A stretch of DNA of 64,000 nucleotides, from contig JBBDNB010000039.1 of the NCBI GenBank assembly GCA_040877935.1, positions 62,001 to 126,000 of the forward strand. The letters run 5' to 3'. Source of the stretch: Chitinophagales bacterium (GTDB lineage Bacteria; Bacteroidota; Bacteroidia; Chitinophagales; CAIOSU01). The position numbers and the translations under genes are program-made. Below the pieces are notes generated by a model, which saw only the letters and a program-made list of their open reading frames with translations, did no database searches and was not told the origin of the DNA. Below, piece after piece: positions 1 through 64,000 of the stretch; position 1 is the first letter of the stretch, and each line of letters begins with the position of its first letter.

Positions 1-814
1 GTGGTGCCAGATGCAGCATATCATAGGGAATGCTAACGGCACCTTCCTCGTAGTGTTCGTCTATTTTTGTCAAATTGCTTTGTGGGCTGTTTTCAAATTT
101 TTCTTTGTCAAATTGATAAACTACTTCCTGCTTTTCAGCATCTATTTTTACAGGGCGATGGAATGGCCGGAATACCACATCTTTTTCCTTGATGATTTCT
201 TCCAGTCTTTTGGCGAAAGGTTGAACACCAAAAATCACAGAACCAGGGGTAGCATAGATCATTTTGCTTTTATCCCTGATGCCTTGTTTGCGCAAATAAT
301 GCTCTGAGAGATAGAGAAATTTTTGAGGAGCACCTCCACATTTAATCGGGGTGGTAGGTTGGGTAAAAAGCGCATTTCCACCCTTGAAATTTTGTAAAGT
401 TTTCCAGGCTTTTACAGGATCTACATACACACTGCTCACAATGTCTTTTTTCATGGCTTCTGGCAGCCCCTCCAGTAATTCGGGGCGCATGACCAAGCCG
501 GGCGCAATGACTAGGTAATCGTATGTGAAATCACCTGATGAAGCTGTAGCAACTTTGTTTTCATTGGGTAAAACATCGCTTGCCTTGTCCTTGATCCACT
601 TTATTCCTTTGGGGATATAATCGGCTTCATTTCTAATAGTGTCCTCATAATTATAAGTGCCGGCACCTACCAATGTCCAGGCAGGTTGATACACATGCTT
701 ATCAGAGGGCTCTATCAGACCGATTTTAAGGTTTTTGTTTTTTCTGAGTAATTGGGCAGCAACGGTAATTCCCGCTGTTCCTCCACCAATTATCAAAATT
801 TGGTAATGGCTCAT
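1..814 (-). CDS. Sulfide:quinone oxidoreductase-like flavoprotein (partial)
   Basis: The C-terminal part lies beyond the left edge; 271 codons are visible, reading leftwards from an ATG at 814. The N-terminus carries a Rossmann dinucleotide motif (LIIGGGTAG, about residues 7-15), and further on come YLVIAPG (second nucleotide-binding strand) and a KCGGAPQK segment near residue 160. That cysteine segment is characteristic of sulfide:quinone oxidoreductases and related Bacteroidota FAD/NAD(P)-binding oxidoreductases, which oxidise sulfide at the membrane and pass electrons to quinone. A QPAWTLVG segment near residue 40 also fits the SQR family. The later catalytic cysteine would be outside the window, so activity cannot be confirmed. 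The gene is in the same direction as hemJ, but a 105-base gap containing a perfect palindrome separates them, suggesting its own regulated promoter. Confidence 0.8.
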   Translation of the reverse strand, partial: MSHYQILIIGGGTAGITVAAQLLRKNKNLKIGLIEPSDKHVYQPAWTLVGAGTYNYEDTIRNEADYIPKGIKWIKDKASDVLPNENKVATASSGDFTYDYLVIAPGLVMRPELLEGLPEAMKKDIVSSVYVDPVKAWKTLQNFKGGNALFTQPTTPIKCGGAPQKFLYLSEHYLRKQGIRDKSKMIYATPGSVIFGVQPFAKRLEEIIKEKDVVFRPFHRPVKIDAEKQEVVYQFDKEKFENSPQSNLTKIDEHYEEGAVSIPYDMLHLAP

Positions 815-862
815 TTGTTATGTGTTTTAGCTACAAATAAGCACTTTGTTTTATGGAGATAC

Positions 863-878
863 TGTAACAAAAGTTACA
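863..878. promoter_or_regulatory. Palindrome upstream of the SQR-like gene, possible operator
   Basis: A perfect 16-base inverted repeat TGTAAC-AAAA-GTTACA lies 49 bases upstream of the SQR-like start codon. The half-site and 4-base spacing resemble operators of Crp/Fnr-family regulators in general layout. This is an inference from symmetry and position only; no such regulator gene is seen in the window. Confidence 0.45.
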
Positions 879-919
879 CCTCTATTTACTTGGGATACTT
901 TCCAGAATAAATAGTGCGA

Positions 920-1441
920 TTACCTCAGCGACTTGTAAATCTTAATTGCGCTCATCAATATTATCACAAAACAAACCAGCCCTATCAATGCATAGAAAAG
1001 ACTGATTTCCTGTCTTACAACAACCAGTATGACTATCGCTACAAGGAAAATGGTAGCCATTTCATTCCACACGCGCAACTGAGTTGAGGAATATTTAAAA
1101 ACACCATTTATTTGTTGTTTATAAATGCCTTGTAAAGAAAAATGGTATAAAAATAAACCAGCTACAAAGCCCAGCTTTATCCAAAGCCAAAGTGGAATTA
1201 CAGGATAATACATCAGCAGCAAAAGACCAAAGACCAGCGTTAAAACAGCCGATGGCCAGGTGATGCCATAGAGCAGTCTTTTCATCATAATGCTGAATTG
1301 TGCTTGCAAAATCCTTTTTTCAGATTCCGGTTTTTCATTGGCTTCGGCATTGTATATAAACAGGCGAACCAAATAGAACAAGCCGCTGAACCAGGTTACA
1401 ACAAAAATAATATGCAGTGCTTTGATGTAGAGAAAAGCCAT
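920..1441 (-). CDS. hemJ: HemJ/CopD-family membrane protein (protoporphyrinogen IX oxidase)
   Basis: 173 residues with four to five hydrophobic segments. The N-terminus (YIKALHIIFVVTWFSGLFYL) has the conserved His-10 and Trp-17 pattern of the HemJ/UPF0093 family. Members of that family oxidise protoporphyrinogen IX to protoporphyrin IX in the membrane, the penultimate step of heme synthesis, and are usually 140-180 residues long. Many pipelines label such proteins 'CopD family'. A function in heme supply suits the cytochrome-rich neighbourhood (ACIII, aa3 oxidase), although it is transcribed away from those genes. The start is the ATG at 1441; no better in-frame start lies downstream. Confidence 0.75.
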   Translation of the reverse strand: MAFLYIKALHIIFVVTWFSGLFYLVRLFIYNAEANEKPESEKRILQAQFSIMMKRLLYGITWPSAVLTLVFGLLLLMYYPVIPLWLWIKLGFVAGLFLYHFSLQGIYKQQINGVFKYSSTQLRVWNEMATIFLVAIVILVVVRQEISLFYALIGLVCFVIILMSAIKIYKSLR

Positions 1442-1593
1442 TTTTTAAAATACCGTATCCGGCAAAGTTCGTATTATTATTTGATCTGTAAGCAAAATTG
1501 TAAGGCTATGGCCGATTCTGTATTTATACTTATGTTTTGGCCTGAAAATAAACGCAAAATTCAAAAAAGCTGAAAAGAATTACGCCACTTTGA

Positions 1594-1624
1594 TTGTTTT
1601 ATGCAAATACTTACTTTATTTTTG
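1594..1624 (+). promoter_or_regulatory. Bacteroidota-type promoter of atpDC
   Basis: TTG at 1594-1596, 20 bases, then TATTTTTG at 1617-1624 matches the phylum's primary sigma consensus (TTG-N19-21-TAnnTTTG). The atpD start codon follows 45 bases after the -7 box. Confidence 0.6.
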
Positions 1625-1663
1625 CGCTCGAATTTGAGCTTCTAAATACTAAATTTAAAGTAA

Positions 1664-3187
<1,524 letters not shown>

Positions 3188-3201
3188 GCAAAAGGAAAAA
3201 G

Positions 3202-3495
3202 ATGCAATTAGAAATCCTCACTCCTGAACAGAATCTTTTTAAAGGTGAAGTATCGCATGTAGAATTGCCTGGTACCAATGGTTCTTTTGGCGTGCTCGAC
3301 AATCACGCGCCTATGGTTTCCGGACTTGATGAAGGAGAAGTGAGGTTTCAAACTGCTTTAAAAGCCAACAGTGCTCCACTGAATAAAGCAATTAAAAAAG
3401 ATGCCGGTGACTCCAACCTGTTGATCTTAGATATCAAAGGCGGTTTTGTGGAAGTGCTCAACAACAAAGTAAGTATCCTGCTTGAAAGTATCTAA
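3202..3495 (+). CDS. atpC: ATP synthase F1 subunit epsilon, short form
   Basis: 97 residues beginning MQLEILTPEQNLFKGEV, the standard start of the epsilon beta-sandwich domain, with the conserved NGSFGVLDNHAPMVSGL segment. The protein ends at VSILLESI, where the beta-sandwich ends. The C-terminal two-helix domain that in E. coli and Bacillus can extend and inhibit the enzyme is missing altogether. The subunit would still couple the c-ring to gamma, but could not give the helix-based inhibition. It lies 14 bases after atpD and is surely co-transcribed. The stop is followed by a long non-coding gap, so this is the end of the operon. Confidence 0.93.
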   Translation: MQLEILTPEQNLFKGEVSHVELPGTNGSFGVLDNHAPMVSGLDEGEVRFQTALKANSAPLNKAIKKDAGDSNLLILDIKGGFVEVLNNKVSILLESI

Positions 3496-3838
3496 GAATT
3501 GAGCAGAAGCCAAAACTGTCGATGCATCGTTTGTAATTTCAAGTGTTTTGCAAAAGCCAATGCAATTCCATAATTAGTCCGGCAGTACATTCCCTTAATT
3601 ATAGGACAAAAGAAATCTGCTTATGCAAAGCACAATTCCCGCTTTTAAATAATCATATTTCAGGTTCAAACAGGTCTCAATTTAAGCTGTATAACATTTA
3701 GTTTTTTTGATTTTAGCAAAATATTTTTTTAAAAACAATAGTTTTATTGCTGCCCAAGGGCTTTTCATATTTCTGATAAACAACAACTTACAACACTATT
3801 TATAACCCTTCTAAATAAAATCTTTTTTAGCACTTTTG
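3496..3838. other. Non-coding stretch between atpC and the ACIII operon
   Basis: No open frame of credible composition is present on either strand. The region is AT-rich with several T and A runs around 3693-3745. A weak inverted repeat (ATAATTA/TAATTAT) flanks about 19 bases near 3571-3603. No convincing intrinsic terminator for atpDC was found. The promoter of the next operon is at its right end. Confidence 0.5.
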
Positions 3839-3869
3839 TTGCTCAATATTGGAAGGATAACTAACTTTG
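3839..3869 (+). promoter_or_regulatory. Promoter of the ACIII-oxidase operon
   Basis: TTG at 3839-3841, a 20-base spacer, and TAACTTTG at 3862-3869 match the Bacteroidota consensus. The ATG chosen for actA is 45 bases beyond the -7 box. No second promoter of this quality was seen up to the end of the oxidase genes, so one long transcript is likely. Confidence 0.65.
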
Positions 3870-3913
3870 CGCCCGAGTTATTTTGACGAAATTATGACAA
3901 TCTGTTGAATACG

Positions 3914-5299
3914 ATGATATCAAACAAGCCGGCATTCCTGATTTTTTCACTCCTATTACTCTCTGCGTTACTTTTTAAAATAAATGCTCAAGATGCAGCT
4001 GCTGCTGGTTCCGATCCGGCAATTAAGGCGGGAGAGAAGATTTTTAAATCTAATTGTGCTTCCTGCCACAAGGTGAAAGGAAACCTAATCGGGCCACAAT
4101 TGTATGGTGCGCCACAAAATTGGGAAGAGAATGGTGAATTTGAGGGCGAAAGTGGCCAAGAATGGCTGTACAAATGGGTGAAAAACTCCCAGTCTGTAAT
4201 TGGCACAGGCCATCCTTACGCCAATCAACTGTTTGAGGAATGGAATAAATCCGTAATGACCGCTTTTGCTTCATTGAGCAATGAAGAAATCGACAATATT
4301 TTTGCTTACGTAGAATACGAAGCCAACAAAGCTCCTGCGCAAGATGTAACTGCATCTGCCGAGGGTGCTGGCGGTGCGTCCGGCTCGGGTAAATACACCG
4401 AATTGTTCTTGTACATTCTTTTAGCCTTGCTTTTGTTGATTGCGCTAATCCTATTGCGCGTATCCAATGTGCTGAACAGAATGGTATTGGAAAAAGAAGG
4501 AGAAGAAATCCCAGCTCCGGTTCCATTTTACAAAAACAAAAAGCTGATCACCACAATTGTATTGCTGCTCTTTATTTATGTAGGCAACAATATTGTGAAC
4601 AGCGCCATTGATCTTGGCAGACAACAAGGATATGCGCCTGCACAGCCCATTAAATTTTCACATAAGTTACATGCCGGTTTAAACCAAATAGACTGTCAGT
4701 ACTGCCACTCCGGTGCAGACCAGAGCAAGCACTCCAATATTCCTTCGGCAAATGTATGTATGAACTGCCACAAAGGGGTACAGAATGGCCCTGAACACGG
4801 AAGAAAAGAGATCGCTAAAATTTATGCAGCAATTGGCTGGAATCCTGGAAAATTGAGCTTTATTGATGATTATGCTTCAATGCCCAAAGAAGAAGCGCGT
4901 GAATTGTACAAACAATGGCTGAGCGATGACAGTGAAAAAGATTATTCCAAAGCAGATGTAGATGAAGTTTTGGCTCAGGTTCAGGAACCTATTGAGTGGG
5001 TTAGGATTCACAATTTGCCCGATCACGTGTATTTTAATCATTCACAACACGTAAATGCAGGTGATGTAGAGTGTCAGACCTGTCACGGTGCTGTGGAAGA
5101 AATGGATGTATTGCATCAAAATGCGCCTTTGTCTATGGGCTGGTGCATCAGTTGCCACAGGGAAACACCCGTTGAATTTGCGCGCAATGATTACTACAAA
5201 ACCTATAAGAAATTCCACGATCAAATAAAAGAAGGAAATGTATCTAAAGTGACTGTGGAAATGATCGGTGGTACAGAGTGTCAAAAATGTCACTACTGA
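3914..5299 (+). CDS. actA: Alternative complex III multiheme cytochrome c subunit ActA
   Basis: 461 residues from ATG 3914; a TTG three codons earlier is possible but less likely. A signal peptide (FLIFSLLLLSALLF) is followed by a single-heme cytochrome domain (CASCH near residue 47). Two membrane helices follow (about 165-185 and 211-230), then a periplasmic pentaheme domain with CQYCH, CMNCH, CQTCH, CISCH and CQKCH near 260, 282, 386, 411 and 456. ActA carries electrons from the quinol site through a heme wire in alternative complex III, which replaces the bc1 complex. Six CXXCH motifs are seen, against five usually quoted for ActA, so the N-terminal domain looks like a fused extra monoheme cytochrome. 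The operon continues with actB 35 bases downstream. Confidence 0.9.
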   Translation: MISNKPAFLIFSLLLLSALLFKINAQDAAAAGSDPAIKAGEKIFKSNCASCHKVKGNLIGPQLYGAPQNWEENGEFEGESGQEWLYKWVKNSQSVIGTGHPYANQLFEEWNKSVMTAFASLSNEEIDNIFAYVEYEANKAPAQDVTASAEGAGGASGSGKYTELFLYILLALLLLIALILLRVSNVLNRMVLEKEGEEIPAPVPFYKNKKLITTIVLLLFIYVGNNIVNSAIDLGRQQGYAPAQPIKFSHKLHAGLNQIDCQYCHSGADQSKHSNIPSANVCMNCHKGVQNGPEHGRKEIAKIYAAIGWNPGKLSFIDDYASMPKEEARELYKQWLSDDSEKDYSKADVDEVLAQVQEPIEWVRIHNLPDHVYFNHSQHVNAGDVECQTCHGAVEEMDVLHQNAPLSMGWCISCHRETPVEFARNDYYKTYKKFHDQIKEGNVSKVTVEMIGGTECQKCHY

Positions 5300-5334
5300 T
5301 TTTTTTAGAAAAACCTGAACAATCAATTGTATAA

Positions 5335-8300
5335 ATGGCTCAAAAAAAATACTGGAAAGGATTAGACGAGAAAAATCTCACTCCTGAATTTATCAAAGAA
5401 GCCTCGAAAGAATTTAAAGAAGAAATTCCCGGTGGAAGCGATATGGATATTTCCAAAGCGTCTTCCAATCGTAGAGATTTTTTGAAAGTACTCGGATTTA
5501 GTGTCACGGCTGCCACTGTTGCTGCCAGCTGTGAAATCCCGGTGAAAAAATCTATTCCGTACATTACCAAACCGGATCATGTAACTCCCGGGATCCCCGA
5601 TTTTTACGCTTCATCTTTTAATGTAGGTGGGGAATACGCCAGCATACTGGTAAAAACCAGGGAAGGCCGTCCGATCAAAATTGAAGGCAATAAGCACTCA
5701 GAGGTTACACACGGTGGCACAAGTGCTGCGGCACAAGCTTCAGTACTCAGTCTTTATGACGGATTCAGATTGAAAGGTCCCGTTAAAAACGGAGAAGCTT
5801 ATTCCTGGGAAAAAGCAGATGCTGAAATAGTTGAAAAACTGGAAAAAATAGCTGCCGGATCAGGGAAAATTGTGCTTTTATCCAATACCGTACTCAGCCC
5901 TTCTACTAAAAAAATCATTGAAAAATTTCAGGCGAAATATCCCGGAACTGAATTTGTCTCTTATGACAGTTTTTCCATTTCCGGCCTATTGGATGCCAAT
6001 GAAGCTGTATTTGGTAAGAGACTGATTCCCGATTATCATTTCGACAAAGCCGATTTGATAGTAGGCTTTGGCGCTGACTTTTTGGGCACATGGATTTCCC
6101 CGCTGGAATATGCTTATGATTATGCGCAAAGCAGAAAAGTGGACAAAGACAACCCTACGATGTCAAGACATATACAGGTAGAGTCTCACCTTTCACTTAC
6201 AGGCAGCAATTGCGATAAAAGAATTTCCGTAAAACCTTCACAAGAAGGACTTGCACTGCTGAATGTATATAATTTTGTAGCCTCTAAGCTCGGTGCTGAG
6301 AAAATTTCAGGCCTTACAGCTTTAGACGGTAAAATACAGGCAGAACTGGAAAAAACTGCAAATGAACTGGTAAAAGCCAAAGGAAAATCACTTGTGGTTT
6401 CCGGTTCTAATGACCCCAATGTACAAACAGTAGCCAATGCACTGAATCATATTTTGGGCAATTATGGCAAAAGTCTTGATTTTGACAACCACAACCTGTT
6501 GAAGCAAGGCAATGATAAAGCAGTTCAGCAATTGAGTCGCGATATGAACAGCGGTAAGATTGACGCCCTAATTGTTTTGGGTGGTGCCAATCCGGTGTTT
6601 GAATTGCCTGAGGCTTTCAAAAAAGGATACAATAAAGTAGGTTTGAAAGTGAGCTTAAACGATTCTGTTGATGAAACCGGACTTGAATGTGATTACGTAT
6701 TGCCCGACCATCATTATTTGGAATCGTGGAACGATGCGCAACCTAAAGCATTTAACTACAGCTTGGGGCAACCTACCATTGCGCCAATTTACAATACGCG
6801 ACAAGCACAGGATACGCTTTTGAAATGGGCAGGGGAAAACCAATCCTATTACGATTTCATTCGCCAGTACTGGAAAGACAATTTGTTTAAAGGGCAGACC
6901 CAATACCTGAGCTTTAACTCTATGTGGGATCGCTCTTTGCACAATGGTATTTTTGATGCACCGGTGCAAAAGAACAGTGCGGGAATAAACATGCCAGCTT
7001 CAATTTCTGTTTCAGGTGCTGCTTCAAAAGTAGTGAGCGCATCTAAAAAAGCGGGAAGTGGATTTGAAATTAAATTGTATCAAAAAACAGGCGTTCCTTC
7101 AGCGGTTTTTGCGTCTAATCCTTACTTGCAGGAATTGCCCGACCCGGTATCGAAAATTACCTGGGACAATTACGCTTGTATTTCACCAAAATTTGCCAAA
7201 GACCAGGGACTCGATAGCGAGGATATGATCAAGATCAGCGCAAATGGAAAAGATATAGAACTCCCGGTTTTTGTTCAGCCCGGAACAGCTTATGGAACAA
7301 TAGCGATTGCTGTTGCATATGGTCGTGAAGTAGCTGGAAAAGCCGGCAAGGGCATAGGAAAAAATGCTTATCCCTTTGAGCAGGAGCTCAACGGCAATTT
7401 TAGCCATTTTGCTACAGGTGCTGCAATAGCTCCTTTGGGTAAAACTTATCCATTGGCAATGACACAGACCTTTCACAGTATTTTTGACGGCCTCAATGAG
7501 CGCCCGATTGTAAAAGAAACAACGCTGGGAGAATATGCTAAAAATCCAATGGCCGGAAATGAAGACCGTAAAGTGGTATTGAAGCATTTGCAAACACTAT
7601 ACGGATACCATGATTATCCCGGACATCGCTGGGGAATGGCAATTGACCTGAATGCATGTTTTGGATGTGGAGCCTGTGTGGTTGCTTGCAATACAGAAAA
7701 TAATGTGCCGGTAGTTGGTAAAGAAGAAGTAAAAAACAGGCGTGAAATGCACTGGTTGCGTATTGACCGCTACTACTCCGGTGATGAAGAAAATCCATCT
7801 GTTGTTTTTCAGCCGATGATGTGTCAGCATTGTGACAATGCGCCTTGTGAAAATGTGTGTCCGGTATCTGCCACAAACCATAGCTCTGAAGGACTGAATC
7901 AAATGGCATACAACCGTTGTATCGGTACAAGATATTGCGCCAATAACTGTCCTTATAAAGTAAGACGATTCAATTGGTTCGACTATATGAGTGCAGATTC
8001 TTTCGGTTGGAAAGGAACCTTTGCAGACAACGATCACGATCCGTTTGGAATGACAGAAGATCTGACCAGAATGGTTCTAAACCCGGATGTAACAGTTCGT
8101 TCAAGAGGAGTGATGGAAAAATGTTCATTCTGTGTACAACGCATTCAATCAGGAAAATTAGAAGCCAAAAAAGAAGGAAGACAGTTGAGAGATGAGGATA
8201 TTTCTACTGCATGTCAGGCAGCTTGCCATGTTGGCGCGATTACTTTTGGCGATGTAAACAATGAAGAAAGTGAAGTAACGCAAATGACCAATAACGAAAG

Positions 8301-8388
8301 GGCATTTAAAGTGATTGAAGAAATCCATACCCTTCCGTCTGTCGCTTATTTGACAAAGGTCAGGAATAAAGATAAATCCGAAGCTTAA
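5335..8388 (+). CDS. actB: Alternative complex III iron-sulfur subunit ActB (molybdopterin-oxidoreductase fold)
   Basis: 1017 residues. The N-terminus has the extended Bacteroidota leader, then a twin-arginine motif NRRDFLK (Arg 46-47), a hydrophobic stretch and a Cys suited to lipidation (VAASC). The first ~730 residues have the fold of a molybdopterin oxidoreductase. The C-terminal part holds ferredoxin-like cysteine clusters: CFGCGACVVAC (about 775), CQHCDNAPCENVC (about 830), CIGTRYCANNC (about 862), CSFC (about 930) and CQAAC (about 960), enough for four Fe-S clusters. In ACIII the Mo-type domain is known to lack cofactor and the Fe-S clusters pass electrons to the ActA hemes. Sec-independent export is implied by the Tat motif. 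Confidence 0.95.
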   Translation: MAQKKYWKGLDEKNLTPEFIKEASKEFKEEIPGGSDMDISKASSNRRDFLKVLGFSVTAATVAASCEIPVKKSIPYITKPDHVTPGIPDFYASSFNVGGEYASILVKTREGRPIKIEGNKHSEVTHGGTSAAAQASVLSLYDGFRLKGPVKNGEAYSWEKADAEIVEKLEKIAAGSGKIVLLSNTVLSPSTKKIIEKFQAKYPGTEFVSYDSFSISGLLDANEAVFGKRLIPDYHFDKADLIVGFGADFLGTWISPLEYAYDYAQSRKVDKDNPTMSRHIQVESHLSLTGSNCDKRISVKPSQEGLALLNVYNFVASKLGAEKISGLTALDGKIQAELEKTANELVKAKGKSLVVSGSNDPNVQTVANALNHILGNYGKSLDFDNHNLLKQGNDKAVQQLSRDMNSGKIDALIVLGGANPVFELPEAFKKGYNKVGLKVSLNDSVDETGLECDYVLPDHHYLESWNDAQPKAFNYSLGQPTIAPIYNTRQAQDTLLKWAGENQSYYDFIRQYWKDNLFKGQTQYLSFNSMWDRSLHNGIFDAPVQKNSAGINMPASISVSGAASKVVSASKKAGSGFEIKLYQKTGVPSAVFASNPYLQELPDPVSKITWDNYACISPKFAKDQGLDSEDMIKISANGKDIELPVFVQPGTAYGTIAIAVAYGREVAGKAGKGIGKNAYPFEQELNGNFSHFATGAAIAPLGKTYPLAMTQTFHSIFDGLNERPIVKETTLGEYAKNPMAGNEDRKVVLKHLQTLYGYHDYPGHRWGMAIDLNACFGCGACVVACNTENNVPVVGKEEVKNRREMHWLRIDRYYSGDEENPSVVFQPMMCQHCDNAPCENVCPVSATNHSSEGLNQMAYNRCIGTRYCANNCPYKVRRFNWFDYMSADSFGWKGTFADNDHDPFGMTEDLTRMVLNPDVTVRSRGVMEKCSFCVQRIQSGKLEAKKEGRQLRDEDISTACQAACHVGAITFGDVNNEESEVTQMTNNERAFKVIEEIHTLPSVAYLTKVRNKDKSEA

Positions 8389-8414
8389 TAAAGTTAAAGA
8401 AAAGTAAAAGATAG

Positions 8415-9857
8415 ATGTCAGCTTACGAATCACCTATAAGAGAGCCCCTGATTAAAGGGGACAAAAACTACAAACAAATCACCACGGATGTAGTGCGATC
8501 TACCGAAGGTATGCCACCGGTGAGTTGGCTTATAGCCATCAGTATTTCAGGCACATTCGCTGCACTGTTTGGTATATGTGTGATCTATACCGTCTGGAAA
8601 GGCATTGGTGTTTGGGGATTAAATAAAACAGTAGGCTGGGCCTGGGACATTACCAACTTTGTTTGGTGGGTAGGTATTGGTCACGCTGGAACATTGATTT
8701 CGGCTGTATTGTTGTTGTTTCGTCAGAAGTGGAGAACAGGCATCAACCGATCTGCTGAAGCCATGACTATTTTTGCTGTAATCTGTGCTGCTCAGTTTCC
8801 CGGAATTCACATGGGGCGTCCCTGGTTGGCATTCTTTATTTTCCCATACCCCAATACACGCGGACCGCTTTGGGTAAACTTTAACTCCCCATTACTTTGG
8901 GACGTTTTTGCGATTTCAACTTATTTGACCGTATCACTATTATTTTGGTATTCTGGCTTATTGCCCGATTTTGCGACAATTAGAGACCGCTCTAAATCAA
9001 AGATCAGAAAAGCCATATACAACGGACTTTCTTTTGGTTGGACAGGATCTGCTAAACACTGGCAAAGATTTGAATCATTGTCATTGGTACTGGCTGGCAT
9101 AGCCACACCACTTGTGCTTTCTGTACACACTATTGTAAGCTTTGACTTTGCCACCTCTGTTATTCCGGGCTGGCATACCACTATTTTTCCGCCCTATTTT
9201 GTTGCCGGAGCCATTTTCTCGGGTTTTGCAATGGTAGAAACATTGATGGTCATTACCAGGAAAGTGTTGAAACTGGAAGAATACATTACCATTGCCCATA
9301 TTGAATCGATGAACAAAATTATCCTGCTCACAGGCTCTATAGTTGGTGTGGCCTATATTACTGAGCTTTTTGTGGCCTGGTATTCAGGTTTTATTTACGA
9401 GCAATATGCATTCTACAATCGTGCGCTTGGTCCATATTGGTGGGCGTACTGGACCATGATGACTTGTAATGTCATAACACCTCAATTGTATTGGATTAAA
9501 AAATTCAGAAGAAGCATTGTTGTGACTTTCGTGCTTTCCATTTTCATCAATATAGGAATGTGGTTCGAGCGCTTTGTGATCATTGTAACTTCACTGCACC
9601 GCGATTACCTTCCATCAAGTTGGGCATATTACACGCCTACCTGGGTGGAGATCGGAATTTTCCTTGGAACGCTGGGTATATTCTTTACTTTGTTTTTGCT
9701 TTTCGCAAGAGCATTCCCGGTAATTGCAATTGCAGAAGTGAAATCAATTTTTAAAACATCAAGTGAAAATGCCAAGAAAAAAGCCGAAGCAAAATCCAAT
9801 GAAGGATTAGCTGGTGGTGGATCATTGGCAGGTGGCACTTATAGAGATAAAGAATAA
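8415..9857 (+). CDS. actC: Alternative complex III quinol-binding membrane subunit ActC (NrfD/PsrC family)
   Basis: 480 residues with about ten hydrophobic helices and the NrfD/PsrC-like pattern ([27 protein letters not shown] near the second and third helices; [21 protein letters not shown] late). This subunit is known to form the principal menaquinol-oxidising site of ACIII, next to ActB. The C-terminal tail after about residue 445 is polar, rich in Lys, Glu and Gly, and cytoplasmic. It lies 26 bases after actB, and actD starts 10 bases after its stop. Confidence 0.94.
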
Positions 9858-9867
9858 ACGACTTATT

Positions 9868-10404
9868 ATGGATAAATATATTGTAGGTCTTTACGATGAT
9901 GAAGAAATACTGCTGAAAGCGGTAAAAGAGATCAGGAAACAGGGCATTAGAATTACCGAATCTCTTACTCCTTTTCCGGTACATGGATTGGATGAGGCCA
10001 TGGGGCTGAAAGAGAGCAAGCTGCACACGGTTGGTTTTGTTGCAGGTTTGGCCGGTATGCTTACTGCGCTGTCATTCATGACCTGGGTTTCTGTTTCCAG
10101 TTATCCGACCATATTCGGTGGCAAGCCCTATTTTTCATTGCCCTCTTTTATTCCCATCACTTTTGAGCTGACAGTTTTGTTTTCATCTGTGACTATGGTG
10201 GTGGCATTTTTTGTAAGATCGGGACTTTCCATGTTTAAGTCGCCAAAAATTTATGATGAGCGCATTACGGATTACCTTTTTGCACTCACTTTTGAAGTAA
10301 AAGAAAACACAAGCAAAGAAGAATTAGAAAAAATCAATAAAGCCCTGACCGAAACCGGTGTAGTGGAAATTAAAGAAAAAGACTTTGATGAAGATGAATA
10401 CTAA
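9868..10404 (+). CDS. actD: Alternative complex III subunit ActD (DUF3341)
   Basis: 178 residues from the ATG at 9868 (MDKYIVGLYDDEEILLKAV). An upstream in-frame start at 9814 would overlap actC by 44 bases and add no conserved sequence. DUF3341 proteins have a small cytoplasmic alpha/beta domain and two transmembrane helices; here the helices are about residues 50-75 and 94-120. ActD stabilises the membrane part of ACIII and has no cofactor. The last 17 bases overlap actE, so translational coupling is likely. Confidence 0.92.
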   Translation: MDKYIVGLYDDEEILLKAVKEIRKQGIRITESLTPFPVHGLDEAMGLKESKLHTVGFVAGLAGMLTALSFMTWVSVSSYPTIFGGKPYFSLPSFIPITFELTVLFSSVTMVVAFFVRSGLSMFKSPKIYDERITDYLFALTFEVKENTSKEELEKINKALTETGVVEIKEKDFDEDEY

Positions 10405-11092
10405 TATCAAAAAAGTATTTGCACTGCTATTCTGTGCCGGAACATTGGCATCATGCAGCAGCGATCCTGAAAAGCCGGGCAGAACTTTTATGCCGGATAT
10501 GGCTTATTCACAGGCTTATGAAACCTATAGTGAAAACCCCAATTTCAGCGACAGCACTTCTGCAAGATTGCCGGTAGAAGGTACTATTTCTCGCGGCATG
10601 CTTCCTGAAAAATATACTGCAAGTGAGAAAGATGAATCCTATCATGTGTCTTATCTCTATAAAAGATATTACAAAGACAATAATGATGATTATGAACGCG
10701 CAGGCCGTGAACTCAGCAATCCTTTTGAACCAAGCGATGATATATTGAAAAGCGCAAAGCTTATTTACAATACAAATTGTAAAGTTTGTCACGGAGAAAA
10801 AGGAGCAGGAGATGGAAGCATAGTAGAAAGTGGAGCTTATCCACCAGTGCCGGCTTATGAAGATCGTTTGCCAAAAATTGCAGAAGGACAAATGTTCCAC
10901 TCTATAGTGTATGGAAAAAACCTGATGGGAAGCTATTCTTCTCAATTATCGGTAGATGAAATCTGGAAAGTGATTTTCTATATACAACAACTGGCTGAAG
11001 TAGAGCCTTTTGAAAAAGAAGGATCAGAAGATTCCGAATCAGAAGATAAAGAGGAAGATAAGGAAGAAGAATCAAGTGTAGCATCCAATTGA
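10388..11092 (+). CDS. actE: Alternative complex III monoheme cytochrome c subunit ActE
   Basis: 234 residues from ATG 10388; ATG 10394 is equally possible. The N-terminus is a lipoprotein signal (FALLFCAGTLASC, lipidated Cys near 23). A single CKVCHG heme motif lies near residue 132 in a class I cytochrome c fold, with Met ligands available around GKNLMGSY. ActE is the monoheme cytochrome that receives electrons from ActA and hands them to the oxidase. The C-terminal 30 residues are an almost pure Glu/Asp/Ser/Lys tail, possibly a docking or linker segment. It overlaps actD by 17 bases. Confidence 0.92.
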   Translation: MKMNTNIKKVFALLFCAGTLASCSSDPEKPGRTFMPDMAYSQAYETYSENPNFSDSTSARLPVEGTISRGMLPEKYTASEKDESYHVSYLYKRYYKDNNDDYERAGRELSNPFEPSDDILKSAKLIYNTNCKVCHGEKGAGDGSIVESGAYPPVPAYEDRLPKIAEGQMFHSIVYGKNLMGSYSSQLSVDEIWKVIFYIQQLAEVEPFEKEGSEDSESEDKEEDKEEESSVASN

Positions 11093-11115
11093 ATAATCTA
11101 AAGGATTGAGATAAA

Positions 11116-12540
11116 ATGACTGAAACGTACAATTTTTCATCTGCTGCAAAGAAAACCGCCTACCTTTTAATAGGTCTGGGAACAGTAGGTACTATTTTGG
11201 GTGGAATTCTTAGTGGCGATAGCGCTCGTGTCTGGGCCAATTTACTGATCAATTCCTATTATGGAATAGGCATTGGCTTAGCTGCATTGTTCCTGCTTGC
11301 TGCACATACCGTTGGGTATGCTGGCTGGCATATAATGGTAAAGCGGATTTTGGAAGCTGTGGGCTCATTTATTCCCATTGCCGGAATTGGCCTGCTGATC
11401 GTTTTGATCGGGACTGTTTTTCATTTTCACCATATCTACCACTGGACGGATGCATTTATTAAAAAAGAAAAAGTTACAGTAGCTGAAGTAAAATCTTATC
11501 AGGCAGAACTGGCTACACATGGCTCTGAACATGCTGAGGAAGAACATGGGCACGGCCATAAATCGGAAGGTGATGCATTTGGTTTGGGCAAAAAATTTGA
11601 AAATGTTCCGCTCACATCTATGGAGAAACAAATGATAGCTGATGGGCATCATGTAGAAGTAGATCTTTCGGGTTTATCTGATGATGCACTGATCGAAAAC
11701 CCCTATTATGACCCAATTATTGATGGTAAAAAAGCCTTTTTGAATGTGCCTTTTTATTCTTTTAGAATTATACTTTATCTGTTTTTGTGGAGCATGTTTT
11801 ACTATTTGTTGAGAAGGGTTTCCTTGAAAGAAGATGAAATAGGAGGCATTCAGCCTTATAAAAAATCCAAAATGTATTCCGCCTTGTTTTTGGTAGTATT
11901 TGCAGTGACTTCATCTACCGGGGCCTGGGATATTGTAATGTCGATTGATACGCACTGGTACAGCACCTTGTTTGGCTGGTACAATATGTCGAGTTACTTT
12001 GTGGCCGGTGTAGCTGTGGTTGCACTCATTGCAATGTATCTGAAAGCAAATGGCTATTTGGAAAAAATGAATGATGAACACTTTCACGACCTGGGAAAAT
12101 ACCTCTTTGGTTTTAGTGTGTTTTGGACTTATTTGTGGTTCTCTCAATTCCTGCTGATATGGTACGGAAATATACCCGAGGCTACAATGTATTATGCTGC
12201 GCGATTCGATAGCCTGTATTTCAAAATTATTTTCTTTTTCCTTCCAGTCATAAACTTTGTATTTCCACTGCTTGTTTTGATGACCAAAAATGCAAAAAGG
12301 AATAAAGAAAGTTTGGGTTTTGTTGCTGTGGTATTGATACTTGGACACTGGTTGGATTTTTACCTGATGGTAATGCCCGGTGGAGTGGGAGAAACGGCAA
12401 GTCTTGGTTTATTAGAATTGTCCATGTTGACTTTGTTTGTCGGCCTGTTCATCTTCACAGTGCTAAATACGCTTACAAAAGCTTCGCTGGTGCCCTCTAA
12501 TAATCCCTATTTGAAAGAAAGTATTCACTATCATTCATAA
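11116..12540 (+). CDS. actF: Alternative complex III membrane subunit ActF (second NrfD-like subunit)
   Basis: 474 residues with about ten membrane helices. ActF is the second, more divergent NrfD-like subunit of ACIII; it resembles ActC in fold and is thought to help form a proton path. A long loop after helix four is rich in His and Glu (HGSEHAEEEHGHGHK near residues 136-150), a possible metal- or proton-binding patch. It is followed 18 bases later by cytochrome oxidase subunit II, so ACIII and the oxidase share an operon, in line with their known supercomplex. Confidence 0.93.
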   Translation: MTETYNFSSAAKKTAYLLIGLGTVGTILGGILSGDSARVWANLLINSYYGIGIGLAALFLLAAHTVGYAGWHIMVKRILEAVGSFIPIAGIGLLIVLIGTVFHFHHIYHWTDAFIKKEKVTVAEVKSYQAELATHGSEHAEEEHGHGHKSEGDAFGLGKKFENVPLTSMEKQMIADGHHVEVDLSGLSDDALIENPYYDPIIDGKKAFLNVPFYSFRIILYLFLWSMFYYLLRRVSLKEDEIGGIQPYKKSKMYSALFLVVFAVTSSTGAWDIVMSIDTHWYSTLFGWYNMSSYFVAGVAVVALIAMYLKANGYLEKMNDEHFHDLGKYLFGFSVFWTYLWFSQFLLIWYGNIPEATMYYAARFDSLYFKIIFFFLPVINFVFPLLVLMTKNAKRNKESLGFVAVVLILGHWLDFYLMVMPGGVGETASLGLLELSMLTLFVGLFIFTVLNTLTKASLVPSNNPYLKESIHYHS

Positions 12541-12558
12541 TAATTAGAAATAAAAATC

Positions 12559-13590
12559 ATGGTAGTTACCTTAAGTGTTATATGTTTATTGCTGATTTTT
12601 TTAATAGTATTTCAGCTAAGTAGAGCAAGTGAGCTATTAAATGTCCTGAAAGGAAAGGGTATAAATGGTGAAGATTCCACCAATACCAATGCTATCTTGC
12701 TGATGTTGTTCATGATATTCGGGCTAATAGGTGTTGTTTGGTCAACCTGGTATTACTATGACCTGTTTTTGCCTGAATCTGCTTCAGAGCACGGGGTTTG
12801 GGTAGATGAAATGTTTAATCTGACTTTGTTTTTCACTGGTATTGTATTTGTCATTACCCAAATATTGACCTTCTATTTTGCCTACAAATACAGGCAGCGT
12901 AAGAATAACAAAGTCTACTTTTTTCCGCACAACAATAAATTGGAATTGCTTTGGACAGCAGTGCCAGCAGTAGTACTTGCAGTTTTGGTTACACTTGGTA
13001 TTGAAAGCTGGACAAAAATCACTTCACCGGCACCAGACAATTCACGAATTATAGAGGTTACCGGTCAGCAGTTTAACTGGATTGTGCGCTATCCAGGTGA
13101 TGATAATGTTTTGGGAGACAGGTCTTTTGAGAGAATTTCTGCAGAAAACCAATTGGGTATTGACTTTGAAGATGAATTCAGCAGAGATGATGTTTATACT
13201 TCGGAAATTCATCTTGTGGTGAATCAGCCTGTGTTGTTCAAACTCGGAGCTAAAGATGTGTTGCACTCTTTCTTTTTACCGCATTTTAGAGTTAAACAGG
13301 ATTGTGTGCCCGGAATACCAACCCAGTTTTGGTTTACACCTACCATCACTACCAAAGAAATGCGACAGAAATTGGATAATGAAAATTTCAATTATGAGTT
13401 GGCATGTGCCGAGCTTTGTGGCCAGGCACACTGGAATATGCGCATGGAAGTAATTGTAGAAACTGAAGAGGAATACAATAAATGGTTTGCTGAGCAAAAA
13501 CCTATTTACGATTCTGTCAAGCCATCTATGGCTGAACAGGAAGAATCTTCTGAAGAAGAAATTAAAAGTGAAGGACTTACATCCTTATAA
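12559..13590 (+). CDS. ctaC: Cytochrome c oxidase subunit II (CuA)
   Basis: 343 residues. Three hydrophobic segments lie in the first 130 residues (about 1-20, 45-65, 88-112), one more than the classical two, an N-terminal extension often seen in Bacteroidota. The cupredoxin domain holds the full binuclear CuA set: CAELCGQAHWNM near residues 281-292 plus an upstream His in VLHSFFLPHFRVKQD. The subunit receives electrons from cytochrome c or ActE. A Glu/Ser-rich tail closes the protein. No heme c motif is fused to it, unlike caa3 types. Subunit I begins 14 bases downstream. Confidence 0.95.
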   Translation: MVVTLSVICLLLIFLIVFQLSRASELLNVLKGKGINGEDSTNTNAILLMLFMIFGLIGVVWSTWYYYDLFLPESASEHGVWVDEMFNLTLFFTGIVFVITQILTFYFAYKYRQRKNNKVYFFPHNNKLELLWTAVPAVVLAVLVTLGIESWTKITSPAPDNSRIIEVTGQQFNWIVRYPGDDNVLGDRSFERISAENQLGIDFEDEFSRDDVYTSEIHLVVNQPVLFKLGAKDVLHSFFLPHFRVKQDCVPGIPTQFWFTPTITTKEMRQKLDNENFNYELACAELCGQAHWNMRMEVIVETEEEYNKWFAEQKPIYDSVKPSMAEQEESSEEEIKSEGLTSL

Positions 13591-13604
13591 AATAATAGAT
13601 CGAG

Positions 13605-15428
13605 ATGGAAACTTTAAATACAGGAACAGCAGAACAACAGGCAGATGCACATGAAGCACATGAGCATCACCATGAGGAAAACTTTATAACAAAGTACATT
13701 TTCACTCAGGATCACAAAATGATCGGCAAGCAGTTTTTGATAACCGGTATGTTCTGGGCTATTATCGGGGGATTGTTCTCTATCTTTTTTAGACTACAAC
13801 TGGCTTGGCCCGAAGAAACTTTCCCTTTTTTGGAAACCGTTCTTGGCCGATGGGCTGAGGGTGGAAAGCTGAATCCGAGCTTTTACTATGCCCTTGTTAC
13901 TATGCACGGTACTATTTTGGTGTTTTTTGTGCTAACAGCAGGCCTAAGCGGTACTTTCAGTAACTTCCTTATCCCCCTTCAGGTAGGTGCCAGGGATATG
14001 GCCTCGCCAGTGATGAATATGCTTTCTTACTGGTTCTTCTTTCTCTCCGGTGCAGTAATGTTTGCCTCCTTGTTTGTACAAACAGGTCCGGCTTCTGGGG
14101 GATGGACTGCCTACCCACCTCTGAGTGCCCTCCCACAGGCAACTCCCGGCTCGGCCATTGGTATGGATTTATGGCTTATTTCAATAGCGCTTTTCATTAT
14201 TTCTATTGCCCTTGGAGGACTGAATTATGTATCTACCATAATAAATATGAGAACCAAAGGCATGAGTTTTATGCGTATGCCTTTGACTATTTGGGCTTTC
14301 TTTTTTACTGCTGTAATTGGTCTTTTGTCATTCCCTGTACTTTTTGCGGCAGCTGTATTGTTGATCTTTGACAGAGCTATTGGAACAAGTTTTTTCCTGT
14401 CAGATATTTACATCGCAGGAGAAGCGCTGGCCTATTCCGGTGGTAGTCCGATTTTATTCCAGCACTTGTTCTGGTTCCTTGGTCACCCGGAAGTTTATAT
14501 TATTATTCTTCCCGCCATGGGAATAGTATCTGAGGTAATGTCGGTACATGCGCGTAAACCTATTTTCGGTTACAAAGCTATGATCGTATCAATTCTCGGC
14601 ATTACCATTTTATCATTCATCGTATGGGCACACCATATGTTTGTCTCAGGACTCAATCCTTTTGTGGCATCTATATTTGTACTCTTTACACTTCTGATTG
14701 CAGTACCATCTGCCATAAAGGTCTTTAACTGGATCACAACGCTTTGGCGGGGCAATATCCGTTTGAACACACCCATGCTGTTTTCCATTGGGTTTGTGTC
14801 CTTGTTTATTTCAGGAGGACTCACTGGAATTTTCCTCGGAAACTCTGCCATTGATATTCAATTGCACGATACTTATTTCGTAGTGGCGCACTTCCATATT
14901 GTGATGGGACTTGCCGCATTCTTTGGAATGTTTGCCGGAATATACCACTGGTTCCCAAAGATGTTTGGCCGTTTTATGAATAATACGCTGGGAACGCTGC
15001 ACTTTTGGGTTACACTGGTGAGCAGTTACCTGATCTTTTGGCCTATGCATTACCTGGGAATGACAGGAGTGCCCAGAAGGTATTTTGCATTTTCCAGTTT
15101 TGAAACCTTCAATCAGTACGAGGGAATGAATCAGTTCATTACAATTTTTGCTATAGTCGCGTTTGTTGCCCAGATGTTATTCTTGTTCAATTTCTTTTAC
15201 AGCATGTATAAAGGGCAAAAAGTTAGAGAGCAAAACCCCTGGGGTGCAAGTACCCTGGAGTGGACAACACCAATACATCCGGGGCATGGCAATTGGCCGG
15301 GAGAAATTCCGGAAGTGCACAGATGGCCTTATGATTATGGTAAACACGGTATTGATTTGACTTTGCAAACTGAACCGGTTACTGAAGAGGAAAAAAGGCG
15401 CGATAAAGAAGCGAATATTTCACATTAA
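13605..15428 (+). CDS. ctaD: Cytochrome c oxidase subunit I (aa3 type)
   Basis: 607 residues with the twelve-helix heme-copper core. The His ligands are visible in MHGTILVFF (low-spin heme), GHPEVYIIILPAMG (CuB His and the cross-linked Tyr), WAHHMF (CuB) and HDTYFVVAHFHIVMG (both hemes). Glu in GHPEV marks the A1 subfamily with a D-type proton channel. A His-rich N-terminal stretch (EAHEHHHEE, residues 18-26) precedes helix one. It catalyses oxygen reduction with proton pumping. The gene sits between subunit II and heme O synthase. Confidence 0.97.
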   Translation: METLNTGTAEQQADAHEAHEHHHEENFITKYIFTQDHKMIGKQFLITGMFWAIIGGLFSIFFRLQLAWPEETFPFLETVLGRWAEGGKLNPSFYYALVTMHGTILVFFVLTAGLSGTFSNFLIPLQVGARDMASPVMNMLSYWFFFLSGAVMFASLFVQTGPASGGWTAYPPLSALPQATPGSAIGMDLWLISIALFIISIALGGLNYVSTIINMRTKGMSFMRMPLTIWAFFFTAVIGLLSFPVLFAAAVLLIFDRAIGTSFFLSDIYIAGEALAYSGGSPILFQHLFWFLGHPEVYIIILPAMGIVSEVMSVHARKPIFGYKAMIVSILGITILSFIVWAHHMFVSGLNPFVASIFVLFTLLIAVPSAIKVFNWITTLWRGNIRLNTPMLFSIGFVSLFISGGLTGIFLGNSAIDIQLHDTYFVVAHFHIVMGLAAFFGMFAGIYHWFPKMFGRFMNNTLGTLHFWVTLVSSYLIFWPMHYLGMTGVPRRYFAFSSFETFNQYEGMNQFITIFAIVAFVAQMLFLFNFFYSMYKGQKVREQNPWGASTLEWTTPIHPGHGNWPGEIPEVHRWPYDYGKHGIDLTLQTEPVTEEEKRRDKEANISH

Positions 15429-15450
15429 ATAGTTTCTGCTAATAATTAAG

Positions 15451-16353
15451 ATGCTTGCATTAAGAACATACCTTACTAGTACTTTTGGATATTTCAGTTC
15501 CAAAGTTGCTGACTATGTGCAACTGGTCAAATTTCGCTTGTCTTTTACAGTTGTCTTTTCTTCTGTAATTGCATTTGCGATTGCTTCAGGCGGGCAGTTC
15601 TTCTTTGCGGATTTGTGTGTTTTGTTTTTGGGCGGATTTTTGATCACCGGGGCATCCAATGCATTGAACCAAGTTTTTGAGAAAGATTACGATCGTTTGA
15701 TGGAACGCACAAAAGATCGGCCACTGGCACAGGGCAGAATGTTTGTCCCCGAAGCTACATTGGCAGCCGGTTTAATGGCCGTTGCGGGAATTACAATCCT
15801 TTGGCAAAATTTTAATACTACTGCTGCTGTACTTGGGGCAGTTTCTTTAATACTATATGCTTTTGTTTATACACCACTAAAGCGGATTTCACCCATAGCT
15901 GTTTTTGTAGGAGCCATTCCCGGGGCAATGCCACCATTAATTGGATGGATTGCAGCTACCGGAGTATTTAGCTTTGATGCTATGATCATTACAAGCATTC
16001 AGTTTTTATGGCAATTTCCGCATTTTTGGGCGATTGGCTGGTTGGCACATGATGATTATATCAAAGCAGGATACAAGCTTTTGCCCTCAAGTGGTGGGCG
16101 CGATCAATTTACTGCTTTGCAGTGCATGATCTATATCGTAATATTGATTCCGGTGTCTTTAATGTTGGTTAAAACCGGCCTGGTGCACTGGAGTATGGGT
16201 TTTGTATTGCTGGCCGCAGCCTTATTTTTTCTTTTTAAGGCATGGCAACTATACCGCGACTGTAGTATGGAAGCTGCAAGAAGCCTGATGTTTGCCTCTA
16301 TTTTTTATTTACCGGTAGTGCTTTTGGCAATACTAATAGGAACAAGAATATAA
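15451..16353 (+). CDS. ctaB: Protoheme IX farnesyltransferase (heme O synthase)
   Basis: 300 residues, UbiA-superfamily membrane prenyltransferase with about nine helices. The first Asp-rich motif, NxxxDxxxD, is in NALNQVFEKDYDRLMERTKDRP (about residues 69-90), and the second is in HDDYIKAGYKLLP after FWAIGWLAHDDY near 198. It adds a farnesyl group to heme b to make heme O, precursor of heme A for the neighbouring aa3 oxidase. Its last base overlaps the next gene's ATG, so translation is coupled. Heme A synthase is not in the window. Confidence 0.94.
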   Translation: MLALRTYLTSTFGYFSSKVADYVQLVKFRLSFTVVFSSVIAFAIASGGQFFFADLCVLFLGGFLITGASNALNQVFEKDYDRLMERTKDRPLAQGRMFVPEATLAAGLMAVAGITILWQNFNTTAAVLGAVSLILYAFVYTPLKRISPIAVFVGAIPGAMPPLIGWIAATGVFSFDAMIITSIQFLWQFPHFWAIGWLAHDDYIKAGYKLLPSSGGRDQFTALQCMIYIVILIPVSLMLVKTGLVHWSMGFVLLAAALFFLFKAWQLYRDCSMEAARSLMFASIFYLPVVLLAILIGTRI

Positions 16354-16973
16354 TGACCGACAGAATCAACTTAGAGGAAATAAACTGGCCTGATAATATT
16401 CAGCACAGGGGCGTGCATCCACAAAAGTTTGCCCTTTATGTTGGTATAGCTGTGATGTCAATGTCTATTGCAGGGCTCACAAGTGCCTATATCGTTAGGA
16501 AAGGTGCCGGCAACTGGGTTGAATTTGCAATGCCCGATGCATTTGTCATTAGTGCTGCGTTGATATTATTAAGCAGTTTAACACTGCATTTAGCAGTAAA
16601 AGCTTTTAGAAAAGAGAATATCACTGCATATCGCGCATTATTGGGACTTACAGTGCTTTTGGCACTTTCCTTTGCCGGTAGTCAGTGGATGGGATGGCAG
16701 AAATTGCAGGAAATGGGAATTTATATTGCGGGGAATCCTTCGGGATCTTTCGTGTATGTGATTTCCTTTGTGCATATGGCACACCTTGCGGTGGGGCTTT
16801 TGTTTTTGATCGGTACATTGGTGAGAGCTTTTGTTTCCTTTGGGAATCCTGCAAAGGTGTTGATCTACAATACGCATCCTGACAAGCGTTTACGATTAGA
16901 ACTTTTGGCAATATACTGGCACTTTGTAGACCTATTATGGCTATATTTGCTCGTGTTTTTTTTGATCAGTTAA
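16353..16973 (+). CDS. Cytochrome c oxidase subunit III, first copy
   Basis: 206 residues with five hydrophobic helices. The C-terminal ELLAIYWHFVDLLWLYLLVFF carries the WHFVDxxW signature of COX3. This shorter version lacks the first two helices of seven-helix COX3. A second COX3 protein is encoded immediately after (10-base gap); the tandem pair is common in Bacteroidota oxidase operons. Subunit III supports stability and proton uptake and holds no metal. Confidence 0.9.
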   Translation: MTDRINLEEINWPDNIQHRGVHPQKFALYVGIAVMSMSIAGLTSAYIVRKGAGNWVEFAMPDAFVISAALILLSSLTLHLAVKAFRKENITAYRALLGLTVLLALSFAGSQWMGWQKLQEMGIYIAGNPSGSFVYVISFVHMAHLAVGLLFLIGTLVRAFVSFGNPAKVLIYNTHPDKRLRLELLAIYWHFVDLLWLYLLVFFLIS

Positions 16974-16983
16974 TTAAAAATTT

Positions 16984-17751
16984 ATGTCCACAGAAACTGC
17001 TGTAGAAGAGCATAAAACAGAAGAATGGGGCGGAGCGGATGACTCCCCTTTAAAGGCGAGTTACGGGAAATTGATGATGTGGTTTTTGATCGTATCAGAT
17101 TCCTTTTCATTTGCTGCATTGCTTATTTCCTATGCTGCGCTCAGAATGAGTGAAGAATGGTGGCCACAGCCCGATAAGGTCTTCAATGCTTTCCCTATGT
17201 TGGAAGGTGTGAAGGTACCGCTCGGCTTTGTTACATTAATGACATTTATACTGATTTTGAGTAGTGTATTTGTTGTGAGAGCTGTACAGGAAGGACACCG
17301 CATGAACAAAAAAGGGGTGATCGGTTGGTTGTTCCTCGGAATACTAGGTGGTGTGGCTTTCTTGAGTTGTCAGGCCTGGGAGTGGTCGCATTTGATCCAT
17401 CAGGGTCTGAGCTTAACTTCTAATCCTTTCGGTTATTTCATCAATGAAGATGGGGCTAAGGAATTTGTGAGTTTAGCCTTGAATGAGAATCACGAATTGG
17501 TAAGCCCTGAAGCCGGAATGGCAGCAGTGCAAGGGCCAACTATGTTTGGTAATTTATTCTTTGTTATCACCGGCTTTCACGGCTTTCACGTATTTACCGG
17601 AGTATTGATCAATATCATCATTTGGATACAGACTATAAGAGGTGTATATCAAAGAAGAGGACATTACGAAATGGTCGAAAAAGTTGGCCTTTATTGGCAC
17701 TTTGTAGATTTGGTTTGGGTATTTGTATTCCTGGCTTTTTACCTTCTGTAA
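16984..17751 (+). CDS. ctaE: Cytochrome c oxidase subunit III, second copy
   Basis: 255 residues with five to six helices and the COX3 signatures FHGFHVFTGVLINI (about residues 198-211) and YWHFVDLVWVFVFLAFYLL at the C-terminus. An extra periplasmic loop of about 40 residues after the SHLIHQGLSL segment is longer than in the first copy. It shares only the family signatures with that copy, so the two are old paralogs rather than a recent duplication. Confidence 0.92.
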   Translation: MSTETAVEEHKTEEWGGADDSPLKASYGKLMMWFLIVSDSFSFAALLISYAALRMSEEWWPQPDKVFNAFPMLEGVKVPLGFVTLMTFILILSSVFVVRAVQEGHRMNKKGVIGWLFLGILGGVAFLSCQAWEWSHLIHQGLSLTSNPFGYFINEDGAKEFVSLALNENHELVSPEAGMAAVQGPTMFGNLFFVITGFHGFHVFTGVLINIIIWIQTIRGVYQRRGHYEMVEKVGLYWHFVDLVWVFVFLAFYLL

Positions 17752-17786
17752 TTTCTATTTTTTTAAAAAAGTAAAAAACAACACAT

Positions 17787-18122
17787 ATGGCAGCCGGACA
17801 TTTAGACGATGCAGCATATCAAAGACAAAAAAGCGCAGTTTGGAGATCTACCTGGATAATGGCGGTAGTTACTGTACTGGAAGTAGGTATGGCAATTATC
17901 TGGCCTGAAGACTGGTCGAGGGTAGTGCTAAATTTGCTTTTTATAATTATGAGTAGCATGAAGGCTTTCTTTATTATGGGTGAATTTATGCACCTTAAGT
18001 ATGAAACCCGCGCACTCACGCTTACCATCTTAGTCCCTTTTCTTTTTTTAGTCTGGGCGATTATTGCTTTTATGATGGAAGGCGAGTCCTGGCTTAATTA
18101 CAAGCTGTTCTGGGGTGAATAA
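17787..18122 (+). CDS. Cytochrome c oxidase subunit IV family protein
   Basis: 111 residues with three membrane helices (about 29-45, 50-68, 80-98) of the COX4/CtaF-like 'prokaryotic cytochrome c oxidase subunit IV' family. The helix-two motif FIIMSSMKAFFIMGEFMHL is typical of the Bacteroidota version. It is a small structural subunit near subunits I and III. It ends nine bases before the SCO gene. Confidence 0.88.
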   Translation: MAAGHLDDAAYQRQKSAVWRSTWIMAVVTVLEVGMAIIWPEDWSRVVLNLLFIIMSSMKAFFIMGEFMHLKYETRALTLTILVPFLFLVWAIIAFMMEGESWLNYKLFWGE

Positions 18123-18131
18123 AGTTGTACG

Positions 18132-18818
18132 ATGAAGTTTAATAAATTCGTTGCAATGGCTATTGTGCTGATCATTCCATTGATCTTTTACGCCTATTTT
18201 GAGTTTAAAAAACAGAATGAGGGAGTTCGTATCAAAGAACTCCCTTTTTTGTCTTTAGACAGTATCCCTGATTTTCGCCTGATCGATCAAAAAGGTGAAA
18301 CTTTTGAAAGAAAGGATATTGAAGGTAAAATAGCGGTGGTGGATTTCTTCTTTACGACTTGTCCCGGTATTTGCCCAAAACTAACCGGGCAAATGCAACG
18401 CCTGCAAAAATATATTTTTGAACACCCCAATCTCAAAGCAGATTACCAACTGATTTCAATTACTGTAGATCCGGAGACGGATACCGTAGGCAGAATGCAG
18501 CATTATGCCAAAGAAGAGAATATCAGCTACGATTATTGGAAATTGCTTACCGGAAACAAGGACAGCATTTATGAACTCGCTACAGGTTTTTTTAAATTGC
18601 CTGCCATAGATTTGGGCACTGATACCGTTCCCGAACCTTTTGTACACAGCGAGCGGATGGTGCTTTTAGACAGAAAAGGCTTTATCCGGGGCTATTATGA
18701 TGGAACGGATTCAAGTACGGTAAACGAATTGATGAAAGACATTGTTTTCCTTGATATCAACTATGAAATAGAAGATGGGAAAGCAAGAAAAAAACAAGCG
18801 GATGACGCAAAGCAGTAA
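18132..18818 (+). CDS. SCO1/SenC-family copper chaperone for oxidase assembly
   Basis: 228 residues. An N-terminal membrane anchor (about 6-22) is followed by a thioredoxin-like domain. The copper ligands are visible: TTCPGICPK (Cys pair near residues 77 and 81) and the later His in PFVHSERMVLLD. SCO proteins reduce and metallate the CuA site of subunit II, which fits its place right after the oxidase genes. The 3' end overlaps the DUF420 gene by 17 bases. Confidence 0.93.
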   Translation: MKFNKFVAMAIVLIIPLIFYAYFEFKKQNEGVRIKELPFLSLDSIPDFRLIDQKGETFERKDIEGKIAVVDFFFTTCPGICPKLTGQMQRLQKYIFEHPNLKADYQLISITVDPETDTVGRMQHYAKEENISYDYWKLLTGNKDSIYELATGFFKLPAIDLGTDTVPEPFVHSERMVLLDRKGFIRGYYDGTDSSTVNELMKDIVFLDINYEIEDGKARKKQADDAKQ

Positions 18819-19329
18819 TTTCATTAAAAATTTGATACTGATCGTTTCAGTGGCTGTTCCCGCATTGGTGGCTTTTTTGTTTTACGGCCCGGCATTAAAC
18901 CTGGAAACAAGTATTGAGCTTTCCTTTTTTCCAAAATTTCATGCTTCCCTAAATTCTTTGGCTACTCTGGCATTGCTCACGGGTTTTTATTTTATCCGGC
19001 AAAAAAATATTGCAGCACACCGGGCTTCAATGTTGTTTGCTTTTTCTATTTCCACGATTTTTTTATTGTCCTATGTTTTTTACCACAGTGTTTCAGAACC
19101 CACAACATATGGTGGTGAGGGCTTGTTGAAATACATTTATTATTTTGTTTTGCTCACGCATATTTTCCTTGCGGCCATTGTGCTTCCTTTTATTTTGTTT
19201 ACCTTTTACCGTGCGCTGAGCAATGATATTGAAAAACACAAAAAAATAGCCCGATGGACTTTTCCTATGTGGCTGTACGTTACAGTTAGCGGAGTTTTGG
19301 TTTATTTTTTGATTTCACCGTATTATTAA
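18802..19329 (+). CDS. DUF420 membrane protein (CtaM/YozB-like)
   Basis: 175 residues from ATG 18802; an ATG nine codons earlier would only lengthen the overlap with the SCO gene. Four hydrophobic helices, with conserved His residues in FHASLNSLATLALLTG and IAAHRASM, and a further HSVSEPTTYGGEG loop. The DUF420 family includes CtaM, known in Staphylococcus to be needed for heme-A oxidase maturation. The position after SCO supports the same role here. Confidence 0.85.
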   Translation: MTQSSNFIKNLILIVSVAVPALVAFLFYGPALNLETSIELSFFPKFHASLNSLATLALLTGFYFIRQKNIAAHRASMLFAFSISTIFLLSYVFYHSVSEPTTYGGEGLLKYIYYFVLLTHIFLAAIVLPFILFTFYRALSNDIEKHKKIARWTFPMWLYVTVSGVLVYFLISPYY

Positions 19330-19339
19330 ACCATCACAA

Positions 19340-19573
19340 ATGATTAAGAGAATTATATTTTCAGGTCTTTTGGTTTTGTTTTCTGTTGCAATGGCCAACG
19401 CCCAATGCCCAATGTGCAAGGCCGCTGCTGAATCATCGCTTGAAAGCGGCAGCACTATGGCACTGGGGCTGAATGCCGGTATTCTTTACCTGCTGATTAT
19501 GCCTTATGCCTTTATCAGTATTTTGTTTTTTATTTGGTATTATAACAATAAGGAAAAAGTGGTGAAAGCCTGA
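19340..19573 (+). CDS. Small secreted/membrane protein with CPMC motif
   Basis: 77 residues: signal peptide ending ANAQ, then CPMCKAAAESSLESGS, then one strong membrane helix (about 45-66) and a short basic tail. The mature protein starts almost directly with CPMC, a possible thiol-redox or copper-binding pair on the periplasmic side. It begins 10 bases after the DUF420 stop and closes the oxidase operon, so an assembly or copper role is a reasonable guess. I know no characterised homologue. Confidence 0.75.
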   Translation: MIKRIIFSGLLVLFSVAMANAQCPMCKAAAESSLESGSTMALGLNAGILYLLIMPYAFISILFFIWYYNNKEKVVKA

Positions 19574-19614
19574 GTTTTGGTTTTGATCTTTAAGCCTCCT
19601 TGTGTCTTCTTTAC

Positions 19615-19638
19615 AGCGCGCGTCTCGCGCATATGAAT
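19615..19638. repeat. GC-rich intergenic repeat, copy 1
   Basis: A 24-base element with core CGTCTCGCGC followed by ATATGAAT. Copy 2 at 19824-19847 matches at 21 of 24 positions in the same orientation, 209 bases away. The GCGCG/CGCGC arms can form a short hairpin. It stands out from the AT-rich surroundings. Confidence 0.6.
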
Positions 19639-19673
19639 GGGTAGTGATAAATTATATTCCCAGTCCTTTTATA

Positions 19674-19847
19674 TTACTGTTCAAAATTGAGTCCGCTCCA
19701 CAAACTTAATACCATATCGGTCAACGGTTTTCTTAATAGACTGCAACCAGCTTCAACTATATCGATAACTTTAATAAATGAACCGTCAGACCGCTTTTCG
19801 ACCCAGGATTTACCCTTTGTTATAGTACGCGTCTCGCGCGTATGAAT
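19674..19847 (-). pseudogene. Possible coding relic between two repeats
   Basis: On the minus strand a frame stays open from 19847 to a TAA at 19674 and reads like a protein C-terminus (TKGKSWVEKRSDGSFIKVID, then IVEAGCSLLRKPLTDMV and LSLWSGLNFEQ). There is no usable start codon before TDMV, and the frame begins inside repeat copy 2. It may be the tail of a lost gene, or chance. I do not recognise the family. The rest of the 19574-19957 gap holds only the two repeats and AT-rich sequence. Confidence 0.25.
19824..19847. repeat. GC-rich intergenic repeat, copy 2
   Basis: Second copy of the 24-base element (core CGTCTCGCGC then GTATGAAT), same orientation as copy 1. Its TACGCG/CGCGTA arms can pair. 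The copies bracket the possible relic on the minus strand. Confidence 0.6.
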
Positions 19848-19957
19848 TCAGTTCATTAGCGTAATTTACCCGACACTTATCCTTGAAATTATTAATCCTA
19901 TAAAATTTTATATACTTTTATAGCGATGGCATCTTTAGAAAATAAAAAACCCTTACT

Positions 19958-20926
19958 ATGCCTTCGCACTGGAAAGACTGGATGGATTTTACACATAGCG
20001 AGCGCAATGGGTTTATATTGTTGATTTTATTGCTGCTCATAGGAATTGCCATGCCCTATTTTTTTCCTTACTTTCTCCCAAAAGAAAAAACAGATTTCAG
20101 TAAAATTGAAAATGCACTTGCTTTGCTTGAAGCAGAAAGAAAAAAAGATTCCCTGGAAAGTTTGAAGAAAGAACTGCAATTGCAAAAGGAGCAAAAAACA
20201 AGAGATTCCCTATTGGCAAATCCATTTCCTTTTAATCCCAATAAAGCAACTTTTGATGATTTTGTGAATTTGGGATTGTCCGAAAAGGTGGCCCACACCA
20301 TTTTAAATTACCGCGAGAAAGGAGGTCGGTTTTATAAAAAGGAAGACTTCAAAAAGATATACGGCATCAGCGATGCTGATTATCATCGCCTTGAGGCATA
20401 TGTAGATATCCCTGAGCAAAAGTATAAAGCAGATAAAGACCAAAAAACTGACTGGGAAAAACCGGCTTTCAAAAGTGCTTATTCTCCTGACACTACTTCT
20501 TTAATTGTAGAAATCAACACTGCCGATAGCCTGGAACTTATGAAAATAAAAGGCATTGGCCCAGCTTTTTCTTCATTGATCATTAAATACAGAAATTTAC
20601 TCGGTGGCTACAGAGATAAATCCCAGTTATTGGAAGTCTATGGAATGGACAGTTCGCGCTGGGAATTAATATTGCCACATATCAAAATTGATTCTGCTGA
20701 AATTAATCCCATAGCACTCAATACTGCCGAATGGATAGATATGGTCAGGCATCCCTATATTGATAAAAATGTGGCCAATAACATTATCAATCACAGAGAA
20801 TACAATGGATTTTACAAAGAGGTCTCCGATATCAAAACCTATTATTTGGTAAACAAGCGATTATATCGTAAAATTGCTCCCTACTTAGTTGTCGATGATA
20901 GAGCAGAAGCTAAAAAATCTGATTAG
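19958..20926 (+). CDS. Helix-hairpin-helix protein, ComEA-like
   Basis: 322 residues. A membrane anchor (about 18-37) is followed by a Lys/Glu coiled-coil stretch (about 45-85) and then at least three helix-hairpin-helix units: NPNKATFDDFVNLGLSEKVA (near 90), INTADSLELMKIKGIGPAFS (near 187) and LNTAEWIDMVRHPYIDKNVA (near 253). ComEA proteins bind DNA at the envelope during natural transformation, though in Bacteroidota multi-HhH proteins of this type are mostly uncharacterised. Its 3' end overlaps apt by 32 bases. No other competence gene is nearby, so the role stays open. Confidence 0.8.
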   Translation: MPSHWKDWMDFTHSERNGFILLILLLLIGIAMPYFFPYFLPKEKTDFSKIENALALLEAERKKDSLESLKKELQLQKEQKTRDSLLANPFPFNPNKATFDDFVNLGLSEKVAHTILNYREKGGRFYKKEDFKKIYGISDADYHRLEAYVDIPEQKYKADKDQKTDWEKPAFKSAYSPDTTSLIVEINTADSLELMKIKGIGPAFSSLIIKYRNLLGGYRDKSQLLEVYGMDSSRWELILPHIKIDSAEINPIALNTAEWIDMVRHPYIDKNVANNIINHREYNGFYKEVSDIKTYYLVNKRLYRKIAPYLVVDDRAEAKKSD

Positions 20927-21422
20927 AGATATTCCCGATTTTCCCAAAGAAGGAATTGTTTTTAAAGATATTACACCACTTTTATTAGACCCTGTTGTTT
21001 GCAGGGAAATTGTAGATGCATTTATTGAACAGTTGGATGAAGAAGTGGATGTAGTTTGTGCTGTTGAAAGCAGAGGCTTTTTCTTTGGCCCTATGCTTGC
21101 CGCTCGTTTAGATGTGCCTTTTATCCCTATTCGCAAAAAAGGCAAGTTGCCGGGCACCACCATTAGCTATTCCTATGATCTTGAGTATGGATCGGCAACC
21201 ATTGAAATGCACAATGGCGTACTGAAGCCCGGACAAAAAGTTTTGCTGCACGATGATTTGATTGCAACCGGAGGAACAGTAATGGCCTCTATAGAGTTGA
21301 TAAAAAGACAAAGGGCAGAAGTTGTGGCTGCGGCATTTCTAGTTAGTCTGGAATTCCTCGATGGAGTAAAACAAATCAGAAATCAGGTGCCGCATATAAT
21401 TTCACTGGCACCTTATGCTTAG
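20895..21422 (+). CDS. apt: Adenine phosphoribosyltransferase
   Basis: 175 residues from ATG 20895; a TTG two codons upstream is less likely. The sequence IRDIPDFPKEGIVFKDITPLL is the family N-terminus. VLLHDDLIATGGT (about residues 116-128) is the PRPP-binding loop. The enzyme converts adenine and PRPP to AMP in purine salvage. It starts within the end of the ComEA-like gene, so the two are co-transcribed. A stem-loop begins within the stop codon. Confidence 0.95.
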   Translation: MIEQKLKNLIRDIPDFPKEGIVFKDITPLLLDPVVCREIVDAFIEQLDEEVDVVCAVESRGFFFGPMLAARLDVPFIPIRKKGKLPGTTISYSYDLEYGSATIEMHNGVLKPGQKVLLHDDLIATGGTVMASIELIKRQRAEVVAAAFLVSLEFLDGVKQIRNQVPHIISLAPYA

Positions 21423-21439
21423 GGTTTGTTACAAACCCT
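21421..21439 (+). terminator. Stem-loop at the apt stop codon
   Basis: AGGGTTTG-TTA-CAAACCCT is a perfect eight-base-pair stem with a three-base loop, starting inside the apt stop codon. Only a short T-poor tail (TAATTG) follows, so it may be a weak terminator or an mRNA-stabilising hairpin. Confidence 0.55.
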
Positions 21440-21473
21440 TAATTGAATTAAAAACTTTATTGCTAATAAAACG

Positions 21474-21498
21474 GTCTGTTTCTATAGCTTAAACAGAC
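21474..21498. promoter_or_regulatory. Inverted repeat before acyl-CoA dehydrogenase, possible operator
   Basis: GTCTGTTT, nine bases, AAACAGAC: a perfect eight-base inverted repeat ending 22 bases before the acyl-CoA dehydrogenase start. The size fits a dimeric repressor site. It could also be a leader hairpin. Confidence 0.45.
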
Positions 21499-21520
21499 AA
21501 AACACAAAAGAATAACAAAC

Positions 21521-22660
21521 ATGGATTTTGAACTGAACGAAAATCAGAAAATGATCACGCAGATGCTGCGCGATTTTGGAGAAAAGCACATCAAACCCAA
21601 ATTTATGGAGTGGGATGAATCGCAGGAATTTCCTTTGGAAACCTTTAAAAAACTCGGTGAGCTCGGTTTGATGGGCGTGTTGGTGCCGCAGGAATACGGT
21701 GGCTCCGGTTTTGGTTATACAGAGTATGTCACAGCGATTTCAGAAATTTCAAAATATTGCGGATCCATTGGCCTGTCTATGGCAGCGCACAATTCACTCT
21801 GCACGGGACATATCATGCAATTTGGAAATGAGGAGCAAAAGAAAAAATGGTTGCCCAAACTGGCCACTGCCGAATGGATTGGCGCCTGGGGATTGACCGA
21901 AGCCAATACCGGCTCCGATGCCATGCGCATGAAATGTACGGCCAAAAAAGATGGAGACTACTGGGTGCTCAATGGTGCAAAAAACTGGATTACACACGGT
22001 ATCAGTGGAGATATTGCCGTAGTGCTGGCCAGAACCGGTGAACCGCTCGACAGCAATGGCATCACGGCATTTGTAGTGGAAAGAGGTACAGAAGGATTCA
22101 GAGGTGGAAAAAAAGAAAACAAACTGGGCATGCGCGCTTCCGAAACCGCTGAAATGATTTTTGAGGACTGCCGTGTGCCTGAGGAAAATGTGCTTGGGGA
22201 AGTAGGGGAAGGATTCCGTCAGGCCATGAAGGTATTGGATGGCGGCAGGATTTCCATTGCAGCACTTTCGCTGGGAATAGCCAAAGGCGCATACGAAGCT
22301 GCATTGCAGTATTCCAAAGAAAGAGAACAGTTCGGACAACCGATATCCAAATTCCAGGCCATATCCTTTAAGTTGGCAGACATGGCCATAAAAATAGAAA
22401 ATGCAGAATTACTGACCATGCGTGCTGCCGTTATGAAAAACGAAGGCAAAAAAATGACCAAGGAATCCGCTATGGCAAAATATTACGCCTCTGAAGTAGC
22501 GGTGGAAAACTCCACCGAAGCAGTGCAGATTTTTGGCGGCTATGGCTATACCAAGGATTTTCCGGTAGAGAAATTTTACCGAGATTCCAAGCTCTGCACC
22601 ATAGGGGAGGGCACTTCAGAAATCCAAAAGCTGGTAATCAGCAGGGAGATTTTGAAGTAG
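21521..22660 (+). CDS. Acyl-CoA dehydrogenase
   Basis: 379 residues, the usual length for short/medium-chain acyl-CoA dehydrogenases. Family signatures are [14 protein letters not shown] (about residues 124-137, FAD/substrate binding) and [20 protein letters not shown] near 330. The catalytic Glu is placed by [11 protein letters not shown] near 363. It oxidises acyl-CoA to trans-2-enoyl-CoA and passes electrons to ETF. It is a single gene with its own leader. The substrate chain length cannot be told from the sequence. Three strong hairpins follow. Confidence 0.95.
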
Positions 22661-22717
22661 GGAAAGTATACTTTTAAAGGTATTTACAAAGTGGATTTTG
22701 TGTACAGCTATAAAGTA

Positions 22718-22752
22718 AGTGGTCGGACGACTTTTTTAGTCGTCTGACCACT
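22718..22752. terminator. Long perfect hairpin after acyl-CoA dehydrogenase
   Basis: Stem AGTGGTCGGACGACT / AGTCGTCTGACCACT, 15 base pairs with one G-T pair, and a five-T loop. No T-tract follows, so simple termination is uncertain. Confidence 0.55.
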
Positions 22753-22817
22753 CCAGTTCTTAACGTGGATGAGTGTAAGATAAAGTTGTCTGACCTTTAA
22801 CCTTTCGAATCAGCATT

Positions 22818-22856
22818 AGAGATGACATCTTTCCAAAAAAGATATCATCTCTTTTA
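22818..22856 (+). terminator. Probable intrinsic terminator
   Basis: Stem AGAGATGACATCTTT / AAAGATATCATCTCT, 15 positions with one mismatch, loop CCAAA, followed directly by TTTTATT. On the other strand the flank is less T-rich. It would end transcripts from the acyl-CoA dehydrogenase gene. Confidence 0.6.
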
Positions 22857-22868
22857 TTCTGCCCGAAC

Positions 22869-22892
22869 TCCAATGGGTCATGACCCATTGGA
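22869..22892. repeat. 24-base perfect palindrome
   Basis: A perfect 24-base palindrome without loop, centred on TCATGA with arms TCCAATGGG / CCCATTGGA. Outer GAACT/AGTTC arms extend the symmetry. It is the third strong palindrome in 175 bases. No gene covers it; small open frames here lack start signals and composition. Confidence 0.6.
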
Positions 22893-22984
22893 AAGCAAGT
22901 TCGAACATTGTCAGCTCTAATTTCCATTGAGAAAGAGAACGAAAGCATTAAATCCTATAGAAGTTTTTCGATCAAAGACCAATT

Positions 22985-23059
22985 GATCCCAGCGGGATCA
23001 GATGTTTGTAAAAAGACGGAACTCCCCCACTCACTGATCTCGGAGGGATCATATGTTTC
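22985..23059 (+). repeat. Bipartite hairpin repeat (two units, 51-base period)
   Basis: Unit 1 is GATCCCAGCGGGATC followed by AGATGTTTGTA. Unit 2, 51 bases later, is GATCTCGGAGGGATC followed by ATATGTTTCAG. The spacer contains GAACTCCCCCACTCAC. The same two-hairpin layout, with a matching spacer pattern, occurs in reverse at 53358-53432. The non-coding gap 22661-23302 otherwise holds three palindromes and the rpsU promoter. Confidence 0.65.
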
Positions 23060-23245
23060 AGACATTGAAGCTTTATCATTTTGGGCTTGTTTAGCATTTA
23101 TGATTTAGAAATCAGGATTTATACTGGTTTAGGTTTGGAATTTTTACTTTGATGAAATAAACAGCATCTAATTCCCCACAGCATTCAACACAGAAGCATT
23201 AATTCCCTGTATAGAGCAATATAATATCAAGAAGCTCATTTTTTC

Positions 23246-23277
23246 TTGCATTTTTCCAAAACAAAAATTTATCTTTG
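23246..23277 (+). promoter_or_regulatory. Promoter of rpsU
   Basis: TTG at 23246-23248, a 21-base spacer, TATCTTTG at 23270-23277. The rpsU ATG follows 26 bases later. Confidence 0.6.
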
Positions 23278-23302
23278 CCATTCGTTTTTAAAAACCGATA
23301 TT

Positions 23303-23500
23303 ATGCTTATAATTGATGCAAGAGATAGCGAGTCTATTGACAGAGCGCTGAAAAAGTACAAAAAGAAGTACGAAAAAGCCGGAATCATGAAACAATTGAG
23401 ATCCAGGCAACATTTCACCAAGCCATCTGTTGAAAGAAGAGAAGAAGTTTTAAAAGCTGCCTACAAGCAGAAAATGATCAATTCAGGTAAGATCAAATAA
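23303..23500 (+). CDS. rpsU: 30S ribosomal protein S21
   Basis: 65 residues, very basic, starting MLIIDARDSESIDRALKKYKK. The family pattern includes two long basic helices and the central RSRQHFTKPSVERR segment. The ATG at 23303 was chosen because the in-frame extension upstream lies inside the promoter. S21 sits by the anti-SD end of 16S rRNA. The rpsU-xerC-hpf order is conserved in Bacteroidota. Confidence 0.95.
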   Translation: MLIIDARDSESIDRALKKYKKKYEKAGIMKQLRSRQHFTKPSVERREEVLKAAYKQKMINSGKIK

Positions 23501-23537
23501 GTAGGCGGCCCAAAATCCACCTGTTTATTTTGTTCTT

Positions 23538-24419
23538 ATGAACCTGAAGCGATTTTTAGATTATTTAAAGTACGAAAAGCGATATTCCCCGCATACTTTA
23601 GATGCATATCGCTCCGATCTTGAGCAATTCCTCCTTTTTCTTCAGCAGCAGTACGAATCACCCGCAATAGAAGAACTCAGCCATCACCACATCCGCTCCT
23701 GGATGGTGGCATTGATCGAAGGGCAGAAAACAGCCGTTTCCATCAACAGGAAACTTTCCAGTCTCAAATCCTATTTCAGGTTTGCAATGCGGGAAGGGCT
23801 GCTCAAATCCAATCCCGCAGCAAAAATACAAGCCCCCAAACAAGGCAAAAAACTACCCACATTTGTAGAGGAAAAGCAAATAGCAAAGTTATTTGATGAC
23901 ATCCCTTTTCCGGAAGGCTATATCGGCTGCCGCGACAAATTGATATTGGAGTGTTTCTACGCCCTGGGCCTCAGGCGTGCAGAATTGATTGCATTAAAAG
24001 AAAGTGATTTTTCACTGCCTCAGCGAACACTGAGGGTCACCGGTAAGGGGCGCAAGGAACGCTTATTGCCTTTCGATCAAAAATTAGGCGAATCCATTGA
24101 AAATTATCTTTTAGAAAAAAAAGCCATTTTCCAATCAGAAACACCGGCATTTTTCGTTACGGAAAAGGCAGTGCCACTTTACCCTAAATTGGTTTATCAA
24201 ATCGTGAACAAATACTTATCTTTAGTCACTACCTTGAAAAAAAAGAGTCCGCATATCTTGAGACATACTTTTGCCACACATCTACTCAACAACGGTGCAG
24301 ATATCAATGCCATCAAAGAACTGCTAGGGCACAGCAGTCTTGCAGCTACACAGGTTTATACGCACAACGATATACAAAAACTTAAATCTATTTATAAACA
24401 AGCGCATCCCAAAGCGTAA
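23538..24419 (+). CDS. xerC: Tyrosine recombinase XerC/XerD
   Basis: 293 residues. An N-terminal SAM-like core-binding domain (about 1-85) is followed by the catalytic domain with Arg in LGLRRAELIAL (about 147), the HILRHTFATHLL box (about 238-249), LLGHSSLAATQVYTH (about 261-275) and the active Tyr in QVYTH. Xer recombinases resolve chromosome dimers at dif. The location between rpsU and hpf marks this as the housekeeping enzyme, not a phage integrase. Whether it is XerC or XerD cannot be decided from one gene. Confidence 0.9.
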   Translation: MNLKRFLDYLKYEKRYSPHTLDAYRSDLEQFLLFLQQQYESPAIEELSHHHIRSWMVALIEGQKTAVSINRKLSSLKSYFRFAMREGLLKSNPAAKIQAPKQGKKLPTFVEEKQIAKLFDDIPFPEGYIGCRDKLILECFYALGLRRAELIALKESDFSLPQRTLRVTGKGRKERLLPFDQKLGESIENYLLEKKAIFQSETPAFFVTEKAVPLYPKLVYQIVNKYLSLVTTLKKKSPHILRHTFATHLLNNGADINAIKELLGHSSLAATQVYTHNDIQKLKSIYKQAHPKA

Positions 24420-24432
24420 AAAAATTACAATT

Positions 24433-24732
24433 ATGGAAATTAAACTTCAGGCCATTCATTTTGATGCAGACCAGAAATTGGTAGATTTTACAGAAAAGAA
24501 AGCGAAAAAACTTACGCAATTTTACGATAAGATAATATCCGTGGATATTTTCCTTAAATTTGACAGCGGAAATGGGCAAGTCAGAGATAAAACAGCCGAT
24601 GTAAAGCTCAATATTCCAGGCAACACACTTTTCTCCGGGTTTACTTCTAAAACCTTTGAAGAGTCACTGAATAAGTGCTTTGAATCCCTTACCAGGCAAC
24701 TTAAAAAACAAAAGGAAAAATTAAAGGCATAA
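24433..24732 (+). CDS. hpf: Ribosome hibernation promoting factor, short form
   Basis: 99 residues from ATG 24433 (MEIKLQAIHFDADQKLVDFTEKKAKKL). It has the beta-alpha-beta-beta-beta-alpha fold of HPF/YfiA and a lysine-rich end (LTRQLKKQKEKLKA). The C-terminal dimerisation domain of long HPF is absent. It binds the decoding centre of idle ribosomes. The gene follows xerC by 13 bases; upstream in-frame codons overlap xerC and were rejected. Confidence 0.92.
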   Translation: MEIKLQAIHFDADQKLVDFTEKKAKKLTQFYDKIISVDIFLKFDSGNGQVRDKTADVKLNIPGNTLFSGFTSKTFEESLNKCFESLTRQLKKQKEKLKA

Positions 24733-24747
24733 TTTTTCAGTATTCCC

Positions 24748-24778
24748 TTGTAATTCAAGCAAAGTATTTTTAGATTTG
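24748..24778 (+). promoter_or_regulatory. Promoter of the tRNA-tuf-secE-nusG-ribosomal operon
   Basis: TTG at 24748-24750, 20 bases, TAGATTTG at 24771-24778: a full consensus match 50 bases before the first tRNA. No comparable promoter was seen before nusG. Confidence 0.65.
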
Positions 24779-24828
24779 CAAGCCGAAATTAAGGGTGTTG
24801 TTTGAAATATTATTGTATAAATGCGAGT

Positions 24829-24902
24829 GCCAATGTAGCTCAGTTGGCCAGAGCAGCTGATTTGTAATCAGCCGGTCGGGGGTTCGAATCCCTCCATTGG
24901 CT
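24829..24902 (+). tRNA. tRNA-Thr (anticodon TGT)
   Basis: 74 bases with acceptor GCCAATG/CATTGGC, anticodon loop TTTGTAA and T-loop GGTTCGAATCC. CCA is not encoded. Confidence 0.95.
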
Positions 24903-24918
24903 CGCTTTTATCGAAACT

Positions 24919-25000
24919 GGGGAGATACCAAAGTGGCCAACTGGGGCAGACTGTAAATCTGTTGTCTTCGACTTCGTAGGTTCGAATCCTGCTCTCCCCA
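24919..25000 (+). tRNA. tRNA-Tyr (anticodon GTA)
   Basis: 82 bases with acceptor GGGGAGA/TCTCCCC, anticodon loop CTGTAAA and a long variable arm, as expected of bacterial tRNA-Tyr. Confidence 0.95.
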
Positions 25001-25018
25001 CGCTAAGGAATATTATAA

Positions 25019-25091
25019 GCGGGAGTAGCTCAGTTGGTAGAGCATCAGCCTTCCAAGCTGAGGGTCGCGGGTTCGAGTCTCGTCTCCCGCT
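25019..25091 (+). tRNA. tRNA-Gly (anticodon TCC)
   Basis: 73 bases with acceptor GCGGGAG/CTCCCGC and anticodon loop CTTCCAA. Confidence 0.95.
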
Positions 25092-25117
25092 CATTTTTTC
25101 TGCTCTTGGGCAGAACA

Positions 25118-25189
25118 GCCGATGTAGCTCAGGGGTAGAGCGTTTCCTTGGTAAGGAAGAGGTCAGGGGTTCAATTCCCCTCATTGGCT
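25118..25189 (+). tRNA. tRNA-Thr (anticodon GGT)
   Basis: 72 bases with acceptor GCCGATG/CATTGGC (one G-T pair) and anticodon loop TTGGTAA. This is the second Thr tRNA of the cluster; tuf begins 72 bases downstream. Confidence 0.94.
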
Positions 25190-25261
25190 CGGAAGAAAGC
25201 TTTTATTACAATAGAGTATTAGGAATATTTAGATAATCAATTAATTAAAAACAGTTTAGTC

Positions 25262-26449
25262 ATGGCTAAAGAAAAATTTGAAAAAACGAAACCTCACTTG
25301 AATGTGGGTACAATTGGTCACGTGGATCACGGTAAAACTACTTTGACTGCGGCCATTACATCAGTATTGTCCAAAAAAGGATTTGCGCAAAGCATGGGGT
25401 ATGATACCATTGATGCTGCACCTGAAGAAAAAGAAAGGGGTATTACTATTAATACTGCGCACGTAGAATACGAAACAGAAAAAAGACACTACGCTCACGT
25501 AGATTGTCCTGGTCACGCTGATTATATTAAAAATATGGTTACAGGTGCTGCCCAAATGGACGGTACTATTTTGGTAGTTGCTGCTACTGACGGGCCAATG
25601 CCTCAAACCAGAGAGCACATCTTGTTGTCAAGACAGGTTGGTGTTCCTGCAGTTGTGGTATTCATGAATAAAGTGGATTTGGTTGATGATCCTGAATTGT
25701 TGGAATTGGTTGAAATGGAAATTCGTGAGCTATTAAGCTTCTACGATTTTGATGGAGACAATATTTCTATTATTCAAGGCTCTGCATTGAAAGCGCTCGA
25801 AGGAGATGCTGAAGCTGAAAAAGCCATTGAAGCTTTGATGGATGCTGTGGATAGTGATATTCCACTTCCTCCAAGAGAAGTTGATCTGCCTTTCTTGATG
25901 CCAGTTGAAGATGTGTTCTCAATTACAGGACGTGGTACTGTTGCTACTGGTAGAATTGAAAGAGGTGTTGTAAATACCGGAGATGCTTTGGAAATCATCG
26001 GTCTTCAGGAGCAACCAATGAAATCTACTTGTACAGGAGTTGAAATGTTTAGAAAAATTCTCGATACCGGAGAAGCTGGCGATAATGTTGGTATTCTTTT
26101 AAGAGGTATTGAAAAAACCGATATCAAAAGAGGAATGGTGATTTGTAAGCCGGGTTCAATTACTCCTCACACTGAATTCAAATGTGAAGTGTATATCCTG
26201 AACAAAGAAGAAGGTGGACGTCACACTCCATTCTTTAACAAGTACAGACCTCAGTTTTACCTTAGAACTACAGATGTTACTGGTGAAATTTCTTTGCCAG
26301 ACGGTGTAGAAATGGTAATGCCCGGAGATAACGTAACACTTAATGTGAAACTTATTTACCCGGTAGCGCTTGACAAAGGACTCAGATTTGCAATCCGTGA
26401 AGGTGGCAGAACTGTAGGAGCTGGTCAGGTAACTGAAATTGTAAAATAA
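25262..26449 (+). CDS. tuf: Elongation factor Tu
   Basis: 395 residues. GTPase motifs are visible: GHVDHGKT (residues 19-26), the switch region [21 protein letters not shown] near 82 and NKVD near 137. Domains II and III follow with [18 protein letters not shown]. It delivers aminoacyl-tRNA to the ribosome. The gene lies between tRNA-Thr and tRNA-Trp, the usual Bacteroidota setting, and is likely processed from one transcript with them. Confidence 0.98.
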
Positions 26450-26460
26450 TATAGCGGTAA

Positions 26461-26533
26461 ACGGGTGTAGCTCAATTGGTAGAGTAGTGGTCTCCAAAAC
26501 CATTGGCTGGGGGTTCGAGTCCCTCCTCCCGTG
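26461..26533 (+). tRNA. tRNA-Trp (anticodon CCA)
   Basis: 73 bases with anticodon loop CTCCAAA. The acceptor ACGGGTG/CTCCCGT has one T-T mismatch at its sixth pair. It starts 11 bases after the tuf stop codon. Confidence 0.93.
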
Positions 26534-26554
26534 CAAATAATTAAACATAAGAAT

Positions 26555-26752
26555 GTGCTGAAAGTTAGAGTATATATTAAGGAAGCCTACGAAGAGCTAT
26601 TACATAAAGTGACTTGGCCAAGCTGGCCGGAGTTGCAGCATAGCGCAGTCTTGGTTTTAATAGCTTCCATCATTATATCTTTGGTTGTTTTGGCAATGGA
26701 TCAGGCCTCCAATAATGTTTTAAAATTGGTCTATCAGGCGATAGCCGGTTAA
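26555..26752 (+). CDS. secE: Preprotein translocase subunit SecE
   Basis: 65 residues from GTG 26555 (read MLKVRVYIKEAYEELLHKVTW). A GTG farther upstream at 26531 is in frame but lies within tRNA-Trp, so it is rejected. The family pattern is an amphipathic helix ending HKVTWPSWPELQHSA, then one membrane helix (about 38-57). SecE clamps SecY in the translocon. It sits between tRNA-Trp and nusG, as in most bacteria. Confidence 0.92.
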   Translation: MLKVRVYIKEAYEELLHKVTWPSWPELQHSAVLVLIASIIISLVVLAMDQASNNVLKLVYQAIAG

Positions 26753-26778
26753 ACTTAAGAGAGGTGAAATACTAAGAA

Positions 26779-27345
26779 ATGTCTGAAGAGAATAAGACAG
26801 ATGGATTAAGATGGTTTGCATTACGCGTTATTAGCGGTAAAGAACGCAAACTGAAAGAATATTTGGATAATGAAGTACGCAAATCGGGCTGGGGACATAT
26901 CGTTAAGCAGATATTGGTGCCAACTGAAAAAGTGTATAAAATCCAAAGCGGTAAGAAAGTGGTAAAAGAACGCAATTTCTTTCCCGGTTATATTCTTGTT
27001 GAAGCAGTAGAGTCGCTACTAAGTGGTGAGATAATTTCTCACATTTCTACTACAAATGGAGTGATTCATTTTCTGGGAAAAAACAAACCTACACCCTTGC
27101 GTCAGACAGAGGTTAATAGGATTCTCGGAAAAGTAGATCAGATACAGGAGATGGGAGAAAATGTGATGAACGAGCCATTTATCGTGAATGAAACGGTCAA
27201 AATTATTGACGGCCCTTTCAATGATTTCAAAGGTGATATTGAAGAAATTCAGGAAGACAAGAAAAAATTGAAAGTTATAGTAAAAATATTTGGCAGGCGC
27301 ACACCTGTTGAATTGAATTTTATGCAGGTAGAAAAAATATCTTAA
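26779..27345 (+). CDS. nusG: Transcription termination/antitermination protein NusG
   Basis: 188 residues with an NGN domain (WFALRVISGKERKLKEYL at the N-terminus; FFPGYILVEA near 68) and a C-terminal KOW domain (VKIIDGPFNDFKGDIEEI near 140). It binds RNA polymerase and links it to Rho or the ribosome. A GAGAGGTG stretch 13-20 bases before the ATG may help ribosome binding. rplK follows after three bases. Confidence 0.96.
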   Translation: MSEENKTDGLRWFALRVISGKERKLKEYLDNEVRKSGWGHIVKQILVPTEKVYKIQSGKKVVKERNFFPGYILVEAVESLLSGEIISHISTTNGVIHFLGKNKPTPLRQTEVNRILGKVDQIQEMGENVMNEPFIVNETVKIIDGPFNDFKGDIEEIQEDKKKLKVIVKIFGRRTPVELNFMQVEKIS

Positions 27346-27348
27346 AAA

Positions 27349-27792
27349 ATGTCTAAAGAGATTCAAGGTTATATAAAGCTTCAAATAAGAGGCGGTCAGG
27401 CAAATCCTGCACCACCAGTAGGCCCAGCATTGGGTGCCAAAGGGGTTAACATTATGGATTTTTGCAAGCAGTTTAATGCAAAAACCCAAGATCAGCAAGG
27501 AAAGGTGATTCCGGTTGTCATTACTGTGTTTAAGGATAAATCATTCAGTTTTATCATTAAAACTACCCCGGCTCCTGTTTTACTTCTTGAATTGGGAAAA
27601 ATTAAAAAAGGTTCTGCTGAGCCCAATAGGGTGAAAGTTGGTTCTGTAAACTGGAATCAGGTAAAAGAAATTGCCGAAACCAAAATGTCGGATTTAAATG
27701 CATTTACTGTTGAATCTGCGATGAAAATGGTTGCAGGAACAGCAAGAAGTATGGGGATGACCGTTAGCGGTAGAGCTCCCTGGGAAAAATAA
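27349..27792 (+). CDS. rplK: 50S ribosomal protein L11
   Basis: 147 residues. The [21 protein letters not shown] segment (about 14-34) and the C-terminal rRNA-binding domain ([19 protein letters not shown] at the end) are diagnostic. L11 forms the GTPase-associated centre with L10 and L7/L12, all encoded next to it. Confidence 0.97.
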
Positions 27793-27818
27793 AATGAGAA
27801 TAAATAAACTTTTATAAA

Positions 27819-28514
27819 GTGAAATTAACTAGAAATAGAAAAGCAGTTCAGGACAAAGTTGAGGCAGGTAAAGAATATCCTTTATCCGAAGCTTGTGCTT
27901 TGATCAAAGAACTCACGAAAGTAAAATTTGATGCTTCAGTGGACCTACACATTAAATTAGGTGTAGATCCCCGAAAAGCTGATCAGGCATTACGTGGTAC
28001 AGTTTCTTTACCAAATGGTACTGGAAAGGACAAAACAGTTCTTGTACTTTGCACACCAGATAAAGAAGAAGAAGCAAAAGCTGCTGGCGCTGACCATGTT
28101 GGCCTTGATGATTATGTAGAAAAGATCTCAGGCGGATGGACAGATATTGATGTTGTAATAGCATCGCCAAGTGTAATGCCTAAAATTGCCCGATTGGGAC
28201 GTGTGTTGGGACCAAGAAACCTGATGCCCAATCCTAAGTCAGGGACTGTTACCAATGATATTGGTGATGTAGTGAAAGAAGTGAAGAAAGGAAAAATTGC
28301 TTTTCGTGTTGATAAATTTGGGATCATACATGCTTCAGTAGGAAGGGTTTCTTTTTCTGCCGAACAGTTGAGGGAAAATGCTGCTGAATTATTGCAGACA
28401 TTGAGCAAAATGAAACCATCATCAGCGAAAGGAATTTATTTCAAAAGTATCTTCATGGCAAGTACAATGAGTCCTTCTGTGAAAATTGATACTAAATCTG
28501 TAAGCGGTATATAA
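27819..28514 (+). CDS. rplA: 50S ribosomal protein L1
   Basis: 231 residues starting at a GTG codon ([21 protein letters not shown]). The family core [28 protein letters not shown] lies near 124-151. L1 is the stalk protein at the E site and in many bacteria represses its own operon by binding the mRNA. Here it is placed 26 bases after rplK and one base before rplJ. Confidence 0.97.
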
Positions 28515-28515
28515 A

Positions 28516-29040
28516 ATGAAAAGAGAAGATAAAGCACTTGTTATTGACGAGTTGGCAAAAAAGTTTTCAGAAGCCGACAATTTTTACTTTACCGATACTT
28601 CCGGTTTGACGGTTGAGGAGATAAACAACTTGAGAAGACTTTGTTTTGGCAAAGAAATAGAGATGAAAGTAGCTAAAAACACTTTGATCAAATTTGCTTT
28701 GGAGAAATCCGATCGTACATTTGAAGGTTCAGACTCTGTTTTGAAAGGCACTACTGCACTTATGTTCAGTGCCGTTGCCAATACTCCGGCCAAAATAATC
28801 AAAGAATTCAGAAAATCATCAGAAAAGCCTTACCTGAAGGCTGCATATATCGATACAGACATCATTATTGGAGATGAGCAGCTCGAGAAGCTGGCTTCCC
28901 TCAAATCTAAGAATGAACTTATCGGTGATGTGATTGCATTGCTTCAGTCTCCTGCTAAAAATGTTATTTCTGCCCTACAGGGTAGCGGAGGACAGAAGCT
29001 CTCAGGTATTCTTAAAACACTGTCCCAAAAGGACGCATAA
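28516..29040 (+). CDS. rplJ: 50S ribosomal protein L10
   Basis: 174 residues (MKREDKALVIDELAKKFSEADNFYFTDTSGLTV). It has the N-terminal rRNA-binding domain and a C-terminal helix that binds L7/L12 dimers. It begins one base after the rplA stop codon, so translation is coupled. Confidence 0.96.
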   Translation: MKREDKALVIDELAKKFSEADNFYFTDTSGLTVEEINNLRRLCFGKEIEMKVAKNTLIKFALEKSDRTFEGSDSVLKGTTALMFSAVANTPAKIIKEFRKSSEKPYLKAAYIDTDIIIGDEQLEKLASLKSKNELIGDVIALLQSPAKNVISALQGSGGQKLSGILKTLSQKDA

Positions 29041-29068
29041 ATATTTAATCAATTAAAAAATTTGTAAA

Positions 29069-29446
29069 ATGGCTGATTTAAAAGAGTTTGCAGAACAACT
29101 TGTTAACCTTACTGTAAAAGAGGTAAACGAGCTGGCTGACATCTTAAAAGAAGAATATGGTATTGAACCTGCCGCTGCAGCAGTAGCTGTTGCCGGTGGT
29201 GGCGGTGGCGGTGAAGCCGATGCTGCTGAAGAACAAACTGAGTTTGACGTAGTTCTGACTGCTGCCGGTGGTAGTAAACTTACTGTCGTTAAACTTGTTA
29301 AAGAAATTACCGGATTGGGTCTGAAAGAAGCCAAGGAATTGGTGGACGGAGCTCCAAAACCGGTAAAAGAAGCTGCATCTAAAGACGAAGCTGAGTCTAT
29401 CAAGGCCAAGTTGGAAGAGGCAGGTGCCAGTGTTGAGTTGAAGTAA
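29069..29446 (+). CDS. rplL: 50S ribosomal protein L7/L12
   Basis: 125 residues: N-terminal dimerisation domain (about 1-35), Ala/Gly-rich hinge with a run of five glycines near 46-50, and a C-terminal domain containing [31 protein letters not shown]. It recruits translational GTPases. A long hairpin separates it from rpoB. Confidence 0.97.
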
Positions 29447-29478
29447 ATTCAATTTTTACCGGTACTAAAAATAATTAT

Positions 29479-29537
29479 AAATAGGGTTAGTACGTCTGTT
29501 TGGCGACTAAGCCTATTTATCAATTATTGTTTTTTTA
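29479..29537 (+). terminator. Attenuator-like hairpin between rplL and rpoB
   Basis: AAATAGGGTTAGT at 29479-29491 pairs with ACTAAGCCTATTT at 29506-29518 (13 positions, one mismatch, 14-base loop). A T-rich tract (29528-29540) follows shortly after. rpoB starts at 29557. In E. coli an attenuator at this same place lowers rpoBC relative to rplL; the same job is inferred here. Confidence 0.6.
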
Positions 29538-29556
29538 TTTAAACTTCTTTGTTTCT

Positions 29557-32500
29557 ATGGCTCAAACGACTTACCCCGAAAGAATTAATTTCGGAAAAAT
29601 TGCTCGAATAAGTGAATATCCCGATTTATTAGACATACAGTTAAAGTCTTTTCAAGACTTTTTCCAGTTGGAAACAACCGCTGAAAACCGAGAAGATGAA
29701 GGTCTTTTTAAGGTTTTTATGGAAAATTTTCCGATTACAGATACCCGGAATATTTTCGAACTGGAATTTCTTGACTACTTTGTTGATCCTCCGCGCTACT
29801 CCATAGAAGAATGTATGGAAAGAGGGCTCACCTATAGTGTGCCTTTAAAAGCTAAGCTGCGCTTATCATGTAATGATGAGGAACACGTTGATTTTGAAAC
29901 TATTGTTCAGGATGTTTTCCTTGGAAATATTCCCTACATGTCTCCCAAAGGGACTTTTGTAGTTAATGGTGGCGAAAGAATTGTTGTTTCTCAATTGCAT
30001 CGTTCACCTGGTGTGTTCTTCGGACAAAGCTTCCACCCCAACGGCACTAAAATTTATTCTGCCCGTGTAATTCCTTTTAAAGGTGCATGGATGGAATTTG
30101 CAACAGACATCAATAATGTGATGTATGCCTATATTGATCGTAAAAAGAAGTTCCCTGTAACCACGCTTTTAAGATCAATTGGTTATGACAATGATAAAGA
30201 CATACTTGAACTCTTTGGTTTATCCGATGAAGTGAAAGTAAATAAAAAGAACATTCCAAAGATTAAAGACAGAAAGCTCGCAGCAAGAGTTCTTAAATCA
30301 TGGATTGAGGATTTTGTGGATGAAGATACCGGTGAGGTTGTGTCAATTGAAAGGAACGAAGTTATTCTTGAACGCGATACAATTCTCGATGATGAAGCTA
30401 TAGAGCAAATCCTTGAAACAGATGTTGAAACAGTAATTCTTCAGAAAGAAGAATTGAGTGCTGATTATGCAATTATTTACAACACATTGCAAAAGGATAC
30501 TTCAAATTCTGAAATTGAAGCGGTTCAGCACATTTACCGTCAGTTGCGCGGAAGCGATGCGCCTGATGATGAAACTGCAAGAGGAATTATTGAAAAATTA
30601 TTTTTCTCTGATAAAAGATATGATCTCGGTGAAGTAGGGCGCTATAAAATCAATAGAAAATTGGATATCGACATGAGTGTTGATACCAAAACACTTACTA
30701 AAGAAGATATCATTGCCATTGTAAAATATCTTGTCCAGTTGAGCAATGCAAAAGCTGAGATTGATGATATTGACCACCTTAGCAACAGACGGGTAAAAAC
30801 CGTAGGAGAACAATTGTATGGTCAGTTTGGTGTTGGTTTGGCGCGAATGGCCAGAACCATCAGAGAGCGAATGAATGTTCGTGACAATGAAGTATTTACT
30901 CCAATTGACTTGATCAATGCAAGAACACTTTCCTCTGTTATCAATTCATTTTTTGGTACCAGTCAGTTGTCTCAGTTTTTAGACCAAACAAATCCGCTTT
31001 CTGAAATTACTCATAAGAGAAGAATTTCAGCACTCGGCCCAGGTGGTTTATCTCGTGAAAGAGCTGGTTTTGAGGTGCGTGACGTTCACTATTCTCACTA
31101 CGGAAGGCTTTGTACTATTGAAACACCTGAAGGTCCAAACATTGGTTTGATCTCTACACTTTGTGTACATGCTAAGATCAACAGAATGGGCTTTATCGAA
31201 ACACCTTATAAAGAGGTGAAAGAAGGTATTGTCAATGTAACCGATCAGCCCCGCTACCTCTCTGCGGAAGAAGAAGATGACAAGCGTATTGCACAGTCAA
31301 ATGCGCCTATTGATGGTAAAGGTAATTTCCTCAACGATAGAATTAAAGCAAGACACTCCGGTGAATTTCCTATTCTTCAACCAGATGAATTGGAATATAT
31401 GGATGTGGCGCCTAATCAAATTGTAGGTGTTTCAGCATCACTCATTCCTTTTCTGGAAAATGATGATGCCAACCGTGCTTTGATGGGATCAAACATGCAG
31501 CGTCAGGCAGTTCCTCTTTTGCAGCCTCAATCTCCTATTGTTGGTACAGGTATAGAGGAAGTTGTAGCGCGCGATTCCAGGACACTAATCAATGCGGAAG
31601 GTGATGGTGTAGTTGAATATGTTGATGCTGACATAATCGTAGTAAAATACGATATGGACGAGGATGATGAATTGGTTTCTTTTAAAGGAGATTCCAAAAC
31701 ATATGAATTGACTAAATTCAAGAAAACCAATCAAAACACTTGCATCAACCTCAAACCTATCGTATCAAAAGGTGTGCGTGTCAAAAAAGGAGACATTCTT
31801 TGTGAAGGATATGCTACTGAAAAGGGCGAACTGGCACTTGGAAGAAACCTGAAAGTGGCGTTTATGCCCTGGAAAGGTTACAATTTCGAGGATGCTATTG
31901 TGGTATCCGAGAAAGTTGTTAAAGAAGATATTTTTACTTCTCTGCACATTTTGGAATATGAAATGGATGTGAGAGATACCAAACTTGGCGAAGAAGAATT
32001 GACCAATGATATTCCCAATGTGAGTGAAGAAGCCACTAAGGAATTGGATGAAAATGGTATTGTAAGAATTGGAGCACACATTAAGGATGGAGATATCCTT
32101 ATTGGAAAAATCACACCTAAAGGTGAATCTGATCCTACTCCTGAAGAAAAATTGTTGCGTGCTATTTTCGGTGACAAAGCCGGAGATGTGAAAGATGCTT
32201 CAATGAAAGCACCACCATCAACTAAAGGTGTGGTAATCGACACCAAACTTTTCGCAAGGGCGCGCAAGGATAAATCTTCTAAAACAAAGGAAAAACCTTT
32301 GCTCGAGCGTATTGAGGATGAGCACAATAAGAATGTAAAAGAGATTACAAATCTTTTGATTCAGAAACTCTACAAGCTGCTGAATGGTAAAACTTCTGCC
32401 GGTGTTATTAATATCTTTAAAGAAGATGTAATAGCAAAAGGCGTGAAATTTACACAGAAAGTTCTTGCAGATGTAGATTTCGAAAATGTAGATTACAACA

Positions 32501-33363
32501 ATTGGACTAAGGACGATAAAATGAACGGCCTTATCAAAACCATGTTGCACAACTACAAACTAAGAACCAATGAAGAGCTCGGACGCTACAAGCGCGAGAA
32601 ATTCAACATCTCTGTAGGTGATGAATTGCCAAACGGTGTATTGCAAATGGCTAAAGTTTATTTGGCTAAAAAGAGAAAACTCAAAGTTGGTGATAAACTT
32701 GCCGGACGTCACGGTAACAAAGGTATTGTTGCTAAAATTGTGCGCGAAGAAGACATGCCATTCTTAGAAGATGGTACTCCTGTAGATATTGTATTGAATC
32801 CACTGGGTGTACCTTCAAGGATGAACCTTGGACAGGTTTATGAAACCGTACTTGGTTGGGCAGGAGAGAAAACAGGTGTAAAATATGCCACTCCAATCTT
32901 TGACGGAGCTTCTTATGAAGAAATTGACGAGAAAGTAGATGAAGCAGGATTGCCGCGTTTAGGACAAACCTATCTTTATGATGGCGAGACAGGAGATCGA
33001 TTCCACCAGAAAGCTACAGTTGGAGTGATTTATATGCTCAAACTGGCCCACATGATCGAAGACAAAATGCACGCCCGTTCCATCGGTCCGTACTCACTCA
33101 TTACACAGCAACCCCTTGGTGGTAAAGCACAGTTTGGTGGTCAGCGACTTGGTGAAATGGAGGTATGGGCACTTGAAGCATATGGTGCTGCCAATATCTT
33201 GCAGGAATTGCTTACAATTAAATCAGATGATATACAAGGCAGGGCAAAAGCCTATGAAGCCATTGTAAAAGGCGATAATCTGCCAGACGCTTCTTTACCC
33301 GAATCTTTTAATGTGTTGTTACACGAATTAAGAGGACTGGGTCTTGAATTGAGTTTTGAATAG
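29557..33363 (+). CDS. rpoB: DNA-directed RNA polymerase subunit beta
   Basis: 1268 residues from ATG 29557 ([28 protein letters not shown]). An in-frame TTG farther upstream lies in the hairpin leader and was rejected. Landmarks include the rifampicin-pocket segment [33 protein letters not shown] (near 485-517), [12 protein letters not shown] near 773, and the C-terminal [40 protein letters not shown] region. The catalytic beta subunit is followed by rpoC after 32 bases. The rifampicin pocket reads as the ordinary sensitive form. Confidence 0.98.
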
Positions 33364-33382
33364 TTTCTATTAAAGTAAAATC

Positions 33383-33389
33383 AGGAGGA
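33383..33389 (+). promoter_or_regulatory. Strong Shine-Dalgarno site of rpoC
   Basis: AGGAGG lies seven bases before the rpoC ATG. Such canonical sites are unusual in Bacteroidota, where most genes lack one, as do most genes in this window. Confidence 0.6.
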
Positions 33390-33395
33390 ATTCCA

Positions 33396-36300
33396 ATGCC
33401 TATAAAAAAGGATAATAAAACAAGTTTCGACTTTACCAAATTGACGATCAGCCTGGCCTCCCCGGATGCCATTCTCGAAAGGTCATATGGGGAAGTCTTA
33501 AAACCTGAAACCATTAATTACAGAACCTACAAGCCCGAAAGAGACGGCTTGTTCTGTGAGCGAATTTTTGGGCCTGTTAAAGATTTTGAATGTTATTGTG
33601 GTAAATACAAGCGCATCCGTTATAAAGGAATCGTTTGTGATCGCTGTGGTGTAGAAGTAACTGAAAAGAAAGTGCGAAGAGAGCGCATGGGCCATATTAA
33701 ATTGGTAGTTCCTGTTGTGCACATTTGGTACTTTAAATCATTGCCAAATAAAATTGGTTATTTGCTGGGGCTTTCTTCTAAAAAGCTGGAGTCTATAGTT
33801 TACTACGAACGATATGTTATCGTTCAGGCTGGTGAAGCTGGGCAGATGGAAGATGCAAAAGGAAATCCTTTTGAATACCTTTCACTGATAACTGAAGAAG
33901 AATACCTGGACATCCTTGAAAAATTACCCAAGGAAAACCAGATGCTGCCCAATGATGATCCCAATAAGTTCATCGCAGCTATGGGAGCAGAGGCTATCAA
34001 AGAGCTTTTGTCTCGTCTGCAATTAGATGATCTCTCTTATCAATTAAGGCATCAGGCAGCCAATGAGACTTCTCAGCAAAGAAAAGCAGAGGCACTCAAA
34101 AGGTTGATTGTAGTTGAAGCTTTCAGAGATGCAAACAATAGAATGGAAAATCGTCCCGAGTGGATGATCATGCAATACTTACCTGTTATTCCACCTGAAT
34201 TAAGGCCTTTGGTGCCGTTGGATGGTGGACGTTTTGCAAGTTCCGACCTGAATGACCTCTACAGAAGAGTAATTATCAGGAACAACCGTCTGAAAAGATT
34301 GATGGAGATCAAAGCGCCTGAAGTTATCCTCAGAAATGAGAAAAGAATGCTTCAGGAAGCAGTTGATTCTTTGTTTGACAACTCAAGGAAATCCAATGCT
34401 GTAAAAGCTGAAGGAGGAAGAGCTCTGAAATCATTAAGCGATGTGCTCAAAGGTAAACAAGGGCGTTTCCGTCAGAATTTGCTGGGTAAAAGGGTTGACT
34501 ATTCCGGTCGTTCGGTAATTGTAGTAGGGCCAGATTTAAAATTGAGCGAATGTGGTATTCCAAAGGATATGGCTGCTGAGCTTTTCAAGCCTTTTGTTAT
34601 TCGCAAGCTGATTGAAAGAGGCATAGTGAAAACTGTAAAATCAGCTAAAAAACTGGTTGACAGAAAAGAACCTGTGATTTGGGATATTCTTGAAAATATT
34701 TTGAAGGGACATCCTGTAATGCTCAATCGTGCTCCAACGCTGCACAGATTGAGTTTTCAGGCATTCCAGCCTAAATTAATTGAAGGAAAAGCCATACAAC
34801 TGCACCCGCTTGCCTGTACTGCATTCAACGCGGATTTTGACGGTGACCAAATGGCTGTTCACGTTCCTTTGAGTAATGCGGCAATTCTTGAAGCTCAAAT
34901 GCTGATGCTTTCTTCACACAATGTGCTGAATCCTCAGAATGGTTCGCCAATTACGCTGCCATCTCAGGATATGGTTTTGGGTCTGTACTACATGACCAAA
35001 GAAAGAAAAAGCACTAAGGAAGTCCCAATTCGCGGTGAAGGAATGACTTTCTATTCTCCAGAAGAAGTCATCATTGCCTATAATGAAAATAAGATTGACC
35101 TGCATGCTGTCATCAAAGTACGTGTTACTTTAAGAGATGAAGACGGCAATTACGAGGAAAAAATCGTTGAAACAACTACCGGAAGGGTTATTTTCAATGA
35201 AGTAGTACCTAATGAAGCTGGTTTTATAAATGTTTTATTGAAAAAGAAAACACTCGGACAGGTAATCAGTTATGTGATTAAGCAAACTGATATTCCACGG
35301 ACTACAGAATTCTTAGATGCTATTAAGTATTTAGGTTTCCATTGGTCGTACAAAGGTGGACTGTCATTTAACCTGGGAGACTTGTTAATTCCCGATGATA
35401 AAGTAGATATGCTTGCTGAAGCCCAGGCTGAAGTGGATGGTGTATGGGAAAACTACAACATGGGTCTGATCACCAACAATGAGCGTTACAACCAGGTAGT
35501 GGATATTTGGACACGTATGAATACGCGTTTGACTAAAACTTTGATGACCAATCTTGAAAATGATCGTCAGGGATTCAACTCAGTGTATATGATGCTTGAT
35601 TCAGGAGCAAGGGGCTCGCAAGAGCAGATTCGCCAGTTATCAGGTATTCGTGGTTTGATGGCTAAGCCTAGAAAATCAGGTGGATCCAATACTGGTGGAG
35701 AAATTATTGAAAACCCGATTCTTTCAAATTTGAAAGAAGGGCTATCAGTATTGGAATATTTTATCTCTACACACGGTGCGCGTAAAGGTCTTGCGGATAC
35801 AGCTCTTAAAACAGCAGATGCCGGTTATTTGACCAGAAGATTGGTAGATGTTGCCCAGGATGTTGTTATTCTTGAAGAAGACTGTGGCACCTTGAGAGGA
35901 ATTGAAGTAACGGCCCTCAAAGAAAACGAAGATATTGTAGAATCACTCTTCGATAGAATTGTCGGACGTGTAAGTCTGCATGATATATATGATCCGATAA
36001 GTGATGAACTTTATGCAAAAGCCGGTGATGAGATTACTGAAGCTATTGCAAATAAGATTGAAAAATCACCTATCGAAATGGTGGAAATCCGCTCTGTATT
36101 AACTTGCGAAACCAAACGCGGTGTTTGTGTGAAATGCTACGGTAGAAATCTTACCAATAACAGGATTGCCAAAACCGGAGACTCGGTAGGTATTATAGCT
36201 GCTCAGTCTATTGGTGAGCCGGGTACACAGTTAACACTTAGAACTTTCCACGCTGGTGGTACTGCATCTAATATTGCAGCTGAATCTGAACTGCGCGCTA

Positions 36301-37751
36301 AATTTGACGGTGAAATTGAATTAGAAGGTGTAAGAACTGTAAACTCTGTCAATAAACAAGGCGAAAAAGAGCAGAAAGTAATTGGAAGAACTGGAGAATT
36401 GAGATTGAATGAACCTAAGAAAAAGGTGAGTTTAATGATCAACAATATACCATATGGCTCTATTCTTCATGTTAAAGATGGGCAAAAGGTCAAGAAAGAT
36501 GATTTGCTTTGTTCATGGGATGCTTATAATGCTGTTATTATTTCTGAGCATGAAGGTAAAGTAGAATACCTCAATCTTATTGATGGTGTTACCTTTAGGG
36601 AAGAAGCTGATGAGCAGACCGGCCACAAAGAAAAAGTTGTGGTAGAAACCCGCGATAAGAAAAAGATACCTACTATTAATATTACTGGTAAAAAAGGTGA
36701 AGTGCTGAAGGAATATAACCTGCCTGTAGGTTCTCACATTACAGTAGATGAAGGTGAGAAAGTTAAAGTAGGCCATATCCTTGTGAAAATTCCGAGATCA
36801 TCAGGAAAAGTAAGGGATATTACCGGAGGTCTTCCACGAGTAACTGAACTGGTAGAAGCAAGAAACCCATCTAATCCTGCGGTAGTTACAGCTATTGATG
36901 GAGTGGTGAGTTTCGGTGGCATTAAAAGGGGTAATCGTGAAATTTTGGTAGAGTCCAAAGATGGAGTCAAAAAGAAATACATGGTTCCTTTGACCAAGCA
37001 TATTTTGGTTCAGGAAAATGACTTTGTAAAAGCTGGAATGCAGCTTTCGGAAGGAGCAATTACACCTACAGATATACTGGCAATTAAAGGCCCTTGGGCT
37101 GTTCAGGAATATATTGTGAATGAGATACAGGAAGTTTATCGCTTGCAGGGAGTGAAAATCAATGACAAACACATCGAAGTGATTGTTCGTCAGATGATGC
37201 GTAAAGTGAGAATTCTTGATGCTGGGGATACACGCTTTTTGGAAAAAGATGCTGTTGATAAATTTGAATTTATCGAAGAAAACGATCAGATATTTGATAA
37301 GAAAGTAATCGAAGATTCTGGAGATTCAGCCAATCTAAAAGTAGGACAGATTGTTACCCTGCGTCAAATCAGAGAAGAAAACTCTTATCTGAAGCGCAAT
37401 GACAAAAAAGCAGTTGCTTATCGCGATGCGATTGCAGCTACTTCTGAACCAGTACTTCAGGGTATTACCAGGTCTTCTTTAAGTACTGAAAGCTGGATAT
37501 CAGCTGCATCGTTCCAGGAAACAACCAAGGTGTTGAGCACTGCTTCAATTGCGGCTAAAGACGATTACCTTAAAGGTCTGAAAGAAAACGTTATTGTTGG
37601 ACACAAAATACCGGCAGGTACAGGTACTCGTGTTTGGAAAGATGTGATTGTCGGATCTAAAGCGGAGTATGAAAAACTGCTTGCCGCTAAGAAAGAAAGA
37701 GAAGCTGCAAAAGCTGAGCGTGAATTAGAAGAAGGCGGTGATAAAGCCTAA
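33396..37751 (+). CDS. rpoC: DNA-directed RNA polymerase subunit beta'
   Basis: 1451 residues. The N-terminal zinc site is [20 protein letters not shown] (about 65-84). The catalytic Mg loop [12 protein letters not shown] is near 479. A second zinc site includes [13 protein letters not shown] near 905. A beta-barrel insertion of the Bacteroidota type lies in the C-terminal third. The last 25 residues are Lys/Glu/Ala-rich. A clear terminator follows 20 bases after the stop. Confidence 0.98.
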
Positions 37752-37770
37752 ATTTTAAATAATTAAATTG

Positions 37771-37797
37771 AAAGGTCGGTTAATACCGGCCTTTTTT
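37771..37797 (+). terminator. Intrinsic terminator of the rpoBC operon
   Basis: AAAGGTCGGT-TAAT-ACCGGCCTTT stem (ten pairs, one G-T), running into a six-T tract. A textbook rho-independent terminator. Confidence 0.85.
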
Positions 37798-37810
37798 GTA
37801 AATTGAACTT

Positions 37811-38146
37811 ATGGCAGATAAAAAAGATCAAAACCAGAAAGCTAATAATCAGAATCAACTGAATATTGAATTAAACGAAGAAATGGCAGAAGGCATTTAT
37901 GCCAACCTGGCCATTATCACGCATTCCAATGCAGAGTTTGTGATGGATTATGTACGCGTAATGCCCGGAGTTCCCAAGGCTAAAGTCAAATCCAGGATTA
38001 TCATGACTCCACAACATGCAAAGCGATTGATGAAAGCTCTTAAAGAAAATGTCGCCAAGTTTGAAGCCACGCATGGAGAGATAAAGGACACAGAACAGGT
38101 GCAGGGTATTCCTATGAATTTTGGTGGCCCACCTGCTCAGGCTTGA
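37811..38146 (+). CDS. DUF3467 protein
   Basis: 111 residues with a polar Gln/Asn/Lys start and the DUF3467 core (AEGIYANLAIITHSNAEFVMDYVRVMPGVPKAKVKSRIIMTPQHAKRLMKAL). A gene of this family right after rpoC is common in Bacteroidota; its function is unknown. It starts 14 bases after the rpoC terminator, so any read-through would also express it. Confidence 0.85.
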   Translation: MADKKDQNQKANNQNQLNIELNEEMAEGIYANLAIITHSNAEFVMDYVRVMPGVPKAKVKSRIIMTPQHAKRLMKALKENVAKFEATHGEIKDTEQVQGIPMNFGGPPAQA

Positions 38147-38251
38147 TTTTCCTTATCTATAATTTGCTTTGATAGGTCTTAGTTATTTATCCTCTTTTTT
38201 GATAAAGAAGAACAAATAATCTTTATATTCATTCCGAACAAACAATCGGTT

Positions 38252-39478
38252 ATGAAAAAATTGTTTTTTATTATTGCTGCAATTGTGCTTCTGTCCGCTC
38301 AGCTACAGGCACAAACGGCTGAAGCTTATTACTCTCAAGGCTACAGTTATTCAGCTAAAGGAGATAAGCAAGCAGCTGTTGACAGCTATACCAAGGCCAT
38401 TCAAATTAATGGTAATTATAAAAAAGCATATGCTGAAAGAGGTATTCTCTACAGCAGCATGGGAGAAAAGGATAAAGCTTTGGATGATTTTTCAAAAGCA
38501 CTTAACATAGATCCTTCTTATGACTACGCCAGGCGCAATCGTGCAGCCATTTATATGGAAAGGGAAAAATTTGAAGCTGCAGTAAAAGATTATGATCAAT
38601 TGATACAACAAGACCCTCAGTTTTCATTTTATTACGATTTGCGGGGCGTGGCCAATTATAAAATAAACAGGAAGGAAGCAGCGTTGGCTGATTTTACCAA
38701 AGCTCTGGAAATCAGCCCCGACAATGAAGAGGTACAGGTAAAGCGCGCAAAACTTTTGCTGGAACTTGGAAAAGATGAAGAGGCCTATGAAATGCTTGCT
38801 AAAACGAATTACTCCAAAGAAAAACTTTCCAATGAAGCCAAATTACAACTTGGTCGCAGCAGCCGGAAAACAGGTGAATATGAAAGGGCAGTTTCCTACC
38901 TTGAAGATTTGGCAAAAAACAATTTCAAACCCGAGTACGTCAATCTTGAACTGGGTTTATGCTACCTGCACCTAAAACAATTTGAAAAAGCAATTCGGGC
39001 ACTTGACAATTGCCTGGCACACAATCCCAACAATGAGATTGCATTTATCAATAAAGCCAGTGCTGAATCGCAAAGCGGCAATTATGCAAAAGCAGCCGAT
39101 ACTTATACCACAATCCTTGATAAATTTGACAATAACCACTATCGAGCGCTGAATGGCAGGGCAATAGCCTATTATGCCATGGGTGAAGCAGAAATGGCTT
39201 GCTCAGACTGGGAAAAAGCAGCAGAATCTGGCGATCAAAATGCAAAAGACAACCTGGAAGAATACTGCTCAGAAGAGGCACTGCAAGCGGTAAAGCAGCA
39301 AGCAGTTACAAATGAAAAGGATACAATTGCCCCTGAGCAAGTAGAAGAAATTGAGCAGGAAGAAATAGAAGATTTGCCAGAAGAAGATGTTCAAGAGACA
39401 GAAATGGAAGAAGCGGAGGATGAGCAACCCAAAAAGGAAAAAAAGAAGAAATCTAAGAAGGAGAAGTTAGATGACTAA
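38252..39478 (+). CDS. Secreted TPR-repeat protein
   Basis: 408 residues: signal peptide (FFIIAAIVLLSAQLQAQ, cleavage near 21), then about nine tetratricopeptide repeats between 25 and 330, for example AVDSYTKAIQINGNYKKAYAE and ALDDFSKALNIDPSYDYARR. The C-terminal 75 residues are strongly acidic and then lysine-rich. TPR proteins are protein-protein scaffolds; no enzyme domain is present. Its stop codon overlaps the ATG of the following RHS-like fragment by eight bases. Confidence 0.88.
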   Translation: MKKLFFIIAAIVLLSAQLQAQTAEAYYSQGYSYSAKGDKQAAVDSYTKAIQINGNYKKAYAERGILYSSMGEKDKALDDFSKALNIDPSYDYARRNRAAIYMEREKFEAAVKDYDQLIQQDPQFSFYYDLRGVANYKINRKEAALADFTKALEISPDNEEVQVKRAKLLLELGKDEEAYEMLAKTNYSKEKLSNEAKLQLGRSSRKTGEYERAVSYLEDLAKNNFKPEYVNLELGLCYLHLKQFEKAIRALDNCLAHNPNNEIAFINKASAESQSGNYAKAADTYTTILDKFDNNHYRALNGRAIAYYAMGEAEMACSDWEKAAESGDQNAKDNLEEYCSEEALQAVKQQAVTNEKDTIAPEQVEEIEQEEIEDLPEEDVQETEMEEAEDEQPKKEKKKKSKKEKLDD

Positions 39479-40373
39479 GCGCCTGAACAATTCAAATATT
39501 ATTGTAGCTAATAATTACTATACAGGCGGGATGTTAATGCCCGGGAGGGTATTCTACGCCAATTCACCCTATCGCTTCGGCTACCAAGGCAGTGAGAGGG
39601 ACGATGAGATAGCCAAGGGGCTATACACCACGCACTTCAGGCAGATGGACACAAGGCTACTCAGGTGGTGGTCGATCGACCCCAAGACCGCATCGATGCC
39701 ATGGCAAAGTCCTTACATGACTATGGATGGTAATCCTATTGTCTTAGATGATAAAGATGGGGATTGTGCCACTTGCATAAGTGGGGCGATAGCTGGAGCG
39801 ATTACAGAGATTGTTGCTCAATTTGCCGTAGCTTTCTTTGTAGAAGGAAATGATGCAGAAACAGCCTTAAAAAATATAGTATGGGAGGATGTTGTTATCT
39901 CAACGGCTACAGGAGCAGTTTCTGGTGCATTTGATGGGGGAATGAGTAAATGGGCTTCTTTCTTTGCGAAATCCCGAAACAGGAAAGCACTTGAGATAAT
40001 GATAAAAGAAGGAGGGGATATTTTAATTGAAGGGATAAATAATACACTACAAGCTGCACTGAAAGATGATGAGATTGATGTTAAAGATGTCGTACAACAA
40101 ACCTTAGTGAGCTATGGAATAGGGAAAGCCTACAGTAGTAAAGTTAAAAATGCAGATTTAGGCAGTGGTAATAAGAAGGTTGAGATAGCTAATGCTAAGG
40201 ATAGGGCATCCCGTAAATCAGCAAGCCAAGAAACAAAGAACGAGTTTACTGAAAAAGGTAAGAAAGCGAGCAATGAATTTATACAGTTAAATGCGGCTGA
40301 AAGAGTTATTGATGGTGCTGTTCCTGCTTCAGCAGGAAAAATCGTAAATGAAGAAAGTAAAAATGAAGAATAA
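39471..40373 (+). CDS. Orphan RHS core-tip fragment (polymorphic toxin-like C-terminus)
   Basis: 300 residues. Residues 14-85 match the end of a Bacteroidota RHS core: YYTGGMLMPGR, YRFGYQGSERDDEIAKG, RLLRWWSIDP and PYMTMDGNPIVLDDKDGD. Normally over a thousand residues of YD-repeat shell precede this point; here the frame starts immediately before it, eight bases inside the TPR gene. The rest is a variable tip with a Gly/Ala-rich hydrophobic part (GAIAGAITEIVAQFAVAFFV) and a charged C-terminus without a recognisable nuclease motif. Base count for 39541-39720 is 56% G+C; the tip then drops to around 40% or below, the known core/tip contrast of RHS genes. It has no signal peptide. It is either a displaced tip cassette or a remnant. 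Confidence 0.7.
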   Translation: MTKRLNNSNIIVANNYYTGGMLMPGRVFYANSPYRFGYQGSERDDEIAKGLYTTHFRQMDTRLLRWWSIDPKTASMPWQSPYMTMDGNPIVLDDKDGDCATCISGAIAGAITEIVAQFAVAFFVEGNDAETALKNIVWEDVVISTATGAVSGAFDGGMSKWASFFAKSRNRKALEIMIKEGGDILIEGINNTLQAALKDDEIDVKDVVQQTLVSYGIGKAYSSKVKNADLGSGNKKVEIANAKDRASRKSASQETKNEFTEKGKKASNEFIQLNAAERVIDGAVPASAGKIVNEESKNEE

Positions 40374-40383
40374 AACACACGTT

Positions 40384-41043
40384 ATGAAATTAATTACATT
40401 AGTTATATTTTGTTTTTGTTACGCTGTTCAAGCCCAGGATTTCGAAGGGGTTGTAGTATATGAAATAGAAGCGTTAAACCCTAACCCTAAGATTATATCT
40501 GATAGCCTATGGAATGCAAAAATAGAAGAAGAGTATGGAAGTGACGGCAAGGCAAAACAAAGGTATTTCTATAAAAACCAAAATTATTTATCTGTAATGA
40601 CAGGGGGGCAGAAAAGAGGATATCAATTATATGATCCAGAAAATAAATTAATTTACTCTTGGGAAGAAGGTTCGGATACTGCAATAACAGTAGATAGTAG
40701 AGATTTCATTGATGAACTAATTGGGATTAAGAGTTTAGATAGAAAAGATACTATTTTGGGAATACCTACTGATATTGTATCAGTAAAGTCAAAATTTGGA
40801 GAAACAATAATATGGTATAATAGCAATTATTTAAAAATAGACCCCAAGCTTTACAAGGGGCATAAGTACGGTCATTGGTATCCTATTTTAGAAAAAACAA
40901 AAAGCCTGCCCTTAAAAATCGAAACCAAGAGTTTTATGACACACATGGTTCAAACTGCGGTTGATTATGAACAGAAGTCTATTGAGATAGATAAGTTCAA
41001 ATTGCCCTCTTTTAAATATGTAATGGCTAATCCAGTAAATTAA
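40384..41043 (+). CDS. Secreted protein, GLPGLI-like
   Basis: 219 residues from ATG 40384, with a clear signal peptide (KLITLVIFCFCYAVQAQ). In-frame ATGs at 40348 and 40363 would give a longer N-terminus overlapping the RHS fragment. The mature protein starts FEGVVVYEIEALNPNPK and contains strand-rich segments and a LGIPTDIVSVKSKFGETIIWY stretch. This resembles the GLPGLI/DUF4412-type family of periplasmic Bacteroidota proteins, of unknown function. Following an RHS tip it could be an immunity protein, but that family is also common on its own. Confidence 0.6.
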   Translation: MKLITLVIFCFCYAVQAQDFEGVVVYEIEALNPNPKIISDSLWNAKIEEEYGSDGKAKQRYFYKNQNYLSVMTGGQKRGYQLYDPENKLIYSWEEGSDTAITVDSRDFIDELIGIKSLDRKDTILGIPTDIVSVKSKFGETIIWYNSNYLKIDPKLYKGHKYGHWYPILEKTKSLPLKIETKSFMTHMVQTAVDYEQKSIEIDKFKLPSFKYVMANPVN

Positions 41044-41414
41044 TTTCTTCTGTCTAATATTAATAGGTATGCTATAAGAAATATTATAAATGGGAAAAAG
41101 TAAATAGGTATTTTTGAAGGCTCTTTATTCCAATAATATGAGTCATTTTCTGGAGAAAATAAGACTTTTATTCTTTGGCCTTTTATTAATGTTTTGCAGT
41201 TTCTCTTACTTGCCTTGACTGTATGTACTTCACCATTGTTTTTTACGTCAATTAAGCTAGTACCTGTTCTCCTACATCGAGTTTTATACACTTCAACACT
41301 TACAGTACTTCCATTATCAAAAGCCTTTTTTTGATAGTAATAATCATTACTTACGAAGTATATAATTAAAATAAACAGCAGAGCAGCTAATTTGAAAAAG
41401 TGCTTTTTCAGCAT
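41040..41414 (-). CDS. Small membrane protein, DUF3592-like
   Basis: 124 residues: a membrane helix (about 8-24), a strand-rich middle (VSVEVYKTRCRRTGTSLIDVKNNGEVHTVKA), then a second helix (about 102-119). Two helices flanking a small soluble domain with a GQRIKVLFSPEN turn is the DUF3592 layout. It is convergent with the GLPGLI-like gene, sharing four bases. Function is unknown. It is AT-rich like the RHS tip. Confidence 0.6.
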   Translation of the reverse strand: MLKKHFFKLAALLFILIIYFVSNDYYYQKKAFDNGSTVSVEVYKTRCRRTGTSLIDVKNNGEVHTVKASKRNCKTLIKGQRIKVLFSPENDSYYWNKEPSKIPIYFFPFIIFLIAYLLILDRRN

Positions 41415-41510
41415 TTATATAGCGGTTTTTGATAAGTGGTTCTTAAATAAAAAACATCCATCAATGCAAGTACAAGCAATTTAGAAAATGGTGATAATCC
41501 ATGAGGAAAA

Positions 41511-41849
41511 TCAAATCATTTTAAGTTTGGCCGCCCTCAACAGGTTGTCCACGGTATAGAGCACGCATGTCTTGTCCTCCTCGGGCAGCGCCTCAATCTC
41601 CTGCCACCTTTTTAGCATAGCGGGATCTTTCATAAAACCTGCCTCCTTGTTCTCACCGAGCAGATACCCCACGGTAGTGCCGAGCAGGTTCGCCAGCTTC
41701 ACGGCAGCTTCAATGGAGGGCGTCATCTCCTGCCTCTCGTACTTGCCGATCACCGAATGCGAGGTGTTCAGGAGCTTAGCCAGTTCCTTTTGCGAGAGGT
41801 TTTTAGCCTTCCTGCACTCCGCCAGTTTTTTACCGAAATCCAATCCCAT
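41511..41849 (-). CDS. XRE-family DNA-binding protein
   Basis: 112 residues from ATG 41849; the frame extends upstream, but through the divergent promoter region. The helix-turn-helix is KNLSQKELAKLLNTSHSVIGKYERQEMTPSIEAAVKLANLLGTTVGYLLG (about residues 16-65), a classic Cro/C1 domain. The C-terminal part (WQEIEALPEEDKTCVLYTVDNLLRAAKLK) is a short helical dimerisation segment. The coding sequence is about 50% G+C, higher than most neighbours. It is divergent from a truncated gene, and the pair share a symmetric TAAGGTACT site, suggesting autoregulation. Confidence 0.82.
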   Translation of the reverse strand: MGLDFGKKLAECRKAKNLSQKELAKLLNTSHSVIGKYERQEMTPSIEAAVKLANLLGTTVGYLLGENKEAGFMKDPAMLKRWQEIEALPEEDKTCVLYTVDNLLRAAKLKMI

Positions 41850-41853
41850 GATA

Positions 41854-41988
41854 AGTACCTTAAAAGGGTCAGAACGACCGTGTTTTGTTAGTTTAACACA
41901 AATATAGGCATAGGAAAAGGTAACTAAAAATCCGATAGGCTTGTTTTGTTGAATTGGAAAATATACCTTTACACCCAATAAGGTACTG
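41854..41988. promoter_or_regulatory. Divergent promoter region with symmetric operator half-sites
   Basis: AAGTACCTTA at 41854-41863 and TAAGGTACT at 41979-41987 form an inverted pair, one beside each start codon of the divergent genes. A minus-strand -7 box (TATATTTG) covers 41899-41906. On the plus strand TTG at 41941-41943 is followed after 20 bases by TACCTTTA at 41964-41971. The sites may be XRE repressor operators; the AAGG core could also serve ribosome binding. Confidence 0.5.
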
Positions 41989-42003
41989 AAAAAATGTTTT
42001 TCT

Positions 42004-42300
42004 ATGTCAGCAAAGCAATTTAACCCGAGCAACCCCGAACAACTGATCTACCAGAACGAACTGCTAAGGCTCACGGTGCTGGGCGGCATCAAGCTGGAAG
42101 GCCTGGACAGGATGCGGGCTACCCTAAAAGTAGAGCTGAGGGACAGCAGCCGCCCACCGCTGCGCCACAACCTGGACCTCTACAACGATAACCAACTGGA
42201 AAAGCTCATCAGGAAAACGGCAGAAAGGCTGGAGATCGGCACGAGCGTAATCGCTGCCAGTCTATCGGAGCTCCCCGCTGGCGCGCATTTTGCAGCATAG
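42004..42300 (+). CDS. Truncated mobile-element-type protein, GC-rich
   Basis: 98 residues (MSAKQFNPSNPEQLIYQNELLRLTVLGGIKLEGLDRM). The sequence ends abruptly after an LSEL segment with PAGAHFAA. From memory, the first ~90 residues resemble the N-terminus of much longer Bacteroidota mobile-element replication proteins (RHNLDLYNDNQLEKLIRKTAERLEIGTSV), so this looks truncated. I could not verify this. The last 240 bases of the gene are 59% G+C by direct count, far above the rest of the window. It is divergent from the XRE gene, as in phage or conjugative-element modules. Whether a stable short protein is made is unknown. Confidence 0.5.
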   Translation: MSAKQFNPSNPEQLIYQNELLRLTVLGGIKLEGLDRMRATLKVELRDSSRPPLRHNLDLYNDNQLEKLIRKTAERLEIGTSVIAASLSELPAGAHFAA

Positions 42301-42387
42301 CCTGAAGCATAGCGAATGTCCGCCCGGCTGAGTCCTGCCCGAATGACTTTGTTCATGCGGGCATTCGGACGGGCGAGCCTATCAGGT
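42301..42387. repeat. GC-rich imperfect palindrome after the truncated gene
   Basis: TGCCCGAATGA-CTTTGT-TCATGCGGGCA at 42336-42363 is an 11-position stem with one mismatch. GTCCG/CGGAC and CCTGA/TCAGG arms lie further out. No T-tract follows, so it is more like element debris than a terminator. Confidence 0.4.
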
Positions 42388-42414
42388 TCTAGCTCATTCC
42401 AAACAAAACTGCCC

Positions 42415-43587
42415 TCACCTCTTCCCCGAAACAAAAGCAAAATTAGAAAGCCTGAAATTGCCGGAAGTAATTTTTTCTGCTAAGCCGGGCGCCAAAGTCA
42501 TTCCGGCTCCGCCCAGGGCATTTACTATGGTTACATGGTCGTTTACCGGATGCACCAGCACATTTTCCCCCCGTGTAGATTTAGCATATACCGCATGCCA
42601 GGTTTCCGCAATATCCATTACCGGTGCTTCGAAAAATCCGCTGAGATGATCCAGTATCAATTCATTGATGTGTTTTTTATCAAAAGGTTCGGGCATCCAG
42701 CCATGTTCCTGGGATTTGCCAATAGTGATAGCCCCGTCTGCCATTTGTGAGGCCATCACCTGAATGCCCCATCTTAAATATTCTGGATATTCCTTCTCAA
42801 TACTTTTTCTAAGTGCATTGATGCTTTTACATTCGCTAAAAGCAGGGTAATTTGTAAAAGTCAAACCACTTGTCAGTGCCGGGCCAATGCGCCAGTTGCC
42901 GGGCTGTTTTTTAGTGCGCATCATTTGTAGTTTACACTTGGTGATACCGGCTTGCATGAAAATATCGGGATATAGCGTTTCGAAATCCGGACCATTACAT
43001 AGATAAATTTTATCGGCTTTTAGGGTTTCCCCTCTTGAGGTATAGACATTTTGCCCTTCAATATGCAGGGCGCAGGTTTCCCAGTGAAAATCTACAGAAT
43101 ACCTCTCCTTCAGATAGACCGGAAGTAACTCCAATGCTTCCCTCGGATCTAAGATGATCTCAGTTTTGCTGTGCATGGCTGCAAGTAATCCGTCTTTTTT
43201 TAATCCGGGACTGATTTTCATTGCAGCATCCGGTGTCAGCATTTTTACTTTGTATCCTTTTCCAGCAGAATTTTTTACAAATTCTTCCAGTACATCAAGC
43301 TCGGCTTTATTGCGCGCAATATATAATGCGCCTTTTTTGTCGAGATACATTCCCGTGTGTCGGGCAATATCTTCCCAAATGGATTTGCTGCGCAAGGCAA
43401 TATCAAAAAAGAAACCCGCACTTTGCCCTATTGGCCAGCACATACCGAAATTTCGAACAGATGCTCCCGCAGATTTTTGAGAACGGTCTAAAATCTTTAC
43501 TTTCTTGCCTTTTAAAGCCTCACTCAATGCTATAGACTGCCCCACTACACCAGCTCCAATAATTAATGTATCTGCATGTTTTTTCAT
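42415..43587 (-). CDS. DAO-family FAD-dependent oxidoreductase (TIGR03364-like)
   Basis: 390 residues. The N-terminal FAD motif is LIIGAGVVGQSIAL (about 8-21), and the C-terminus has VTIVNALGGAGMTLAPGLAE, where the flavin is enclosed. The ASVRNFGMCWPIGQ segment near 42-55 is what I recall for the TIGR03364 subgroup, often found with aminophosphonate-degradation genes; no such genes are near here. The family oxidises amines or amino acids with oxygen or a membrane acceptor. It is monocistronic on the minus strand. The substrate is not predictable. Confidence 0.75.
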   Translation of the reverse strand: MKKHADTLIIGAGVVGQSIALSEALKGKKVKILDRSQKSAGASVRNFGMCWPIGQSAGFFFDIALRSKSIWEDIARHTGMYLDKKGALYIARNKAELDVLEEFVKNSAGKGYKVKMLTPDAAMKISPGLKKDGLLAAMHSKTEIILDPREALELLPVYLKERYSVDFHWETCALHIEGQNVYTSRGETLKADKIYLCNGPDFETLYPDIFMQAGITKCKLQMMRTKKQPGNWRIGPALTSGLTFTNYPAFSECKSINALRKSIEKEYPEYLRWGIQVMASQMADGAITIGKSQEHGWMPEPFDKKHINELILDHLSGFFEAPVMDIAETWHAVYAKSTRGENVLVHPVNDHVTIVNALGGAGMTLAPGLAEKITSGNFRLSNFAFVSGKR

Positions 43588-43785
43588 CCTATAAAATTAA
43601 GCAAGCTAAGTGGATGGAAAAAACATTACTAATAATAATCAATGCTTTTATCAAGAGTTTATACTAAAGCCCTTTAAGGATTGTTAGAGTTAGCATTGTT
43701 TTGTTGAATCTAAGAATTCGGTTTATCAGATTTCCCCTATCTTTATGCATTCAAGAATTTTACCTGTTTCCCAAACAATTATAAT

Positions 43786-45006
43786 ATGAATCATTTAAGG
43801 ATAATCCTTTTTTCCGCAATCTTATTTTTGCTTTATTCCTGTTCTGAACAAAAGGAAGGCATTCAGTGGAAAAGCATTGAAAAAAGCCTGAATACCAAAT
43901 TTATAAAAGCCAATGATGGCGATACAATTGATATCCCTGAAGGCCATTACAAATTCAAAGGCACTATATGGTTAGAAGGTAAAAATGACATTACCATTCG
44001 CGGAGCAGGAATGGACAAAACTTTTCTGTCTTTCAGAGGTCAGGAAGAGGGCTCCGAAGGGCTCAAAATCACAAATGGCAGAAACATCACTGTTCTGGAT
44101 ATTACACTTCAGGATTCAAAAGGCGATTTGATTAAAGCGCAGAAAATAGATGGCCTGACTTTTAAAAATGTAAAAACCGAATGGCTGGGCGAACCCAAAG
44201 AAGAAAATGGAGCCTATGGTTTTTATCCCGTGGATTGTGATCGGGTTTTGATAGATAATTCTACTTCAATTGGCGCATCAGATGCAGGGATTTATGTGGG
44301 GCAGTCGAGAGATGTCATTGTTAGAAATTGTACAGCCTATCACAATGTGGCCGGTATTGAAATTGAAAACTGTGTGCGAGCGGATGTTTATGATTGTTTG
44401 GCACATGAAAACACCGGGGGCATTTTGATTTTTGATATGCCCGACCTTACACAAAATGGTCGGGAAGTTCGTGTATTTAATAATAAAGTGATTTCAAACA
44501 ACTACAGAAATTTTGCGCCCGAAGGTAATATAGTAGGGGAAGTGCCTCCCGGAACTGGAATAATGGTACTTGCAACCACAGCAGTTGAGATTTTTGACAA
44601 TGAAATTGATAGAAACAAAACCATTGGTATTGCAATAGCCAGCTATAAACTGGTGCAAAAGCCCTATGATGATCCAGACTTTAACCCTTACCCCAAAAGC
44701 ATTTCAATCTACAACAACACTATCAGCAAAGGGCTTTTCCAATTTCCTACTTTTGGCAATGACCTGGGCAAATTGTTGTTGTTTAAATTCCCTTTTAGTC
44801 GTCCCGATATCTTATTTGACGGATTTTTCGATCCTGAAATTGAGCAGAAAGACGGGAACTATGTTGCGCCTTATCAAATTTGTGTAGGTGAAAATAATGG
44901 TGCCAAATTTGCAAATATTGATGCAGCCAATGATTTTGCAAATATTATTACGGAACTCGACCAATTCAATTGCGAACCAACGAATTTCCCCGCTGTGCGT
45001 TTATAA
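43786..45006 (+). CDS. Parallel beta-helix lipoprotein (TIGR03805-like)
   Basis: 406 residues. The N-terminus is a lipoprotein signal (IILFSAILFLLYSCSE, Cys near 19). The body is a right-handed beta-helix with repeated ITIRGAGMD, ITVLDITLQDS, VIVRNCTAYHNVAGIEIENC and VFNNKVISNN turns between about 55 and 320. From memory the TIGR03805 family occurs next to TIGR03806 diheme cytochromes, exactly the next gene. The pair is thought to act in the periplasm or outer membrane, but no function is established. The genes are 20 bases apart. Confidence 0.78.
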   Translation: MNHLRIILFSAILFLLYSCSEQKEGIQWKSIEKSLNTKFIKANDGDTIDIPEGHYKFKGTIWLEGKNDITIRGAGMDKTFLSFRGQEEGSEGLKITNGRNITVLDITLQDSKGDLIKAQKIDGLTFKNVKTEWLGEPKEENGAYGFYPVDCDRVLIDNSTSIGASDAGIYVGQSRDVIVRNCTAYHNVAGIEIENCVRADVYDCLAHENTGGILIFDMPDLTQNGREVRVFNNKVISNNYRNFAPEGNIVGEVPPGTGIMVLATTAVEIFDNEIDRNKTIGIAIASYKLVQKPYDDPDFNPYPKSISIYNNTISKGLFQFPTFGNDLGKLLLFKFPFSRPDILFDGFFDPEIEQKDGNYVAPYQICVGENNGAKFANIDAANDFANIITELDQFNCEPTNFPAVRL

Positions 45007-45026
45007 GAATAAAGTGGATCCCTACA

Positions 45027-46118
45027 ATGCTTAAATATTTTGTTTTATCTGTTTTAGCACTGCTGATCTATGCCTGTGCACAAGACCCCGGCAAAGAACA
45101 GGTTGCTATAGAAGAAGTGAATCTGGATGGAGAGAGTATAGAAGCTTCTGATGTGGAAGCTGAAAAATTATCTGTTCTCGGTTTTTTTAAAAAACCCATG
45201 AAAAACCTGGAACCGGCTGAAGGTGTTGTTCCTTATGATTTGGCCACTCCGCTTTTTTCGGATTATGCTTTTAAGGCCAGGTTTGTAAAATTACCCGAAG
45301 GAAAAATGGCAAAATACCATCCTACTGAGACAATGGATTTTCCCGAAGGCACCATACTGATCAAGAACTTTTACTACCCTGCTGATTTCAGAAAACCCGA
45401 AGGCGAAAGACGCATTCTTGAAACCCGGTTGCTGATCAATGAAGGTGAGGAGTGGAAAGCAGAAGCTTATGTCTGGAATGAAGAGCAAACAGAAGCTTAC
45501 CTGGTAATAGCCGGGGAACGCATCAACATCAGCTGGGTGCACTATGACGGTACTGAAAAGCAGCTCAATTATTCGGTACCCACTCAAAATCAATGCAAAG
45601 GCTGTCACAGCAAATCCAATAAAATGATGCCCATTGGCCCTACTTCCCGTCAACTGAACAAGCAGTTTGATTATGCAGATGTAAGTGCCAATCAACTGAA
45701 ATATTGGAGCGAAAATGGACTTTTAGCCGGATTGCATCAAAATATAAGCGAACTGGATGCCGTGCCATTATGGGATGATCCCGAATCAGGCAATCTGGAA
45801 CAAAGAGCACGTGCTTATCTCGATATCAATTGTGCCCACTGCCACAGAGCCGAGGGCCCGGCCAATACCAGTGGATTTTTTCTCGATTATTATCAAAAGC
45901 GCAAAACAGCACTCGGCATTTATAAATCTCCCATTGCTGCCGGTAGGGGTTCTGGCGGTTTAAAATATGACATTCATCCCGGCAAACCCGATTCTTCTAT
46001 TTTGTACTTCCGCATGATTTCAGAAGACCCGGGAATTATGATGCCCGAACTGGGCAAAAAAATGGTGCATACAGAAGGTGTGGAGCTCATAAGGAAGTGG
46101 ATTGCGCAGATGAATTAA
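45027..46118 (+). CDS. Diheme c-type cytochrome lipoprotein (TIGR03806/SO2930-like)
   Basis: 363 residues from ATG 45027; upstream in-frame codons overlap the beta-helix gene. The lipoprotein signal is FVLSVLALLIYACAQ. Two heme motifs are seen: CKGCHS near residue 192 and CAHCHR near 271. The first half (LATPLFSDYAFKARFVKLPEGKMAKY) is the conserved non-heme part of this family. A C-terminal IMMPELGKKMVHTEGVELIRKWI supplies Met and the end of the cytochrome fold. It is a candidate redox partner of the beta-helix lipoprotein. Confidence 0.8.
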   Translation: MLKYFVLSVLALLIYACAQDPGKEQVAIEEVNLDGESIEASDVEAEKLSVLGFFKKPMKNLEPAEGVVPYDLATPLFSDYAFKARFVKLPEGKMAKYHPTETMDFPEGTILIKNFYYPADFRKPEGERRILETRLLINEGEEWKAEAYVWNEEQTEAYLVIAGERINISWVHYDGTEKQLNYSVPTQNQCKGCHSKSNKMMPIGPTSRQLNKQFDYADVSANQLKYWSENGLLAGLHQNISELDAVPLWDDPESGNLEQRARAYLDINCAHCHRAEGPANTSGFFLDYYQKRKTALGIYKSPIAAGRGSGGLKYDIHPGKPDSSILYFRMISEDPGIMMPELGKKMVHTEGVELIRKWIAQMN

Positions 46119-46168
46119 ACCGAGCTCAAGCTTGAAAAAATGAAGGAAAAATTCTTAGCTTAAGCACA

Positions 46169-47662
46169 ATGAAACTACTCAACTTCCTTCAAAACCCCGA
46201 CTCATACCCGCATTCTACTTCAGATAAAATCCGGGTAATAGAAACCCACATATCCGTAATATTCCTGACAGGAAACTTTGCCTATAAACTCAAAAAACCG
46301 CTTGATCTGGGGTTTTTGGATTTTACTACTTTGGAAAAGCGAAAATTTTATTGTGAAGAAGAATTGCGCCTAAATTCAATTTTCGCACCTGAAATCTACA
46401 TTGAAGTCCTGCCTGTTTATGAAAAAGAAGGCAAATTCAGTTTTCAGCAAAAGGGAAAAGTAGCAGAGTATATTTTGAAAATGCGGCAGTTTGATCAGGA
46501 GCAGATACTTTCGTCTAAAGTAGAAAGCGGAGATGTTTCCCCTGAACTTTTCGCCCAATTGGCACAAAAGCTTGCCTATCTGCATCAAAAAGCCAACTCA
46601 GATCAGGAGATCAGCAGTTATGCTTCGGTACAAGCTGTTCAAAAAATTGCAGAACAGAATTTTAATCAGACAGAAGCATATATCGGCAAGTGCATCACTG
46701 AAGTAAGTTTTGAAAAAATTCGAAAATCCACTTTGGGCTTTCTCGATAAGAACAAAGCACTTTTTGAAAGAAGGCAAAAATCGGGAAAGATCAGGGAATG
46801 CCACGGTGACCTGCACTTAAATAATATTTGCATTTATAAAGGTGAAATACAGTTTTTTGACCGTATAGAATTCAATAAGGAATTTAGAAATATTGATGTG
46901 GTCTATGACCTGGCATTCCTGATAATGGATCTGCATTACAGGAAGCAATATACTGCTGCCAACAGATTAATGAATGAATATTTTGAACAAAGTGGCGACT
47001 ATGAAGGGGCTGCTTTACTGCCTTTTTATGCTTGTGTAAGAGCTTATATCCGTGGAAAAGTAATTGCATTTCGATTGAAAAATCAGGAAATTCAGGCAAA
47101 AGAACGAAATGAAATAATTGCAGAAGCCAAAGCCTACTTTGATTTGGCCGAATCTTATACAAAGACTGAAAAAACAGCACTTTGGATTATGAGTGGTTTA
47201 TCCGGCTCGGGTAAAAGTACTGTAGCGCGTAAAATTGCAGCAAAAAAACAATTTCTGATCATTCGTTCTGATGCGCTTAGAAAGCATCTTACAGGAGTGC
47301 CACTTTATGAAAAAGGACCTCAAGAAATCTACAAAGCTGAAGTCAGCCAAGAGACATACAATACGCTTATTAAGCTTGCAGAATTTTTAACAAACAGAGG
47401 TGTTTCTGTAATACTTGATGCCAGGTTTGATAAAAGAAATTTGAGAATCAAGGCCATGCAACTGGCTGAAGAAAAGCAGCTTGATTTCAAAATAATTTAC
47501 TGCCAGGCTAATACAGAAGAACTAAAAAAACGCTTAAAGCTGAGATCCGGTGATGTTTCCGATGCCGATGCATCTTTGATTGATCAACAAGCAAAAACTT
47601 TTGAAGAATTTACCGACACAGAAAAAGTATTTGTACAAGCTTCTGCTTCTTTAGTTTCGTGA
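46169..47662 (+). CDS. APH-like kinase fused to P-loop ATPase
   Basis: 497 residues. The N-terminal ~310 residues look like an aminoglycoside-phosphotransferase-type kinase: ETHISVIFLTGNFAYKLKKPLDLGF early, the catalytic-loop-like ECHGDLHLNNICIY near 209 and the metal-binding FFDRIEFN. From about 330 a zeta-toxin/gluconate-kinase-type P-loop domain starts with IMSGLSGSGKSTVARKIA. The combination is a known but uncharacterised architecture ('bifunctional aminoglycoside phosphotransferase/ATP-binding protein'). It stands alone. The name does not imply drug resistance. Confidence 0.82.
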   Translation: MKLLNFLQNPDSYPHSTSDKIRVIETHISVIFLTGNFAYKLKKPLDLGFLDFTTLEKRKFYCEEELRLNSIFAPEIYIEVLPVYEKEGKFSFQQKGKVAEYILKMRQFDQEQILSSKVESGDVSPELFAQLAQKLAYLHQKANSDQEISSYASVQAVQKIAEQNFNQTEAYIGKCITEVSFEKIRKSTLGFLDKNKALFERRQKSGKIRECHGDLHLNNICIYKGEIQFFDRIEFNKEFRNIDVVYDLAFLIMDLHYRKQYTAANRLMNEYFEQSGDYEGAALLPFYACVRAYIRGKVIAFRLKNQEIQAKERNEIIAEAKAYFDLAESYTKTEKTALWIMSGLSGSGKSTVARKIAAKKQFLIIRSDALRKHLTGVPLYEKGPQEIYKAEVSQETYNTLIKLAEFLTNRGVSVILDARFDKRNLRIKAMQLAEEKQLDFKIIYCQANTEELKKRLKLRSGDVSDADASLIDQQAKTFEEFTDTEKVFVQASASLVS

Positions 47663-47856
47663 GCAATTATTTTCCCGATAAATTTTTATTGCAATTAAAT
47701 TTGGAGAAATGCATTAAAAAATGAAACAATTTTTAATACTTTTAAGTAAATGAGTGAAATTAAAATTAATCATTCATTTAGCAAGAGACTAATGGGGATC
47801 TTGCATTCATACCTATAGCAATGATGGTTGAACTTTGTGATTTAAAGAAAATGAAC

Positions 47857-47863
47857 AGGAGGT
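47857..47863 (+). promoter_or_regulatory. Canonical Shine-Dalgarno site of the sensor kinase
   Basis: AGGAGGT six bases before the ATG at 47870; unusual for this phylum. Confidence 0.6.
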
Positions 47864-47869
47864 CTTAAC

Positions 47870-49429
47870 ATGACTATCTCTACCCATAAATTCAATGTTC
47901 TGGTAGTAGAAGACAATGAAGGGGATTTTATACTTATAGAGGATTATCTTAAAGAAAAGATGAACAATCCATTTGTTCAGCAAGCGAAATCTTTCGCTGG
48001 AGCGACTGGGGTTTTAGATAAAAACAAGCAATTTGATGTTATACTGCTCGATCTTTCTCTACCGGATATAAGTGGTGAAGAACTGGTGAAAAAAATCAGC
48101 AAGCTGGCTGAGCAGATACCAATCATAGTATTGACAGGCTATGCTCAAAAAAACTTTGGAGTAAAAACACTTTCACTCGGTGTTTCAGATTATTTACTCA
48201 AAGATGAATTCACTCCAACAGAACTGTACAAAAGCATTATATACAGTATTGAGCGCAAACGCATCAATTCAAAATTAAAAGAATCGGAACAAAAATACCG
48301 GCATATTTTTCATTCAAGCCCGCTGCCTATGTGGGTTTACGAAATTGACACCCTTCGCTTTCTTGATGTAAATAATGCTGCGGTAAGGCATTATGGATAT
48401 AGCCAAAAAGATTTTCTCTCTATGACCATTAAAGATATCCGCCCCCCGGAGGATATTAAGCAACTCAAAAAAGTAGTGTCACTTTCAGAAGGCAAAGGTG
48501 AGTTGTACTTTCAGGGAATTTTCAGACATAAGAAGAAATCCGGAGAAATCATTATGGTAGATATACAAAGCAATATTATAAGTTTTGATGGCAGACATGC
48601 TGAATTGGTGCTTGCAACGGATATTACAGAGAAATTAAAAGCAGAGCAGCAACTTAAAAAAAGTGAAGCGGCACTAAGAAAATTAAACAGAGAACTGGAG
48701 AAAAGAGTAGCTGAGCGCACTACTGAATTAATGGAAAGTAATGAGGAATTAGAAATGTTCAATTATGCAGTATCACATGAATTAAGAGCTCCTTTACGAT
48801 TTATGAATTTTTGCCTCGTATCAATTATCAAAATGCGGGATAAAAATCAATTGGAAGAGGCTTTTGAAGTAATTGAAGATATGCTCAATGCCAGTAATAA
48901 AATGTACCAACAATTGGAAGATCTCCTGGCTTTTTCAAAAGTAGGAAAGCAAACCATAAAGCATGAGAAATTTGATATGTATCAACTATTAAAGGAAGTG
49001 CTAAAAGATTTGGGACGCGAATACGATTTGGCTAAATACACAATAGAGATCACGCCACAGCCATTGGTATTTGGGGATAAAAATTTGCTTTACTACCTGC
49101 TTAGAAACCTGCTGTCCAATGCGCTGAAATACAGTTCTAAAAAAGAAAAGCCACATATTGAAATAGATGTAGAAGAAAAAAAACAAGAGTTTATCTATAG
49201 CATAAAGGACAATGGAGTTGGTTTTAATATGAAATATTACCACGCTTTATTTAAATATTTTGAAAGATTGCACTCTGAGAATGAGTTTGCAGGAAATGGT
49301 GCCGGACTATCCATTGCCCAGCGCATTATAAAAAGGCATGGGGGAGAAATATGGGCTGAAGGCAAGGAAGGAAAAGGAGCATGCTTTTACTTTTCTTTAC
49401 CAAAAAAAGCTCCGCGCTCAAAATTCTAA
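47870..49429 (+). CDS. REC-PAS-histidine kinase
   Basis: 519 residues, without membrane helices. An N-terminal receiver domain (about 5-125) has its phospho-Asp in VILLDLSLPD. A PAS domain (about 145-260) starts YRHIFHSSPLPMWVYE. A coiled coil (about 262-292) leads to the dimerisation helix with the phospho-His in FNYAVSHELRAPLRF (near 305). The ATPase domain has LLSNALKYSS (N box, near 414), DNGVGFNMKYY (G1) and GAGLSIAQRIIKRHGG (G2). It resembles soluble phytochrome-type or hybrid kinases controlled through their own receiver. A small CheY-like regulator follows 47 bases later, its likely partner. Confidence 0.9.
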   Translation: MTISTHKFNVLVVEDNEGDFILIEDYLKEKMNNPFVQQAKSFAGATGVLDKNKQFDVILLDLSLPDISGEELVKKISKLAEQIPIIVLTGYAQKNFGVKTLSLGVSDYLLKDEFTPTELYKSIIYSIERKRINSKLKESEQKYRHIFHSSPLPMWVYEIDTLRFLDVNNAAVRHYGYSQKDFLSMTIKDIRPPEDIKQLKKVVSLSEGKGELYFQGIFRHKKKSGEIIMVDIQSNIISFDGRHAELVLATDITEKLKAEQQLKKSEAALRKLNRELEKRVAERTTELMESNEELEMFNYAVSHELRAPLRFMNFCLVSIIKMRDKNQLEEAFEVIEDMLNASNKMYQQLEDLLAFSKVGKQTIKHEKFDMYQLLKEVLKDLGREYDLAKYTIEITPQPLVFGDKNLLYYLLRNLLSNALKYSSKKEKPHIEIDVEEKKQEFIYSIKDNGVGFNMKYYHALFKYFERLHSENEFAGNGAGLSIAQRIIKRHGGEIWAEGKEGKGACFYFSLPKKAPRSKF

Positions 49430-49476
49430 GACTGAAAACAATCGAATTAATAAATATTTTTGTTACATTGGATAAT

Positions 49477-49875
49477 ATGCGCCAAATCAGAATTTTATTG
49501 GTAGAGGACAATGAAGGTGATATACTGCTGACTACAGAAGCATTAGAGGAGGGAAATGTCAGTGGTGAATTGATCGTAGTAAAAGATGGTTGGGAAGCTG
49601 TACAATTTCTTGAAAAAACAGGGAAGTACAAGGCCGCCAAAAGCCCTGACATAGTATTCCTGGACATCAATATACCAAAGTTGAATGGCCTTGAAGTTTT
49701 GCAAAGAATTAAAAACAATAATGTCATTAAACATATTCCTGTAATAATGCTTTCTAGTTCATCTGCTAAAAATGATGTTTTACTCTCTAATAGATACAAT
49801 GCCAATTTTTATATCAACAAACCACTTGAAATAGCCAATTTAAAACAAGTGCTCAATTTGGTTAAAGAGGCTTAA
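49477..49875 (+). CDS. CheY-like single-domain response regulator
   Basis: 132 residues from ATG 49477; the frame extends back into the kinase gene but without conserved sequence. It has the receiver fold of the Rcp1 type: ILLVEDNEGD (acidic pocket), PDIVFLDINIPKLNGLEVL (phospho-Asp near 67), VIMLSSSSAKND (Thr/Ser switch) and YINKPLEI (Lys near 117). There is no output domain. Rcp1-type regulators pair with REC/PAS/phytochrome-like kinases such as the one just upstream. Confidence 0.9.
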   Translation: MRQIRILLVEDNEGDILLTTEALEEGNVSGELIVVKDGWEAVQFLEKTGKYKAAKSPDIVFLDINIPKLNGLEVLQRIKNNNVIKHIPVIMLSSSSAKNDVLLSNRYNANFYINKPLEIANLKQVLNLVKEA

Positions 49876-49993
49876 AATCAGAGTTTTCCGTCACAGAAAT
49901 TGTATATGCTGTTAATACCCGTTATACAATGTTAAATACTTTGGGATTGGATCAGATTCTTCATATCATGTAAAAAATCAAATTTTATCAATT

Positions 49994-50476
49994 ATGTTTA
50001 AACAAGTTTTATTTGCAGTATTTACTGCCACTACAGTACTTTTTTCAACCCCGCTAATGGCTCAAATGCAAGGGCCAAGCCAAGCTCCTGCCGGTGGTCA
50101 GGAATCTGCCCCTGAAGTATCAGATGCAGAACTCGAGAAATTTGTGAATGCACTGAATAAAGTCAATCAGGTTCAGGAACAGTACCAGGGAGAAATGGTA
50201 CAACAAGTAGAAAAAAGTGGTCTTGATGTAGAACGCTTCAATGAGATTGCCAATGCACAGCAAAACCCCAATCAGGAAGTGGAAGCCAGTGAAAAAGAAC
50301 TGGCTAATTTTCAAACTGCGGTAGAAAAAATTTCCTCAACACAGCAGGAAATGCAAAGCGAATTGCAGAATGCTGTTGTTGATGCTGGAATGCAACCTAC
50401 ACGGTACCAGCAGATCATGAACCAGGTAAATCAGGATCCTGCGCTTCAGCAAAAAGTTCAATCCATGATGGAATAA
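49994..50476 (+). CDS. DUF4168 secreted protein
   Basis: 160 residues: signal peptide ending LMAQ, a Gln/Pro/Gly-rich linker, then two helical repeats, each beginning with SDAELEKFVNALNKVNQVQ or EKELANFQTAVEKISSTQQ and ending in a Tyr/Phe-rich segment (VERFNEIANAQQNPN; PTRYQQIMNQVNQDP). This duplicated layout is DUF4168. Its role is unknown. A terminator follows. Confidence 0.8.
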   Translation: MFKQVLFAVFTATTVLFSTPLMAQMQGPSQAPAGGQESAPEVSDAELEKFVNALNKVNQVQEQYQGEMVQQVEKSGLDVERFNEIANAQQNPNQEVEASEKELANFQTAVEKISSTQQEMQSELQNAVVDAGMQPTRYQQIMNQVNQDPALQQKVQSMME

Positions 50477-50500
50477 TCAATTGCTGAAAAAATGCTTTAT

Positions 50501-50536
50501 AAAAGGATGGTCTATTCAGGCTGTCCTTTTTTTATT
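50501..50536 (+). terminator. Intrinsic terminator after the DUF4168 gene
   Basis: AAAAGGATGG and CTGTCCTTTT pair over ten positions with two G-T pairs, ten-base loop, running into TTTTTT. Confidence 0.7.
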
Positions 50537-50585
50537 CTAGCCCGTTCTACTTTTGTATTTTTACCCGACACAAAAAATAACATCT

Positions 50586-51776
50586 ATGTACGGAGGATTA
50601 AAAGAGCATTTAAAATCGGAATTGAAAGAAATTGAAGTGGCCGGGCTATATAAAAAAGAAAGAGTGATTAGCACGGCACAAGATGCTGTTATCCGCTTAG
50701 AAGATGGCAGCGAAGTGATTAATTTCTGTGCCAATAATTACCTTGGGCTTTCCAATAATAAGCAGGTAAGGGAAGCCGCCAAAAAAAGCATTGATGAACG
50801 TGGTTTTGGCATGTCATCGGTACGCTTTATTTGTGGCACACAGGATATCCATAAAAAATTGGAAAGCAGAATTTCCGAATTCCTGGGTACGGAAGACACC
50901 ATATTATATGCCGCTGCTTTTGATGCCAATGGCGGTGTTTTTGAACCACTATTTGGCCCGGAAGACGCCATTATTTCAGATGCACTGAACCATGCTTCTA
51001 TTATTGATGGAGTGCGTTTGTGTAAAGCCAAGCGCTATCGTTTTCAGCACAATGATATGGATGATCTGGAAGCCAAACTGAAAGATGCGCAGGAGCAAAG
51101 ATTCAGAATTGTGGTTACAGATGGTGTATTTTCCATGGATGGTACTATTGCCCAATTGGATAAAATTTGTGCTTTGGCAGAAAAATACGATGCCTTGGTA
51201 ATGGTGGATGAATGTCATGCCTCCGGGTTTATGGGGGAAACCGGACGCGGCACACATGAATTTAGAAATGTAATCGGACAAATTGATATCATTACCGGAA
51301 CTCTGGGCAAAGCACTGGGTGGTGCCTCTGGTGGCTTTACTTCCGGCAGAAAGGAAATTGTAGATTTGCTCAGGCAGCGCTCCAGGCCTTATCTTTTTTC
51401 CAATACTTTGGCACCGGCAATTACAGGCGCGTCTATTGAAGTATTGGATATGCTTTCCGAAAGTACTGCATTGCGAGATAAGCTCGAAGAAAACACCCTC
51501 TATTTCCGCGAAAAAATTAAATCCGCTGGATTTGATATCAAGCCGGGCACACACCCCATAGTGCCCATAATGATTTATGATGCCAAAAAATCACAGGAAT
51601 TTGCTGATGCGCTTTTAAAAGAAGGCATTTATGTGATTGGATTTTTCTATCCCGTAGTCCCAAAAGGAGAGGCCCGAATCAGGGTTCAACTTTCGGCAGC
51701 GCATGAACGCAAACATTTGGATAAAGCCATTGCTGCTTTTAGCAGTATCGGAAAACAATTGGGCATAATTCAATAA
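50586..51776 (+). CDS. kbl: Glycine C-acetyltransferase (2-amino-3-ketobutyrate CoA ligase)
   Basis: 396 residues from ATG 50586 ([27 protein letters not shown]). Alpha-oxoamine synthase family; [12 protein letters not shown] (about 46-57) and [21 protein letters not shown] point to Kbl rather than biotin-pathway BioF. The PLP-binding Lys is in [10 protein letters not shown] near 241. The enzyme splits 2-amino-3-oxobutyrate with CoA into glycine and acetyl-CoA, completing threonine degradation. No threonine dehydrogenase (tdh) is seen beside it; the next gene, two bases on, is a membrane protein. An upstream TACTTTTG may be a -7 box. Confidence 0.92.
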
Positions 51777-51778
51777 TC

Positions 51779-52357
51779 ATGACAGAAGACCCGCAAGGCT
51801 TTGCCCGTTTTTTTACCAGGAATCTGTTGCGGGGACTTTTGTTTTTTGCCTTGTTTTTGATTGCCTTTGTTTTTCTCCGCGATTGGATTTTAAGCCATTA
51901 CGAGCAATGGTTACAACCCATAGCAGACGAGCCCTTCTGGCTTTATGTGGTGTTTTTTCTCAACGAACTGATCTTTGGTTTTATTCCGCCTGAAGTTTTT
52001 ATGGTAATCTTTATTCCGCAGGGCACCGAGTATTTTATTAGGCAAATTATTTTAATGACCATACTTTCCTATTGCGGAGGTTTCCTGGCGTATGCCGGTG
52101 GGAAATTTTTATCAAGATTTCCTGCTTTTGACTTGCTTGGTAGATTTCCAAGACTGGCCAAATGGCAACCCTACTATAATAAATACGGAGGTTTGTTGGT
52201 GTTTGCTTCCGCCATTACCCCATTGCCTTTTGCGCTTGTAAGTTTGCTTTGCGGGTGGTTGAAATATCCCTTGGGGCGTTATATACTTTTCGGGAGTCTG
52301 CGATTTATTCGCTTTGTGCTCTATGGTTATTTGTTTTGGTTGGCCAATTCCTTTTGA
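51779..52357 (+). CDS. VTT/DedA-like membrane protein (YqaA-type)
   Basis: 192 residues with about five hydrophobic helices. FGFIPPEVFMVIFIP and YGGLLVFASAITPLPFALVSLLCGW match the VTT (DedA/SNARE-associated) pattern with its Pro-rich re-entrant turn. Such proteins are linked to lipid scrambling or transport. It starts two bases after kbl and its 3' end overlaps the convergent scpA by 31 bases. Confidence 0.75.
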   Translation: MTEDPQGFARFFTRNLLRGLLFFALFLIAFVFLRDWILSHYEQWLQPIADEPFWLYVVFFLNELIFGFIPPEVFMVIFIPQGTEYFIRQIILMTILSYCGGFLAYAGGKFLSRFPAFDLLGRFPRLAKWQPYYNKYGGLLVFASAITPLPFALVSLLCGWLKYPLGRYILFGSLRFIRFVLYGYLFWLANSF

Positions 52358-53100
52358 TCAGCATTTTTGAGCTCAACAGTAAAGTTGTTTATTCCATCTC
52401 TCAGTTGGATACTGATATTGCCCAATTGTATCAGTTCAAGCAAAGCAAGAAAAGTGAAAAGTGCATGTATGCGGTCTTCACAGATTTGAAATATTGTTTC
52501 AAACCCGGCAGGTTCCCCCGGATTTAAGATGCCCAGTAAATATTCTTTTTGACTGCTGATGCTGTAGTTGTAGCGAATAATGGTGTGTTGAACATTTTGC
52601 TTTCTATCCTCAAATCGGTTCAGTACTTTATTGAAAGCTTGCATCAATTTGTAGAGATCGAGCGTGTGCAGCTCGGCAGTATCATCACTGTGGTGATTGA
52701 TGTATTTCAGCTCGGATTGAATATTGCCTCTTTGAAAAATTTTAGTACGATTTTCTTCCAGTGTTTTCAGGTCATCAATTACTGCTTTGAATTTTTTGTA
52801 TTCAAGCAGCTTCTGCACCAGTTCTTCTCGCGGATCGAGTTCATTGCCTTCCTCATCTACTTCTTTGCGGGGCAATAGCATTTTGGCTTTAATACGCATT
52901 AAAGAAGAAGCTACCAGTATAAATTCACTGGCCACTTCAATGTTCATGGTTTCCATTTGGTGGATATAATCCAGGAAATCGGCAGTGATCTTTGAAATTG
53001 GGATGTCATAAATATCCAGCTCATCCCTTTCTATGAAGAAAAGTAAAAGATCAAAAGGACCTTCGAATTGCGGCAGTTTTATTTCAAAAATATCTGACAA
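52327..53100 (-). CDS. scpA: Segregation and condensation protein A
   Basis: 257 residues. FEGPFDLLLFFIERDELDIYDIPISKITADFLDYI (about 11-45) is the ScpA N-terminal signature, and the C-terminal winged helix has AGFETIFQICEDRIHALFTFLALLELIQLG. ScpA is the kleisin bridging SMC heads for chromosome organisation. Its last 31 bases overlap the VTT gene in the opposite direction. scpB and smc are not in the window. Confidence 0.93.
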   Translation of the reverse strand: MSDIFEIKLPQFEGPFDLLLFFIERDELDIYDIPISKITADFLDYIHQMETMNIEVASEFILVASSLMRIKAKMLLPRKEVDEEGNELDPREELVQKLLEYKKFKAVIDDLKTLEENRTKIFQRGNIQSELKYINHHSDDTAELHTLDLYKLMQAFNKVLNRFEDRKQNVQHTIIRYNYSISSQKEYLLGILNPGEPAGFETIFQICEDRIHALFTFLALLELIQLGNISIQLRDGINNFTVELKNADQKELANQNK

Positions 53101-53357
53101 GAAAAAATGGATTAGTTTGTAAAAATAAGACTAAGTAAATGGACTGTGAAATTTTAGTACAACTCAGGTTTTGTATCAGCTGCAATTATCGTTTTTAAAA
53201 TCTGACTCAAATTCCTATAAAACGGCTTGTACCTGCTATGGGGCATCATGGTTTCTATGTTAAGACCGTTACAGGGATATGGTTTGGGTATATAGCAAAA
53301 CAAACTCAATAATAGTAAGTGTTTCACGATTTTTTGGGAATTTAAGATAGATACAGA

Positions 53358-53432
53358 AACATACGACTCCTCCGGAGTCGGTGACAAGGGCGGTTTCAAC
53401 CCTGTTATAAACATATGATGCCTCTTGGCATC
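53358..53432 (-). repeat. Bipartite hairpin repeat, reverse copy
   Basis: GACTCCTCCGGAGTC at 53365-53379, preceded by AAACATAC, and GATGCCTCTTGGCATC at 53417-53432, preceded by ATAAACATAT. The 52-base period and the spacer pattern (ATGTTT-TAA ... GAA-C-CCC ... TCAC on the minus strand) match the copy at 22985-23059. Confidence 0.65.
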
Positions 53433-53655
53433 AATTCACACTAATCTATAAAAATCAAATATTGCAGATTTCCCTCTTCCTGAAAAAAATATCATTACCC
53501 GGAAATGTGGTTCGTTTAGGAAAACATCCTGTCAAAAAACATTTGATTTCGCTGACATCAGTTTGGTTTGCTTTGAAAGACAATCCTAAAAATACCCAAT
53601 CAATACAACGACCTTTTAATTCAAACAAGAACTTTTACCCATCCTGGAAGTATGG

Positions 53656-53704
53656 TATGTTTATAAAAAGCGGCTCCAACAATAAACCCGACCCCAGCGG
53701 GGTC
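53656..53704 (+). repeat. Bipartite hairpin repeat, degenerate third copy
   Basis: TATGTTTATAA at 53656-53666 and the hairpin GACCCCAGCGGGGTC at 53690-53704 keep the same 34-base distance as in the other copies. The first hairpin is degenerate. Confidence 0.5.
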
Positions 53705-53799
53705 ACACCTTCAAAATCTATAATTGTTAATTTCATTTAAGTTGTCTCTGTTGTTTTGAAATATGGAAATCCTTTCTTAAACTATAAGAAATTTTCGTT

Positions 53800-54330
53800 A
53801 TGAAAATACCAAATACAAATATTGACCTGGAACTGAAGCAAGGAGATATTGCAGCTCAAAACGATATGGAAGCTGTAGTAAATGCAGCCAATGCTCAACT
53901 GACTACAGGCGGTGGTGTAGCGGGAGCGATACATCGTGCAGCCGGCCCTGAATTGAGTGAAGCATGTCAACCAATGGCTCCCATTCGCCCGGGAGAGGCG
54001 GTTATTAGCGGGGCGTTTAATTTACCAAACGATTATGTGATCCATTGCCTTGGCCCAATTTATGGCCGCGACAAACCCGAAGATCAACTACTGGCAAATT
54101 GTTATGAGAATGCATTGCATTTGGCCGATAAAAACAACATTTCATCCATTGCATTTCCTGCTATTTCAAGTGGCGCTTTTGGTTACCCGATAGATTCGGC
54201 AGCAGAAGTTGCCCTGGGAACCATATCGGATGTAGCTAAGGAACTCAAACATGTAAAGCTTATCCGAATGGTTCTGTTCAGCAACCGTGATTTGGAAATT
54301 TTTGAAAACAAACTAAAACAACTGATATGA
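53800..54330 (+). CDS. Macrodomain (ADP-ribose-binding) protein
   Basis: 176 residues, one macrodomain. VNAANAQLTTGGGVAGAIHRAAGPEL (about 28-53) is the ADP-ribose-binding Asn plus Gly loop, and FPAISSGAFGYP near 121 the second loop. The layout is the MacroD/YmdB type, which removes acyl or ADP-ribosyl groups (O-acetyl-ADP-ribose deacetylase). It shares four bases with pncB downstream, so translation is coupled with an NAD-salvage enzyme. Confidence 0.9.
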   Translation: MKIPNTNIDLELKQGDIAAQNDMEAVVNAANAQLTTGGGVAGAIHRAAGPELSEACQPMAPIRPGEAVISGAFNLPNDYVIHCLGPIYGRDKPEDQLLANCYENALHLADKNNISSIAFPAISSGAFGYPIDSAAEVALGTISDVAKELKHVKLIRMVLFSNRDLEIFENKLKQLI

Positions 54331-55733
54331 TTAACTATACTGCTACTTATACCGATATGTACCAATTGACTATGGCGCAGGTCTATTTCCTGAAAGGGCA
54401 GAAAGACAATACCGCTGTGTTTGACTATTTCTTCAGAAAATTGCCTTTTGAAAGTGGCTATGCAGTATATGCCGGATTGGAAATACTTCTGGACATTCTT
54501 GAAAATTTGCATTTTGATGAAAAGGATATTCTTTTTCTGCAAAAACAGGGATTTGATCACGAATTTCTGGAACATTTAAAAAAATTCCGCTTCACAGGAA
54601 ATGTCTATAGCAGCACTGAAGGCGATGTGGTTTTCCCTACCCGTCCGGTCTTGCAAATAGAAAGCAATATCATTGAAGCCCAGATAATTGAGACCTTATT
54701 GCTGAATACTTTGAATTTCCAGACACTGATTGCTACCAAAGCAAGCAGAATGCGGAAAGTTGCAGGTGACAGAAAGCTGATTGATTTTGGTTTGCGCAGG
54801 GCGCATGGTCCGGGCGGGCATTTTGCCAGTCGTGCTGCTGTAATTGGTGGTTTTGATGCTACAAGCAATGTGCGTGCCGGCCGTGATTTTGATATTCCTG
54901 TTTCTGGTACTATGGCACATTCTTTTGTTCAAAGTTATGATACAGAATTAGAAGCTTTCCGTGATTTTGCACAAGGTCGGCCTGATGATTGTGTCTTACT
55001 TGTAGATACTTACGACACACTGAAAAGTGGTGTGCCCAATGCCATAAAAGTGGGACTGGAAATGAAAGAGCGTGGGCAGCAGCTCAAAGGTATCCGGCTT
55101 GACAGTGGCGACCTGGCTTATCTGGCCAAAGAAAGTCGCAAAATGCTGGATAAGGCTGACCTGCATGAGGTTAAAATTGCCGCTTCCAACCAATTGGATG
55201 AACACGTTATAAGAAGTCTCTTGGAACAAGAAGCTCCTATCGATTTATTTGGGGTAGGCACGAGTTTGGTGATTGGCCGGCCCGATTCTGCACTTGATGG
55301 CGTTTACAAACTTGCATTTGCCAATGATAAACCAAGAATCAAGCTTTCGGAAAATGTAGGAAAGATTACATTGCCACATAAAAAACAGGTACACAGAATA
55401 CGCGATGACCAGGGGCAAATGATTGGTGCAGATGCAGTTGCTTTAAAGGATGAATTAAAAGTGCACCGTATGCATCACGTGTTTGAATCTGGAAAGTCGC
55501 TGTCATTTAAAAACTGCCAGAAAGAACCATTGCTGCAATTGGTAATGGAAAATGGAAAGCGTGTAAACCTTCCAAGGTCGGTGAAGGAGATTCAAACATA
55601 CAGCCGACAGCGTTTGGAAGAATTGCCCCTTGAATACAAGCGCTTTGAAAACCCGCATATTTATAAAATAGGCCTGAGTGATGGCTTGAAAAAAGAGCGG
55701 GATGAATTGATAGCGGAGAAGAAAAGCGTTTAA
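54327..55733 (+). CDS. pncB: Nicotinate phosphoribosyltransferase
   Basis: 468 residues. FGLRRAHGPGGHFASRAAVIGGFDATSNV (about 153-181) carries the catalytic His region and phosphoribosyl site, and GIRLDSGDLAYLAKESRKMLD (about 252-272) the PRPP-binding part. The enzyme makes nicotinate mononucleotide from nicotinate and PRPP in NAD salvage. ATGA overlap with the macrodomain gene. The partner nicotinamidase lies 1.75 kb downstream, beyond the AbiE pair. Confidence 0.95.
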   Translation: MINYTATYTDMYQLTMAQVYFLKGQKDNTAVFDYFFRKLPFESGYAVYAGLEILLDILENLHFDEKDILFLQKQGFDHEFLEHLKKFRFTGNVYSSTEGDVVFPTRPVLQIESNIIEAQIIETLLLNTLNFQTLIATKASRMRKVAGDRKLIDFGLRRAHGPGGHFASRAAVIGGFDATSNVRAGRDFDIPVSGTMAHSFVQSYDTELEAFRDFAQGRPDDCVLLVDTYDTLKSGVPNAIKVGLEMKERGQQLKGIRLDSGDLAYLAKESRKMLDKADLHEVKIAASNQLDEHVIRSLLEQEAPIDLFGVGTSLVIGRPDSALDGVYKLAFANDKPRIKLSENVGKITLPHKKQVHRIRDDQGQMIGADAVALKDELKVHRMHHVFESGKSLSFKNCQKEPLLQLVMENGKRVNLPRSVKEIQTYSRQRLEELPLEYKRFENPHIYKIGLSDGLKKERDELIAEKKSV

Positions 55734-55747
55734 ACTATAAATTTTAT

Positions 55748-55799
55748 TTGCAATCCAATTTATTATTTTATATTTGCGATATACTACGTTTTTCGTAGT
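55748..55799 (+). promoter_or_regulatory. Promoter and operator-like inverted repeat of the AbiE pair
   Basis: TTG at 55748-55750 and TATATTTG at 55769-55776 (18-base spacer) form a promoter. ACTACG-TTTTT-CGTAGT at 55783-55799 lies at the expected transcription start. AbiEi antitoxins are known to repress their own operon by binding inverted repeats in this region. Confidence 0.55.
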
Positions 55800-55824
55800 G
55801 AACCGCAAATTACAAATAATAGCT

Positions 55825-56622
55825 GTGGTAGAAAAACACAAAAGCCTGGAGAATTTTGTAGAGGAAAAAAGAGCCGAGGGGAAATATTCATTTACGCAAA
55901 ATGAATTATTAGATAGTTTTGATATTTCTGGAAAGGCTTTACAACAAGCTTTGTATAGACTAAAGACCAAAAATAAAATAGCACATGTACGAAAAGGCTT
56001 TTATGCAATAATCTCTCCCGAATTTTTAAAATGGGGAATCCCGCCTCCCTATTTATTCATAGATGATTTAATGAAATCGATTGGTAAGGACTATTATGTG
56101 GGCTTATTTTCAGCTGCTTCATTGCATGGTGCTTCCCATCAGGCTGTAATGAAATTTTATGTGATTACTGAAAAGCCTGCTTTAAGAAATATAAGTAAGG
56201 ATAATTTGAATGTTGATTTTTATGTTAAGCAGAATTGGTCAAAAGATGATATAGTCCTAAAGAAAACCGATGCAGGATATATAAAGGTTTCTTCTCCCGA
56301 ATTAACAGCCTTAGACCTGCTTTATTATGGTAATTATGGAGTGAATAGGGCATTTACTGTTATAGAGGAGTTAACTGAAGAAATGAATACAAAATCTTTA
56401 ATCCGAGTAGCTGAAAATTTTCCAAACATCTCTACTATACAGCGCTTGGGCTATTTGCTGGATATTGAATTAAATAATCAAAAATTGGCAAATGCATTAA
56501 AAAAAGTGCTGAAAAATAAAAGGATTTATCCAGTTAGGTTAAGTAAGAATTCTAGTAAAAACGGAGCGTACAATTCAATATGGAATATTTATATAAATAC
56601 GGAGATTGAGAGTGATTTATAA
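55825..56622 (+). CDS. AbiEi-type antitoxin (type IV toxin-antitoxin)
   Basis: 265 residues from GTG 55825; GTG 55798 and TTG 55774 are other in-frame starts, but they lie in the operator or promoter. A winged-helix N-terminus (YSFTQNELLDSFDISGKALQQALYRLKTKNKIAHVRKGFYAI, about 22-63) is followed by the AbiEi C-terminal domain (YYVGLFSAASLHGASHQAV; PELTALDLLYYGNYG). It probably represses the pair and counteracts the toxin without binding it directly, as known for AbiE. The toxin gene starts three bases after its stop. The gene is more AT-rich than its flanks. Confidence 0.85.
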   Translation: MVEKHKSLENFVEEKRAEGKYSFTQNELLDSFDISGKALQQALYRLKTKNKIAHVRKGFYAIISPEFLKWGIPPPYLFIDDLMKSIGKDYYVGLFSAASLHGASHQAVMKFYVITEKPALRNISKDNLNVDFYVKQNWSKDDIVLKKTDAGYIKVSSPELTALDLLYYGNYGVNRAFTVIEELTEEMNTKSLIRVAENFPNISTIQRLGYLLDIELNNQKLANALKKVLKNKRIYPVRLSKNSSKNGAYNSIWNIYINTEIESDL

Positions 56623-56625
56623 TAA

Positions 56626-57432
56626 ATGCACCATGATATGATACCCAAAAGCTACATAGAGCGTTGGAAGTATAAAGCCCCATGGAATTCCCTGCATTAT
56701 GTAGAACAGGATTTGATAATCAGTAGGGCGTTGGTTCTTTTATTTTCAGATGAATTTCTAAAGGAAAATCTCGCATTTAGAGGGGGAACTGCATTACACA
56801 AACTTTATCTTTCACCATCACCGAGATATTCAGAGGATATTGATTTGGTTCAGATTAAAGAAGGAAGGATTAAACCTATATTGAAGCGAATAGCGGAAGT
56901 GATTACTTTTTTTGAAGAAAAGCGAACCGTAAAACAGAAATTGAACAACAATACAATTTTGTATCGCTATAATGCTGAGTTCCCTCCTAAAATTCGCCTG
57001 CGTCTAAAAATTGAAATCAATTGCAGGGAACATTTCAATGTATTGGGTTGGGAAGAACATCCTTTTGAAATGCAGAGTGATTGGTTTTCCGGAACTGCAC
57101 AAATCACTACTTATAAAATAGAGGAGTTACTGGCAACAAAACTCAGGGCATTGTATCAGCGGAAAAAGGGTAGGGATCTTTTCGATTTGTATTATGCCTT
57201 TGATAAACTGAATCCTGATATTGATAAACTGCTGTACTGCTATGAAAAATATATGGGATATTCAGATGGGAAATCGCCTACAAAAAAGCAGTTTTTGATA
57301 AATATTGAGGAGAAAAAAACCGATTTGGAATTTTGGGGCGATATGGAAGGTTTGTTGCGTTCAGATATTGAATTTGGTATGGACAATGCTTTCGAATGGC
57401 TTATTGAAAATCTGTTAAAACATTTTAAATAA
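56626..57432 (+). CDS. AbiEii-type nucleotidyltransferase toxin
   Basis: 268 residues. The nucleotidyltransferase motif is FRGGTALHKLYLSPSPRYSEDIDLV (about 51-75), with the Gly-Gly/Asp-x-Asp pattern of the AbiEii/Nal1 family. KLRALYQRKKGRDLFDLYYA near 181 is the second conserved block. Such toxins transfer nucleotides, in studied homologues to tRNA or other RNA, and stop growth; some pairs abort phage infection. All key residues appear intact. Confidence 0.87.
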   Translation: MHHDMIPKSYIERWKYKAPWNSLHYVEQDLIISRALVLLFSDEFLKENLAFRGGTALHKLYLSPSPRYSEDIDLVQIKEGRIKPILKRIAEVITFFEEKRTVKQKLNNNTILYRYNAEFPPKIRLRLKIEINCREHFNVLGWEEHPFEMQSDWFSGTAQITTYKIEELLATKLRALYQRKKGRDLFDLYYAFDKLNPDIDKLLYCYEKYMGYSDGKSPTKKQFLINIEEKKTDLEFWGDMEGLLRSDIEFGMDNAFEWLIENLLKHFK

Positions 57433-57484
57433 AGCACCTGCGATTTGTATAGTTCGCTCAGTTTGCTTTTATTATCCTAAAAGG

Positions 57485-58096
57485 ATGAAAATGAAAACTT
57501 TAATTATAGTAGATCCACAAAATGATTTTATGCCAGGAGGCAGCCTTGCAGTTCCGGATGGAGATACTATAGTTCCGGTGATCAACCAATTGCAGGAAAA
57601 TTATGATTTGGTTGTTGCCACACAGGACTGGCACCCTAAAAACCACATGAGTTTTGCCTCAAACCACAAGGATAAAAAGCCTTTTGAGAAAATTCAGCTC
57701 AATAATATGGAGCAAATCCTGTGGCCCGACCATTGTGTACAGGGTTATATGGGCGCGGACTTCCACCCGGATCTAAAAACAGAGAAGATTGAAGCCATTA
57801 TTCGTAAGGGAATGGATCCCGAAATAGACAGCTACAGTGGCTTTTATGACAATGGCCACCAAAAGAGCACAGGGCTTGCAGGCTATCTAAAGGAAAAGGG
57901 TGCAAAAGAATTGTATTTCTGTGGCCTGGCAGCAGATATCTGTGTCTATTTCACCATTAAAGATGCTTTGAAAGAAGGTTTTTCATGCAAATTGATCTGT
58001 GATGCCACGCGTCCGCTGGAAAAAGAAAAATTTGATGAACTCAAAGAGGAATTGAAAGAAAAAGGATTGGAACTAACGCACAGCAGTGCATGCTGA
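57485..58096 (+). CDS. pncA: Nicotinamidase
   Basis: 203 residues. The catalytic triad is visible: Asp in VDPQNDFMPGG (about residue 9), Lys in IIRKGMDPEIDSYSGF (near 115) and Cys in YFCGLAADICVYFT (near 155). The metal-binding DWHP motif is near 50. It hydrolyses nicotinamide to nicotinate, the substrate of pncB upstream. The start is MKMKTLIIVDPQ; its promoter is not obvious in the 52-base gap after the AbiE genes. Confidence 0.95.
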   Translation: MKMKTLIIVDPQNDFMPGGSLAVPDGDTIVPVINQLQENYDLVVATQDWHPKNHMSFASNHKDKKPFEKIQLNNMEQILWPDHCVQGYMGADFHPDLKTEKIEAIIRKGMDPEIDSYSGFYDNGHQKSTGLAGYLKEKGAKELYFCGLAADICVYFTIKDALKEGFSCKLICDATRPLEKEKFDELKEELKEKGLELTHSSAC

Positions 58097-58112
58097 AAAG
58101 GGAACGCCAAAT

Positions 58113-58682
58113 TTAGAATTCCTGTAAATATTCATATACTTTGTGCATGGCCAGCCCTACCACATTAAAATAAGAACCCTCGATTTTTTCAATCCCAATC
58201 AGGCCAATCCATTCCTGTATGGCGTATGCCCCGGCTTTGTCATAGGGCTGGTACTGATCCACATAGTGTTCGATTTCTTCCTGGCTGAGTTTTTTAAAAA
58301 ACACTTTTGTAGTGTCGCTGAAGCAGATTTGCTTTTCAGGCGTAGTGAGACAATATCCGCCAATCACTTCATGCGTTTTGCCCGATAACTGCTGTATGAA
58401 TGCAATGGCTTCCGCCCTGTTTTTTGGTTTTCCCAGTATTTCACCATCACAAAACACCAGGGTATCGGCAGTCAGTAGAATAGCACCTTCTGTTAATTTT
58501 GGCTTCAGATCATCGGCTTTGAGTTTGGCGAGATATTCGGGTATTTTTCCGGCTTCAAGTTTTTGGGGATATACTTCCTCTACACCGCTTTTTATAATCT
58601 CAAAGTCAAATCCTGCTTGTTGCAATATTTCTTTTCTGCGCGGAGAGCCGGAGCCCAGAATTAGTTTTTTATTGTTATTCAC
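58113..58682 (-). CDS. maf: Maf-type nucleoside triphosphate pyrophosphatase
   Basis: 189 residues with the LILGSGSPRRKEIL N-terminus (about 6-19) and LLTADTLVFCDGEILGKP near 69-86. Maf proteins hydrolyse dTTP/UTP and modified nucleotides. It is the last gene of the minus-strand operon, two bases after ubiA. Confidence 0.94.
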   Translation of the reverse strand: MNNNKKLILGSGSPRRKEILQQAGFDFEIIKSGVEEVYPQKLEAGKIPEYLAKLKADDLKPKLTEGAILLTADTLVFCDGEILGKPKNRAEAIAFIQQLSGKTHEVIGGYCLTTPEKQICFSDTTKVFFKKLSQEEIEHYVDQYQPYDKAGAYAIQEWIGLIGIEKIEGSYFNVVGLAMHKVYEYLQEF

Positions 58683-58684
58683 AA

Positions 58685-59641
58685 TTATTGAATTAAATAA
58701 TAAAACACAGGCATTGATAAAATCCCTGTCAGCATTACAAATTTCAGCATAATGCCTGTTTTTCTATATTGCTTGGCGTTTGATGCTTTAAAAAGTTGAA
58801 TTGCGGTCAAAGCAAGTGGTAAAACCACAGCTGCAATAATATAGGAAGCCTGTGGATATTGCGTGTCGCTTACATAAATCCAGGCGATGTAAAGTGTTGC
58901 TGCAATAAGCAACAGGAGCAAAAGACTCAATACAAATTTTGTTGTTTTAAATCCCAAAACTATAGGCATGGTTTGCATGCCCATTTGCCCATCCCCTTTT
59001 ATATCTTCCATGTCTTTCACAATTTCCCTGATCAGCGAAATAAAAAAAGCATAAAGCGAATAGGCCATCAATTGCATATAGAGCAAAGAAAGCAGGCTTC
59101 CCATTCGCTGGGCATGCAATTCAAAAACAGGCATTTCAAACAAAGCGACTACCAGCAGCACAAAAGCAGAAAGCCCGGCTACTATCAGGTTGCCAAAAAG
59201 AAATTGCCTTTTAAAAATACGATTGTATATAATGAGCAGAAGCGTAGCAAAAAGAAAGATAAAACCAAGCTGAAATCGCCCGGCTTTAAATGCCACATAG
59301 AACCCCAGTATATTCCCCGCGATGAAAAAAAGTTTGTAAAGGCGTTCCAGCTCATTTTTCGAAATGCTTTTTAGAGCAAGTCCTTTGGAACCATTGAGCC
59401 GGTCGTTTTCACGATCGAACAAATCGTTTTGGATATAGGCACCACCTGCAATTAAAACAACGGCAAGCACCAGTTGGAAGAAATAAAAATCATTCAGCGA
59501 AGAGCCAATATCAACAGCCTCAAAAATGGGAAGTACAATAAAATTCCGCACAAAATACATGCTGAGCAGAATAATCAGCAGATTGGGCCAGCGGATCAGT
59601 TGCAGCATTTGTTTCAGTGCCTGCCAAACAGAAGTGTTCAT
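58685..59641 (-). CDS. UbiA-family prenyltransferase
   Basis: 318 residues with about nine helices. The two Asp-rich motifs are YIQNDLFDRENDRLNG (about 70-85) and VKDMEDIKGDGQMGMQTMP near 208-226. In Bacteroidota the closest annotated function is geranylgeranylglycerol-phosphate geranylgeranyltransferase, but menaquinone or tocopherol-type prenylation is possible. ATGA overlap with the DUF2520 gene upstream. Confidence 0.85.
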   Translation of the reverse strand: MNTSVWQALKQMLQLIRWPNLLIILLSMYFVRNFIVLPIFEAVDIGSSLNDFYFFQLVLAVVLIAGGAYIQNDLFDRENDRLNGSKGLALKSISKNELERLYKLFFIAGNILGFYVAFKAGRFQLGFIFLFATLLLIIYNRIFKRQFLFGNLIVAGLSAFVLLVVALFEMPVFELHAQRMGSLLSLLYMQLMAYSLYAFFISLIREIVKDMEDIKGDGQMGMQTMPIVLGFKTTKFVLSLLLLLLIAATLYIAWIYVSDTQYPQASYIIAAVVLPLALTAIQLFKASNAKQYRKTGIMLKFVMLTGILSMPVFYYLIQ

Positions 59642-60441
59642 TCGGGTTTTTTGAATTTTTTCAGAATAAGCTCCGATATTTCCCGGTAGAGCTTTTGGTA
59701 TTCGGGTTGGTCTTCAAGCATTTTCAAATGTTTTGAAATCGTTTCCCCGTCACCTCTCCTGGCGGGGCCAGTTTGCAAAAGCGCGGGATCATTTTCGTCT
59801 AACCGGGCGGTCATTTCTTTCAAAAGTGGAATCAGCCACTCAAAGGGCAAGTCTTCTTTCCGCATCAGATCATAGGCGATATGATAAAGGTAATTCGGAA
59901 AATTATTGGCAAATACCGCAGCAAGATGCAGCTTTTTTCTTTCGGCACTATCCAGTCGATTCACAGTATTGCTGAGTTTACCTGCAAAATGTTCCAACAA
60001 TTTATAATCAGCTTCCTCATTGGCTTCCAGGAAAATAGGTATGTCATTCCAATCAGGATTTCGATCACTTTGGAAACTCTGCAGCGGATAAAAAATTCCG
60101 GTTTTAGTGGCTGCGGCTTCAATGCCACTCAATGGAATTGTACCAGAAGTATGCGCCAGCACCGTATTTTTTAATTGTAATTTTCCGGCAATCTGCTCAA
60201 TGGCATCATCAGAAACGGCAATGATGGTAAGTGTGCTATCATCCCTGAACTGGCTGAGGTTGTCAGTACTTTCCCCTTCTTTCAGCAGCTTACACAGTTT
60301 ATCTGCATTTTCCTTTTTTCTGCTGTATATCTGAAGAATGGATATGCCTGCATTTTGAAATGCCAGTGCCATCTGGGTGGCCACTCTGCCCGAACCGATA
60401 AAGCTGACACTATCAGGTACCAATTTATTTGCTTTTTCCAT
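59638..60441 (-). CDS. DUF2520 Rossmann-fold protein
   Basis: 267 residues from ATG 60441. The NAD(P)-binding start is VSFIGSGRVATQMALAFQNAG; the C-terminal DUF2520 helical domain contains RKKLHLAAVFANNFPNYLYHIA and LLQTGPARRGDGETISKHL. It resembles pyrroline-5-carboxylate reductase/6-phosphogluconate dehydrogenase folds. Function is not established. It overlaps ccmF by 17 bases and ubiA by four. Confidence 0.85.
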   Translation of the reverse strand: MEKANKLVPDSVSFIGSGRVATQMALAFQNAGISILQIYSRKKENADKLCKLLKEGESTDNLSQFRDDSTLTIIAVSDDAIEQIAGKLQLKNTVLAHTSGTIPLSGIEAAATKTGIFYPLQSFQSDRNPDWNDIPIFLEANEEADYKLLEHFAGKLSNTVNRLDSAERKKLHLAAVFANNFPNYLYHIAYDLMRKEDLPFEWLIPLLKEMTARLDENDPALLQTGPARRGDGETISKHLKMLEDQPEYQKLYREISELILKKFKKPE

Positions 60442-62869
60442 GCCTGTTCCAGGCACTGAGTAAAAATCCGATTACCATTACCAAACTGCCCAGCCAAAGT
60501 ACATTGATGTAAGGAAATACAATGGCTTTCATAATAATAAAATCACTTTCCCCTTCTTCCTGCCACATAGAAATTTTCACTTGTTCGGTTTCAGGGATTA
60601 ACTTGTCGATGCGCAAACGTAGTTTGAGTTCTTCTACTTCATCTTCTAACTTTATACCACGTTCATCGCGTATCAAATAAACCGGTTGGGCAGTGTATTT
60701 CTTTCCATCCAAAGTATAAAGCACAAGATTAATGCCCACTGCAATATCATCTTCCCTTTTCTCATACAATGGAGATTCGGGAAATGGCGTCACCGATTCA
60801 AAAACACCAATGGCTCTTGCCGTGTAAAAAGTATCGCCCTTGCTCAGCATCATTGATTCATAATCTTCTTCCTCAATTTTGGGCTCACTTTTGTCGGGAA
60901 CTGAGGTGACATGGGTATAGACATCCCGGGTCAGATAATGCCTCGTATCGGGATTGGCAATCAGCCCCATATTGGGGTTGATCTGTGCATTTGGGCGCAG
61001 CTCAAAGGTTTCCACTACCAGCTCGTTCTCATCCAGTCTTTCATAGCGTACCTTGTAGTAGTGGTTGGGTTCAACAACCGTATCTCCAACATAGGTCACC
61101 AGGTAATTGGACATTTTCACCGGCTGGTCTTTTCGAAGCAGGATATTTTCCCGCTTGGCTTTTTTGTCAAAACTATCTCCAAAATCAATGCCTGAAGTAT
61201 TGATGGAAATCACTTCCTGTTTGTAGTTGGAAATAAGTATTCCCAATATCAAAAGGCCAAAACCAATATGCGCAATGGAACCACCTGCTGCTTTAATATT
61301 TTTTCTGAAAGCCCGGGAAATATAAAGTGCGTTGGCAATAATTGTATAAAAAGCTGCAAAAGTGAGTAGCAAATAATACCAGACCCATATTTCTAACATA
61401 AAGGCTGTAATAACACTAAGTGATAAAGCAGAAATTGCAGCCCCCACCAGGCTTCTTATAAAAACAATTTTCCGCGTCTTTTTATAGCTGAGATACTGTA
61501 TGGTAGCACTCATTATCGCCAGAATAATGGCAATCCAAACCTGTACATTGTTGTAATGCGCAATCACGTCTATAGGCGGTGCCAGGTCTTTTTCGAAAAA
61601 ATGTCCTATACCGGGGATACTCCTGAAAAGCGGGAAGAACTTATTAAATACGGGAATGGAAGTAGAGAAAGATATCTGAATGGCAGAGATCAGAAACACC
61701 AAAGCCCCTACAAACATCCAGAATTCACGAGAACTCGTTTCTTCTTCTTTGGCATTGGAGGGCATTTGTTTCCAGCGAATTGCAAGCATGACAATGCCTA
61801 AAATCAGGAACAAAAACATAAACACAAGCAATTGTCCGGACATGCCCAAATCAGTAAATGAGTGTACAGAACTGTCGCCAAGAATTCCACTTCTAGTAAG
61901 GAAGGTAGAATAGAGAATTAATAAAAAACTAATTATAAGTAGAATATAGCTCGCCTTCAGTGCGTGCTTGGTGTTTTTGTAAACTACCAATGTGTGCATA
62001 CCGGCAACCAGTGTCAGCCAGGGAACAAGGGAAGCGTTTTCTACAGGATCCCATGCCCAAAAGCCACCAAATGTCAATGCTTCATAAGCCCAGGCACCGC
62101 CCATTAAAATACCGGTACCGAGTATGCCTCCACCTACCAATGTCCAGTTGAGAGCTGGTTTTACCCAGTTGGTATAATCCTTTATCCAAAGCGAAGCAAT
62201 AGAGTAAGCAAAAGGAACTAAAGTAAGTGCAAAGCCCAGAAAAAGGGTTGGAGGATGAATGGTCATCCAGTAATTTTGCAACAGTGGATTCAACCCGTTT
62301 CCATCTTCTACAAAACTCATGTAATCGGGACGTGAGAAAATAGGTGCATCCAGTGCTTCGCGCAATAAAATAAAAGGATTGCTGCCAATTCTCGTTCCGC
62401 CAATTTCAATCCCAAGCAACATACTCGCCAACACCACCTGTGTGAGTGCCACTATGCTCAGAACCGGAGCTTTTAGTTTGCCTTTGGCTGTTTTTAATAA
62501 AATTCCACCAAGAATAACGTGCCAGAACAACCACAGCAAAAAGCTGCCTTCCTGGCCTTCCCAAAAGCAAGACAATAAATAGCGCGGAGGTAAATCGTGC
62601 GAAGCATGCTGCCAGGCATAGTAATACTCAAAAAGGTGATTGGAGATCAGGTAGAAAAGTGCAGCAATAATGGTAAAAACACCGAGTGCATGAAGCCCGA
62701 AAAAAACAGTCGCCATCTGCGACCACTTTTTTTCTTCCAGATCATTTTTAGAACTGGTGGCCGCCCACCAGGAAATAAATGCCGAAAGGGCAAAAACAAA
62801 GGCAAAAACCACTCCGCCTCTTCCTATCATACCGGGGATCAGGTTTTCACCTACATATTGAATATCCAT
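60425..62869 (-). CDS. ccmF: Cytochrome c heme lyase subunit CcmF
   Basis: 814 residues with about 15 membrane helices. The WWD-type heme-handling motif is WAYEALTFGGFWAWDPVENA (near 259-278), and conserved His residues flank it (MTIHPPTLFLGF; GMHTLVVYKNTKHALK). A periplasmic domain occupies about 560-780. CcmF attaches heme from CcmE to CXXCH motifs, and the many cytochromes of this window (ActA, ActE, the diheme lipoprotein) need it. Its ATG overlaps the ccmE stop by one base. Confidence 0.94.
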   Translation of the reverse strand: MDIQYVGENLIPGMIGRGGVVFAFVFALSAFISWWAATSSKNDLEEKKWSQMATVFFGLHALGVFTIIAALFYLISNHLFEYYYAWQHASHDLPPRYLLSCFWEGQEGSFLLWLFWHVILGGILLKTAKGKLKAPVLSIVALTQVVLASMLLGIEIGGTRIGSNPFILLREALDAPIFSRPDYMSFVEDGNGLNPLLQNYWMTIHPPTLFLGFALTLVPFAYSIASLWIKDYTNWVKPALNWTLVGGGILGTGILMGGAWAYEALTFGGFWAWDPVENASLVPWLTLVAGMHTLVVYKNTKHALKASYILLIISFLLILYSTFLTRSGILGDSSVHSFTDLGMSGQLLVFMFLFLILGIVMLAIRWKQMPSNAKEEETSSREFWMFVGALVFLISAIQISFSTSIPVFNKFFPLFRSIPGIGHFFEKDLAPPIDVIAHYNNVQVWIAIILAIMSATIQYLSYKKTRKIVFIRSLVGAAISALSLSVITAFMLEIWVWYYLLLTFAAFYTIIANALYISRAFRKNIKAAGGSIAHIGFGLLILGILISNYKQEVISINTSGIDFGDSFDKKAKRENILLRKDQPVKMSNYLVTYVGDTVVEPNHYYKVRYERLDENELVVETFELRPNAQINPNMGLIANPDTRHYLTRDVYTHVTSVPDKSEPKIEEEDYESMMLSKGDTFYTARAIGVFESVTPFPESPLYEKREDDIAVGINLVLYTLDGKKYTAQPVYLIRDERGIKLEDEVEELKLRLRIDKLIPETEQVKISMWQEEGESDFIIMKAIVFPYINVLWLGSLVMVIGFLLSAWNRHGKSK

Positions 62870-63276
62870 TAACTTTCTGCTGCTTTGAATTCAGAAACTT
62901 CCAACTCATCATCCACATATTTGGAAGGACATTTCATCAAAATTTTCGAGGCCATAAAGACATCCCCGTTCATGCCACCCGTGAGTACGATTTGTTCTGA
63001 TCGCTCGAAATCCTGCGGCTTTGCACCATTAAAAATCACTTTGCGCTCAGTTCCCGATTTGTCTTTCAGGTAAAAAGTAAAATGATTTGGATCTTCTTCC
63101 GGGTTGTAATAAATTTCCTTGTCTTCCACCAGTTCCCCTACAATATGAAAATCTTTGGATGGAGAAGCCGTTGCGCTTGTGAATGTTTCGTAGCGACTGT
63201 AATCTCCTGTCATGCTGATAATTACGGCAATCGAGATGGCAATAAAAACAAGGGCTATGATATGGGTTTTCTTCAT
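62869..63276 (-). CDS. ccmE: Heme chaperone CcmE, cysteine variant
   Basis: 135 residues: a membrane anchor (about 6-23) and an OB-fold domain (FHIVGELVEDKEIYYN; FNGAKPQDFERSEQIVLTGGM). In the usual protein, heme binds covalently to His in an HxxxY motif. Here the aligned segment reads ILMKCPSKYVDD, with Cys-116 at the His position and Tyr-120 kept. This CxxxY type is known from a variant of System I. The gene heads the operon. Confidence 0.92.
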   Translation of the reverse strand: MKKTHIIALVFIAISIAVIISMTGDYSRYETFTSATASPSKDFHIVGELVEDKEIYYNPEEDPNHFTFYLKDKSGTERKVIFNGAKPQDFERSEQIVLTGGMNGDVFMASKILMKCPSKYVDDELEVSEFKAAES

Positions 63277-63310
63277 TGGTAATTAGCTTCCTAATGCTGA
63301 AAATTCAACG

Positions 63311-63318
63311 CAAAGTTA
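63311..63318 (-). promoter_or_regulatory. -7 box of the ccm operon promoter
   Basis: On the minus strand TAACTTTG, 35 bases before the ccmE ATG, matches the -7 consensus; the -33 element is weak. Confidence 0.4.
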
Positions 63319-63384
63319 AGTGAAAATGTTCAGTTTGTGCACGCTGTGCAAGAAAGGATTAGCGAAGAAATGTTAAACTGTTTT

Positions 63385-63399
63385 GTACAAACTTTGTAC
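63385..63399. promoter_or_regulatory. Perfect palindrome between ccmE and DUF4293 gene
   Basis: GTACAAACTTTGTAC is symmetric around the central C. It lies about 110 bases upstream of ccmE and just after the DUF4293 stop. It could be an operator; it is not a terminator. Confidence 0.35.
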
Positions 63400-63426
63400 T
63401 AAGCTGTTTAGCATTGACAAAAAAAC

Positions 63427-63864
63427 CTACCGCAGGCGATCACTGGCACTCACCAATTTTTGATCGGCTTTTACACCACGCATTGCAAGAAAATTCAAGA
63501 CAAGTGCTACAAATGGCAATACCAATGGCCATTTAAAACTTACGATATCACCAGCTGCTGCAGGGGCTTCGCCATTAGATAGTGCAAGAAAATTCACCGC
63601 GGCAGAGCCTGTAAAACCTAAGAGAATTACCAAGGCAATTAGCCAGGAGAGTTTGATTTGCAAAGGGCGATTATTGACCAGAAAAATGGTCGCCAAACTG
63701 AGCAAAGCAGCTAAAGATGTGGCAATGGTCAAAGTCATACAATCCTGCACTGCAAAAACATTTTCTTTGCCGCTTGGTCCGTAGCCAAACATGGGCAAAA
63801 ACAAAAAAGCCACCAACACCACAGCAGTCAATAACCAGTATATACTCTGAACTCTTTGTATCAT
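63427..63864 (-). CDS. DUF4293 membrane protein
   Basis: 145 residues, four membrane helices (about 6-25, 45-62, 73-92, 110-128). The MIQRVQSIYWLLTAVVLVAFLFLPMFGYG N-terminus is the DUF4293 hallmark, a family restricted to Bacteroidota. Function is unknown. The start overlaps the divergent promoter of the following thiolase gene. Confidence 0.85.
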   Translation of the reverse strand: MIQRVQSIYWLLTAVVLVAFLFLPMFGYGPSGKENVFAVQDCMTLTIATSLAALLSLATIFLVNNRPLQIKLSWLIALVILLGFTGSAAVNFLALSNGEAPAAAGDIVSFKWPLVLPFVALVLNFLAMRGVKADQKLVSASDRLR

Positions 63865-63887
63865 CCCCGTTTAGAATTTTATCTTTG
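63857..63887 (+). promoter_or_regulatory. Promoter of the thiolase gene
   Basis: TTG at 63857-63859, 20 bases, TATCTTTG at 63880-63887; the ATG is 39 bases further on. Confidence 0.6.
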
Positions 63888-63925
63888 TACTATTGTAGAA
63901 TTGCCGACAAAATTAAAAATACTTT

Positions 63926-64000
63926 ATGACTTCAGCTTACATAATTGACGCACTGCGTACACCCATAGGAAAATATACCGGAACACTGAGCACAGTCAGG
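63926..64000 (+). CDS. Acetyl-CoA acyltransferase (thiolase), N-terminal fragment
   Basis: Only 25 codons are in the window (TSAYIIDALRTPIGKYTGTL). The start pattern is that of type II/degradative thiolases (PcaF/FadA-like), which cleave or form 3-ketoacyl-CoA. The rest lies beyond the right edge, so the subtype is open. Confidence 0.75.
   Translation, partial: MTSAYIIDALRTPIGKYTGTLSTVR

Follow-up and report, generated by a model that had tools for sequence, protein, structure and literature searches.

An intact open frame of 300 codons in the 64-kb window (the whole stretch of DNA that was analysed, 64,000 nucleotides of a 273-kb contig) consists of the final ~90 residues of an RHS core and a tip of ~200 residues, adjoined by candidate immunity genes; no RHS shell was detected in the genome. 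The tip belongs to a sequence family whose other members, on RHS frames in other genomes, are mostly followed by genes for membrane proteins. By analogy with a characterised RHS effector, the tip probably acts on membranes as an antibacterial toxin without enzymatic activity.

The RHS-associated core was recognized with NCBIfam model TIGR03696 over residues 32 to 97 (E 6.4e-8, with 33.0 bits scored and 32.5 required), and a profile built from the core matches of related genomes covered residues 9 to 98. The frame has neither an N-terminal delivery part nor a shell, and a family search of the genome found the core family once. The above-cut-off match, in a genome in which no shell was detected, agrees with the sequence-only reading, which had called the frame an orphan RHS core-tip fragment. 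The same reading had the frame begin eight bases inside the upstream TPR gene, and it does: the ATG at 39471 precedes the end of the TPR stop codon at 39478. Because the start overlaps the TPR stop and an AAGGAG motif lies 7 nt upstream, translational coupling to the TPR gene is possible. Fusion to the end of the TPR gene, as the arrangement had also been described, was ruled out because the frames differ and overlap by just 8 bases. The reported drop in G+C from core to tip was found (55.6% at 39541 to 39720 in the core and 38.8% in the tip). However, the mean of the window is 40.1% and the TPR gene has 40.4%, so that it is the GC-rich core that is the odd, foreign-looking part, whereas the tip resembles the genome.

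Table 1. Features of the orphan RHS locus (positions in the window)
Feature	Position	Strand	Basis
TPR-repeat gene, 408 aa; upstream neighbour, outside the cassette proper	38252..39478	+	ORF; TPR_1, E 3.4e-40
Orphan RHS core-tip frame, 300 aa, intact	39471..40373	+	ORF; TIGR03696 above cut-off; sole core-family match of the genome
RHS core end, residues ~9-98	39495..39764	+	Profile from relatives (residues 9-98); TIGR03696 (residues 32-97)
Tip, residues 99-300; hydrophobic Gly-rich part followed by Lys/Ala-rich end	39765..40370	+	Tip relatives, alignment A2; hydrophobic segment, residues 106-124
231-aa protein with signal-like start; immunity candidate by position	40348..41043	+	ORF; 26-base overlap with tip; one N-terminal hydrophobic segment
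124-aa two-TM protein with two conserved Cys; immunity candidate by family	41040..41414	-	ORF; two TM segments; profile E 6.1e-11; alignment A3

The source genome is a 4.03-Mb draft of 63 contigs that is 98.75% complete. A full-length RHS protein of 2573 aa from a genome of the same taxonomic family (P0001, from G002) was used as the query for the shell and matched the source genome at the orphan site only; neither this search nor that with the core family detected a piece of a shell, even a partial one. The search for full-length RHS genes that the sequence-only reading had proposed therefore detected none. For its suggestion that the frame could be a donor cassette for an RHS gene elsewhere, no acceptor was found in the genome. 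The only other RHS trace detected there (G000) was a truncated core remnant on C27 (39307 to 39462; L002, L075), a 40% match over query residues 8 to 57, and the gene adjoining it is one that we take, judged by eye, to be PorP/SprF-like. Close copies of the tip or of the TPR gene were not confirmed among the genome contigs searched with a method that detects close relatives only.

As a control, P0001 was run on 20 chosen genomes, mostly ones that were RHS positive with the orphan query. The shell was matched in eight (G002, G011, G038, G041, G108, G126, G138, and G147). In nine others the matches extended from residue 2118 on only, near the core end (G026, G029, G051, G056, G102, G105, G127, G129, and G131), and three had no match (G001, G003, and G023). 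G023 was matched by the orphan query, and thus P0001 misses some RHS genes. The core-end-only matches in nine control genomes, of which G051 is a single-contig genome, demonstrate that a lone core-tip piece is not peculiar to the source genome.

Core-tip frames were common in related genomes. The orphan query matched 48 of 148 other genomes at E ≤ 1e-5, in frames of 118 to 4754 codons, many of them of 280 to 450. For example, contig C13 of G002 carries both a full-length gene and an orphan, and contig C11 of the same genome has a second shell, 97% identical over residues 1 to 2240, behind which lie four core-tip frames; for each of them a small ORF begins between 4 nt behind and 29 nt inside the end of the frame. 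An ORF on the same strand started within 150 nt in 33 of the 36 core-tip frames in stretches that were examined in detail (long frames and the window orphan included, with one gene counted twice), and in 24 of the 36 this neighbouring ORF had a hydrophobic start. For comparison, 40 of 63 ORFs of 200 to 600 aa in the synteny stretches had a same-strand ORF within 150 nt, and 16 of the 63 a hydrophobic start. Since related genomes often have a core-tip frame that abuts a small gene, the orphan is a module of a known kind, an orphan rhs-CT, and its arrangement is ordinary. In G102, where an RHS core-tip frame stands alone, a short ORF at a distance of ~0.6 kb (L076, 3776 to 4330) presumably resembles a REP-associated tyrosine transposase.

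The tip has one clear hydrophobic segment. A search with it through 396 genomes of the order gave matches at 11 places in 10 other genomes at E ≤ 0.01. Three of the places were set aside as chance matches, two that were dehydratase-like by eye (L100 and L102) and one with a stop inside (L099). The remaining eight, as far as they extend, have two Gly-rich stretches, of which the first, hydrophobic and in most cases opened by CxxC, comes behind the core, followed in most by a Lys/Ala-rich end (alignment A2). When 395 genomes of the class were searched with a profile built on seven tips, 7 other genomes gave a match, one of them already in use; after the removal of L131, which had no core and a permease-like appearance, five new tips (L126 to L130) were available. 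The relatives sit on RHS frames, long and short, and their ends are variable, often Lys/Ala rich. In L095 the first part of the tip is shared but the end is different, nuclease-like by eye (VRR_NUC E 0.088, below cut-off), and the neighbouring gene product is soluble. The first part of the tip is thus at least partly a module shared between ends, and it may be a linker rather than the toxin.

The sequence-only reading had noted that the tip lacks a known toxin motif, and searches of Pfam, NCBIfam, PADLOC, and PHROGs assigned it to no toxin family: the orphan had no match in Pfam, PADLOC, and PHROGs, and NCBIfam gave the core alone. Pfam likewise gave no match above cut-off for the tips of the window, L093, L094, L095, L126, and L127. 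Among solved structures, a profile of the tip had no match to an RHS chain at E ≤ 1; what two profiles did match there, such as AcrF1 and a de novo helical protein, was taken as chance. Structure prediction of the orphan, proposed in the earlier reading along with profile searches of the tip, gave an unusable model from the single sequence (pLDDT 38). The proposal of a new toxin domain stands as far as the tip has relatives on RHS frames, mostly before membrane proteins; its toxicity we infer.

To describe the genes that follow the tips, 67 distinct tips were compared, with L131 and frames of fewer than 60 residues behind the core dropped. A neighbour was a same-strand ORF of at least 70 aa that started from 60 nt inside to 150 nt behind the tip end, and it was considered a membrane protein if it had at least two hydrophobic 17-residue segments or one beyond residue 40. 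A qualifying neighbour was present for 53 of the tips and lacking for 14. Membrane proteins followed 11 of the 15 tips of the orphan's family, which was defined by tip sequence, versus 2 of the 38 other RHS tips (p 1.2e-6), and 4 of the 5 tips at loci found after the pattern had been noticed (L126 to L130; p 5.8e-4), p-values that overstate the association because the tips share ancestry and some of the pattern had been noticed before the count. The 15 family tips include the window orphan as a negative; without it the count is 11 of 14. The 11 positive tips are spread over seven taxonomic families. Besides the window orphan, with its 231-aa neighbour, the negatives were L095, with a soluble neighbour, and L079 and L130, whose neighbours have one N-terminal segment each.

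The window locus is an exception to the membrane-neighbour pattern because the next gene after the orphan encodes a secreted-looking protein of 231 aa. Neither this gene nor the one beyond it (41040 to 41414) figures in the sequence-only reading, yet the two supply the greater share of the functional evidence. This protein had no family in Pfam, NCBIfam, PADLOC, or PHROGs, and its single-sequence structure prediction had a pLDDT of 37. Guilt by association gave nothing for it, as no RHS core was detected near its relatives at 18 places in 17 of 148 other genomes, with flanks searched up to 1.5 kb, shorter at contig ends.

Behind the 231-aa gene, overlapping it by 4 bases and inverted relative to the tip, is the gene for the 124-aa two-TM protein. 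Among 2068 ORFs, this protein was found by a profile of six relatives (E 4.7e-16) and again when the profile was restricted to the five members located behind RHS tips (L087, L093, L094, L096, and L098; E 6.1e-11). M1, G35, C47, C73, and G79 are common to seven aligned members (alignment A3). A relative picked up with the 124-aa protein in G220 is located 24 nt behind an RHS frame, and this frame had come up independently in the search with the tip. Among 10 other genomes matched, G220 alone had a core beside the relative, and a core was detected at none of the 7 new places of the class search. Thus, the two-TM family of the 124-aa protein is not RHS specific and also occurs away from RHS genes.

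The L092 and L127 tips resemble the window tip, and their two-TM neighbours were not linked to the 124-aa protein by profiles without the 124-aa protein as a member. The 124-aa protein and P0002, the two-TM neighbour of the L092 tip, had no meaningful match (BLASTP E 3.3), and the 124-aa protein in the window was missed by a profile that combined P0002 with the L127 neighbour. The L127 neighbour was in turn missed by a profile limited to RHS-adjacent proteins and was linked solely by profile A3, which includes the 124-aa protein (E 4.5e-5). The two-TM neighbours thus make up more than one sequence group. For the window tip, position would favour the 231-aa gene as the immunity gene, and family would favour the 124-aa gene.

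For a comparison of the site, twelve genomes were searched, of which eleven supplied the stretch that lies behind the DUF3467 gene; the contig of G008 ends there. The gene order of the window was absent from all eleven stretches, two of which extend just 1.3 and 5.3 kb behind the DUF3467 gene. One of the eleven, L064, has a TPR protein 3.7 kb away, part of which aligns at 28% identity.

Adjoining the islet, at 41511 to 42300, are an XRE/RstR-like repressor gene on the minus strand and a divergent 98-aa ORF of 56.6% G+C without a family match. These may be a mobile-element remnant. A repeat of ~50 nt, 80 to 95% alike between copies, occurs in at least three places in the genome: at 42275 to 42326 of the window, at 8546 to 8599 and 9278 to 9329 of L075 (on C27), and at 3124 to 3178 and 3664 to 3722 of L132 (on C14). 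One copy is beside the C27 RHS core remnant and one is ~0.9 kb to the right of the islet. The repeat is not specific to RHS, as it is also present in the C14 locus, which has no core-family match.

The chances are about even that the locus is a displaced orphan cassette with a membrane-acting tip, either kept with immunity genes, kept as recombination material, or decaying. On a full RHS protein the tip would be delivered into a neighbouring cell and would act at the membrane, and the producer would be protected by the membrane-embedded two-TM protein. With no visible deliverer at the window locus, it might serve as immunity that has been retained while the toxin is silent or coupled, it might be raw material for recombination, or its loss may be underway; membrane target, immunity gene, and present use we infer from relatives and arrangement. 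More tentatively, and with rather less than an even chance, the tip may represent an unnamed family of membrane-acting RHS toxins in Bacteroidota that have small membrane proteins as immunity partners, one group of them with two TM segments and a conserved Cys pair. The source genome would then keep one tip and one such two-TM protein, turned apart by inversion, without detectable delivery. In a simple possible history, suggested by core matches that face each other on short contigs in G038 and G148, there were two facing cassettes and one RHS end was later lost. If the pairing is true, it provides a handle on RHS tips that were left blank by the family libraries searched, that have no recognised enzyme, and that are matched with membrane proteins. 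The locus also adds a case in which the genome has an orphan cassette but no RHS shell that could be detected, which bears on whether such cassettes are reserves, defences, or leftovers.

A serious rival, although we consider it less likely, is that the frame is debris, an RHS piece left behind or copied in that is without effective expression or selection and has not yet been broken. The sequence-only reading had listed debris among its options, and the evidence is divided. All 300 codons are open, the length of the tip is near that of its relatives (205 versus 211 to 224 residues), and gene starts overlap at both ends of the orphan. Yet the best-scoring tip relative of the order search (L092 in G057; L078, 1264 to 2071) has its core and tip in overlapping different frames and is therefore broken or misassembled there. 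Decay would also be in keeping with the lack of a shell or acceptor in the genome, with the second, truncated core remnant on C27, and with the inversion of one type of RHS-tip neighbour. Two further explanations seem improbable. The orphan might be translated behind the TPR gene as a resident toxin-antitoxin-like module that acts inside the cell and is checked by a neighbour; the overlap of its start with the TPR stop and the upstream AAGGAG would suit this, and orphan Rhs toxins of Salmonella are reported, in the abstract of PMC7043789, to be active inside the producer. It is similarly doubtful that an intact RHS gene exists and is missing from the draft assembly. RHS genes of G002 are on contigs of 15 and 20 kb, and the source assembly is in 63 contigs, but its completeness is high and not even a partial shell piece was detected.

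In its arrangement, the displaced cassette that we favour resembles the orphan rhs-CT/rhsI and cdiA-CT/cdiI modules described in the abstract of PMC3150448, which likewise have a core end and a tip, no shell, and a small gene directly behind; in the window this gene is the 231-aa ORF. However, those modules, as described there, belong to loci with full-length genes, whereas no shell was detected in the genome of the window orphan. The cassette logic is also like that of the standalone toxin cassettes of polymorphic toxin systems treated in part of PMC3482391. The same part of that source describes non-enzymatic membrane tips, Tox-WTIP, to which the tip is likened by description; Tox-WTIP is a small two-helix domain said there to be restricted to proteobacteria, unlike the tip from Bacteroidota. 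DUF3592 (PF12158) was matched above cut-off by the neighbour of L079 and below cut-off by the neighbours of L130 and L093, whereas the 124-aa protein of the window had no match; a narrow literature search found no paper that joins DUF3592 with both a toxin and immunity. CDI ionophore toxins, in the description consulted from PMC11630599, have polymorphic ends that dissipate the membrane potential and very variable immunity proteins. They are likened to the tip by description, and they are borne on CdiA rather than on an RHS core.

A similar arrangement is that of Tse5 and Tsi5. According to the relevant passages of PMC9637101, Tse5 of Pseudomonas aeruginosa is an RHS effector whose end forms pores and depolarises cells; this end has no predicted enzyme, and the partner has two predicted TM regions. 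A tip without a recognised enzyme together with a two-TM partner has the Tse5/Tsi5 arrangement, and it is for this reason that a membrane-acting tip is proposed. The likeness is one of arrangement and working, not of membership by sequence.
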